Of a DNA stretch of 38,574 nt, positions 1 to 38,574 are shown piece after piece. How positions within the stretch are numbered: position 1 is the first letter of the stretch; each line of letters starts with the position of its first letter. Source of the DNA: a virus. The notes beneath the pieces are model-generated. The model was not told the origin of the DNA. It saw nothing but the letters and a program-made list of their open reading frames with translations, and did not search any database. The position numbers and the translations under genes were made by a program. The stretch covers positions 1 to 38,574 of the IMG/VR virus record IMGVR_UViG_3300009413_000023. One strand, given 5' to 3'.

Positions 1-206
1 AGTTCATTTGAACCCACACTCAAGGACCGACAGACATCCGATGTCAGAGAGATATGCGGTATACAAATCACAAGCTCTGTGTCATTGCGGTTCAGGGAAT
101 CCGAGTTAACAAAATTCCCCCGACATTGCCCTGCTCCTCTGGGTTATGCGAGGACATGGCCCTGTTATGATAGCAGGGAGAGCACATGAATCTACAGCTC
201 ATCTTC
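1..206. other. Left-end stretch without a gene
   Basis: No credible reading frame or complete RNA gene is visible here. Small hairpins can be drawn: gacat/atgtc at 33-45 and ccctg/caggg at 160-178. It adjoins the tRNA-like RNA that starts at 207, so it may be its leader or promoter region, but I cannot point to a promoter. Confidence 0.4.
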
Positions 207-288
207 GGGGGTGACATGGAAAGTCTCCGCAGATATGGCCGCATGTCGGCACCTGCGGACTACGAGGGTTCGAATCCCTCCACCTCCA
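207..288 (+). ncRNA. tmRNA-like tRNA-like domain (compact, no tag frame)
   Basis: Seen: a 7-bp acceptor stem (207-213 with 281-287) with a G-U wobble at the third pair (G209/T285), a perfect T-arm (264-268 / loop ttcgaat 269-275 / 276-280) and an A at the discriminator position (288). In place of D and anticodon arms there is the unpaired stretch acatggaaag, then a long arm: ccgcag/ctgcgg (227-232 with 253-258) capped by gccg/cggc. The 5' end (gggggtgacatgg) and 3' end (cggac..cgagggttcgaatccc) resemble tmRNA termini. Known: G3-U70 with A73 is the alanine identity signal of tRNA-Ala and tmRNA. Inferred: an alanylatable tRNA-like RNA lacking the mRNA-like part, or a degenerate tRNA. CCA is not encoded. 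Confidence 0.45.
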
Positions 289-363
289 TTGTGCACTGTC
301 GTGAACTGGCCCGACATTAAATAACTTGACCACCCTGAGCTTACCGGCAGAGGGGACAAATAT

Positions 364-527
364 ATTGAGTGGTTATACTGGAGATACGGGTTCGAGTCCC
401 GTCGTTGGATAGGCGAGCCTCTAATATGAGGAATATAACTCGACTTATTCTAACCGTGATGTATACAGCGATGGGGTGCTCACCCCCTATAGCTCAATTG
501 GCTAGAGCACCAGTATATCCTCTCAAT
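364..527 (+). ncRNA. tRNA halves in permuted order (candidate permuted tRNA or remnants)
   Basis: Seen: 364-410 looks like the 3' half of a tRNA, with anticodon-stem 3' strand actgg (377-381), a 4-nt variable region, a perfect T-arm acggg/cccgt (386-402) with loop ttcgagt, and cgttgga at 403-409. Downstream, 483-514 looks like a 5' half: ta at 490-491, D-arm gctc/gagc (492-495 / 504-507) with GG in the loop, and anticodon-stem 5' strand ccagt (510-514). The outer ends, 364-381 and 510-527, pair at 16 of 18 positions, extending the anticodon helix as in permuted pre-tRNAs. If joined after T33 the anticodon would be GTT (Asn). Against it: 483-489 does not pair with 403-409, so no standard acceptor stem forms. 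Fossil tRNA pieces or an old attachment site remain possible. Confidence 0.3.
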
Positions 528-534
528 CCCTTCC

Positions 535-630
535 ATTGGATACATCCACCAACAATCGTAAGAAACTTCGATGGTGACATCAAAGCAGAAGTTGGGTGAG
601 TCTTTATTAGACTCACGGGATGGATCCAAT
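535..630 (+). promoter_or_regulatory. Three-way-junction leader RNA upstream of the first gene
   Basis: Seen: an outer helix pairs 535-547 with 618-630 (12 of 13 positions). Inside it, ccaac (549-553) pairs with gttgg (591-595), enclosing a small hairpin atcg/cgat (555-558 / 569-572). A 7-bp hairpin gtgagtc/gactcac (596-602 / 610-616) follows directly. It ends five bases before the AGGAG (636-640) of the gene at 648, so it would sit in that gene's 5' leader. There is no T-run, so it is not an ordinary terminator. A transcript-processing site or a translational control element is inference. Confidence 0.4.
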
Positions 631-647
631 AACTCAGGAGATCTAAC

Positions 648-776
648 ATGACAAAAGATGAAAAAGCAGACATTGCTCTCTTGTTCAAGACACTGAATGA
701 TGCTATGATACGCATCGAGCTACTTGAAGAGGAATGGAGAAGTGTTCTATTAGGAATGCTGGAGGTAACAAAGTGA
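648..776 (+). CDS. Small early protein, 42 aa
   Basis: ATG preceded by AGGAG at 636-640, good spacing. The product is a short charged helical protein (MTKDEKADIALL at the start) with heptad-like leucines and no recognisable domain. It is the first protein gene after the structured RNA region. Function unknown; a small host-directed early protein is plausible by position only. Confidence 0.5.
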   Translation: MTKDEKADIALLFKTLNDAMIRIELLEEEWRSVLLGMLEVTK

Positions 777-810
777 TATTCTGAGGCTACATTTAAACAG
801 GAGAACTAGC

Positions 811-1044
811 ATGTGTCCAGACAAGTTTCTTTTCATTCAAACCCTTGATACACCGGGAAACCACATCACTGTTGGAATGACCCAAACTAATGATGGTATA
901 TTCCTAAAGTGGATGGAAGATGTTGATGATGAGGTTGTTCAAGTACAAATCTGTGATTCAGATGCTAACGACATTCTCAACTCAATTAAACTCACACAAC
1001 AAATGATTGACAAAGCAGCAAGACTAGGAGAACTATCATGTTAG
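811..1044 (+). CDS. Hypothetical early protein, 77 aa
   Basis: ATG with AGGAGAA a few bases upstream. The product is acidic and soluble with no signal peptide, membrane segment or known motif. Its end overlaps the next gene by 7 bases, suggesting translational coupling in a run of tightly packed early genes. I do not recognise the family. Confidence 0.65.
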   Translation: MCPDKFLFIQTLDTPGNHITVGMTQTNDGIFLKWMEDVDDEVVQVQICDSDANDILNSIKLTQQMIDKAARLGELSC

Positions 1045-1349
1045 GACTTGGTAAAGGCCACAACCACGGTACTTGGTACAAGGATTGGCGGTCTCACCCC
1101 GGAGAATTAGTCAAGAATACTGAAGTTTTCGTACCAGAAGACTTGACAGACCTCCAAAAATCAGGTAGTGTATACAAGCCCATAGAAGCATATGCACAAC
1201 AATGGAAGCACGAGACCGACAAATCTGGAGTGATGACCAACGCCTACCCCATAGGCGAGCCTCAACGTTCAGACTTGCCACCTCTGTATATTCAGTGGAA
1301 GCAAGACTGGAAGAGACGATTCATCCCCTTCTGGATTGGCGGGAAATAG
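1038..1349 (+). CDS. Hypothetical early protein, 103 aa
   Basis: Overlaps the preceding gene by 7 bases; AGGAG lies at about 1027-1031. The product is rich in Trp, His and Lys (for example WYKDW, QWKHE, QWKQDWKRRF), soluble and without a recognised domain. The frame is continuous and its stop overlaps the GTG of the next gene, which supports a real gene in a coupled cluster. Confidence 0.65.
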   Translation: MLGLGKGHNHGTWYKDWRSHPGELVKNTEVFVPEDLTDLQKSGSVYKPIEAYAQQWKHETDKSGVMTNAYPIGEPQRSDLPPLYIQWKQDWKRRFIPFWIGGK

Positions 1350-1525
1350 TGCAACACAGCAAGCAACATGATCCTGATAAACTAAAGCAAAGACTAGCCA
1401 CTATCACGAATAATCTCGGCTGGTCTACTAAGAAAAAAGTAGAGTTTCTATTAAAATACGAAGAACTTCCAAACGAACTTTTCAAAAAGGCTATTATCCG
1501 CCTAGAAAGAAAAACCAATGGATGA
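1349..1525 (+). CDS. Hypothetical protein, 58 aa, GTG start
   Basis: The frame is open further upstream, but that part is a shadow of the preceding gene. The GTG at 1349 overlaps that gene's stop by one base and follows a purine-rich ggcggga. The product is a basic helical protein (KLKQRLATITNNLGW, then LLKYEELPNELFKKAI). Function unknown. Confidence 0.55.
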   Translation: MQHSKQHDPDKLKQRLATITNNLGWSTKKKVEFLLKYEELPNELFKKAIIRLERKTNG

Positions 1526-1670
1526 CCTAGATCTAATCCAATGTGAAGATTACTATGGTGAAGAGTTTCCAAATATTTGGGACTTAGCCTATGAACTCTT
1601 TTTTGACAACATGGAGATTCTAAAAAATGACAACAGGACCAAGGAAACTACAGGATCTAAAGAATCGTGA
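1518..1670 (+). CDS. Hypothetical acidic protein, 50 aa
   Basis: ATG overlaps the end of the previous gene by 8 bases, and the 3' part overlaps the next gene (start 1627) by 44 bases. The product opens MDDLDLIQCEDYYGEEF and is strongly acidic with aromatic residues. The long overlap makes it less certain than its neighbours, but it fills an otherwise empty 100 bases in this dense cluster. Confidence 0.4.
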   Translation: MDDLDLIQCEDYYGEEFPNIWDLAYELFFDNMEILKNDNRTKETTGSKES

Positions 1671-1878
1671 AGATGATTCCAAATCTCTTTGGAAACTCCC
1701 AAGCGGACAACACGTAATTGTATCTCGTATTCTTGCTTTCGATCACAAAGGCTGGGAAACTATGATCTTTAAATGTAACTCAACTGGAGAAGACTGGAAA
1801 TCCAGTATATACGAAACCAGAAGATTTGAAACTCATTCTCAATCAATCAATAATCTCATGAAGGATGTTTACGTATGA
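1627..1878 (+). CDS. Hypothetical early protein, 83 aa
   Basis: Starts MTTGPRKLQDLKN and contains a beta-rich middle (HVIVSRILAFDHKGWETMIF). No signal peptide or membrane segment and no recognised family. Its last codons overlap the ATG of the next gene (ATGA at 1875-1878), the coupling pattern seen throughout this region. Confidence 0.6.
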   Translation: MTTGPRKLQDLKNREDDSKSLWKLPSGQHVIVSRILAFDHKGWETMIFKCNSTGEDWKSSIYETRRFETHSQSINNLMKDVYV

Positions 1879-2039
1879 ATGGTACTAATCAACGCGACCT
1901 TGGTCGTTGGCATGCTTCCAAAGATCGTCAAGAAGATGCTCACTGGGATGATAAACCAGACAAATCAAAAGAAAGAGATGACTACTTTAAAGATGGAGAC
2001 TATCTTCGAGACCTGAAATGGGATCAAGATCATTCTTAG
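1875..2039 (+). CDS. Hypothetical charged protein, 54 aa
   Basis: ATGA overlap with the preceding gene. The product is extremely hydrophilic, rich in Asp, Lys, Arg and Trp (DLGRWHASKDRQEDAHWDD near the start), probably disordered or helical. Function unknown; small charged proteins are common in phage early regions. Confidence 0.5.
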   Translation: MNGTNQRDLGRWHASKDRQEDAHWDDKPDKSKERDDYFKDGDYLRDLKWDQDHS

Positions 2040-2047
2040 GGAATAAC

Positions 2048-2323
2048 ATGGACTATAAAATCGTAGAAATCTTTTGGACAGATGCAGAAACTATAGGAGA
2101 TACTGGCTGGATGCCGTTGACAGAAGGCGTTCAATCTGCTAAAGTACCACCACCGTTAATGCGTACTGTCGGATATGTATTAGTAGATCACGAAGATTTT
2201 ATTTCCATTACAGACAGTTTAGGAGATCAAGAGTGTGGACACATAACCAAGATTCCTATTCACATGATTCAACGAAAGACTAATCTTTATGAAGAAGACA
2301 CAATGGGGGATATGGATCGATGA
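2048..2323 (+). CDS. Hypothetical early protein, 91 aa
   Basis: An in-frame ATG exists at 2018, but the ATG at 2048 follows an AGGGA and lies just after the previous stop, so I prefer it. The product (MDYKIVEIFWTDAET...) has a mixed alpha/beta look with a VGYVLVDHEDFISI strand and no recognised domain. It overlaps the next gene by 35 bases. Confidence 0.6.
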   Translation: MDYKIVEIFWTDAETIGDTGWMPLTEGVQSAKVPPPLMRTVGYVLVDHEDFISITDSLGDQECGHITKIPIHMIQRKTNLYEEDTMGDMDR

Positions 2324-2492
2324 TATTGGCTGGCTTGAAGATAGCCACACAAAAGATCCTAAGACTGATACATATATCGCTAATCCATCACTATGGCCTA
2401 CGCTTCGTGAAGCCACGAAAGAAGCTAAGGAACTTAACACCTTATGGAGAGGCCGTAAAGCATCTTATGAAGCAAAGGAATACAAACCATGA
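2289..2492 (+). CDS. Hypothetical early protein, 67 aa
   Basis: The start lies inside the end of the previous gene and the stop overlaps the next start (ATGA at 2489-2492). The product has Trp-rich N-terminal sequence (MKKTQWGIWIDDIGWLED) and a basic helical C-terminus. No family recognised. Confidence 0.55.
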   Translation: MKKTQWGIWIDDIGWLEDSHTKDPKTDTYIANPSLWPTLREATKEAKELNTLWRGRKASYEAKEYKP

Positions 2493-2770
2493 TATTAAGA
2501 CAGACTGTAATAGACACAGGTCACCCAATCGCAAGCAAGATAGAACTAATTGAACATGAAGATACTATAGGCAACCTTTCCTATGAACTACTTCGCCAAG
2601 ACGTTGATGTCTCCTTTGATTCAACTCTTGCTGACTATATTCCTGCATACGATAAAGGTTTCTTCACTAGAAAAGGTCACCACATTCATTGGAGAGCAGA
2701 GTTAATTTCTGTACGCCGAACATTCAGTGGTTGGATAGCCACTTATGGTGTATGGGATCACGAACTCTGA
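2489..2770 (+). CDS. Hypothetical early protein, 93 aa
   Basis: ATGA overlap with the preceding stop; the upstream caaaggaata is a plausible ribosome site. The product is a soluble protein of beta character (MILRQTVIDTGHPI at the start, WIATYGVWDHEL at the end). No known motif. It continues the chain of coupled early genes. Confidence 0.6.
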   Translation: MILRQTVIDTGHPIASKIELIEHEDTIGNLSYELLRQDVDVSFDSTLADYIPAYDKGFFTRKGHHIHWRAELISVRRTFSGWIATYGVWDHEL

Positions 2771-2775
2771 TTTAA

Positions 2776-2946
2776 ATGGGACGTACTCATCGTAAAGAAA
2801 AGAAAGAGGATCGTCCTAAAAAACGTAAGTCTTATACTTCCAGAGACAAGGCTAAAAGAACCTTGGATGATTGGGAGAACAAAGACTGGGAAAATCTGTC
2901 AACTGATATAGGAGAGCAAAATGGCTCACGAAATGACGGAAAATGA
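2776..2946 (+). CDS. Small basic protein, 56 aa
   Basis: Starts 3 bases after the previous stop. The N-terminal half is very rich in Lys and Arg (MGRTHRKEKKEDRPKKRK), the C-terminal half acidic and Trp-containing (WENKDWENL). It overlaps the DUF932 gene by 26 bases. The charge pattern suggests nucleic-acid or partner binding, but nothing more can be said. Confidence 0.5.
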   Translation: MGRTHRKEKKEDRPKKRKSYTSRDKAKRTLDDWENKDWENLSTDIGEQNGSRNDGK

Positions 2947-3889
2947 TTCTGCTGTATATTACAAAGAACGTGCTTGGCATGGTCTAGGTAATGTTATACC
3001 TGATTCCATGTCAATCATGGATGCATACGACAAGTCCGGCCTCAGCTGGGAAGTCACTAAGGTTGGAGGAATTACCGTTGGTAATACTTGGACCGAAGAT
3101 TACAATGGTATTGTAAGAGACGATACCAAAGAAGTACTCGGAATCGTAAGTTCCAAGTACAAGGTAGTACAAAACCACGAGGTATTTGATCTGGCTCAAT
3201 ACTTTAGTTCTGTGGCTACCGTAGAATCTGCTGGATCAGTACAAGGTGGACGAAAGAACTACCTGTTACTTCATTCAGATTCATTTGATGCTAACACCAA
3301 CGACACAATAGAGAGGTACATGGCTCTGTTCTGGGGTCATGACGGAACCTCCAGTCTTATCATTAAACCTACCTCTATCCGAGTAGTATGTAAGAATACA
3401 ATGGATATGGCTTTGGCTCAAAAGGCTACAAGTTTGGTTATCAAGCATCACGGTAATATAGAAGAAAAGATGGATACCGCTAGGACCATCGTTTCTCAAT
3501 ATCGTGAGACTGGTATTCTCTTCCAACGTGAGGTTGAATACCTCGCAGGCAAGAACATCACTCACGAGGAACTAAGGAAATTCTTCTTCGAAGCATACTC
3601 CAGATTCTGGAATGAGTTCAATGTCGCTCCCATGAACAAGGAAGAGGACAAGTTATACGAAAGTGCTTGCCACACAATCCTTAACTGGGAGAACACATTC
3701 GAAGCTGAAACTGTAGACATTATTCCCAGCCCTTGGGTTGCAGTGAATGCAGTAACTAATTACATTCAGCACCGAGTTGCTAAGCATGGACGCCAAGCCT
3801 CTATAGATTCCAAGGCATTCAATAACTTGAATGGTATAAATGCTAAGAAGACAAAGAACATCATGCAGATGGCATTGTCTCACTTCTGA
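2921..3889 (+). CDS. DUF932 phage/plasmid-like protein, 322 aa
   Basis: Matches the DUF932 family: the N-terminal WHGLG motif (about residues 20-24), the N-terminal hallmark KERAWHGLG, and a central section on a VVCKNTM motif followed by a basic helical C-terminus. The family is common in phages and plasmids; its biochemical role is not established. AGGAG lies seven bases before the ATG. The length (322 aa) is usual for the family. It is followed by a strong GC hairpin, so it may end the first early transcript block. Confidence 0.85.
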   Translation: MAHEMTENDSAVYYKERAWHGLGNVIPDSMSIMDAYDKSGLSWEVTKVGGITVGNTWTEDYNGIVRDDTKEVLGIVSSKYKVVQNHEVFDLAQYFSSVATVESAGSVQGGRKNYLLLHSDSFDANTNDTIERYMALFWGHDGTSSLIIKPTSIRVVCKNTMDMALAQKATSLVIKHHGNIEEKMDTARTIVSQYRETGILFQREVEYLAGKNITHEELRKFFFEAYSRFWNEFNVAPMNKEEDKLYESACHTILNWENTFEAETVDIIPSPWVAVNAVTNYIQHRVAKHGRQASIDSKAFNNLNGINAKKTKNIMQMALSHF

Positions 3890-3901
3890 TCCCCAAGGTC
3901 T

Positions 3902-3930
3902 CACTTGTCTCCCCTTCGGGGGAGCAGGTG
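3902..3930 (+). terminator. Strong UUCG hairpin after the DUF932 gene
   Basis: Stem ctcccc/ggggag (3909-3914 / 3919-3924) closes a ttcg tetraloop, an exceptionally stable RNA hairpin. It extends through cacttg/caggtg (3902-3907 / 3925-3930, one G-U pair) with a single bulged T at 3908. No T-run follows, so efficient intrinsic termination is doubtful; a processing or stabilising hairpin is equally possible. Confidence 0.6.
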
Positions 3931-4119
3931 GACCACTATCACGGAGGTACCAATGCTAGCCCAACTACTATATCCCATGCGAATGAGAATTATATTATTC
4001 ATACCCTTAGTAATGTATTGTTGATGAACATCGTTATAGGCATACTTATAACTATTTCTTGTCTAAGCTTACTTAAAACGATTATGGAGTTAAGGAAACT
4101 AGATGAAAAAAGACGTTGA
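3928..4119 (+). CDS. Small single-pass membrane protein (63 aa, or 32 aa from 4024)
   Basis: The frame open from GTG 3928 encodes 63 aa with one clear hydrophobic segment (NVLLMNIVIGILITISCL) and a short basic cytoplasmic-type tail (LRKLDEKRR). The GTG lies in the 3' arm of the UUCG hairpin and has no ribosome site. The ATG at 4024 overlaps the stop of the 23-codon frame at 3953-4024 (TGATG), so a 32-aa product by translational coupling is my preferred reading. Its end overlaps the next gene. Small membrane peptides of this kind can act in lysis or membrane modification, but there is no direct evidence. Confidence 0.45.
   Translation: MDHYHGGTNASPTTISHANENYIIHTLSNVLLMNIVIGILITISCLSLLKTIMELRKLDEKRR
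3953..4024 (+). CDS. 23-aa hydrophobic leader peptide, coupled to the next frame
   Basis: ATG sits five bases after a perfect GGAGG (3943-3947), the best ribosome site near here. The peptide begins MLAQLLYPMRMRI and is hydrophobic. Its stop overlaps the ATG at 4024 (TGATG). The strong initiation signal serves this frame and not the membrane-protein frame, which argues for a translated leader or a small membrane peptide. Confidence 0.35.
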   Translation: MLAQLLYPMRMRIILFIPLVMYC

Positions 4120-4381
4120 TCAAAACTTTGGTGGATCTTTCAATGCCCACAAACATTGGAAAAAGTTACGTGAGAAGCATCGTAAAAAGGAAGCTCAAGA
4201 AGCAAGGGGTATATTTAGCCGAGCCCAACCAGAGACCTATCAACCCAACAACCAAACAATAGAAGGTTCTGAAAGAATAATATCAAAAGAATTGTATGAT
4301 CTTAATTATGAGCTTGCTTTTGGTAGAATTACTAAAGAAGAATACGAACAAAGGAGATCAGAACTTGATTTGGGAGAGTGA
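4103..4381 (+). CDS. SHOCT-like protein, 92 aa
   Basis: Overlaps the end of the membrane peptide gene. The N-terminal half is basic and helical (HWKKLREKHRKKEAQEAR). The C-terminus, ELAFGRITKEEYEQRRSEL, fits the SHOCT pattern (a short helical hairpin with G-x-I-T-x-E-E-(F/Y)), a module usually at the end of oligomerising or membrane-linked proteins. The function of this protein is unknown. Its last 17 bases overlap the RNA polymerase start, including the polymerase ribosome site. Confidence 0.6.
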   Translation: MKKDVDQNFGGSFNAHKHWKKLREKHRKKEAQEARGIFSRAQPETYQPNNQTIEGSERIISKELYDLNYELAFGRITKEEYEQRRSELDLGE

Positions 4382-6809
4382 AACTGAAGACGTTCAGTTA
4401 GACCGACGTAATGGTCAGATTATATACGAGCAGTCCATGCTGGAATATGGTCGGCACAAATACTGGAAGGACTACGAACGGGCTCCTGATGAAGGAATAC
4501 CTGAGCAATGTCTTATTGATTCCTCTATCAAAGAACTAGAAAATAAATACCAAGAGTGGATTGATCGGGTATGTAGTGCTCCTAAAGTTCCTAGTTGGGT
4601 CTACCCCTTGATGGAATTAGGCTCACGTAAGATGGCTGATATAACTATACGTGCTGTCATACGTCATTGGTTTTCTCCCTCCTATTGGAATGGAAGTTAC
4701 AACGAACATATACACACACCTCCAGTAGCTCAAAAGATAGCGTGTCAGATTGCAAATGATGTATCTGATATTATTGCCTACCAACAAGCCAAAGAAGCAA
4801 ACTACACCGACTGGAAGAGACAATCTAAGTTCATTAAGAACTGGACTCTAAAGAGATGCCGAGCATTCTCCAAGAAAATGCAAACCAATGTCAAATTAAG
4901 TACTAGGGCCAAGCATTCTTTCGGACATCACATGCTAGAGATAGCCTGTAGTTCTAATATTATTGAGATGAGAAAAGAAAAGATAAAAACTAGATCAGGT
5001 AAGTTCCGTACTTGTAGTTTTGTTGAGTTCCATCCAGAGGTACTCAAAGAGTTACATAAGAGACACGATATTCTCCAGAATTCTACCTTAGTTTACAGAC
5101 CAATGCTTATTCCTCCAATAGAACATACTCTCCTTGCTTCTGGAGGATACATAACAAGAAATCTCAGAAAACCTGTAGTACAACGATATCAAAACAATTA
5201 CTTTGGAGACATGCCTAAGCAGCAGAAGTTCTCAGAGCCATCAGAACTTGTTTTACGAGGCCTGAATGGCATGCAAAAAACTGAATGGACTGTGGATAAA
5301 AAGGTATATGAGGTAATGAAGAATCTGTTTGAGAACAATACTCAAATAGGTAATCTTCCGCCTTATGGGTTTGATGAGTTCATGTATTCCGAAGACTACC
5401 CAAAAGGTGGACCCAAAGAAGAACAAGCCAAATGGCTACAGATTCGAGAAGAATGTTGGGGTAATTGGTACAAATCTGAACAAGCCAGAGGACGTATGTT
5501 AGTACGGCTTGCTTTAGCCGAAGACCTAATGAGATGGGATTACTTCTATCATGTATATACCTTAGACTTCCGGGGCCGGGCCTACACCACATGTGAATTA
5601 CTATCACCACAATCCTCAGATTTTGATCGTGGATTGATTAAGTTTGCCGTCAGAAAAAAGCTAGATAAATTTGGTATCTATTGGCGTAAAGTTAATATTG
5701 CCAACTTATTTGATCAAGACAAAGGCACCTTTGATGAACGTGTTCAATGGGTAGAAGATAATCATGATATGCTACTTAGAATTGCTCAAGATCCTTATGA
5801 GAATAAAGAATGGGTTGATGATAGAAAGAAAAAGAATAAATCTTTTCGTAGACTTCAAGCAATCTTTGATTATGCTTTAGAAGATAACTGCTCCGACATA
5901 TCAGTTCAACTTGACGGAAAGTGTAATGGGAATCAACATTGGAGCTCCATTATGAGAGATCCTGATATTGCAAAACTTACAAGTGTGTCACCCGATGACA
6001 GGCCACAAGATTTATATCAATTTGTAGCCGATGGGGTCACCAGTTATTGTAAGATGCATATTAATGAGAACCCTTGGTATGGACAGTTCCTAGACTATTG
6101 GAAAGATGGGATAAATAGGAACGTAACTAAACGATCTACTATGTGTGAGGCCTATGGGCTTACGTTCTATGGCATCCAAAAATACATACGCTTAGAGGGT
6201 CATGTAGATTGGGTACCGCGTGAGTCCCGAGGAGGAGCCATAGTCGAACTTGCTAGGGCAACTCAAGCAGCTCTAAATACAACCTTAAGTAGTAGTAATT
6301 CCGGAAAAGAATATCTTAAAGAAATATCTAATGTTGCTTCTGATCTTAATCAACATCTATGTTGGACTACACCCTCTGGCTTCAAAGTAGTACACTACTA
6401 TACTGAAATTCAGACTCGTAGGTCTATAGCCAAGTTATTTAATAGCCGTGAACTACACTTCTTTGTGAAGACAGACATTCCAAATGCTAAAGCTGCAAAG
6501 CAAGCTATTTCACCTAATTATATTCACTCACTCGATGCTGCCCATATGTTTCTCGTACTAGCTGCTTTGCTTTCACAAGGTATAACAGATTTTTGTATGG
6601 TACATGATTCCTATGGATGTCATGCTAATGATGTCCCTTTAATGGCTAAGATTACCAGAGAAGAATTTGCAGGCATGCATCGCAATAATCAACTACAGTT
6701 CTTTAAAGAAGATATAGAAAAATCTTTGGGGGTAAACCTCCCTGATGTTCCAGCACAGGGAAACTTTAATGTAGACTCTGTGCTGGACTCACAATATTTC
6801 TTTGCATAA
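4365..6809 (+). CDS. T7-like single-subunit RNA polymerase, 814 aa
   Basis: DNA-directed RNA polymerase that transcribes phage middle and late genes from phage promoters. The T7 RNAP landmarks are present in order: DFRGRAY (D401), DGKCNGNQHW (metal-binding Asp, D517), TKRSTMCEAYG (K589 and Y597, with the same 8-residue spacing as T7 K631/Y639), SPNYIHSLDAAH, and the second metal Asp in HDSYG (H747, D748). The frame is open from 4296, but that part lies inside the previous gene; TTG 4365 is preceded by AAGGAG (4351-4356) at proper spacing, so I take it as the start. The length is slightly below T7 (883 aa), reduced in the N-terminal domain. It defines the phage as autographivirus-like. Confidence 0.95.
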   Translation: MIWESETEDVQLDRRNGQIIYEQSMLEYGRHKYWKDYERAPDEGIPEQCLIDSSIKELENKYQEWIDRVCSAPKVPSWVYPLMELGSRKMADITIRAVIRHWFSPSYWNGSYNEHIHTPPVAQKIACQIANDVSDIIAYQQAKEANYTDWKRQSKFIKNWTLKRCRAFSKKMQTNVKLSTRAKHSFGHHMLEIACSSNIIEMRKEKIKTRSGKFRTCSFVEFHPEVLKELHKRHDILQNSTLVYRPMLIPPIEHTLLASGGYITRNLRKPVVQRYQNNYFGDMPKQQKFSEPSELVLRGLNGMQKTEWTVDKKVYEVMKNLFENNTQIGNLPPYGFDEFMYSEDYPKGGPKEEQAKWLQIREECWGNWYKSEQARGRMLVRLALAEDLMRWDYFYHVYTLDFRGRAYTTCELLSPQSSDFDRGLIKFAVRKKLDKFGIYWRKVNIANLFDQDKGTFDERVQWVEDNHDMLLRIAQDPYENKEWVDDRKKKNKSFRRLQAIFDYALEDNCSDISVQLDGKCNGNQHWSSIMRDPDIAKLTSVSPDDRPQDLYQFVADGVTSYCKMHINENPWYGQFLDYWKDGINRNVTKRSTMCEAYGLTFYGIQKYIRLEGHVDWVPRESRGGAIVELARATQAALNTTLSSSNSGKEYLKEISNVASDLNQHLCWTTPSGFKVVHYYTEIQTRRSIAKLFNSRELHFFVKTDIPNAKAAKQAISPNYIHSLDAAHMFLVLAALLSQGITDFCMVHDSYGCHANDVPLMAKITREEFAGMHRNNQLQFFKEDIEKSLGVNLPDVPAQGNFNVDSVLDSQYFFA

Positions 6810-6823
6810 TATGGAGGTGACAT

Positions 6824-7078
6824 TTGAAAACTCAACTTGTGATTACAAACGAGGGAGACCTCGAACATAATGTAAAATACATAACTCAATTGGCATTAGA
6901 ACCGGGAGATACTAAGTCTCTCACGATTAACTTTCCATCAGAGAATATGATGCATATCTTTATGGATAATTTATTCAAAACCTTTATTATAAACCGAGTA
7001 CCAAGAGATAATAATTTAGATATTACCTTAAACATACCCGGAGATCCAAACGATGACGAAAGGATGGACTATGATTGA
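6824..7078 (+). CDS. Hypothetical protein, 84 aa, TTG start
   Basis: TTG at 6824 follows GGAGG at 6812-6816, so a TTG start is well supported and mirrors the TTG of the polymerase. The product is an acidic, beta-rich soluble protein (MKTQLVITNEGDLEHNV...) ending in DDERMDYD. No family recognised. It directly follows the RNA polymerase and overlaps the next small gene. Confidence 0.6.
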   Translation: MKTQLVITNEGDLEHNVKYITQLALEPGDTKSLTINFPSENMMHIFMDNLFKTFIINRVPRDNNLDITLNIPGDPNDDERMDYD

Positions 7079-7193
7079 TGAAGGTGATTATGTAGACATT
7101 GTTGATAAATTAAATGATGATGAATGGAATGAACTTTGGGACGATGAAGACGAGGCTATGTTTGATAACCTAAAGGAAGACTGTGATGGATAG
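7053..7193 (+). CDS. Very acidic small protein, 46 aa (40 aa from 7071)
   Basis: Two starts are possible: ATG 7053, and ATG 7071, which follows an AGGA. The product is extremely acidic (NDDEWNELWDDEDEAMFD). Small acidic phage proteins sometimes mimic DNA or inhibit host factors, but that is analogy only. It overlaps both neighbours. Confidence 0.45.
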   Translation: MTKGWTMIDEGDYVDIVDKLNDDEWNELWDDEDEAMFDNLKEDCDG

Positions 7194-7350
7194 TCTCGAA
7201 GGTGCTATTCTTGCAGATCATATTACCTCATTAGTAATAGAAGAGGTTCTAAAAGCCGAGGGAGAGGATGCTAAAACCCGACTAAATTGGGAACTAGAAC
7301 AACTAAGTATTGATATAGATAAAGCAATAAGGAATTTCTCAGATGACTAG
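7186..7350 (+). CDS. Small helical protein, 54 aa
   Basis: ATG overlaps the previous stop by 8 bases. The product is predicted helical (LADHITSLVIEEVLKAEG, then LNWELEQLSIDIDKAI), mildly acidic, with no known motif. It overlaps the phosphoesterase start by 8 bases, so translation of the two is probably coupled. Confidence 0.5.
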   Translation: MDSLEGAILADHITSLVIEEVLKAEGEDAKTRLNWELEQLSIDIDKAIRNFSDD

Positions 7351-8005
7351 AGTATTAGTAATTGGTGATCTACATTTACCGGCTGAGCGTAAAGATTACC
7401 TAGACTTTTGTCTTTCCCTCAAAAGAAAATACAAAACAGAAGAAACAATATTTATTGGTGACATAATGGATCACCATGCAATTTCATTCCATAACAAACA
7501 TCCTGAAGCTGTCGCAGCTCAACAGGAATATGGATTGGTAATGGAAAGTCTAAAAAATTGGCGCAAAAAATTTAGAGAGGCCAAAGTATGTATTGGAAAT
7601 CACGATGAACGAGTTCACAGAATTGCTTCTGCCTCAGGCATTCCCAGCATGTACTTACAGGACTATAAAACAGTCTATGGTACACCGAATTGGGAGTGGA
7701 ACTATGAATTTGAGGTTGACGGAATATACTATACGCATGGCACTGGTACGCAAGGCTTTCGTCCTGCAATGTCGATTGCAACTTCGAGAGGCCAAAGCAC
7801 TGTATCAGGTCATGTCCACTCTATCGCAGCCATCCATACCATGAATGGCCCGACAGATCGTGTCTTATTTGGTTTTAATGTTCCTTGTGGGGTTGACAGA
7901 CACCACAAAGTAATGTATTATGGACGTAACTTCTTAAAGAAGCCAGTGAACGGAGCTGGCGTAGTAATTAATGGGAAACCCTATATGGAGATAATGGATG
8001 GATAA
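7343..8005 (+). CDS. Calcineurin-like metallophosphoesterase, 220 aa
   Basis: Carries the metallophosphoesterase signature in order: GDLH (D9, H11), GDIMDHH (D40), GNHDE (N86, H87, D88), a further His at 132, and GHVH (H157, H159). These residues bind the two metal ions. The family covers phosphatases, nucleases and cyclic-nucleotide esterases, so the substrate cannot be named; phage members are often placed near replication genes, as here. The length suits a single catalytic domain with no signal peptide, so it is cytoplasmic. It overlaps both neighbours by 8 bases. Confidence 0.88.
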   Translation: MTRVLVIGDLHLPAERKDYLDFCLSLKRKYKTEETIFIGDIMDHHAISFHNKHPEAVAAQQEYGLVMESLKNWRKKFREAKVCIGNHDERVHRIASASGIPSMYLQDYKTVYGTPNWEWNYEFEVDGIYYTHGTGTQGFRPAMSIATSRGQSTVSGHVHSIAAIHTMNGPTDRVLFGFNVPCGVDRHHKVMYYGRNFLKKPVNGAGVVINGKPYMEIMDG

Positions 8006-8183
8006 TGACTTAAAGATTGCAGATGCAGTCGAAGAAGAATCTGATGAGATGTTCATCAAGGTATCAGACCTTGAGAACTTTATGCAGCAGATTAGTTTTA
8101 CCTTGATGTCAATTGTTAATGGCATCGATCAAACGATGAAAGAACTCAAAAGGAGTACACCTAGTGATGACAACAAAGATTGA
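7998..8183 (+). CDS. Small acidic protein, 61 aa
   Basis: ATG overlaps the end of the phosphoesterase gene. The product is acidic and helical (DAVEEESDEMFIKVSDLENF, then a coiled-coil-like LMSIVNGIDQTMKELKR). No family recognised. It overlaps the start of the ssDNA-binding protein and carries that gene's AAGGAG. Confidence 0.5.
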   Translation: MDNDLKIADAVEEESDEMFIKVSDLENFMQQISFTLMSIVNGIDQTMKELKRSTPSDDNKD

Positions 8184-8673
8184 GGCATTTACCACCGAAA
8201 CCGTTGAGGTTCAGTGGGGCCACCTACATCAGCCCGATGAAAAGTTCGGTGCTGATTCAGCAAATCATAATATCAGTATCCTTGTAGACAAGGTTTTGCA
8301 AAAGAAGCTTGACCAACTCCTCAAGGAATCTGGTGCTACTAAGATCAACGGTATGCGTACCGACGATGATGGTCGAGTAATCCTTAAGGCCAAGTCAAAG
8401 ACTCTGGTCAAGAAAGGTGAGAAAACCTTCCCCTGTCGGGATGCCTCGGCTGCAAAGACCGATGTCCTTCCCTTCGGAGGTGACACTGTTCGTCTGCGTC
8501 TGGCCCCTGCGGTCTTGGCTCGTGACGGTAGCATGTCCTTGTATCTTAATGGTTGTCAAATCATTGAGAAGAACAGCGACGATTTCGATACCACTGGTGG
8601 CTTTGAAGCTACCGCTGGCTATACAAATCCAATCGACACGGATCCAACCAACGTGGATGATCTACCCATCTGA
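8167..8673 (+). CDS. ssDNA-binding protein, T7 gp2.5-like, 168 aa
   Basis: Probable single-stranded DNA-binding protein for replication and recombination. The body is a beta-rich OB-fold-like domain with the pattern of phage SSB/DUF2815 proteins (VQWGHLHQPDEKFG near the N-terminus, LRLAPAVL and SLYLNGCQII later). The C-terminus is an acidic tail ending DDLPI, comparable to the acidic tail of gp2.5 and bacterial SSB that contacts replication partners. AAGGAG lies upstream; GTG 8164 is an alternative start just before ATG 8167. Codon use here is more GC-rich than in the neighbours, consistent with high expression. Its stop overlaps the RusA gene start. Confidence 0.8.
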   Translation: MTTKIEAFTTETVEVQWGHLHQPDEKFGADSANHNISILVDKVLQKKLDQLLKESGATKINGMRTDDDGRVILKAKSKTLVKKGEKTFPCRDASAAKTDVLPFGGDTVRLRLAPAVLARDGSMSLYLNGCQIIEKNSDDFDTTGGFEATAGYTNPIDTDPTNVDDLPI

Positions 8674-9062
8674 TGGAATGGGTTTTCCCAATCAGTCCCG
8701 TCGCAGCAAGTAGGCCTCGTGTCTCACGACACGGGGCTTACTATGCTGGCCCTTACAAGAAGTTCAGGGAGGAATGTTGGGACCTAGTGCCAATGGTACT
8801 GGGTCCCGACTTCCAACCCTTTGATCGTGGATTGTACGTTGATCTTGAACTATATGTTCGTAGACCAAAGACTACTAAACTTCATACACCAAAACCTGAT
8901 ATTGATAATTATCAAAAAGCTGTGTTTGATGTACTAAATGATAGACTATGGACTGACGATAGTTTAATCGAAGCAGTCTATGCTACTAAGCAATGGGCCT
9001 GTGAAGGCGAAGAAGGATACTTTGTAGTAGGAGTAAACTATGCAGGCGAGTATGACCTCTAA
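8673..9062 (+). CDS. RusA-like Holliday-junction endonuclease, 129 aa
   Basis: Fits RusA: N-terminal SRPRVSRHGAYY region, then KPDIDNYQKAVFDVLN followed by an acidic WTDDSLI. In RusA three Asp residues in these blocks bind the catalytic metal, and a Lys in DNxxK takes part. The enzyme resolves branched DNA; in T7 this job is done by the unrelated endonuclease I (gp3), so this would be a replacement. The gene follows the ssDNA-binding protein (single-base overlap at 8673) and overlaps the citrate-synthase-like gene. Confidence 0.87.
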   Translation: MEWVFPISPVAASRPRVSRHGAYYAGPYKKFREECWDLVPMVLGPDFQPFDRGLYVDLELYVRRPKTTKLHTPKPDIDNYQKAVFDVLNDRLWTDDSLIEAVYATKQWACEGEEGYFVVGVNYAGEYDL

Positions 9063-9590
9063 CTTAATCCATCCCCCCTTACACAAAGAACTATTAAAGG
9101 TTCACGATCAATTAGCCCGCCGTAATAATCTAAGTACAGATCTTATTATGGCTTCGGCTTTGGTAGAAAAAGACTTTGGCTCTGCTTGCATTGCAGCCAT
9201 CGCTACTTTGGGTGGACTGCATGCTCCTCTAGAACAAACCATGCATCTATTATTGATTGAGGATTCGGTACAGATAGCTGATAATATTATATCATCTGGT
9301 TTAAGAGTACCCGGCTGGGGTTCTAGTTTTGCTAAAGACCACAGTGATCCTTTGTTTGACATCTTAGACAGTAAAATATCTAGAATAGATAACGAATTAT
9401 ATTATAAGATTGTATCTATTACCGCCTTACTTTTAAACAAAACAAAGAAACCATTGTTCCCTAATGCTGCTTGTTATACAGCAGCCTGTTGTATTATAAA
9501 TGATATTGATCCACGAGTTGCTTTAAAAACTTTGATCCAAGGAAGGATTGAGGCTTGGTCGGAAATATACTTACAGAACTATAGGTCCCG

Positions 9591-9600
<10 letters not shown>
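9040..9600 (+). CDS. Citrate-synthase-like protein, shortened and catalytically altered, 186 aa
   Basis: The sequence aligns by eye with the C-terminal half of citrate synthase. ACIAAIATLGGLHAP matches the block around E. coli GltA H264 (here H61 kept). VPGWGSSF..SDP matches MGFGHRVY..YDP around H305 (here S95). LFPNAACYTA matches LYPNVDFYSG around D362 (here A144). So two of the three catalytic residues are missing, and the protein is less than half the usual length (about 430 aa). Citrate synthesis is therefore unlikely; a regulatory, dominant-negative or repurposed role is inference. TAGGAG at 9028-9033 supports ATG 9040. The gene overlaps the RusA gene and its last 10 bases overlap tRNA-Arg. 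Confidence 0.72.
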
Positions 9601-9663
<63 letters not shown>

Positions 9664-9666
9664 TTA

Positions 9667-9740
9667 GGCTCCGTAGCCCAATCGGCAGAGGCAGTGGACT
9701 TAAAATCCATCAAGTGTGGGTTCGAGTCCCACCGGAGCTA
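9667..9740 (+). tRNA. tRNA-Leu (anticodon UAA), short variable arm
   Basis: Acceptor ggctccg/cggagct, 3-bp D-stem gcc/ggc, anticodon stem gtgga/tccat with loop cttaaaa (anticodon taa, reading UUA), T-arm gtggg/cccac. Bacterial Leu tRNAs normally have a long variable arm; here it is about 5 bases, giving only 74 nt. UUA is common in the phage genes. CCA is not encoded. Confidence 0.93.
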
Positions 9741-9741
9741 T

Positions 9742-9814
9742 GGGCTGGTAGCTCAGTGGTTAGAGCACACGACTCATAATCGTCTGGTCGTTGGTTCGAA
9801 TCCAACCCAGCCTA
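9742..9814 (+). tRNA. tRNA with anticodon CAU (Met or lysidine-modified Ile)
   Basis: Acceptor gggctgg/ccagcct (9742-9748 / 9807-9813), D-arm gctc/gagc, anticodon loop ctcataa with CAT at 9775-9777, T-arm gttgg/ccaac. The first anticodon-stem pair is a C-C mismatch. The acceptor starts G-U, unlike bacterial initiator tRNA. Whether it is elongator Met or Ile2 cannot be decided from sequence alone. Confidence 0.93.
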
Positions 9815-9837
9815 TTAAAATTAACTAAGGAAAACAA

Positions 9838-10005
9838 ATGAACTCGAAGACTAAAAAAGAAGACTATACTCATAAAGAGTTGGTCAAGATAATTGAGAAC
9901 TTTGCTTATGCCTGTAACTGGGATACAGCTGATTACGATATGGCTGAGCATCTAGGTGAGAAGTATTTCCCAATCTTTGTTGGAGATGATGATGAAAGTA
10001 TTTAG
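9838..10005 (+). CDS. Hypothetical protein, 55 aa
   Basis: ATG after AAGG just downstream of the tRNA cluster. The product is a small acidic helical protein (MNSKTKKEDYTHKELVKII at the start). Its last codons overlap the next gene. No family recognised. Confidence 0.5.
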   Translation: MNSKTKKEDYTHKELVKIIENFAYACNWDTADYDMAEHLGEKYFPIFVGDDDESI

Positions 10006-10231
10006 AATTGAAGTTGATGTGACCAGTACCGCTTGGGAATCTGCTGAAGCTTTTGTCGAGGCAGAGAATTTAAAAGAGGCTATTAAGCTATTCAAAGATA
10101 ACCCTTATGATTATGACTGGGATAACTGGAATACACACGATAGCGAGATGCAACACTGGGAAGTCGATGAAGAACAGTGTAATGAAGATGAGTACAAGAC
10201 AGCACGACTGGAGAAAACAGATGTTGAATGA
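9992..10231 (+). CDS. Hypothetical protein, 79 aa
   Basis: Three ATGs in a row (9986, 9989, 9992) follow a GGAG; I use the last, giving MKVFRIEVDV, but the first is equally possible. The product is acidic: an N-terminal beta strand, a helix (AEAFVEAENLKEAIKLFKD), then an Asp/Trp-rich stretch. This strand-then-helix order is seen in small phage proteins of unknown role. Confidence 0.6.
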   Translation: MKVFRIEVDVTSTAWESAEAFVEAENLKEAIKLFKDNPYDYDWDNWNTHDSEMQHWEVDEEQCNEDEYKTARLEKTDVE

Positions 10232-10490
10232 ATTCGAAGATATTATACGAGATAAGATTATAAATACAAAGGCTTGGTATGTTCTGAAGTATGATCTTGT
10301 TGCAGAGGAACGCCATCTCGAAGAGGCCCTCGAAGCAGTGATCGATCAAGTGGTTGATAATGTATACTGTGATCTCGATACTATGATTGAGGATTACATG
10401 AATAAAATTGGTGGTATACAAGCCGCTGAACTAATGCGTGAGTATGTGATTGAAAGTAAGGAATCAGAAGAGGAGGATGATGATGGGTAG
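10221..10490 (+). CDS. Hypothetical helical protein, 89 aa
   Basis: The frame opens at 10107, but GGAG lies just before ATG 10221, which overlaps the previous stop, so this start is preferred. The product is an all-helical acidic protein (MLNEFEDIIRDKI..., then LEEALEAVIDQVVDNVYCDL) ending ESEEEDDDG. The run of GAG/GAT codons at the end also forms the ribosome site of the next gene. Function unknown. Confidence 0.6.
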   Translation: MLNEFEDIIRDKIINTKAWYVLKYDLVAEERHLEEALEAVIDQVVDNVYCDLDTMIEDYMNKIGGIQAAELMREYVIESKESEEEDDDG

Positions 10491-10755
10491 AGTTAAATCA
10501 TTAATGTTACTTGAAGGTGGAGATGATATTGTATGGAAAAGGGGTGGACAAACCTACGAAGGTACTGTAGAATACCTTCAGACCGACTCTCATTCCGGAA
10601 CAGGAGAATCTTATGTTGTCTCTAGGATGGACGGAGAAGTTCTAAAAGAGTACACCGTATACCCATCAGAGATAAGGTTTGATAAGTTGATTCAATTTCG
10701 CAGAAGCATGGACAGATTAGAAACCCTAATGTCTTCGGAGGATTTAAATGATTAA
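10483..10755 (+). CDS. Hypothetical protein, 90 aa
   Basis: AGGAGG at 10471-10476 is followed by three ATGs; the one at 10483 has the best spacing. The product (MGRVKSLMLLEGGDDIVWKR...) has a beta-rich middle with a TYEGTVEYLQTD segment, like a small barrel, and a helical end. Not recognised. It ends just after the start of the lipoprotein gene. Confidence 0.6.
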   Translation: MGRVKSLMLLEGGDDIVWKRGGQTYEGTVEYLQTDSHSGTGESYVVSRMDGEVLKEYTVYPSEIRFDKLIQFRRSMDRLETLMSSEDLND

Positions 10756-11131
10756 AAGATTTATGTTAGTTATGATGTCTTTGTTAGCTGGTTGTAGTAC
10801 CACAAGTTGGTTTAAGACTGCCGTGCCAACAGACATGCCCGCTGCCATCAATAGTTCGTCAGGCTGTAGCCCCATGCTCGGCTGGCTTGGTGGCATATGT
10901 ATTCTAGGTGGTATGGTTCTCCTAGTAATTACAAGAGGTTCCATGGGCTGGAGACCAGTCATTGGTGGCCTAATCTTTATTGGAATTAACTATGCATTAT
11001 ATATGTATGGTAATTGGTTCTTTCTACCCGTCGCTATTGCAACTGGTGCGATCAGTTTAGCATGGAGTGGTAAGATTGTTTGGAAGATCGTTAACGATAA
11101 TGATCTCAAGCTTAAGGAGCTTAAGTTATGA
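10748..11131 (+). CDS. Membrane lipoprotein, 127 aa
   Basis: N-terminal signal with a lipobox: MIKRFMLVMMSLLAGC, acylation expected at C16. After a short Ser/Thr-rich linker there are hydrophobic stretches (GWLGGICILGGMVLLVI, VIGGLIFIGINYALYMYG and FLPVAIATGAISLAW) predicting about three membrane passes, then a charged end. CGGAGG lies upstream. Phage lipoproteins can protect against superinfection or serve in lysis; neither can be shown here. It is coupled (ATGA) to the small membrane peptide at 11128. Confidence 0.7.
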   Translation: MIKRFMLVMMSLLAGCSTTSWFKTAVPTDMPAAINSSSGCSPMLGWLGGICILGGMVLLVITRGSMGWRPVIGGLIFIGINYALYMYGNWFFLPVAIATGAISLAWSGKIVWKIVNDNDLKLKELKL

Positions 11132-11244
11132 TGAGTTCAATTCTTGGTACTGTTTTCTTTAGCATCGTCATCTTTGTGGCTGGTGCATTTATTGGTCGCC
11201 CTCTCTTTGGTTGGGTAACCAAGTGGCTTCCTTGGAATAAGTGA
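11128..11244 (+). CDS. Small membrane peptide, 38 aa
   Basis: ATGA overlap with the lipoprotein stop. One hydrophobic segment (ILGTVFFSIVIFVAGAFIG) followed by a basic, Trp-rich tail (WVTKWLPWNK). Size and layout resemble small holin-like or accessory membrane peptides, but this is inference from topology alone. Confidence 0.5.
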   Translation: MMSSILGTVFFSIVIFVAGAFIGRPLFGWVTKWLPWNK

Positions 11245-11252
11245 GGATGTAA

Positions 11253-12995
11253 ATGTCAAAGGTAATATCCAGAAGCAGGTGTCCCAAATGTGCCTTAGCT
11301 GGCAACGACACCGCTGGTGATAATCTTGCTATCTATGAAGATGGCGGTAAGTATTGTTTTGCTTGTAATTATGTACAAAAAGGATCTAATAATTTGAGTA
11401 ATAAAACAGAAGAAGAAGCCTATGTTCCTCCTCCGAAGACAAAGAGTCCTAATGGTCTTAGGTTTCTTAAAGGAAACATTACAGCTATTCCAGAACGAAG
11501 AATCAATGAGGACACCTGTCGTAAGTATGGCTATGAAACCTTAGTCAGTAATGGCAAGCGTGTAGAGATTGCTTCGTTCTCTAGGGATGGAACAGTAGTA
11601 GGACAGAAACTACGGGGTCCTAACAAGACCTTCCAATGGAGAGGACAAACTATCAACACTCCTTTATGGGGTCAAGAATTATTCAAGGCCAAGGGTGGTC
11701 GTATGATCACAATTACTGAAGGTGAGATAGACTGCTTGTCTGTGTCCCAACTTCTGAATAACAGATGGCCTGTAGTTTCTTTACCTAATGGTGCCGCCGG
11801 TGCTGCCAGAGCAATCAAGGATAACCTTGAGTTTGTTTCTTCCTATGATGAGATCATCCTGATGTTTGATCAAGATCAATCTGGTCGTGATGCAGTTCAA
11901 GCAGTAGCCCAGCTATTACCTCCCGGTAAATGTAAAATAGCCAAGCTACCTTACAAGGATGCTAACGAATGCCTCGTGAAGGGTCAGGGGAAAGCTGTAG
12001 TAGCTGCTATCTGGGAAGCCCAGCATTACAGTCCAGATGAGATTGTTCATGTATCTCAGATCATTGCTGATCCAAACATGGAACACACTAGAGTATACCC
12101 CTTTCCGTTCGACAATTTGTCTGAGTTCTTACTTGGTCAGCGGAGTGGTGAAATTACTCTTTGGGCTAGCGGTACTGGGAGTGGGAAGTCTACTATCCTT
12201 CGTGAGCTCATGCATCACCACCTGATAGAGGGTCGTAGTGTAGGTGCGATCATGCTTGAAGAGTCTCCTCAAGAGACTGTTGATGATATGGTCTCTTTGA
12301 TCTTGAGTAAACCTGTTAGAGCCATTCGAGCCAAGAAGCTTATGAATGAACTTAGAGAGAAGCTTGGTAAACCTAGTATTGAAGTTGATATAATTAATGA
12401 TCTAACTGATGAGGAATATGCTGAAGCAAGGAGAATGCTTGAGACCACCAGTCTCTATGTGTACGATCATCTTGGTCATTCTGCTTTGGATAATCTTTGT
12501 GCAAGAATGGAATTCATGGCAGTATCCTTAGGAGTTGATGTCATCGTTCTTGATCACATCACTGCTGCTGCTGCTGGTTTATTGAATACTTCCTCGGACT
12601 ATGATAATTCTAATTCCGAGAGACTGTTGATTGATAATATCATGAAGGAACTAAGAGCACTGGTCAGTAGAACAGGTGTTAGAATTGATGTGGTATCCCA
12701 ACTCAAGAAGACAATTAAGTCTTACGAAGAAGGGGATCGTGTTACACTACAAGACCTTAGGGGCTCTGGTTCTTTAGCCTCTGTACCTAATGTTGTTGTT
12801 GCTCTTGAACGAGACAGGCAGAATCCAGATCCTGTGATTGCTAACACTACGACAGTTAGAGTTCTAAAGAACAGACTAACAGGTAGGGCTGGTGTTGCTA
12901 CATGTTTATTCTATGATCGTTGTAGTGGTAGACTTAAGGAACTTGACTTTGCAATTGCTGACGATGGTAGAGTTATTACTGATCCAGAAACATGA
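11253..12995 (+). CDS. Primase-helicase, T7 gp4-like, 580 aa
   Basis: Bifunctional replication enzyme: it makes RNA primers and unwinds DNA ahead of the polymerase. Seen in order: a Cys4 zinc ribbon (C10, C13, C35, C38), a TOPRIM primase core with its Glu (E156 in TEGEID) and metal Asps (D206, D208 in FDQDQSG), then a RecA-type helicase with Walker A GTGSGKST (K312), Walker B VIVLDH, the sensor VVSQL, and a C-terminal ALERDR with an arginine-finger candidate. The length equals T7 gp4 (566 aa). The GAGG just before ATG supports the start. It overlaps the sulfotransferase by 4 bases (ATGA). Confidence 0.95.
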   Translation: MSKVISRSRCPKCALAGNDTAGDNLAIYEDGGKYCFACNYVQKGSNNLSNKTEEEAYVPPPKTKSPNGLRFLKGNITAIPERRINEDTCRKYGYETLVSNGKRVEIASFSRDGTVVGQKLRGPNKTFQWRGQTINTPLWGQELFKAKGGRMITITEGEIDCLSVSQLLNNRWPVVSLPNGAAGAARAIKDNLEFVSSYDEIILMFDQDQSGRDAVQAVAQLLPPGKCKIAKLPYKDANECLVKGQGKAVVAAIWEAQHYSPDEIVHVSQIIADPNMEHTRVYPFPFDNLSEFLLGQRSGEITLWASGTGSGKSTILRELMHHHLIEGRSVGAIMLEESPQETVDDMVSLILSKPVRAIRAKKLMNELREKLGKPSIEVDIINDLTDEEYAEARRMLETTSLYVYDHLGHSALDNLCARMEFMAVSLGVDVIVLDHITAAAAGLLNTSSDYDNSNSERLLIDNIMKELRALVSRTGVRIDVVSQLKKTIKSYEEGDRVTLQDLRGSGSLASVPNVVVALERDRQNPDPVIANTTTVRVLKNRLTGRAGVATCLFYDRCSGRLKELDFAIADDGRVITDPET

Positions 12996-13645
12996 TTGTA
13001 GTATCAGGTATGCCCCGAAGTGGGTCAAGTCTAATGATGCAAACCCTAAAGCATCTTGGAGTTCCCCTTATTGGTGAAGACAGTTATAACTTTGAGGGTA
13101 ATAGTTATCTCCACAGTCAAGATATTTCTGATGAAGATCAAGAAAGGATAACAAAACACAATCCTTGGGGTTATTATGATATTCCTTTTGAAGAACACCG
13201 TAACTATACACATAATCCCCATAACGGGGAGGCTATAAAAATTCTAGGCCCTGTGTTGATTTCCTTTATACCTAATGAAAACATAGAACGTGTGTTATTA
13301 TGTGAGCGTAGAGATAAGGATGCCCAAGCAACAAGCTATGAAAATCTAGCAAAACTAGATGTAGAAGTTATGGATAAAGAGATCAGTGATGGACGCATGG
13401 ATCCTTCGAGTGTGCGAGCAAGGTCTATAGAAATATACAGAACTATGAACTTCAAAGATTATAGGAGGTTAGTTAATTTTGGTCAACTATCTATCCAACG
13501 GTGGTGGCGAGACCGCAATATTAAGTTCATGACTTGTTTTTATGAGGACATGCTCGAAACTTCCGAGTTGAGTATCAGAGAAATACAAAATTTCTTAGGT
13601 CTACAAGGACCAAGAGATAAAGCGATAGAAAATATAAGGAAATAA
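12992..13645 (+). CDS. Sulfotransferase-family protein, 217 aa
   Basis: N-terminal P-loop GMPRSGSS (residues 6-13) is the 5'-phosphosulfate-binding loop of sulfotransferases (G-x-x-R-S-G-(T/S)-S). ERRDKDAQATSY (105-116) fits the 3'-phosphate-binding motif, with Arg and the later Ser. In known enzymes this domain moves sulfate from PAPS to an alcohol or amine. The acceptor here is unknown: a virion protein, a sugar or a host surface molecule are all possible. It lies between primase-helicase and DNA polymerase, overlapping the former by 4 bases, so it is expressed with replication genes. I see no PAPS-making genes in the window. Confidence 0.75.
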   Translation: MIVVSGMPRSGSSLMMQTLKHLGVPLIGEDSYNFEGNSYLHSQDISDEDQERITKHNPWGYYDIPFEEHRNYTHNPHNGEAIKILGPVLISFIPNENIERVLLCERRDKDAQATSYENLAKLDVEVMDKEISDGRMDPSSVRARSIEIYRTMNFKDYRRLVNFGQLSIQRWWRDRNIKFMTCFYEDMLETSELSIREIQNFLGLQGPRDKAIENIRK

Positions 13646-13648
13646 AAG

Positions 13649-15340
13649 ATGAGACTAGCTTTCGACATCGAGGCTAACGGCCTGAGCGAAGTCACAATCG
13701 AAAAGAAAGGTGTACCTACACCCGAAGGTGATGATATCTTTTGCTTGTGTATACAAGACGTAGACACAGGTGAAAAACATACATTCTTAAGAGACGAAAT
13801 AGAAACAGGAGTTGAATTACTAAGGGAAGCTGACTTAATTATTGGTCATAGTATTATCATGTATGATATTCCCATGCTTGAAAGATACTATGGTCCTATT
13901 AAGACAAAAACATTCGATACTTTGATTGTATCTAGATTAATGTACCCCGATAGACAAGACCACCCACTTGGTTCCAACAGCCTCAAAGCTTGGGGTGAAT
14001 ATCTTAACTGCCCTAAGCAAGAGTTTCATGATTTCTCTGAACTATCAGAAAAGATGGTGGAATACTGCGTTCAAGATGTAGAAGTAACTACAAAAGTGTT
14101 TCATGAAGAGCAGGAATATTTCAAACGGTTCCCCAAGTCTGTAAAGTTGGAGCATAAAGTTGCTAGAATTATATCAGATCAAATCGTTAATGGTTTTGGG
14201 TTTGATATGACACGAGCTGAAGAATTCGAAGGCGATCTTCTTATGGAAAAAGTAGGTATCGAAGACGAGTTAGGACAGATCTTTCTTCCTTATATAGATG
14301 AGAGATATTCTGATAAGACTGGTAAACGATTAAAGGATAAGATTACAATATTTAATCCTAGTTCCCGCAAACAAATTGCCGAGAGATTACATACTAAGTA
14401 TGGATGGAATCCTCCCAAGACTGAGAAGGGTAATCCTAAGTTAGATGAAGCCGTTCTTAAGAAGCTACCTTATTATGAGGCCAAGAAACTAGTAAAATAC
14501 TTTACTATTACCAAGCTCCTCAGTCAAGTAGAAGACTGGATAAGCCGAGCTAATGTGTCTCGTGATGGAAGGGTACATGGTAGTGTCAACACTCAAGGTA
14601 CCGTCACAGGACGCATGACAGCCTCTCAGCCCAACCTACAACAGGTTTCCAGTAACTCCAGAGCTAGGGCCTTATTCATACCACAGAAAAGTTGGGTTCA
14701 GGTAGGAATAGATGCCTCGGGTTTGGAAGCGAGGCTACTGGCTAGTCGTATGGCTAGATGGGATAAAGGAGACTTTGCTTATCAAGTTCTTAATGAAGAT
14801 ATCCATGAGGTTAATCAAAAGGCTGCTGGTCTGCCCGACAGAGACTCTGCGAAGACCTTCTTCTATGCCCTAATATACGGAGCAGGTGATTTTAAGATTG
14901 GTCAGATCGTAGGAGGTGGACCAAAGAAAGGTAGAATTATCAAACAACAATACCTAGATTCAATGCCAGCTCTTAAGCAATTACTTGCTAATGTAGAGTG
15001 GCAAGTACACCGCAAGAAAACAATTACATTATTAGATGGTCGAGAGGTACCCTGTAGAGCGGTACATAAAGCATTGAACGTACAGATACAAGGTGATGGT
15101 GCTATATTAATGAAGTTAGGTCAGGTCTTATTTAGCCGAAGCCTTAGACCGTTCAAGAATCAGGTTAAGTTTATGGCAACTGTTCATGATGAGTGGCAGT
15201 TGGAATGTGATCCCGTCATTTCTGATATCATAGGAACTCTAGGATGTCAGGCAATCAAGAAAGCAGGTAAAATACTTGGATGCCAAATTGAAATGGACGG
15301 AGAGTTTAGAGTTGGAAACAATTGGTCGGAGTGTCATTGA
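13649..15340 (+). CDS. Family A DNA polymerase, T7 gp5-like, 563 aa
   Basis: Replicative polymerase with proofreading. The exonuclease motifs are at the N-terminus: FDIEANG (D6, E8), GHSIIMYDIPML, YCVQDVE. The polymerase motifs follow: A, VGIDASGLEAR (D355); B, AKTFFYALIYGAGD (K402, Y410); C, VHDEW (H513, D514, E515). The Tyr in motif B is the T7-like choice at the position that governs dideoxynucleotide discrimination. At 563 aa it is shorter than T7 gp5 (704 aa); where the thioredoxin-binding loop lies in T7 I see no obvious equivalent, so thioredoxin dependence is uncertain. Three bases separate it from the sulfotransferase. Confidence 0.95.
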   Translation: MRLAFDIEANGLSEVTIEKKGVPTPEGDDIFCLCIQDVDTGEKHTFLRDEIETGVELLREADLIIGHSIIMYDIPMLERYYGPIKTKTFDTLIVSRLMYPDRQDHPLGSNSLKAWGEYLNCPKQEFHDFSELSEKMVEYCVQDVEVTTKVFHEEQEYFKRFPKSVKLEHKVARIISDQIVNGFGFDMTRAEEFEGDLLMEKVGIEDELGQIFLPYIDERYSDKTGKRLKDKITIFNPSSRKQIAERLHTKYGWNPPKTEKGNPKLDEAVLKKLPYYEAKKLVKYFTITKLLSQVEDWISRANVSRDGRVHGSVNTQGTVTGRMTASQPNLQQVSSNSRARALFIPQKSWVQVGIDASGLEARLLASRMARWDKGDFAYQVLNEDIHEVNQKAAGLPDRDSAKTFFYALIYGAGDFKIGQIVGGGPKKGRIIKQQYLDSMPALKQLLANVEWQVHRKKTITLLDGREVPCRAVHKALNVQIQGDGAILMKLGQVLFSRSLRPFKNQVKFMATVHDEWQLECDPVISDIIGTLGCQAIKKAGKILGCQIEMDGEFRVGNNWSECH

Positions 15341-15663
15341 TGAGTTACTTAAAGATTTATATTGCAGGTCCCATGAGGGGAATCAAAGATTTTAACCACA
15401 AAGAATTTAACAGAGCTGAAGAAAGTTTAAAGTCAAAGGGAATTTATCAAGTTATAAATCCCTGTACTTCTGACGTTGATTCAGGTTTAACAGATAAAGA
15501 ATTAGAAACTTCTAAAGGACTGCGAATTGTTATGGCTAGAGACTTGACTGATGTCTGTTCTTGTGATAGCATATACATGTTGCACGGTTGGCAGAAATCC
15601 GAAGGGGCAAGAATTGAACACAATTTGGCTGTTATGTTAGATTTAATGATTATTTATCAATGA
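15340..15663 (+). CDS. DUF4406 protein (nucleoside deoxyribosyltransferase-like), 107 aa
   Basis: YIAGPMRG near the N-terminus and CDSIYMLHGWQKSEGARIEH near the C-terminus are the hallmarks of DUF4406, related to nucleoside 2-deoxyribosyltransferases. The family is frequent in phages; a role in nucleotide salvage or in binding or cleaving a nucleotide is plausible but not shown. The frame opens at 15322, but ATG 15340 overlaps the polymerase stop by one base and fits the family N-terminus. It overlaps the next gene by 4 bases. Confidence 0.82.
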   Translation: MSYLKIYIAGPMRGIKDFNHKEFNRAEESLKSKGIYQVINPCTSDVDSGLTDKELETSKGLRIVMARDLTDVCSCDSIYMLHGWQKSEGARIEHNLAVMLDLMIIYQ

Positions 15664-16199
15664 ATCCGCAACTAATCGAAACCAATATTAAGGTTATCTT
15701 CTATGGTAAGTCTAACCGGAAGGATTGGAGAGCGAAAGTATATCGATTTCTATCCCGGCAACCGATGACACACTCTGTTGTTTGGTTCACGCAGCCAGAT
15801 AAGGAATACGTGTACGTCATAAATCCAAATGGTGGGATGTATTTAGTAGAGAAATCTAAGTATGATTGGATATTAAAGCGACAGGGTATAACGATAGAAG
15901 AAACCGTAGTCGATCTTGGTTCAGCTCCTGTCAGTTTATATCAGCTCAGTTGTTTTTTAGATAGACCTGAGTTTCGTTTATCAAACACTATAGAGAACTC
16001 TTTCTGGTGGCTAGTCGGTCGATTCATTTCAAAAACTTATACACCAATGTCGTGTTCTTTAGCTACAAGCTACTTATTAAGAATGTGTGGATTCAAGGTT
16101 GATCTTCATATAGCCCCACATCTACTACACAAGGAGATCCGAGATGGAGTTAATAATCATTTCTGGACTAGCAAGGGTTGGCAAGACCACATTAGCTAA
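15660..16199 (+). CDS. Papain-like (permuted NlpC/P60-type) protein, 179 aa, tentative
   Basis: I see a His in MTHSVVWF (about residues 36-43) and a Cys in MSCSLATSYLLRMCGF (about 130-145), an order (His before Cys) and spacing that fit the permuted papain fold, in which Cys and His form the active site. Known members hydrolyse amide or acyl bonds or lipids. An endolysin-like role is attractive because no other lysin is visible, but there is no signal peptide or cell-wall-binding domain. Alternatively it is an unrelated phage protein. It overlaps the kinase gene by 56 bases, a long overlap, and that downstream start is well supported. Confidence 0.45.
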   Translation: MNPQLIETNIKVIFYGKSNRKDWRAKVYRFLSRQPMTHSVVWFTQPDKEYVYVINPNGGMYLVEKSKYDWILKRQGITIEETVVDLGSAPVSLYQLSCFLDRPEFRLSNTIENSFWWLVGRFISKTYTPMSCSLATSYLLRMCGFKVDLHIAPHLLHKEIRDGVNNHFWTSKGWQDHIS

Positions 16200-16890
16200 T
16201 CTTTTGGCAAAGGAATCTTTTGAACTCGGTCTTGTTCCTAAGTTGTTGTCGTTTGCAGATCCTCTGAAGAAAGAGGCAGAAGAAAGAGGCTACTCAAAAG
16301 AAAAAGATAATGAAGAGTATCGAAAGTTTTGTCAAGAGTTTGGGGCTATGTTTCGTAAAGTAAATCCAAATCATTGGGTAGATTTATTCGAGATAGAACT
16401 CAATATAATTTTAAAAGAAGAGAAATTGGAGTTATATAAGAATAATCCTTATTGGGAAAGGTGTGTAATAGTAGATGATTGTAGATATCAGAACGAAGTC
16501 GGGCTCGGCTTGAAGAACAACGCTACTATGATTTTCTTATCTTCTGGAACTAGAGAATTGTCCGAGGCAAACGCTACTTGGAGAGAACACCACTCAGAAG
16601 AATTGGCTAGAGCTATTGAAGATGGAGATGAAGAGAAGATCCAATGGTATGATTGTCATTTATTAAATGATGGTGATGTAAAGGGCTTGTCAATAAAGGC
16701 AAGAGCCATGGCTCCTATTTGGTGTGGTATCCAAGCCAATGCTCTAACTACAAACCTAGAAGACCTCAGTAATTCGGGTTCATTAGAGGGAATGGATAAC
16801 ATGCTTAATGATTTAATTGACATCTTATTAAAGGAGTTTGAGGATGGAGAAGAAGATGATGATCCCGTGCCCGACGATGGCTGTGATTGA
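16144..16890 (+). CDS. Deoxynucleoside monophosphate kinase-like protein, 248 aa
   Basis: Nucleotide kinase fold: Walker A GLARVGKTTLA at the N-terminus, then SFADPLKKEAEERG, then VIVDDCRYQNEV, the pattern of phage dNMP kinases that phosphorylate dNMPs recovered from host DNA. The C-terminus is very acidic (KEFEDGEEDDDPVPDDG). The ATG follows AAGGAG at 16131-16136. It lies between the papain-like protein and the exonuclease, matching a DNA-recycling role together with the ribonucleotide reductase. Its acidic tail is encoded by sequence that overlaps the exonuclease start. Confidence 0.78.
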   Translation: MELIIISGLARVGKTTLANLLAKESFELGLVPKLLSFADPLKKEAEERGYSKEKDNEEYRKFCQEFGAMFRKVNPNHWVDLFEIELNIILKEEKLELYKNNPYWERCVIVDDCRYQNEVGLGLKNNATMIFLSSGTRELSEANATWREHHSEELARAIEDGDEEKIQWYDCHLLNDGDVKGLSIKARAMAPIWCGIQANALTTNLEDLSNSGSLEGMDNMLNDLIDILLKEFEDGEEDDDPVPDDGCD

Positions 16891-17605
16891 TGGAGATATC
16901 ATTGCATATAAAGTTGCCTTTAGAGCTGAGGTAGATGATCCCGCCTTTATTCCTCAAATGGTTGAAGAATATCTTGAAAGCTGGCTTCCAGATGAAGCAG
17001 AAGATTTTAGAATTGCTCTATCTTGTAGCCGTAAGGATAACTACAGGCGAAATATCTGGCCTCTCTATAAAATGAATAGAGATACTCAGGATACACCGGA
17101 ATATTTAAAAGAAATTAAAGATTATATACAGGACATATACCCAATTGATTACGTCGATAGACTAGAGGCTGATGATTTACTAGGAATAGCAGCTTCCAGC
17201 GGCACTGGGATTGCCGTTACAATTGATAAAGATTTACGAGGGGTGTCAGGATGGCATTATAATCCTGATAAAGAAGAGAAGTCTGTATATATCAGCCCGG
17301 AAGAAGCAGAACTCTTTTTCTTAGTTCAGTGGATGACAGGAGATAGTACAGATAATATCCCCGGACTGTGGCGAATAGGCCCCAAACGTGCTCGATCTCT
17401 CATGAAAAAGTGGGAAGGTGAGGACATTTATCAGAATATTATTGATATGTATCACGAAGAGAAGTACATACCAAAGAAAACGTGTGATTTAGAAGGCGAC
17501 GATCTTGCTTTTGCCATGGCAAGGTGCGTTAAGATACTAGAAAATGGTGATTATGATAGTTCCACGGACAAAATTAACCTTTGGGTCCCTAAAGTTGGAG
17601 TATAA
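16856..17605 (+). CDS. FEN/PIN-type 5'-3' exonuclease, T7 gp6-like, about 249 aa
   Basis: Seen: AVIDGDIIAYK (first acidic cluster), LEADDLL (second), TIDKDLRG, and TGDSTDNIPGLWRIGPKRA, which holds the last metal Asps and a helix-hairpin-helix. These are the signatures of the FEN family used by T7 gp6 to degrade host DNA and remove primers. Several in-frame ATGs exist (16838, 16856, 16859, 16877); 16856 follows GGAG at a good distance. The start overlaps the kinase's acidic tail by 35 bases. The gene precedes the ribonucleotide reductase. Confidence 0.88.
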   Translation: MMIPCPTMAVIDGDIIAYKVAFRAEVDDPAFIPQMVEEYLESWLPDEAEDFRIALSCSRKDNYRRNIWPLYKMNRDTQDTPEYLKEIKDYIQDIYPIDYVDRLEADDLLGIAASSGTGIAVTIDKDLRGVSGWHYNPDKEEKSVYISPEEAELFFLVQWMTGDSTDNIPGLWRIGPKRARSLMKKWEGEDIYQNIIDMYHEEKYIPKKTCDLEGDDLAFAMARCVKILENGDYDSSTDKINLWVPKVGV

Positions 17606-17612
17606 AGAACAA

Positions 17613-19520
17613 ATGGATAACTTTCAGCAGTTTATAGCAAAATCTAAGTACTGTCGTTGGGATGATGAGCTTGGTAGACGAGAAACTTGGGAAGAATGTG
17701 TCGATAGATACTATGATTATATTCTTTCTCGCTTCCCTGTCTTTTCTGGGTTCCCTGATATTGAAGATGCCCGTATGGCTACCAAAAATCTAGAGGTTTT
17801 CCCCAGTATGAGGGCATTGATGACCGCTGGACCTGCCGCAGATGTAGACGATACATGTATGTACAACTGCTCTTATGTGGCTGTGAATGACCCCAAGGTT
17901 TTCTCTGAAATTATGTATATCCTGTGCTGTGGTACGGGTGTGGGTTTTTCTTGTGAGTCTAAGTATATTGAGCAGTTACCTGTGGTTCCTGAAGAGATTG
18001 AACGAACACACGATGATGTTCTAGTTGTAGAGGATTCTCGCAAAGGCTGGGCTGAAGCCTATAGTAGTTTACTGAAGTATCTTTACCAAGGTATTCACCC
18101 TACTTGGGAGACTCATCTGATTCGACCTGCCGGTGCTAGACTCAAGACCTTTGGAGGAAGAGCCTCTGGTCCCGAGCCTCTAGAGAAACTATTTAGATAT
18201 ACAGTTAATAAGTTCATGGGAGCTCAAGGTAGACACCTTAAGCCCATTGAGGTTCATGATATTGTATGCATGATTGGGGAGATTGTTATTGCTGGGGCCG
18301 TTCGTAGGTCCGCATTGATTTCCTTATCCGATCTTTATGACAGAGACATGGCTACTGCTAAGTCTGGTCCTTGGTGGGAGACATCAGGACATAGAAGACT
18401 GAGCAATAACTCAGCAGTGTATACAACTAAGCCGGGAATGTCTGAATTTCTAGATGAGTGGGTTGCTATGTATACCTCTCGATCTGGAGAACGGGGCATC
18501 TGTAATCGTGAAGCTCTTGCTATGCTTGCTGAAAAAGCAAACAGAAAACCCTGTGATGATTGGGGAACCAATCCATGCAGTGAAATCATTCTTCGCCCAA
18601 GACAATTCTGTAATTTAACAGAGGTTGTTATTAGAGAAGATGATGATTATGAAAGCTTAAAGAAGAAGGTAAGATTGGCTACCATACTAGGTACAATTCA
18701 ATCTGCCTGTACAAAGTTCCCTTATCTGGGAGAGGAATGGAAAACAAACTGTGAAGAAGAAAGATTGCTTGGTGTATCTTTTACAGGGATATATGACAGC
18801 AAGCTTATGTCTGGTCAACTTGGTATGCCCAAGCTTCGTTGGACTCTTAAGAAGCTTAAGGAATATACGCAAGATGTAAACCTACACTTCTCTGAGTTAC
18901 TGAACATAAACCCAAGTGCTTCTATCACATGTTGTAAACCAAGTGGAACAACAAGCTGTGTTGCAGGCACAAGCTCCGGTATGCATCCAAGATATGCCAA
19001 CCAATACTTGCGTCGAGTTAGGATTGATACCAAGGATCCTATTTGTCAGTTTATGATTGACAGTGGGATGCCACATGAGCCTTGTGTTTCTCAACCAGAC
19101 AAAACCATGGTCTTTAGTTTTCCACTACAGTCTCCAAAGGGATGCATAACTCAAGATGAATTAGATCCTGTGACTCACCTTGAACTGTGGCTGGAATATC
19201 AAAAGACTTGGTGTGACCACAAGCCCAGTATTACTATATCTTATTCTGATATAAACTTCTTAGAGGTAGGTAGCTGGGTATGGAATAATTGGAAGTATGT
19301 AAGCGGGGTGTCCTTCCTGCCGAAGGATAATAATGTTTACGATCAGGCTCCCTTTGAAGCAATTACAGAAACTGAATATAATATATTGACTGAAAAGATG
19401 CCACAAGATATAATATGGTCAAAGCTTTCTTCTTATGAAAAAGAAGACTCGACTACTAATTCTCAAGAACTTGCATGCCATGGGGATGCTTGTGAAGTTG
19501 TTGATTTAACGGAGGTTTAA
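17613..19520 (+). CDS. nrdJ: Class II (B12-dependent) ribonucleotide reductase, 635 aa
   Basis: Reduces ribonucleotides to deoxyribonucleotides using adenosylcobalamin, so it needs no oxygen or separate radical subunit. Seen: N-terminal redox Cys in NCSYV (C86), a GTGVGFS loop, NPCSEI with the thiyl-radical Cys (C322) and conserved Glu, FCNL with the partner Cys (C333), PSGTTS, and a C-terminal CX4C relay (C622, C627 in CHGDAC) like the one in the monomeric Lactobacillus enzyme. The length is below that enzyme (739 aa) but the catalytic set is complete. The frame is open from 17544 inside the exonuclease; ATG 17613 lies just after its stop, with GGAG at 17597. The host must supply or take up B12. 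Confidence 0.93.
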   Translation: MDNFQQFIAKSKYCRWDDELGRRETWEECVDRYYDYILSRFPVFSGFPDIEDARMATKNLEVFPSMRALMTAGPAADVDDTCMYNCSYVAVNDPKVFSEIMYILCCGTGVGFSCESKYIEQLPVVPEEIERTHDDVLVVEDSRKGWAEAYSSLLKYLYQGIHPTWETHLIRPAGARLKTFGGRASGPEPLEKLFRYTVNKFMGAQGRHLKPIEVHDIVCMIGEIVIAGAVRRSALISLSDLYDRDMATAKSGPWWETSGHRRLSNNSAVYTTKPGMSEFLDEWVAMYTSRSGERGICNREALAMLAEKANRKPCDDWGTNPCSEIILRPRQFCNLTEVVIREDDDYESLKKKVRLATILGTIQSACTKFPYLGEEWKTNCEEERLLGVSFTGIYDSKLMSGQLGMPKLRWTLKKLKEYTQDVNLHFSELLNINPSASITCCKPSGTTSCVAGTSSGMHPRYANQYLRRVRIDTKDPICQFMIDSGMPHEPCVSQPDKTMVFSFPLQSPKGCITQDELDPVTHLELWLEYQKTWCDHKPSITISYSDINFLEVGSWVWNNWKYVSGVSFLPKDNNVYDQAPFEAITETEYNILTEKMPQDIIWSKLSSYEKEDSTTNSQELACHGDACEVVDLTEV

Positions 19521-19521
19521 A

Positions 19522-19746
19522 ATGAGCCAACATAGTTTACAAACAATTCAACGAAAGATTTCAATGAATGCTTCTGTTACTCCTGCTGAAATGTTATTAT
19601 TAATGCGGGATGTAATATTAAAGTTGAAGCTTATAGAGGAGAAATTACGTGGACTGGAAGAGACTTCCCAAACTAGACGAACTTCTAGTACAGTATCTAA
19701 GAGAAAAATATCCTCCAGTAAAGTATCAAGAGACGATGACGAATGA
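19522..19746 (+). CDS. Hypothetical protein, 74 aa
   Basis: CGGAGG just before the start, one base after the reductase stop. The product has a helical N-terminal half (PAEMLLLMRDVILKLKLIEE), then a Ser/Thr/Arg/Lys-rich tail ending in Asp/Glu. Unknown family. It overlaps the next gene by about 100 bases. Confidence 0.55.
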   Translation: MSQHSLQTIQRKISMNASVTPAEMLLLMRDVILKLKLIEEKLRGLEETSQTRRTSSTVSKRKISSSKVSRDDDE

Positions 19747-19840
19747 TGAGATGGTTCGTCTTTTGTCTATCCAACATGGTAGAGAAGAACTTATTCAGCA
19801 CATTGAAAAAGTAATAACCAATCAAAGAAAAGGAGTATAG
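19649..19840 (+). CDS. Small helical protein, 63 aa, GTG start
   Basis: GTG is preceded by GAGGAG at about 19636, making the start credible although it lies inside the preceding gene. The product (MDWKRLPKLDELLVQYLR...) is helical throughout with a HGREELIQHIEKVI end. Having two overlapping frames here is unusual; both have good ribosome sites. Function unknown. Confidence 0.55.
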   Translation: MDWKRLPKLDELLVQYLREKYPPVKYQETMTNDEMVRLLSIQHGREELIQHIEKVITNQRKGV

Positions 19841-19842
19841 TT

Positions 19843-20334
19843 ATGGGGTTTTTTAGTGATGTTGTTTCTTGGGTTGGCGAGACTTTCGGAATTAAAGAAC
19901 TGGATTGGGAAGGACAAAAAGAAGAGGCTATAGAGTTGGCTAAAGAAGAATATCAAAAAGAAAGAGCTCGCTTAACAGCAGACCTCCAATCTGCTAGTTC
20001 TAAAGCAAGAATAAGAGCAGAGAGAGATCTCGCTATTCTAGATAAAGCACACAATAAGAAACTCCGTACTATGGTAACAGAGAGAGACCTTAAAACCTCA
20101 CAAATGGATGCTGAATTTAAAGCAAAACAAAAGGATCTAGCTTCTCAAGCGGATCTAGCTTCTCAAACGAAAGTTGGAGACAAGGATTTTGACCGCAAAA
20201 AAATGTTAGGATTACGAGATCGAGCTATAAGAATGCCAACTGTTGGACCAAGACCGGGCCAAGGCACAGTAATTCCACGACCCAGTAGTACTTCTCCAAG
20301 ATCTGGACAGGATATGGGAAGAAGACCGAGGTAA
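19843..20334 (+). CDS. Coiled-coil structural-region protein, 163 aa
   Basis: AAGGAG upstream. Amphipathic N-terminus (MGFFSDVVSWVGETFGI), then a long charged helix rich in Lys, Glu, Arg and Ala over roughly residues 25-115, including a small duplicated DLASQ, and a Pro/Gly/Ser/Arg-rich tail. It opens the morphogenesis region just before the portal. A minor virion or head-assembly protein is likely by position only. Confidence 0.6.
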   Translation: MGFFSDVVSWVGETFGIKELDWEGQKEEAIELAKEEYQKERARLTADLQSASSKARIRAERDLAILDKAHNKKLRTMVTERDLKTSQMDAEFKAKQKDLASQADLASQTKVGDKDFDRKKMLGLRDRAIRMPTVGPRPGQGTVIPRPSSTSPRSGQDMGRRPR

Positions 20335-20351
20335 TATAAAGGAGTTTAATT

Positions 20352-20714
20352 ATGAGTTTTGGAGGAGGACCAACTATAGGTGGTGGTATGTCCGCAAGCG
20401 ATCGAAAAGATTTACTATCCTATGAAAATACCTTAGCAGAAGAACGTGATATGAAAGCTAGAGAATTCCAAATGGAATCAGAACGCCGCCGTGAGTCTCA
20501 AGAACGAGAGATTCGAAAGCAAACAGAGCTTACAGAAAAACAACGGATCGCAGAACTTGAAGCAATGGAACAGGCTGGTATTGACGCTGCTCCTTCGGAA
20601 TACGATGCCAATTTATTAGATCTAGAAAATCGAACATCATCTATGTGGGCAAGTCTAGGTCAGGGTACTAGTCCCGATCCAGTGCCTGACCCAACCACAG
20701 ATAGGCCTAAGTAA
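20352..20714 (+). CDS. Coiled-coil protein, 120 aa
   Basis: AAGGAG upstream. Gly-rich start (MSFGGGPTIGGG), then a highly charged Glu/Arg/Gln helix over about residues 25-75, then a Pro/Asp-rich end. Like its neighbour it is short, helical and directly upstream of the portal; virion-associated or assembly role inferred from position. Confidence 0.6.
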   Translation: MSFGGGPTIGGGMSASDRKDLLSYENTLAEERDMKAREFQMESERRRESQEREIRKQTELTEKQRIAELEAMEQAGIDAAPSEYDANLLDLENRTSSMWASLGQGTSPDPVPDPTTDRPK

Positions 20715-20720
20715 TAAATT

Positions 20721-22313
20721 ATGTCAACTAATGCAGACAGATTCCGAATACTGGATTCTTTAAGGACTAGTAAACTAGAGAGATCTAGATTTTGCTCAAG
20801 CCTTACGATTCCTTCGGTTCTTCCACCGGAAGGTTGGAATGAACAATCCCAATTACCGCAGCCCTATAGTTCTATTTCGGCCCGTGGAGTAACTTCCATG
20901 GCTTCTCGAATGTTGTCTGCATTATTGCCTTTGAATGATGCTCCCTTCTTTAGGTTTGAGTTATCATCCGGCATACAACCAGAGATAGAAATAGACTCGT
21001 ATCTTAGTAATCTTTCTTATCAAGTATATAATAAGATCTCTAGTGGTAATCTAAGGGAATCTATATATCAAATACTTCAGCATCTTATTGTTGTTGGGGA
21101 TGTGATGGTGATCTTAGAGGACGATATGAATATTCGCTTGATCCGTATTGATAGGTTCGTGGTCCGAAGAAGTGTGAACGGAGATATCAATGAAATCATC
21201 TATAAAGAATACGAAACCGTAGACGATGATCAGAATGATCAGGATATTCTTTTCTCTTCATCTCTTGATGCCGATAGTAAACAAGGCTACAAGCCGCTGT
21301 ATACACGGCTCACAAGGGATGAGGAAGATGTGTGGAAATCAGTAACTGAAGATACCGAGGGAGATGTCACGAACTCTGGTGAGTTTACTGTACCGAACTT
21401 TATTGTCCTTCGATGGGCCAGTATTGCTGGAGAGAACTATGGTCGAAGCCACTGCGAAGATATGATAGGTGATATTAAAGCCCTTGAGGGTTTCACGGAA
21501 GGTTTAATCAACGGCATTACTGCCTCGTCTATTTTCTGGATGGCCGTAGACCCAACGGGTATGGCTGAAGTAGATGATATTAACGGCACTCCAACAGGTG
21601 GTTGGGTCAGTGCTAGACCAAACGAGGTACATGTTGTTTCTCCAGCAACTACTATGAATCCCCAGATCAATCATACCCAGAATGGTGTGAATCTTCTTAG
21701 GCAGGAAATTGGTAGAGCCTTCTTGCTTGACTCTGCCAGTATTCCCCAAGGAGAACGAGTGACGGCGACGGCTGTCCGTATGATTGGTCAAGAACTTGAG
21801 CATGTTCTCGGCGGTGCTTTCTCAGCAATCGCTAGAGATCTTATGCGACCATTGGTTGCTCGTGTTGTATTCCTTATGACTACCAATGGAGAGGTAGATG
21901 AACGGCTCGAAGAAATGTTTTCTAAAGAAGGCTTATTAAATGTTGATATTATAACAGGTCTCCAAGCACTTAGTAGAGATTCTGATCTTCATAAACTTAT
22001 GCAAATGGGTGAGATGATACGAAACCTTCCTGAAGCAGCAGCCATGATGTTCCGATGGGATCAGTATGGTAAGGCTCTGATTACTTCATTGGGCTTTAAT
22101 TCTGAACTCTGGATTAAGTCAGAAGAACAAGTACGGGAAGAACAAATGAAGCTCGCCCAAGCTCAAGGGCAAGTACAAAGTGCTCAGCAAAATGAGCTTA
22201 TGATAAATCAAGCTGTAACCGGGGCTGTGGCTCAAGCAGCACAACAGGATATTTCTGAAACTGGTGGAGCAGGAATCCAACAAGTTATGCAACAAATGCA
22301 AGGAGTACAGTAA
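20721..22313 (+). CDS. Portal (head-tail connector), T7 gp8-like, 530 aa
   Basis: The N-terminal pattern RGVTSMASRMLSALLPLNDAPFFRFEL and the whole length match T7 gp8-type portals (T7 536 aa), which form the ring through which DNA enters and leaves the head. Further matches are the GRSHCEDMIGDIKALEG helix and the ERVTATAVRMIGQELEHVLGG block typical of this family, and a Gln-rich C-terminus. It is a few bases after the previous gene and is followed with no gap by the repeat protein. Function is well supported. Confidence 0.93.
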   Translation: MSTNADRFRILDSLRTSKLERSRFCSSLTIPSVLPPEGWNEQSQLPQPYSSISARGVTSMASRMLSALLPLNDAPFFRFELSSGIQPEIEIDSYLSNLSYQVYNKISSGNLRESIYQILQHLIVVGDVMVILEDDMNIRLIRIDRFVVRRSVNGDINEIIYKEYETVDDDQNDQDILFSSSLDADSKQGYKPLYTRLTRDEEDVWKSVTEDTEGDVTNSGEFTVPNFIVLRWASIAGENYGRSHCEDMIGDIKALEGFTEGLINGITASSIFWMAVDPTGMAEVDDINGTPTGGWVSARPNEVHVVSPATTMNPQINHTQNGVNLLRQEIGRAFLLDSASIPQGERVTATAVRMIGQELEHVLGGAFSAIARDLMRPLVARVVFLMTTNGEVDERLEEMFSKEGLLNVDIITGLQALSRDSDLHKLMQMGEMIRNLPEAAAMMFRWDQYGKALITSLGFNSELWIKSEEQVREEQMKLAQAQGQVQSAQQNELMINQAVTGAVAQAAQQDISETGGAGIQQVMQQMQGVQ

Positions 22314-24260
22314 ATGACAACCGATCCTCAGGCTTTAAACTTAACAGCGTCTACTACTACGTATAATGGAAAGAAAGTCGTAGTTAGTAATCAAAGTGCA
22401 GTACTTTCTTTATCTGCCAATGCATTAGTTACAGCTGCGGTTTCTTCGCAGTTAGTTCCTATTACTTTAGCTGGAGTTAATATCTCTGATGCTTATACTA
22501 ATGGAGCTGCTGCGGTTGCTGCTACTACTACACTTACATTTGATGATGATATTGAAACCACAAGTTTGTCAACTGACCCCTATGTACAATTTACTGATGC
22601 TGGAGGACAGACAAGGACTTACTTTGGAGTGAGTACACTTGGAGTCTCCGGCTCAGCTACCTTTACATTTGATAAGGCTGCTGTTCTGGATTCTACTATT
22701 ACACTTATTTCCTATATGGACGGTGTAACTACTACGGTAATCTTCAAGGCTGCTGCTAGGGGGACAACGAATGGTTCCAAATCAGGTGAGTATACTTTGT
22801 TTGCCATAGACGATGCCACTTCAACTGGTGAGCCTGCCTCTGCTATCGATTCTGCCGCAAACTTAGTGGCTGCTATTAATTCAGCTAATGGTTTGCCGGA
22901 CCTAGAAGCTTATGCTAATCGGGTATCAGATACTGACGAAACAACGGCCAATGGTAAGGTTTATTTAAAGGGACGGGATGCTGATGACGGTACTAATACG
23001 GCAATTACACTTTCAGTAGCTACTGCTGCTACAGGTACTGTAACTATTACAGACTTCACCAAACTAAATACTGGAGATAAGATAAACCTGATTGCTACAG
23101 ACACCACTAACTATGATTTTGTTAATGGCGATCAAAGTTCGGTGGCGGGAACGTGGGAATCCACAAGCTCCAACGCTGTCACAGCTACTAATTTGATGAA
23201 CGTCATTAATACTTCATCGGGTCCATCGGGAACAAGGTTCACTGCTTCTGCTGCGGTATCAGAAGTACAAGCGGTAGGAACAGTAACTATTACAGCCTTT
23301 ACCGAACTCAATGCGGGTGATAAGGTAAACCTAATTGCTACTGATGGCACTAACTACGATTTTGTTAATGGTGATCAAAGTTCAGTCGCCGGTACATGGG
23401 AATCCACAACATCTAATGATGCCACAGCTACTAATTTAATGAATGTTATCAACACCTCATCAGGTCCAGCTGGAACTAGATTTACTGCTACGGTAGATGG
23501 GGCTGTGGTAACTGTTACTCAGGCTACGTCTGGTGCAGATGGTAATACTACAGTTACTCTAACAGACAGCGGAACTGCTGGCATGACCAAGGCAAATTTC
23601 ACTGGTGGCGTAGACACAGGGGTAGTAACTATTACTCAGGCCACGGTTGGTGCAGCTGGTAATACCACAATTACTCTAACAGACCCGCTTGATGGGATGT
23701 CAAAAACAGATTTCACTGGTGGTGGTGCCTTTACAGATTCTACCAGTGTTAATCCTCCCGCCGCTTTTACGGGTGGTGTTGATGAGACTGTAGACATTTC
23801 TAAGAACAAGTGGTCTCGTAAAGGTAGTGCAGAGAATGCTGCTGAATCCCTGAAGGATGCTATTAACGAGACAAGTTCAGGCCATGGTTATACTGATGGC
23901 TTGACAGCAACTCGGAGTGGGGCTGTCCTAACGATTACCCAAGATGTTGCAGGAGCTACGGGAAATACTGCTGTTTCTTATAATAACGAGTTTCAAGAGG
24001 TCTGTTCTGTTCTTCCGCAAGATTTTAAAGGTGGCGCTGTAGCGAATAGACCTAAGCTTGGGATTCAATACTCTACTAATGGTACTGATTGGACTTCTGC
24101 GGTTGAGATAGCTTCTGATGTAGCTGCAAATGTAACAGGAATTAAATTATTTACTTTACCCGAGGCGGTGACTTCTTATCCAGCATACAGGCTAATATTT
24201 AATTCTGATTTAGCAACAGCTGGGACCACTGGCAGACTTACCTTTGTCGGGGCCTATTGA
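22314..24260 (+). CDS. Repeat-rich structural protein, 648 aa
   Basis: Beta-rich, Thr/Ala/Gly-rich, no transmembrane or signal segment. It contains two near-identical 81-residue modules (FTxLNxGDKxNLIATD..., about residues 241-402) and at least three shorter modules built on TITQATxGAxGNTTITLTD and FTGG. A distinct C-terminal domain (RPKLGIQYSTNGTDW...) follows. Such serial Ig-like or jelly-roll repeats are typical of virion surface or decoration proteins. It sits between portal and scaffold with no gap to the portal, so a head-surface fibre or decoration protein is likely; no enzymatic motif is seen. Confidence 0.72.
   Translation: MTTDPQALNLTASTTTYNGKKVVVSNQSAVLSLSANALVTAAVSSQLVPITLAGVNISDAYTNGAAAVAATTTLTFDDDIETTSLSTDPYVQFTDAGGQTRTYFGVSTLGVSGSATFTFDKAAVLDSTITLISYMDGVTTTVIFKAAARGTTNGSKSGEYTLFAIDDATSTGEPASAIDSAANLVAAINSANGLPDLEAYANRVSDTDETTANGKVYLKGRDADDGTNTAITLSVATAATGTVTITDFTKLNTGDKINLIATDTTNYDFVNGDQSSVAGTWESTSSNAVTATNLMNVINTSSGPSGTRFTASAAVSEVQAVGTVTITAFTELNAGDKVNLIATDGTNYDFVNGDQSSVAGTWESTTSNDATATNLMNVINTSSGPAGTRFTATVDGAVVTVTQATSGADGNTTVTLTDSGTAGMTKANFTGGVDTGVVTITQATVGAAGNTTITLTDPLDGMSKTDFTGGGAFTDSTSVNPPAAFTGGVDETVDISKNKWSRKGSAENAAESLKDAINETSSGHGYTDGLTATRSGAVLTITQDVAGATGNTAVSYNNEFQEVCSVLPQDFKGGAVANRPKLGIQYSTNGTDWTSAVEIASDVAANVTGIKLFTLPEAVTSYPAYRLIFNSDLATAGTTGRLTFVGAY
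23034..23500 (+). repeat. Tandem 243-bp repeat (two copies) in the structural gene
   Basis: Unit 1 begins at 23034 and unit 2 at 23277; the period is 243 bp, an exact 81 codons. Protein identity between the two is very high over most of the unit, with mainly synonymous and a few conservative changes. A recent in-frame duplication is the simplest explanation. Confidence 0.85.
23503..24042 (+). repeat. Shorter TITQAT/FTGG repeats (about three copies)
   Basis: Copies start near 23515, 23623 and 23923, each with V-T-I-T-Q-A-T-like strands, GNTT and a closing FTGG or FKGG. The spacing of the first two is about 108 bp (36 codons); the third is more diverged. They follow the 243-bp repeats in the same gene. 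Confidence 0.6.
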
Positions 24261-24468
24261 GGTGTCTTCTCCTAATGGGTGGAACGAATACAAGGTACAT
24301 ATTGTTCACGAATTAGAAAGAACTAATAAGGAACTTACTTTCATAGATCGTAGACTTGCAAAAATAGAAAAGAAGCTGACAATACTAGATACGAAAATAT
24401 ATGTCGCTTCTTTCTTCTTCAGTGTTGTATTTGCAGGGGTATTTAATTTGATTTTAAGGAAGTTTTAA
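24244..24468 (+). CDS. XhlA-like coiled-coil membrane protein, 74 aa
   Basis: A helical coiled coil (ELTFIDRRLAKIEKKLTIL) is followed by one C-terminal transmembrane segment (VASFFFSVVFAGVFNLIL) and a short basic end. This order matches the hemolysin XhlA/holin-helper pattern. A part in host-cell lysis is therefore possible, although the gene lies in the virion block. The start is uncertain: TTG 24244 inside the previous gene, or GTG 24262 next to its stop. Confidence 0.6.
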   Translation: MSGPIEVSSPNGWNEYKVHIVHELERTNKELTFIDRRLAKIEKKLTILDTKIYVASFFFSVVFAGVFNLILRKF

Positions 24469-24469
24469 A

Positions 24470-25456
24470 ATGGGAATAGAAACTCCTTTGCGTAAGCTAG
24501 AAATTATTGGTAATACTACAACTAGTATTTTAAAAGCTAATCACTCTAATCTTATTTCAAAAGGTTCGAGAGAGTATGTCCTTTCTATTAGAGCAGAGCT
24601 ACTCAATGTTCGAAGCTTTAAGATTCCTGAGGATTGGGACACAGACTGGAATATAAGACTTGGTCCTATTTGGACTCCAGCAGAGTTAGGTTCTACTAAT
24701 CTTGTGTGCTGGCTGAGTCCAGAATACTACCATCCTCTAAGTACTGATGATGGTATAATTGCTCAAGCTGAAGACCGATCTGGCAATGGAGTTACTTGGG
24801 AAAATACCAATTCTGATGATTCTTGCCCTGAGTTTACTTCGGCGTTAAATGAATTTAAAGGTATGGGGTTTAATGGATCTCAGTATATATATTCTTTGGA
24901 TGAGTCTGGAGACGGTGAGTTAGATCCCGGTACAGGAGACTTTTCTATAACTATGATAGCAGAGTTTGGTGGAATTAGTACTGCTGAGAAATATGTATTA
25001 GCTTCCGATGTTAGTAGAGGTTTTGCTTTAAGTGTTAAAGAAGTTTCTGGAACTGATAAATATAAAGTTTACTTTGATGGTTCGGCTACAGAAGCTGCGT
25101 TTTCGGTTGATCATACAGTTCCAATAATACTAACTGTAGGCAGGTCTGGAGGTGATCAGTTTCTTAAGTTTGCTAATATTTCTATAAACGATACAGCAAT
25201 TACTGGAACTGAAAATATGGATATTGATAATACTCAGCAATTCTTTATCGGCGGAAGAGAAGGTGTGGCCGATAGATCAGGACAGAATACATTTACTGGA
25301 AATATCTATGAAATTATGTTTTACAATGGTACTTTAAGTACTGATGATATTAAAAACTTGGAAGGGTATCTAGCACATAAATATGCTCAGACATCCTTCC
25401 TATATTCAGAACATCCTTATAAAACTAACCCACCAAGAGCAGGAGTCCCTGCATAA
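24470..25456 (+). CDS. LamG-like (jelly-roll) virion protein, 328 aa
   Basis: Residues about 80-310 fit the concanavalin A/LamG-type jelly roll: CWLSPEYYH, DRSGNGVTW, FTGNIYEIMFYNG and a closing helix with LEGYLAHKY. Such domains bind carbohydrates or decorate the surface. The N-terminal 70 residues may anchor it to the virion. AAGGAAG precedes the ATG. Placed just before the scaffold, it is probably a head-surface or accessory structural protein that could hold the phage near polysaccharide; binding is inferred. Confidence 0.75.
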   Translation: MGIETPLRKLEIIGNTTTSILKANHSNLISKGSREYVLSIRAELLNVRSFKIPEDWDTDWNIRLGPIWTPAELGSTNLVCWLSPEYYHPLSTDDGIIAQAEDRSGNGVTWENTNSDDSCPEFTSALNEFKGMGFNGSQYIYSLDESGDGELDPGTGDFSITMIAEFGGISTAEKYVLASDVSRGFALSVKEVSGTDKYKVYFDGSATEAAFSVDHTVPIILTVGRSGGDQFLKFANISINDTAITGTENMDIDNTQQFFIGGREGVADRSGQNTFTGNIYEIMFYNGTLSTDDIKNLEGYLAHKYAQTSFLYSEHPYKTNPPRAGVPA

Positions 25457-25466
25457 GGAGAGTATT

Positions 25467-25634
25467 ATGGCAAAGAAAAAGGAAAAGAAAAGTAAAACCA
25501 AGAGAGCCCCTGCTCGGAAGTTTACTCCCATGGGAGCTAGTAAGGTTAAAGGAAGAAAGAGTATAAGAAGTGCTCGTGTACCCACCGCAAAAACTGTGTC
25601 ATTTACGGCTGCCGGTGGTGGCGGCGGACGTTAA
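25467..25634 (+). CDS. Small basic protein, 55 aa
   Basis: The frame is open from 25383, but AAGGAG directly before ATG 25467 and the change in base use show the real start. The product is dominated by Lys and Arg (MAKKKEKKSKTKRAPARK) and ends in a run of glycines. A DNA- or RNA-binding or minor head protein is possible; no family recognised. Confidence 0.65.
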   Translation: MAKKKEKKSKTKRAPARKFTPMGASKVKGRKSIRSARVPTAKTVSFTAAGGGGGR

Positions 25635-25654
25635 CAATAAGGAGTATATGATTT

Positions 25655-26605
25655 ATGTCTAACGAACAAGTTGAACAATCCTCTGACGGGACTCAGCTTA
25701 ATATAGAACCTACCCAGCCCCAAAGTGCTTCGGCTACTTTCCCGACTGGTAAGGTAGAAGATGCTCAGTATGAAGCAGAACAAAGAGCTTTTAAAACATA
25801 TGTTGATAATACTGGACAACCTATTCCTGAGAATTTTAAGGATGCTGAGGGTTGGTTCTCTAGTCTTAAGGAAGCTCAGGCTAATTACACAAGAGGCCAA
25901 CAAGAAATTGCTTCGCTAAGAGAGCAGTATGCTAATCAAGAAGACTCTACTCCTGTAGAGCCCGAGACACCAGCTGTGCCAGAAGAGCCCGCGATTACTT
26001 CAGATTCTCCTCAACTACGTATTCAAGAACAAGTTAAGGAAGAATCTTCGGCTATTGAGGCTTCTAATATTGGAGTAAACCAAGAAACATATGAGGCTTG
26101 GGCTATGGAAATGGCAGCTACGGGTAGTATTTCAAACGAAACTAGAACTGAGATTCGAAGTAAAACAGGTTTCTCAGATAAGATGATTGATGATTATGTG
26201 TCTGGTCAGAAGGCTAGGCTACGAGAAAACTTTTCTAAAGCTTCCAATGTTGTTGGGGGACAGGAAAAGTTACAACATATATTCGACTGGGCTGGTAAGA
26301 ATCTTAGCTCAGAAGATCAACAAATGATAAACATAGGACTTGCGTCCCCATCATACGAGGTGACCCTAAGAGGATTATCGTCTATGTATGACCAAGCTGT
26401 TACTTCTGCAAAGGCCTCAGAGCCAGCTAAGAATCAGAATCTCGCCACTGTTCCGGCAAGTGAGACTGGTATTCGGCCTTATGGATCTAAGTCAGAATTC
26501 AATCAAGAACGCAACAATCCTAAGTTTACTAGAGAAGGTCAGTTTAGAAGGATGGTTGAAGATAGAATGTCTATAACCGACTGGAATAACTTACCTCAAT
26601 TCTAG
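25655..26605 (+). CDS. Scaffolding (capsid assembly) protein, T7 gp9-like, 316 aa
   Basis: Position directly before the capsid gene, acidic and Pro/Glu-rich N-terminal half, helical middle, and a conserved basic C-terminus (FNQERNNPKFTREGQFRRM) all fit T7 gp9-type scaffolds, which guide capsid shell assembly and leave the head. The length matches T7 gp9 (307 aa). AAGGAG lies upstream. No protease signature is present. Confidence 0.88.
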   Translation: MSNEQVEQSSDGTQLNIEPTQPQSASATFPTGKVEDAQYEAEQRAFKTYVDNTGQPIPENFKDAEGWFSSLKEAQANYTRGQQEIASLREQYANQEDSTPVEPETPAVPEEPAITSDSPQLRIQEQVKEESSAIEASNIGVNQETYEAWAMEMAATGSISNETRTEIRSKTGFSDKMIDDYVSGQKARLRENFSKASNVVGGQEKLQHIFDWAGKNLSSEDQQMINIGLASPSYEVTLRGLSSMYDQAVTSAKASEPAKNQNLATVPASETGIRPYGSKSEFNQERNNPKFTREGQFRRMVEDRMSITDWNNLPQF

Positions 26606-26784
26606 GGCAGGACGGACCCTAAGACAGTTATCTAAATTGATCACGCCCCTCTTTGGATAAAGAGACAAGGTAATATCAGACTTGAGTAACAGTCGCCAAG
26701 TAAAAGACTCCAAAAGGAACAATCTAAAGCTAGGTTTAAATCCGATTTAACTAATAGTTTTAAATTTCTTTAAGGAGAAATATT
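26606..26784 (+). promoter_or_regulatory. Leader of the major capsid gene
   Basis: The longest gene-free gap in the late region. Two hairpins are visible: ctcttt/aaagag (26649-26654 / 26659-26664, ggat loop) and ttaaat/atttaa (26736-26741 / 26745-26750, ccg loop). A strong AAGGAG precedes the ATG at 26785. A phage promoter or an RNA-processing/stability element is expected before a highly expressed capsid gene, but I cannot identify one by sequence. Confidence 0.45.
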
Positions 26785-28065
26785 ATGAGTGCAGCAAGTA
26801 GTTTAGCTGTTGGACATCTTCCATATCGGGATAGTCTCACAGCCGCAACAAGTGGCGCTAATGCCGCTAATACAGGTAAGCTTTGGCTACCTATCTGGGC
26901 GGGAGAAATCATCCACGCCTATGATGAATATAATATGTTTGAACCCCTCGTCAACTCACGTACTATCGCAAGTGGTACGACAATTGAGTTCCCAATCACG
27001 GGTACCGTTGACCTGAATCCCTCATGGGATGCTGGTGAAGAGTTGGTTGGTGGTGCAGACTCAACCGCAACTACGTTCCAAGTTCGTCTCGATAAGCGAC
27101 CAATGGCCGCTCACTTCGAGATTGATAACGTGGACCTTATGTTGACTCAGTGGGAATTCCGTAGTGAACTTGCTCGTCAAGCTGCTATGACTTTATCCAA
27201 CACGAGAGATAAGCAGCTCTATTCTTATCTTTGCCGTGCTGCGGTTACAAGTCAGACTACGTTAGATGCTTCCCATGTACGAGGTAACATGAATCTCGAT
27301 ACCGCTTTGTATGGCGAAACTGCGACAAGTACTCGTAAGCTTCGTGAGTGGGGCGCTACGGGTGCAGACGCTGATGATCGTTCAACGGGTGCTTTGTCAG
27401 CTCTTGAAGCTGTTGAGAAGTACATTGTATTCTTACAAGAGAATAACATACCCTATGATCAGCTGTATATGGCTATTAGCCCGCAGTGCTTCATGGATAT
27501 CCGTTCTCTTGGCGTGGCTCGTGTGGCTGCGGATATGGATACGGGAGGCCGTCAGGCTTACTTTGGTGGTAATACCGATGGTGGCAATGCTACTGGTCTT
27601 GGTGACCATTATACCAACGGTTATCGTCAGATCCATGACTCACTTGAGTACATGGGCTGTACGATTGTTAAGACGAACCATGGTTCGGATCAGCTTCGTA
27701 ATACCGATGGTGGTAATACGCTTGGTGAAGACAAGTATAATCTTGACTTCGCTGCTGACCTTGCAGGTTCAGATACGACTGGGCTTATTAACGGCGTTCG
27801 TGCTGTTATGTGGACCCCAGAAGCTATCGCTGGTATTCGTTTGCAAGGCTTGAAGGTTGATACGATTGATGATGTCCGTCGTAATACAACTTTCTCGGTC
27901 GCTTCGATGATGAGTGGCACGGGCGTTCTGCGTCCCGAGTGTGCTGCGATTATTCATACTCGTCTCGGTCATTCAGGCAGTGACTATGATACACGCGCTG
28001 AAATGAATACCCAGATGAAGGTTGATGCTGACGGTTACGTCGATTCTACTGGAACTGGTGTCTGA
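26785..28065 (+). CDS. Major capsid protein, T7 gp10-like, 426 aa
   Basis: Forms the HK97-fold icosahedral head. The N-terminus (SSLAVGHLPYRDSLTAAT) is the Autographiviridae-type start, and the spacing to scaffold, portal and tail tubes agrees. Codon use differs from the neighbours: more CGT, CTC, GGT and fewer AGA/TTA, as expected for the most abundant protein. It is slightly longer than T7 gp10A (344 aa), with extra residues such as the GGNTDGGNATGLG loop. A hairpin terminator follows it, as in T7. No gp10B-type frameshift site was recognised. Confidence 0.95.
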   Translation: MSAASSLAVGHLPYRDSLTAATSGANAANTGKLWLPIWAGEIIHAYDEYNMFEPLVNSRTIASGTTIEFPITGTVDLNPSWDAGEELVGGADSTATTFQVRLDKRPMAAHFEIDNVDLMLTQWEFRSELARQAAMTLSNTRDKQLYSYLCRAAVTSQTTLDASHVRGNMNLDTALYGETATSTRKLREWGATGADADDRSTGALSALEAVEKYIVFLQENNIPYDQLYMAISPQCFMDIRSLGVARVAADMDTGGRQAYFGGNTDGGNATGLGDHYTNGYRQIHDSLEYMGCTIVKTNHGSDQLRNTDGGNTLGEDKYNLDFAADLAGSDTTGLINGVRAVMWTPEAIAGIRLQGLKVDTIDDVRRNTTFSVASMMSGTGVLRPECAAIIHTRLGHSGSDYDTRAEMNTQMKVDADGYVDSTGTGV

Positions 28066-28075
28066 TCGTAACTAG

Positions 28076-28140
28076 CGTAGTATTCTACTACGTTGTACGA
28101 ACCCCTCTCCTAGGCCTTCGCGGGTCTAGGAGAGGCTTTA
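28076..28140 (+). terminator. Terminator after the capsid gene (two hairpins)
   Basis: First hairpin: cgtagta/tactacg around ttc (28076-28092). Second, stronger one: cctctcctag/ctaggagagg (28104-28113 / 28126-28135), its loop also pairing partly, followed by ctttacttt. It sits exactly where T7 has its late terminator, downstream of gene 10, so partial termination to boost capsid over tail transcripts is likely. Confidence 0.8.
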
Positions 28141-28161
28141 CTTTAAACATAGGAGGTTACT

Positions 28162-28830
28162 ATGGGCGTTATATCAAAGCTCGATGCAATTAATCACATG
28201 CTTCTGATGGCGGGAGAATCCATGGTAACTGATCTTGAGAACTTAGGTGGTGTGGACACGGGGGTCTGTGAGGGTGTGCTAGAACGCACCCTTGTAGACT
28301 TCCAGTCAAGGGGTTTGGCTAATAATAAATATCATAAGAAGTTTAAGCTTGATGCTATCGGAGAGATTAGCCTAGGTTCTGATAATATATCTGCTGAACT
28401 TATATCGGATCACTCTAATAGTGATGGCTTTAGGATCATTGGTGTGTCTCGTGTAGTTAATGAGGGAGATACAACTGCCAAGCTCTTTAACGTAACAGAC
28501 CAGACCTATTCTAACTGGGCTGCTAGTACCGAATACTGGGTAGAACTTGTTGTCAAAGTTCCATGGCAAGCTATGGATACTCCTGTACAACGAGCTATTA
28601 TGGCTACTGCTGCTAGACAATACCAGATTATAATGCAGGGTGATGTTGAGGCTGATAAGTACTTGAATGAGCTTGAGATTATATATACTACCCGAGGTAA
28701 GTGTGCAGATGTAGATGATAAACGAAGGACTATCTTTAGTTCTGGGACTGAGAAGCTTCGTAGTATACACCATCGTAGCAGTACTACTGATACTTCAAGG
28801 TTTAGATACTGGAGGACTTCGAATGGCTAA
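28162..28830 (+). CDS. Tail tubular protein A, T7 gp11-like, 222 aa
   Basis: N-terminus (ISKLDAINHMLLMAGE) and the later VQRAIMATAARQYQIIMQGD helix match gp11-type proteins, which join the portal to the tail tube. The length is close to T7 gp11 (196 aa). AGGAGG lies before ATG. It overlaps the tail tube B gene by 8 bases. Confidence 0.9.
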   Translation: MGVISKLDAINHMLLMAGESMVTDLENLGGVDTGVCEGVLERTLVDFQSRGLANNKYHKKFKLDAIGEISLGSDNISAELISDHSNSDGFRIIGVSRVVNEGDTTAKLFNVTDQTYSNWAASTEYWVELVVKVPWQAMDTPVQRAIMATAARQYQIIMQGDVEADKYLNELEIIYTTRGKCADVDDKRRTIFSSGTEKLRSIHHRSSTTDTSRFRYWRTSNG

Positions 28831-31800
28831 GACTACTGGTAGACAAGCCACTAGGGCTTCTAGGGCCCAGTCATATTTCCCAGTAAAGATACCCGTTTAC
28901 TCCTTAAGTGGAGGAGTCGGTAGACAAATCCCTAGTAAGAGACTTCCTACTGAGGTAGATGAGCTTATTAATTTCCAATGTACAACGGAATCTTCCCTTA
29001 CAAAGAGGAACGGTGCTGAGGTTGTGGGGAATCTTATTGTAGGAATCTCTGATTTACAGGATGACGGTACTGATATCGAATTCGATCTAAATAATTGGTT
29101 CGTTTCTTCGGTGCCGGAGAAATTCTTTATTTATTGGCAAACAGTAGATACCGAAATTAGCCGTCTCTATACTATCTGGGAAGGTGATCCTTGGCTTGGG
29201 TCTGAGAATCATCATAAGATAAAGGTTTTTGAAATAACCCTCAGTGGGAGTATTACAGAATTACCTTATAATAATTTAGATGAAGATTCTGTTAACTATT
29301 TAATGTATAAAATACCCGGAACTGGTAAAACTCTCCAACAAAGGCTGAAGGCTGTGACGATAGGTTCTTCGGTTCTTATTTTGAATACCGATGTTCATGC
29401 TGGGTTTACTAGTAGATTGGATGGAACTGATGACTGGCATGATGATGACGGCGATACAAATGGAAATGGAGCACTAAAGTATTTCGACGGGACTGTACCC
29501 ACGACTGTCCAAGAAGAAGATATAGCAGGTGCAGACATTCAGTACTTAACTAGTGTATCTGTTGATCATAAACATAATGCTGAGGTTTGGGTAGAAAGTC
29601 AAGACTATACTTATGGTCAGCAGGTTATCGATTCTAACGATCCTGTATATGATCCAAATGAAGATTCTGATGTCTACCCTTACTTAGAATTTAGAGGACG
29701 TATATGGGATGAAGTACGAACTCAAAAAGGAGGCCAGCTTCGGTTTGATTTTACTAGTGCTGTAATAGATTATGTTTTTCCTGCCGAAGGGTCTTCATCC
29801 CCACCTGACCCTACTAATAATGAACTAGGTAATATGATTTCTTTGGTGGGTATTCATCCTGAGGAGGGTGATGCATCCGAAGATGTGGGCAAAACAATTT
29901 CTTATACTTACTGTTTTACACAGGATCATGGTGACAGCGGTGATTCTATAACAACGCTTCATGAGGCTTATGACGTTAGGGGAATGCTGGTTGCCGTTAA
30001 AAAAGATCTTAGCAGTGAGCCAAGATTAGCTAATGGTTGGGCAGATGCAGCAGCATTAGCAGCAGCAATTAATGTTCGTCATTATGCTACTGTTGGAAAC
30101 GATAGTATTTTTGCATTACACGCCACCGCTAATCAGGTTTCTATAGAAGATACTAGTGAATATCCGGGCCGTGTTATTATTCAACAGATATATGGTGAGT
30201 ATGGAGAACAAACAAATACATCTGTCTGGGTAAATGATTATACCGATACTGAAGAAGATGATGATCCTATAACCTACAACCTCAACTTACATACCAAGTC
30301 TTCTATAGACAATACCTTCAGTGGAGGACGAGACCCTAGTATACACGATATCTTTGCTCCTACGTGGGATGGTGCGGATGGTGGTGCTCCTGATTATTGG
30401 TTAGATATTGCTGGTGGAGATATTGAACGTAATCAAATACGACTCCGATACGGTATTTGGGAAGTTAAAACATATCTTCCAGCAGAAGAGATTCCGGGTC
30501 CGACAAATAAACTATTATCAGAGTCTGAAGAAAATCCAAGAGGATCAATCTTACCCCCTCATTTAGATTTAAAGAGGTGGAAAAGAGTGGAAATCGAAGA
30601 AGGAGACACAGAGCTTGTAGACGTTGCTGGTAACGCGTGTAATGTTCATGTATCTAGTTATATTCCAGTAGAAGAGTATGTTTATCCAGTAAGCTTATCA
30701 GCATATCTTGGGCAATCTGTAACTAGGTTCTCTGACCTTCGATTCCCTCCTGATGCAACGGATTTGATAGCTCATAATGGTATTGGTAAGGATCCGTGGG
30801 CTGGTGGTGGTGAACCAAATGAAAATGCTTTAACTGTATTATATCCTGATGATGACCCAGCCGGTCATCCCGGTCGTGGCAAGATATACTACCTTTCACA
30901 GGCTTATCTTAATAATACACCGGGCTGGTACCGTGTTATTAAAAAGGACATACCTCCTTATCTAAAGAAGATTCGAACACCGGGCAAGAGAACTGTACTA
31001 GACAAAAGACGAATGCCCCAGATGCTCTATGTAGATAATGAAGGTGACTATAATCTAAGACCAATAGACTGGGACCCAAGAGAAAGTGGTGATGAGGATT
31101 CAAACCGTGGACCGGGTATCTTCTTTGATCCGTCTACTGAAAAACCAAAAGAATCCAAGATTAATTCAATGGCTTTCTATAGAGACCGCTTATTCTTGGC
31201 TAATGATGATACTATTATAGCCAGTAGATCAGGAAACTGGGATAACTTCTTTTTAGCAGACCCAGATAATATTACTGATACAGATCCACTTGACCTTATG
31301 GTGTCTTCTAATAACTATACCCCTATTACACAGCTTGTACCCTTTAGAGATACGCTGTTTGTAGGAACAAGCGGTAATACCCAGTATGAGCTTCAAGGAT
31401 CGAACAACATTATCTCTCCAGCCACAGCTGAGTTTGCTCCGACAGCTTTCTATCCTATGCTTCCTGATATTTCACCTCTGTTGCTAAATAATAGCCTGTT
31501 CTTCTACAGTAAAGAGAAGCTTTATGTTTACATAGGACAAAGAACGGTAGCAGCAGAACAGGCCTTCGAATTATCGAAGCATATTCCCCAGTATTTACCA
31601 AAAGAAATTAGGGATACGACAACTTCTAGCCATGCTTCCAGTATCTTTGCATTAGATAATGAGTTCACTGATACTACGATTTATGTTTATAGAAACCAAA
31701 TTGCCGGTGAAAAAGTTATTCAGAATGCTTTTTATAAATATAGGATTGGACAATCCTTAGAGATCCAACCTTATCTTGACTTAGGTATAGATGGTCAAAC

Positions 31801-32680
31801 CAGCGCTGGAATTGATCGTATAAGAAAAGGTGATGAGAAACTTATGTTTTTACAATGTTGGGATAAATATTTATATCTAATATCACTTCATTCCCTGCAT
31901 ATTGAGCATCAAAATACAGCAGAAGCTCCTATTGAGAGGTGTCTTTCTCTTCGTAGAGTATCTTTAGATGAAGAACCTATAAATATTCCAAGACTTGATA
32001 ATCTCAGAACAATATATAACTATCCCTTACCAGTACACGATCCTGATACAAATAGAACTACAATTAGAGTTCCGTGGTCCGCTGCTAAAGCAGATACTAT
32101 TGTAACAGAAGAAGGTACATATAATGATGTAATAGATGAAGGTGGAGATATAATACGACTTAAGTATGAGGGTCAAGAAGTTCTAGAAAAAGGTAATAGT
32201 GGGGAAGGAGATATTAATGCAATATATGATTTTTATTCCATAGCAGGAGATCAGGTTTCTTCTGGATACTATCAACTTTTTAGATACATAGGCAATACTT
32301 TTGTCAGTACTACAACCCTTTCTCCGGTCTATTTACGAGACGAGATGAATAACCTAGTTCCGGGAACTTTGAACTTACGTTACGGAACAATCCAAACCTA
32401 TAACTCTCGGGCCTTCGATGTTGAAGTTTCGGTAAACAACAGAGCTCAGACTACCTATAACTTTGATCATGAGATATCAGATGATCGTTGGGTTGATGAT
32501 TATATTGGAAAGACTACTCTTTCTGGAGATATATCTGAACATCAAGTTAGGTTCCCCATCTTAGGATTTACTGAAGACGTTAAGATTACTATTATCAGTT
32601 CTAATCCACATCCATTAAACGTAGCCAGCTTACAGTTTTCCGGTAAGTTTAAGGGCATAACAAGATTCCATAACTCATAG
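28823..32680 (+). CDS. Tail tubular protein B, T7 gp12-like, 1285 aa
   Basis: The frame is open from 28715, but GGAGG (28811-28815) before ATG 28823 marks the start, which gives a conserved N-terminus (GGVGRQIPSKRLPTEVDELI) as in T7 gp12, the nozzle of the short tail. C-terminal landmarks such as FYRDRLFLANDDTI and FRDTLFVGTSGNTQYEL also match. At 1285 aa it is much larger than T7 gp12 (794 aa). The extra mass lies mainly in the middle (about residues 150-700), which could carry additional surface or cell-contact domains; none is recognised. It is followed directly by tailspike 1. Confidence 0.92.
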   Translation: MAKTTGRQATRASRAQSYFPVKIPVYSLSGGVGRQIPSKRLPTEVDELINFQCTTESSLTKRNGAEVVGNLIVGISDLQDDGTDIEFDLNNWFVSSVPEKFFIYWQTVDTEISRLYTIWEGDPWLGSENHHKIKVFEITLSGSITELPYNNLDEDSVNYLMYKIPGTGKTLQQRLKAVTIGSSVLILNTDVHAGFTSRLDGTDDWHDDDGDTNGNGALKYFDGTVPTTVQEEDIAGADIQYLTSVSVDHKHNAEVWVESQDYTYGQQVIDSNDPVYDPNEDSDVYPYLEFRGRIWDEVRTQKGGQLRFDFTSAVIDYVFPAEGSSSPPDPTNNELGNMISLVGIHPEEGDASEDVGKTISYTYCFTQDHGDSGDSITTLHEAYDVRGMLVAVKKDLSSEPRLANGWADAAALAAAINVRHYATVGNDSIFALHATANQVSIEDTSEYPGRVIIQQIYGEYGEQTNTSVWVNDYTDTEEDDDPITYNLNLHTKSSIDNTFSGGRDPSIHDIFAPTWDGADGGAPDYWLDIAGGDIERNQIRLRYGIWEVKTYLPAEEIPGPTNKLLSESEENPRGSILPPHLDLKRWKRVEIEEGDTELVDVAGNACNVHVSSYIPVEEYVYPVSLSAYLGQSVTRFSDLRFPPDATDLIAHNGIGKDPWAGGGEPNENALTVLYPDDDPAGHPGRGKIYYLSQAYLNNTPGWYRVIKKDIPPYLKKIRTPGKRTVLDKRRMPQMLYVDNEGDYNLRPIDWDPRESGDEDSNRGPGIFFDPSTEKPKESKINSMAFYRDRLFLANDDTIIASRSGNWDNFFLADPDNITDTDPLDLMVSSNNYTPITQLVPFRDTLFVGTSGNTQYELQGSNNIISPATAEFAPTAFYPMLPDISPLLLNNSLFFYSKEKLYVYIGQRTVAAEQAFELSKHIPQYLPKEIRDTTTSSHASSIFALDNEFTDTTIYVYRNQIAGEKVIQNAFYKYRIGQSLEIQPYLDLGIDGQTSAGIDRIRKGDEKLMFLQCWDKYLYLISLHSLHIEHQNTAEAPIERCLSLRRVSLDEEPINIPRLDNLRTIYNYPLPVHDPDTNRTTIRVPWSAAKADTIVTEEGTYNDVIDEGGDIIRLKYEGQEVLEKGNSGEGDINAIYDFYSIAGDQVSSGYYQLFRYIGNTFVSTTTLSPVYLRDEMNNLVPGTLNLRYGTIQTYNSRAFDVEVSVNNRAQTTYNFDHEISDDRWVDDYIGKTTLSGDISEHQVRFPILGFTEDVKITIISSNPHPLNVASLQFSGKFKGITRFHNS

Positions 32681-32689
32681 GAGATAGAT

Positions 32690-35575
32690 ATGTCTATTAA
32701 CAACCACGCAAGAAAAACTCTATTGGTTACCTTTACTGATATACCCGCAGGAGGTACCGCGATTTTATCGTCCGCACAGCTAGGAGATCTGTTTGGTTCT
32801 AACGATGAGTCGGGCGGTTATCATAATCTAACAACCGAGAAAAAAGAGGATATCGTTGTTGTTCGTAGGTTTACAGGAAACTTTGTAGATAGTAACTATG
32901 GACCAACTGTTAACGAAGCGTGGAATGCTTGGACATATCCCTATGATAAAGTTGATGGAATAAGTCCTGCTTCTAGTGGAAGTAAGATGTATATTTTAAG
33001 CGAGGTCTCAGGCGGAATAGAACTAGAATTTCCAGAACAGGATTTATATTTTGTTACGGATAAGGGTGATACTGTTAAACTACCTCCTATATCTCCAACT
33101 GATGTTTTCTATGTTATTCGTAAGACAAAGAGTAATAATAAGATCGTCACCTTTGAGCCTTCGGCTAGGATTACTGCAAATAATTTGAACACAGCTCTTG
33201 ACCAGAACTTTTTCTTGGGACAAGAAGCGGAGATGTGGTTCCAAAATTACCACAAGCTTTCTCCAGCTCTTGGAAAGCCTAATGGAATATGTCCATTAGA
33301 TGCGGCGGGTTTAATCCCTACGGAATATATAGCAGGTAAGCATCTCAGTAGAGGTGATGAAGCTGGTGCTAAATGGGATGCTTTAAATCATAGTATAAAA
33401 AACTTACCCCAGCCGACCGCTGATGACTATGCAGCTAATAAACAATACGTAGATGCACAGGCTCAATACGGAGGTGTATTAACCCCTCAGCAAGTAGAGT
33501 TTGCAATTACAGCAGCTGGGACTCACACTGCTGGCACAGATAAGACCTACACTCCGGGACCGACTTGGGCTCAAACTGATGAGGACTTCTTTATTGTCTC
33601 AATAGATGGTGTTCTTCAAATACCAGATACAGATTACGAGATCCCTACTGACACCACCATCAAAATAAAAGGTGATACTCAGGAAGGAGATGTAATCAGT
33701 ATCAGAAACATAGGACGTACTGGTGCTAATACAGTTGGTAGTGCTACTGTAACAAGTACAGGATCTAATACGGGACGAACTTTAGCAGCTAGATTTGCTG
33801 AAAGATATAATATACTAGACTTTGCTGTTGATGGTTATACTCCCGGTGCATCAATCGGTGATGGTATATCAATAGATGCTTCTCCAACATGGAATGCTGC
33901 AATTGTTGGTATTGCTGCCGCTGGTGGAGGAACTATGTTTATCCCGCGTGGGTATTACAGCTTTACTACTCGACCAAAAGAGGTGACTGGTGGTATCAAT
34001 ATTGAGGGAGAAGGTCCACGGTCTGCATTAGTTAAACGATATAACGAAGATGGATTCGGCACATATGCTGGCGCTGAAGGAGTTTATCGTGGTTTGATAT
34101 CGTTTAATGGGGCTACAAACAATAACACCTATATCAAAAGAATTACAGGCTATAACTATGAGGACGGAAGTGAGTCTGGTGATTATGCAGCCCACCTCGG
34201 AAACGGTAGTTTTATTAGTATTGTTGCAGATGATGATGTAGCTGCTCCCGGTAATGTTTGGATTAGTGATGTCCATTGTTCTGCTCAAAGAACTGCCGCA
34301 ACAACGGAATTCCCGTCCCCTTCCTATAAATACTGGAAATGCGGGATATTCCTTGATGGTTCTGAAAAGAGATCAGCAGCATTAGGTATTCGTGGGATCT
34401 ATATGAACGGGTGCAGTATATTTACTGCGGCTGATGCAGCGATAAAAGCTGTTGCGGTTAATCATTTGTTTATACAAGGATGTGAATCAAATGTTGGAAG
34501 AACTGATGATGGAGTTGGTAATACTACGATATGTTGTGGATTGAAACTTGAGGGTGGGCTTCCTGCTGCTGATGGTACTGCTGGTGTTGAAACAGATCGA
34601 CCAGTCATTATGAACTGTGATTTTCAAAGTAACTATGGAATTGAGATAGGAACACTTACGGCAGGTAATCGTGCTATTGTTAGATCAGCACACTTCTTTG
34701 GAAACATAGGACAAATACATCTTGGAGCAAACGCTTTCCACCCAATGATAGTAGGTACTCAAACTAATGCTAGAACAATAGATATAACCACTGAGAAATA
34801 TACTTTACTTACTAATGGCGCTCAAGGAGCAGATCTCGACCCCGGCGAAGCGAGTCACAGCCACATTTATGGTGGTCTTAGGTTACGGGGTCAGGGATTA
34901 ACGGTAGGTGAGGTAAATAGTAGTGATGGAGAGGTTTACTTACCTGCTGATGGAGACCTAGCTCTGTATGGAAAGCTTGAGATAAGTAAGTCCGCAGCTC
35001 CTGCTGCTGCTTCTACGGGAACAATGCGTTTATATTCTGATACTGGTGTATCTCATGGAAATCTTTACGCAAGATTTGATGCTGGAGATCCGATACTAAT
35101 TGCAAGAGAAGACGGACTCAAAGCTATGGTATTAGGCCTTAGTGAGAAACTAGAGGATAGACCCGCAGGACAAAGCTATTGGGTACCCTACACCCATGTG
35201 CAATCTCCACTTGGAGAGAACGTTATTGGTCCTAATCTTGAAACATGGTGGTTAGTTGAAAACTATGGTAATGCCGCACAACCTTTGAAGAGATGGCCTC
35301 TAGCCCATGGATACATAGGTGCCGTGACAGGGACAGGAACGACGTACTCTGGACATATTGAGGATAATGGGACACTTACTTGGACGTTAACAACTGGGGG
35401 AGCTACTGAAGTATATGAAGTGCCTATAAACGGCACTACGAGTCGAGATATTGTTGATTGTGATGCTGGTCCGGATGCGGCTAATTTGGATGATCTAGGA
35501 GACGTTGTAGGGAACCTAGCCGACGTACTTGCAACTCTCCTCTACGATCTACGAAATCGTAAGGTTATAAAATAA
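32690..35575 (+). CDS. Tailspike/tail fibre 1, 961 aa
   Basis: Receptor-binding tail protein. The N-terminal domain (MSINNHARKTLLVTF) probably joins the tail. A middle collar (TPQQVEFAITAAGTHTAG...VSIDGVLQIP) is typical of phage fibres, and from about residue 370 there is a beta-helix/pectate-lyase-like domain (TPGASIGDGISIDASPTWN, then GGTMFIPRGYYSF) of the kind that grips or cuts polysaccharide. The C-terminal end is helical. ATG is preceded by AGGAGA. No catalytic residues can be assigned by eye. Its stop overlaps the small terminase start by one base. Confidence 0.85.
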   Translation: MSINNHARKTLLVTFTDIPAGGTAILSSAQLGDLFGSNDESGGYHNLTTEKKEDIVVVRRFTGNFVDSNYGPTVNEAWNAWTYPYDKVDGISPASSGSKMYILSEVSGGIELEFPEQDLYFVTDKGDTVKLPPISPTDVFYVIRKTKSNNKIVTFEPSARITANNLNTALDQNFFLGQEAEMWFQNYHKLSPALGKPNGICPLDAAGLIPTEYIAGKHLSRGDEAGAKWDALNHSIKNLPQPTADDYAANKQYVDAQAQYGGVLTPQQVEFAITAAGTHTAGTDKTYTPGPTWAQTDEDFFIVSIDGVLQIPDTDYEIPTDTTIKIKGDTQEGDVISIRNIGRTGANTVGSATVTSTGSNTGRTLAARFAERYNILDFAVDGYTPGASIGDGISIDASPTWNAAIVGIAAAGGGTMFIPRGYYSFTTRPKEVTGGINIEGEGPRSALVKRYNEDGFGTYAGAEGVYRGLISFNGATNNNTYIKRITGYNYEDGSESGDYAAHLGNGSFISIVADDDVAAPGNVWISDVHCSAQRTAATTEFPSPSYKYWKCGIFLDGSEKRSAALGIRGIYMNGCSIFTAADAAIKAVAVNHLFIQGCESNVGRTDDGVGNTTICCGLKLEGGLPAADGTAGVETDRPVIMNCDFQSNYGIEIGTLTAGNRAIVRSAHFFGNIGQIHLGANAFHPMIVGTQTNARTIDITTEKYTLLTNGAQGADLDPGEASHSHIYGGLRLRGQGLTVGEVNSSDGEVYLPADGDLALYGKLEISKSAAPAAASTGTMRLYSDTGVSHGNLYARFDAGDPILIAREDGLKAMVLGLSEKLEDRPAGQSYWVPYTHVQSPLGENVIGPNLETWWLVENYGNAAQPLKRWPLAHGYIGAVTGTGTTYSGHIEDNGTLTWTLTTGGATEVYEVPINGTTSRDIVDCDAGPDAANLDDLGDVVGNLADVLATLLYDLRNRKVIK

Positions 35576-35784
35576 TGAATAATAAAGTAAATATATTAAA
35601 CGAACGACTAGCAGATACTCTTTTATTAGACCTTGATGATCCTTCTAAATGTACTCCGGGTCTCTATCAGATTATTAGAGGATATGTTAATGATAATAGA
35701 GAAGCTTTAGATGGTCTACCAAGCGAGGCTTTGGATCACCTTGAGAAGATGACTGATTCTATACCTTTTAGGAGACAAGTATAA
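35575..35784 (+). CDS. Putative small terminase subunit, 69 aa
   Basis: Helical protein with a DDPSKCTPGLYQIIRGYVNDN segment that recalls the (A/C)TPxxLxxxxxFLKDN block of small terminases, which recognise DNA ends for packaging. T7 gp18 lies in the same place, after the fibre gene. At 69 aa it is shorter than T7 gp18 (89 aa). Its start and stop each overlap a neighbour by one base, so it is translated with both tailspikes. Moderately sure. Confidence 0.6.
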   Translation: MNNKVNILNERLADTLLLDLDDPSKCTPGLYQIIRGYVNDNREALDGLPSEALDHLEKMTDSIPFRRQV

Positions 35785-37418
35785 TGGTAACAAGACTAGA
35801 TAAGGCAGGGATAATATCTACTGGAAGTACAACCGAGAGAACTCTAGAAGACAGATTTGGTTTGGGTTCTGGATGGGTAGATATCAGAGACTTTGGTTTC
35901 ACCGATGTTGACGAAGATGTGGATTTTACTCCTTCGTGGAATGCTATGTTGGCGGCGGTAGCTGATTACCAAGTACCCGATAAAGATGGAGTAGGAACTC
36001 GCCCTACAGTTTACTTCCCTGCGGGTCATTATAAATTCAAAAGCAAGCCAAACGCTATTACTACAAGATTAGCCCTACAAGGATCTCCTACTGGTACAAC
36101 TTTTACTAAGGCTTTCAGTAATACGGGCGGAGCTACTGAGGGTTTCATTAGGTTTGCCCCCGGAAGTGGTGGCAGTGATATGTTTGATATCAGTATACAA
36201 CATCATACACTAGAACAAAATGCTGGAGCTGCTATCGCTTTATACGGCGATGGTGCTACTGGGGGTCAAGTTGCAGACCATAGATTCAGCGGAGTTGTGG
36301 TAACATCCGGACGGAGGTATGAGGCGGATGGTGTGACTCCCATAACTGGCGACGAAAGCAGTACGGACCCTAGTACATGGTGGTATGGTTATTGGGATTA
36401 TTGCATGCACGCAGACGGAAGCGAACAGTCTAGTGGACTAAGAGGCCTATGGATTGAAAATTGCAATGCTTTTTTTACAGGTAAGACGGGTTTATTTCTT
36501 GATAGCTGCTGCCACCTCAATGTAAGAGGTGTCAGTGTACAAGTACATCCCAGATGGAATGGTACTGGAGGAATGGATTCTGTAGTTATAACATCCAGCT
36601 ACAACGCGAATAATCCTAATGCTTACAACGGATTTGTAAGCTCTGGTATGTCTGTAGATTTAACTAGTGCTAACGGTCGAGTAGTTATAGCAGACCCCAC
36701 CACAGCTCTTAGTGATTTCGGCGGTACAGCAGATACAGATCCAGTTGTATCAAATGGGACTATAAGAATTCATGGAGTTGGGTCACAGGACAAGCACAAT
36801 AAGATTTTGATAGGACCGCGTGTTAAGGATTTAACTATTATCTCAAGCGGAGATGTTGATTGGATTAAGGATGTAGGTGGTGTACGGACGGTGATGAATG
36901 CTGAGTATGAAACTCCTTTGATTACTGAGAAGACAGGCTCGGCTTTATATGACTATGGAACAGACACTTACAGCACTGACATTGGGGGAGATATTTCTGT
37001 CCTGACTCCTCTTGGATTACGAGAAACTCCTAAGACATTTGCTACGGATAATAAAAGTAATGTAGGGTACACGGGAGATCCCGGTAGTATTGTTTTGTTG
37101 GATAATGCTACAGCTACAGTGACATTCTCCGATGGATTAGTTGGATCACCCAAATCAATAATGTTATTAGTATCAGATGCTGTTGACGGAAGTAGTGCCT
37201 TAATGGCGTTCTCATATAAACAAGCACTTGCTTCCATAGGTGATGGGGTAGTTCACAATAATGGCTTAACTATATCCATTACAGATGACGATGCAGGCTG
37301 GCAATGTACAAAGGCTGCAACGAGTGGAGCTATTGTCTTTACCAATAGAACAAGTGCCGCGGGGACCTTAAGTATTGCCGCCTTTGGTGGTAGAATTACC
37401 AGTCTAGTTGTAACATAG
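35784..37418 (+). CDS. Tailspike 2, beta-helix protein, 544 aa
   Basis: The start (MVTRLDKAGIISTGSTTERTL) resembles the join domain in tailspike 1 (GSNTGRTLAARF...), and the next part (DFTPSWNAMLAA..TVYFPAGHYKF) is the same pectate-lyase-like entrance to a beta helix (in tailspike 1 SPTWNAAI...FIPRGYYSF). The later part contains SGLRGLWIENCN-type helix rungs. The C-terminal domain (KSIMLLVSDAVDGSSALMAF) is separate. It is shorter than tailspike 1 and has no fibre N-terminal domain, so it may attach through another protein. Host-range or depolymerase function is inferred. Confidence 0.82.
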   Translation: MVTRLDKAGIISTGSTTERTLEDRFGLGSGWVDIRDFGFTDVDEDVDFTPSWNAMLAAVADYQVPDKDGVGTRPTVYFPAGHYKFKSKPNAITTRLALQGSPTGTTFTKAFSNTGGATEGFIRFAPGSGGSDMFDISIQHHTLEQNAGAAIALYGDGATGGQVADHRFSGVVVTSGRRYEADGVTPITGDESSTDPSTWWYGYWDYCMHADGSEQSSGLRGLWIENCNAFFTGKTGLFLDSCCHLNVRGVSVQVHPRWNGTGGMDSVVITSSYNANNPNAYNGFVSSGMSVDLTSANGRVVIADPTTALSDFGGTADTDPVVSNGTIRIHGVGSQDKHNKILIGPRVKDLTIISSGDVDWIKDVGGVRTVMNAEYETPLITEKTGSALYDYGTDTYSTDIGGDISVLTPLGLRETPKTFATDNKSNVGYTGDPGSIVLLDNATATVTFSDGLVGSPKSIMLLVSDAVDGSSALMAFSYKQALASIGDGVVHNNGLTISITDDDAGWQCTKAATSGAIVFTNRTSAAGTLSIAAFGGRITSLVVT

Positions 37419-37428
37419 GAGAAATAAA

Positions 37429-37530
37429 ATGCCTAAAGTAGGAAAGAAGAAGTTCCCTTATACTAAAAAGGGGAAGGCGGCAGCCAAAAAGTATGCTAAG
37501 AAGACTGGAAAAAAGAAGAAGAAGTACTGA
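37429..37530 (+). CDS. Lys-rich micro-protein, 33 aa
   Basis: AGGAG lies at 37417-37421, overlapping the previous stop. The product (MPKVGKKKFPYTKKGKAAAKK...) is more than 40% lysine, with no acidic residue at all. Its stop overlaps the next start (TGATGG). A DNA-condensing or packaging-related protein is possible; not recognised. Confidence 0.6.
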   Translation: MPKVGKKKFPYTKKGKAAAKKYAKKTGKKKKKY

Positions 37531-37793
37531 TGGCTCGTAAGCCTATGAAGAAGGTAAAGAAGTCAGCTCAGAATTACCGAAAGAATCCCAAGTCTAAGGC
37601 TAAGAAAGCTACGTATGATACTGCTTATCATTCTACTCCTACTCGTAAGAAGTACCGAGCTAAGCTACAACAGAAGCGTAGGGACAAAGATATAGTAGGC
37701 AAGGGTGGCAAGGATGTCTCCCATAGAAAGAGTGGTGGTACTACCATGGAATCTCCTAGTAAGAACCGAGGCCGTAACAGGGGTAAGAAATGA
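37530..37793 (+). CDS. Very basic small protein (degenerate HNH-like?), 87 aa
   Basis: The product (MARKPMKKVKKSAQNYRKNP...) is dominated by Lys and Arg. It has a centre HSTPTRKKYRAKLQQKRRDK followed by GKGGKDVSHR, which resembles the small phage proteins with an HNH-like DVxH motif found near terminase genes, but the second and third HNH residues are not visible. DNA binding is likely; nuclease activity is doubtful. It overlaps both neighbours and is directly before the large terminase. Confidence 0.6.
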   Translation: MARKPMKKVKKSAQNYRKNPKSKAKKATYDTAYHSTPTRKKYRAKLQQKRRDKDIVGKGGKDVSHRKSGGTTMESPSKNRGRNRGKK

Positions 37794-38574
37794 CTAAAAT
37801 TCCAAAAGAGATGCTCGAAGATTTCCGGAACCATCTTTGGGCATGCTTTAAGTACTTAGGACTTGGTGAGCCAACTCCTACACAGTATGCTATGGCAGAA
37901 CGGTTACAGAATTATGCAGATGATATGCAATTACAAGCAGGTAGAGGTTTTGGTAAAAGTGTAATCACAGCTTGCCTAGCTTCTTGGTTTCTTCTATTAG
38001 ATTCTAATTCTACCATCATGGTTGTATCAGCTACGGGTAACAAGGCTACCGAGTTCATTTCCATGACTCGTAAGATCTTAGATCTAGTCCCTTATTGTGA
38101 ACACCTGAAACCGGGAGATCATACTACAGATAATGCCTTTGCATTTAATGTCGAAGCAAGAACTAAGATAGGACAGGACAAGTCATGCTTTGCACGAGGT
38201 ATCAGTTCTCAGATAACTGGTTCTCATGCTGATTATGTTATAGCAGATGATGTAGAGATCGAGGGTAACTGTGAGACTGCTAATGCACGAGAGAAACTTC
38301 TTAACAAGGTAGCAGAGTTTGAACAAATTCGTAACGTAGGTGGCAGGGTTATCTTTTTAGGTACACCACAGATTAAAGATTCTATATATAATCACCTAAA
38401 GTCGGGGTATAAAGTCACTAAGTTCCCGGCTGTTATGCCGGACAAGAATACCTTTGCAGAAATAGAAGACGTTGATGAGTGGATCTTAGGTCTACACCTT
38501 GAACCCGGAGAGGCTACTCAACCGGAAAGATTTCCAAGTGAAGTTCTTTTAGAACGAATGGCTAAGATCGGACC
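37790..38574 (+). CDS. Large terminase subunit, T7 gp19-like (5' part, runs off the window)
   Basis: ATP-driven packaging motor and nuclease. The start (ATGA overlap with the previous stop) and the first 261 residues are seen. Walker A is AGRGFGKS (residues 50-57), Walker B VIADDVE (about 149-155), and a coupling stretch GGRVIFLGTPQ follows. These are clear matches to T7 gp19-type terminases. The nuclease domain lies beyond the right edge, so catalytic Asps cannot be checked. It marks the late end of the T7-like order. Confidence 0.93.
   Translation, partial: MTKIPKEMLEDFRNHLWACFKYLGLGEPTPTQYAMAERLQNYADDMQLQAGRGFGKSVITACLASWFLLLDSNSTIMVVSATGNKATEFISMTRKILDLVPYCEHLKPGDHTTDNAFAFNVEARTKIGQDKSCFARGISSQITGSHADYVIADDVEIEGNCETANAREKLLNKVAEFEQIRNVGGRVIFLGTPQIKDSIYNHLKSGYKVTKFPAVMPDKNTFAEIEDVDEWILGLHLEPGEATQPERFPSEVLLERMAKIG

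What the first reader, a model, noticed from the sequence alone, without database searches (positions are those of the whole stretch)
28823..32680. Tail tube B about 500 residues larger than T7 gp12
Both ends match gp12-type nozzle proteins, but the middle is much extended, without a recognised domain. In T7 the internal core proteins lie next (genes 14-16). Here they are absent, so part of their function or a cell-surface contact could be carried by the enlarged nozzle.
Basis: inference. Interest (0 to 1): 0.5.

Follow-up and report, generated by a model that had tools for sequence, protein, structure and literature searches.

The report
Enlarged tail-tip protein of marine phages
An uncultured short-tailed phage related to T7 has an oversized tail-nozzle protein because a block of extra domains sits in the part that in T7 faces the bacterial surface; the idea that it replaces missing injection proteins does not hold, because genes that look like that missing set lie just beyond the cut end of this sequence record.

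Summary
The 1285-residue nozzle at 28823-32680 is real: 491 residues longer than T7 gp12 (794). Profile alignment to gp12 spans the protein (E 1.3e-46); 364 of the 491 extra residues fall in the interval that holds the T7 nozzle-TIP domain, and residues ~272-540 form one block there. In 53 aligned nozzles this block is 271-646 aa in 12 rows and 0-28 aa in 41, while the part after residue 720 stays 494-575 aa. The block carries a domain (353-502) without Pfam or PHROG match; among 3614 ORFs of 162 loci the only non-nozzle matches are homologues of the portal-adjacent protein of the same lineage (window 22314-24260). Its predicted fold weakly resembles flagellar-cap FliD and phage sheath domains.

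The compensation idea is not supported: the record is truncated within its terminase gene. Contigs 99.1-99.96% identical over the overlap continue into a conserved series of ORFs (about 240, 340, 150, 1300 and up to 4559 aa in relatives). That these are core proteins is inferred; homology to T7 gp14 was not detected.

Best reading (0.5): a modular, host-facing extension of the tail tip for surface contact. New variant of a known kind.

The parts
28823..32680 (+). nozzle protein (tail tubular protein B, gp12-type), 1285 aa
29399..31009 (+). residues 193-729, interval matching T7 gp12 134-306, which contains the T7 nozzle-tip domain; 537 aa here, 173 in T7
   Evidence: hhalign mapping T7 133 to 192 and T7 307 to 730; tip residues from PMC6702177 and PMC11784390
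29636..30442 (+). residues 272-540: the variable block of extra domains, nearly absent from most relatives
29879..30328 (+). residues 353-502: domain shared with the portal-adjacent protein
31013..32677 (+). residues 731-1285: part of nearly constant length (rest of beta-propeller, fibre dock and platform of gp12 by alignment)
   Evidence: domain names from PMC6702177
28162..28830 (+). tail tubular protein A (gp11-type adaptor), directly upstream
   Evidence: PHROG 446 E 8.2e-19, Pfam Tube E 1.8e-8
22314..24260 (+). 648-aa protein encoded between portal and scaffold genes that carries the related domain
   Evidence: repeats visible in the translation
32690..35575 (+). tail fibre with a T7 fibre N-terminal domain
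   Evidence: Pfam PF03906 E 1.2e-6
37790..38574 (+). large terminase gene, cut by the end of the record; the putative core-protein series lies beyond it on near-identical contigs

Best explanation
The protein is a gp12-type nozzle whose distal tip region is enlarged by a block of about 270 residues (272-540) containing a beta-rich domain that in relatives appears to be multiplied. Shown: the location within the tip interval, the length variation of the block, and its kinship with a second protein of the same phage. Inferred: since gp12 forms a hexamer, six copies would ring the end of the tail, point at the host envelope and act as a secondary adhesin or spacer that engages the outer membrane or surface polysaccharide after the fibres have bound and before the channel opens. 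Ejection itself would be done by the separate series of large proteins encoded after the terminase.
For: Position: hhalign maps T7 gp12 residue 133 to 192 and 307 to 730, T7 184 to 273 and 220 to 546. PMC6702177 places the T7 tip domain in a loop of propeller blade 3 that protrudes toward the outer membrane, PMC11784390 places 264-294 in the tip, PMC12798971 says Q184 faces the host and R205 is exposed near it. Model of residues 1-745: T7 gp12 55-322, Z 10.4, 206 aligned. Variability: block 0-28 aa in 41 of 53 rows and 271-646 aa in 12, residues 721-1285 always 494-575 aa. Against five relatives the block is 34-70% identical with 37-137 gapped positions, residues 731-980 60-89% with 1-12. Modularity: domain 353-502 in 23 nozzle ORFs and 7 other ORFs (5 distinct phages), all homologues of the portal-adjacent protein, of 3614; in none of 3614 shuffled ORFs. 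Fold: FliD Z 6.4 (103 aligned); with the insert alone a chain of the A-1(L) sheath-tube entry Z 6.4 (93 aligned), FliD Z 4.8, Mu, FliC, E217 sheath, E1004 tail chain 137-244 (nozzle by length) Z 4.6. [quoted passage not shown]
Against: No experiment. The insert model is of middling confidence (mean pLDDT 65.4); Foldseek gave no match at E <= 0.001 in PDB or BFVD, the Z values are in the range the tool calls common, and the 16 entries also include two crAss001 virion chains (Z 5.0, 4.7) and a mavirus penton (Z 2.3). No carbohydrate-binding or enzyme domain was found. Residue-level alignment inside the tip interval is uncertain. In PMC6962156 the gp12 substitutions selected on altered LPS (positions 12, 24, 306, 338, 467, 560, 694, 696, 779) lie outside the tip. 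Residues 61-194 are as divergent as the block in some pairs (30-71%), and 981-1285 also have 49-115 gapped positions, partly because L004 and L005 are cut there. L079 has a long block without the detected domain. The phage also has a T7-type fibre and a second spike-like protein, so it may need no further adhesin.
Confidence: 0.5

Rival explanations
1. The enlarged tip is a mechanical extension of the ejection conduit or of its gates: it lengthens or seals the nozzle, for example for a thick surface layer, without binding any receptor.
For: The block lies in the domain that in T7 forms the last narrowing of the channel and whose hairpins contact the ejected gp14-gp6.7 channel. The putative ejection proteins of this group are also far larger than in T7 (up to 4559 aa).
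Against: Relatives with 877-924-aa nozzles have comparably giant downstream ORFs (L184-L186, L191, L192: 4216-4559 aa, four of them cut by the end of the fetched stretch, against 4458 aa, also cut, in long-nozzled L187), so the two do not scale together. The block is the part most variable in length, unlike a gate.
Confidence: 0.2
2. The block is passive decoration: virion surface domains shared between a portal-adjacent protein and the nozzle, with little selected function.
For: The same domain occurs in the protein encoded between portal and scaffold; the block varies from 271 to 646 aa among the 12 long rows.
Against: It is kept in every sampled row of one supported lineage (10 rows, 9) with recurrent motifs, at a functional site of the tail.
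Confidence: 0.15
3. The nozzle replaces missing internal core proteins.
For: No core-protein gene was recognised between nozzle and fibre in the window; the fibre gene starts 9 bases after the nozzle gene.
Against: The record is truncated; near-identical contigs carry a conserved series of large ORFs after the terminase, whose first member has homologues in 19 of 20 related records.
Confidence: 0.05
4. The ORF is a fusion or assembly artefact.
For: Its unusual length; contig L003 of the same population has an in-frame stop near residue 392.
Against: Intact on L002 and intact, often longer, in other phages.
Confidence: 0.01

Closest known systems
T7 gp12 nozzle (tail tubular protein B; Pfam PF25675, PHROG 457)
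   Same: Profile alignment over the whole protein, position after the gp11-type gene, part after residue 720 of nearly constant length
   Different: 491 aa longer; 364 of these in the tip interval, with a 269-residue block of extra sequence
Cyanophage P-SCSP1u nozzle gp23 (806 aa, PDB 8i4m)
   Same: Marine T7-like nozzle with platform, fibre dock, propeller and tip (PMC10575957, passages); sequence match E 2.4e-8
   Different: Close to T7 in size (806 aa)
Flagellar cap FliD D2-D3 domains and phage sheath domains (A-1(L), Mu, E217)
   Same: Weak fold resemblance of residues about 300-505; one relative (L122) has a sub-threshold Pfam Flagellin_IN match, E 0.0082
   Different: No sequence match for the window protein; different parent proteins
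Vibrio phage OWB tail tubular protein B (receptor-binding nozzle)
   Same: A nozzle that contacts a host surface protein (PMC7241545, passages)
   Different: Receptor and binding site of the present protein are unknown; OWB was not compared by sequence

Membership tests
gp12-type nozzle (PF25675) | Profile score above the curated cut-off | tested here: met
   204.8 bits against 27
gp12-type nozzle (PF25675) | Gene directly after a gp11-type adaptor gene | tested here: met
   28162-28830, PHROG 446 and Pfam Tube
gp12-type nozzle (PF25675) | Propeller, tip, fibre dock and platform fold | tested here: inconclusive
   Residues 1-745 modelled: Z 10.4 to T7 gp12 but rmsd 21.9, residues 1-96 of low confidence; 746-1285 covered only by sequence profile
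gp12-type nozzle (PF25675) | Hexamer that closes the tail channel | not testable with these tools
   needs cryo-EM
Flagellin_IN / FliD-type domain (insert) | Profile score above the Pfam cut-off | tested here: not met
   No match for the window insert at E <= 10; L122 insert 16.7 bits, cut-off 22.7
Flagellin_IN / FliD-type domain (insert) | Same fold | tested here: inconclusive
   FliD Z 6.4 and 4.8, within the range the tool calls common
Native T7 tip beta-barrel (insert as its homologue) | Significant profile-profile match of insert domain and isolates' tip segments | tested here: inconclusive
   hhalign E 0.066 and 0.35, probability under 1%; weak fold match to E1004 tail chain 137-244, Z 4.6
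T7-type internal core proteins (downstream series) | Significant match of the ~244-aa protein to T7-type gp14 | tested here: inconclusive
   PHROG 805 internal virion protein E 0.21; A1 against T7 gp14 E 0.26; 49 sequences against 6 isolates probability 3%, E 0.015
T7-type internal core proteins (downstream series) | Conserved series of ORFs: a gp14-sized protein followed by very large proteins | tested here: met
   place differs from T7 (after the terminase)

The most novel reading that the evidence does not exclude
In this uncultured T7-like lineage the nozzle tip is a modular, fast-changing receptor-contact organ. One to several copies of a flagellar-cap/sheath-like domain, shared with a second virion protein of the same phage, ring the tail end and add or tune host contact, parallel to the fibres. 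Tip enlargement at a neighbouring site marks a separate lineage (L029, L034; also seen in L237-L239).
Probability: 0.28. Interest if true: 0.65.

Novelty: new variant of a known kind. Interest (0 to 1): 0.42.

Why it matters
Host contact of T7-like phages is usually credited to the fibres, and the nozzle is described mainly as the gate (general knowledge). A lineage in which the nozzle tip is the part most variable in length, and grows by domains, would make the role of the tip in adsorption testable. No close isolate was found in the phage collection: the major capsid protein is 25.0-26.7% identical to the 25 best of 58 matching records, the terminase fragment at most 40.1% in the 25 listed. 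The group also seems to place very large putative ejection proteins after the terminase instead of after the nozzle.

Tried and rejected
Compensation for absent core proteins: rejected, see above. Enzymatic or fibre domain in the insert: Pfam at E <= 10 and PHROGs at E <= 1 gave nothing for the window's insert. Relatives of the insert in 50,697 phage records by tblastn at E <= 1: none. PDB sequence search with the insert alignment at E <= 10: none. Foldseek of both models: no match at E <= 0.001; the best BFVD match was an uncharacterised protein at E 5.2e-3. A direct BLAST or phmmer link between the 648-aa protein and the window's own insert was not significant (BLAST E 2.8 to 8.7); the link came only with a profile built from 16 nozzle sequences. 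Homology of the downstream ~244-aa protein with T7 gp14: not detected; PDB search: none. No phage-collection matches for three downstream queries (244 aa, 1325 aa, and a 1400-aa piece of the giant ORF). Of the 20 terminase loci without a homologue of the 244-aa ORF, 12 have at most 224 bases to the right, but L083 and L054 have 5.6 and 2.8 kb without a match.

Origin of the block is undecided. Without outgroup, 10 of 11 long rows group together (99/97), with L079 apart (the 'one change' in its group table leaves ungrouped rows out). With six isolates as outgroup, long rows branch near the base and compact ones above them (80/91 and 81/98, one fork drawn open, long-branch warning). So compact relatives may have lost a tip barrel, or the long lineage gained a block.

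Rows dropped: alignment A2 used 43 of 61 candidate rows; the tree used 50 of 53 rows and that 42 of 53 plus 6 isolates (identical or near-duplicate rows removed). Loci are not all distinct contigs (some contigs gave two loci). Literature: searches returned no listing that by title or shown abstract start describes an enlarged nozzle tip in this group; only open-licence papers are held. Papers seen as passages only: PMC6702177, PMC10575957, PMC6962156, PMC12798971, PMC11784390, PMC7241545, PMC7582827. On re-checking, the confidence was lowered from 0.55 to 0.5 because the gp12 substitutions in PMC6962156 lie outside the tip.
Full report
WHAT IS THERE. The ORF 28823-32680 encodes 1285 aa. It is a gp12-type nozzle (Pfam PF25675 E 3e-60; PHROG 457 E 2.6e-64), directly after a gp11-type gene. 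T7 gp12 in NC_001604 is 794 aa, so the excess of about 500 is correct (491). Five other isolates inspected have 792-838 aa. The ORF is intact on L002 from the same population (99.85% DNA identity); L003 (99.68%) has one in-frame stop near residue 392. More distant relatives have intact full-length homologues.

WHERE THE EXTRA RESIDUES ARE. A global profile alignment with T7 gp12 (766 columns, E 1.3e-46) maps T7 133 to residue 192 and T7 307 to 730. The extra residues divide as 59 before, 364 inside and 68 after this interval. The interval holds the T7 tip domain: PMC6702177 describes a loop of propeller blade 3 leading to the tip, which protrudes toward the outer membrane; PMC11784390 assigns 264-294 to the tip; PMC12798971 says Q184 faces the host and R205 is exposed near it. 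T7 184 and 220 map to 273 and 546, close to the two edges of the extra block, although residue-level alignment inside the interval is uncertain. The AlphaFold model of residues 1-745 (mean pLDDT 72.5) aligns with T7 gp12 55-322 (Z 10.4, 206 residues, rmsd 21.9).

VARIABILITY. In 53 aligned full-length nozzles (877-1696 aa; the window's and L002 are one phage) the block between residues 278 and 548 is 0-28 aa in 41 rows and 271-646 aa in 12, whereas residues 721-1285 correspond to 494-575 aa in all. A later scan gave ten more full-length nozzles that do not share their last 500 residues with an earlier row (some identical in length and probably near-copies); all ten lack the block (10-46 aa), while the domain was found in 16 ORFs of that scan, mostly on contigs already counted. 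A different enlargement (250-317 aa at 549-628) marks L029, L034 and L237-L239 (251 aa). Against five relatives the block is 34-70% identical with 37-137 gapped positions; residues 731-980 are 60-89% with 1-12. Residues 61-194 are as divergent in some pairs (30-71%) and 981-1285 have 49-115 gapped positions (two relatives are cut there), so divergence alone does not single out the block; length variation over the 53 rows does.

WHAT THE BLOCK IS. A profile of residues 341-502, iterated over nozzles only, finds the domain in 16 of 59 nozzle sequences (53 full-length rows and 6 partial ones); among the 12 long full-length rows L079 is the exception. Searched against 3614 ORFs of 162 loci it finds 23 nozzle ORFs and 7 others (E 3e-10 to 8e-5), all homologues of the protein encoded between portal and scaffold (window 22314-24260), from 5 distinct phages including the window's; no shuffled ORF matches. 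Of 24 loci with a portal hit and a complete nozzle, the ORF next to the portal carries the domain in 2 of 3 with a long nozzle (L108, L122; not L116) and 0 of 21 with a compact one, although some compact ones have a long ORF there without the domain (L161 582 aa, L093 406 aa). Longer inserts appear to contain additional copies (inspection of the sequences). No library domain, no phage-collection match and no PDB sequence match were found for the window's insert; the L122 insert has a sub-threshold Flagellin_IN match. The insert model (pLDDT 65.4) gave 16 entries at Z 2 or more: a chain of the cyanophage A-1(L) sheath-tube entry (Z 6.4), crAss001 virion chains (5.0, 4.7), FliD (up to 4.8), Mu, FliC, E217 sheath, an E1004 tail chain at residues 137-244 (4.6) and others. 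FliD also appears with the larger model (Z 6.4). These values are low enough to be a common arrangement, and Foldseek found nothing at E <= 0.001.

WHERE THE CORE PROTEINS MAY BE. The window is the whole of a linear virus record ending inside the terminase gene. Contig L010 matches window 33845-38574 at 99.96% and L011 matches 35594-38574 at 99.1%; both continue after the terminase with ORFs of 244, 335, 191 and 1325 aa and an unfinished one, at least 1584 aa on the contig of L010. In 14 downstream stretches (one from the window's own population) the series is 211-279 (14 of 14), 329-354 (12 of 14), 121-228 (11 of 14), 1256-2481 (14 of 14) and a last ORF up to 4559 aa, often cut by the end of the stretch. 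The first has a homologue in 19 of 20 related records and 68 of 88 terminase-bearing loci, in 63 of them starting within about 100 bases of the terminase end, and in none of 41 loci with nozzle and terminase between those two. Twelve of the 20 records are 62.8-70.2 kb, so the window is probably about 60% of the genome (inference; completeness is not given). That these are core proteins rests on order, size and the need for ejection proteins; homology to T7 gp14 was not detected.

MECHANISM. Most likely (0.5) the block is a host-facing extension of the tail tip that takes part in cell-surface contact. Shown: location, length variation, kinship with another protein of the phage. Inferred: outward display in six copies and binding. 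[quoted passage not shown] T7 gp12 acquired substitutions when selected on altered LPS (PMC6962156), but at positions outside the tip, which speaks against a special role of the tip there; three gp12 substitutions enriched in PMC12798971 do lie in the tip interval. Rivals: a mechanical extension of the conduit (0.2), passive decoration (0.15).

VERDICT. The size observation is right, the compensation idea not supported, the surface-contact idea plausible. It is a new variant of a known kind.

Noticed in passing
L184-L196 (downstream of the terminase in relatives): A putative virion protein of up to 4559 aa follows a 1256-2481-aa one; no Pfam domain at E <= 0.1 (L192), no match in the phage collection for a 1400-aa piece.
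   Followed up: partly
L150:15634-21222: A nozzle-like ORF of at least 1863 aa, cut by the locus end, with a long cysteine-rich stretch in its second half, not seen in the 13 other sequences printed beside it.
   Followed up: no
window 22314-24260: 648-aa portal-adjacent protein with at least two nearly identical repeats; in several compact-nozzle relatives the ORF next to the portal is only 138-158 aa.
   Followed up: partly
window 24470-25456: 328-aa protein with a weak LamG-like match (Pfam Laminin_G_3 E 7.9e-4, below cut-off) and PHROG 10356 virion structural protein (E 2e-19).
   Followed up: no
window 35784-37418: Second spike-like protein after the fibre gene, weak pectate-lyase-type match (E 2.2e-4, below cut-off).
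   Followed up: no
window 12992-13645: 217-aa protein whose start looks like a P-loop sulfotransferase motif (recalled, not tested); no PHROG match.
   Followed up: no
L029, L034, L237-L239: Nozzles enlarged at a neighbouring site (residues 549-628 of the window protein); L029 and L034 form their own clade in both trees.
   Followed up: partly
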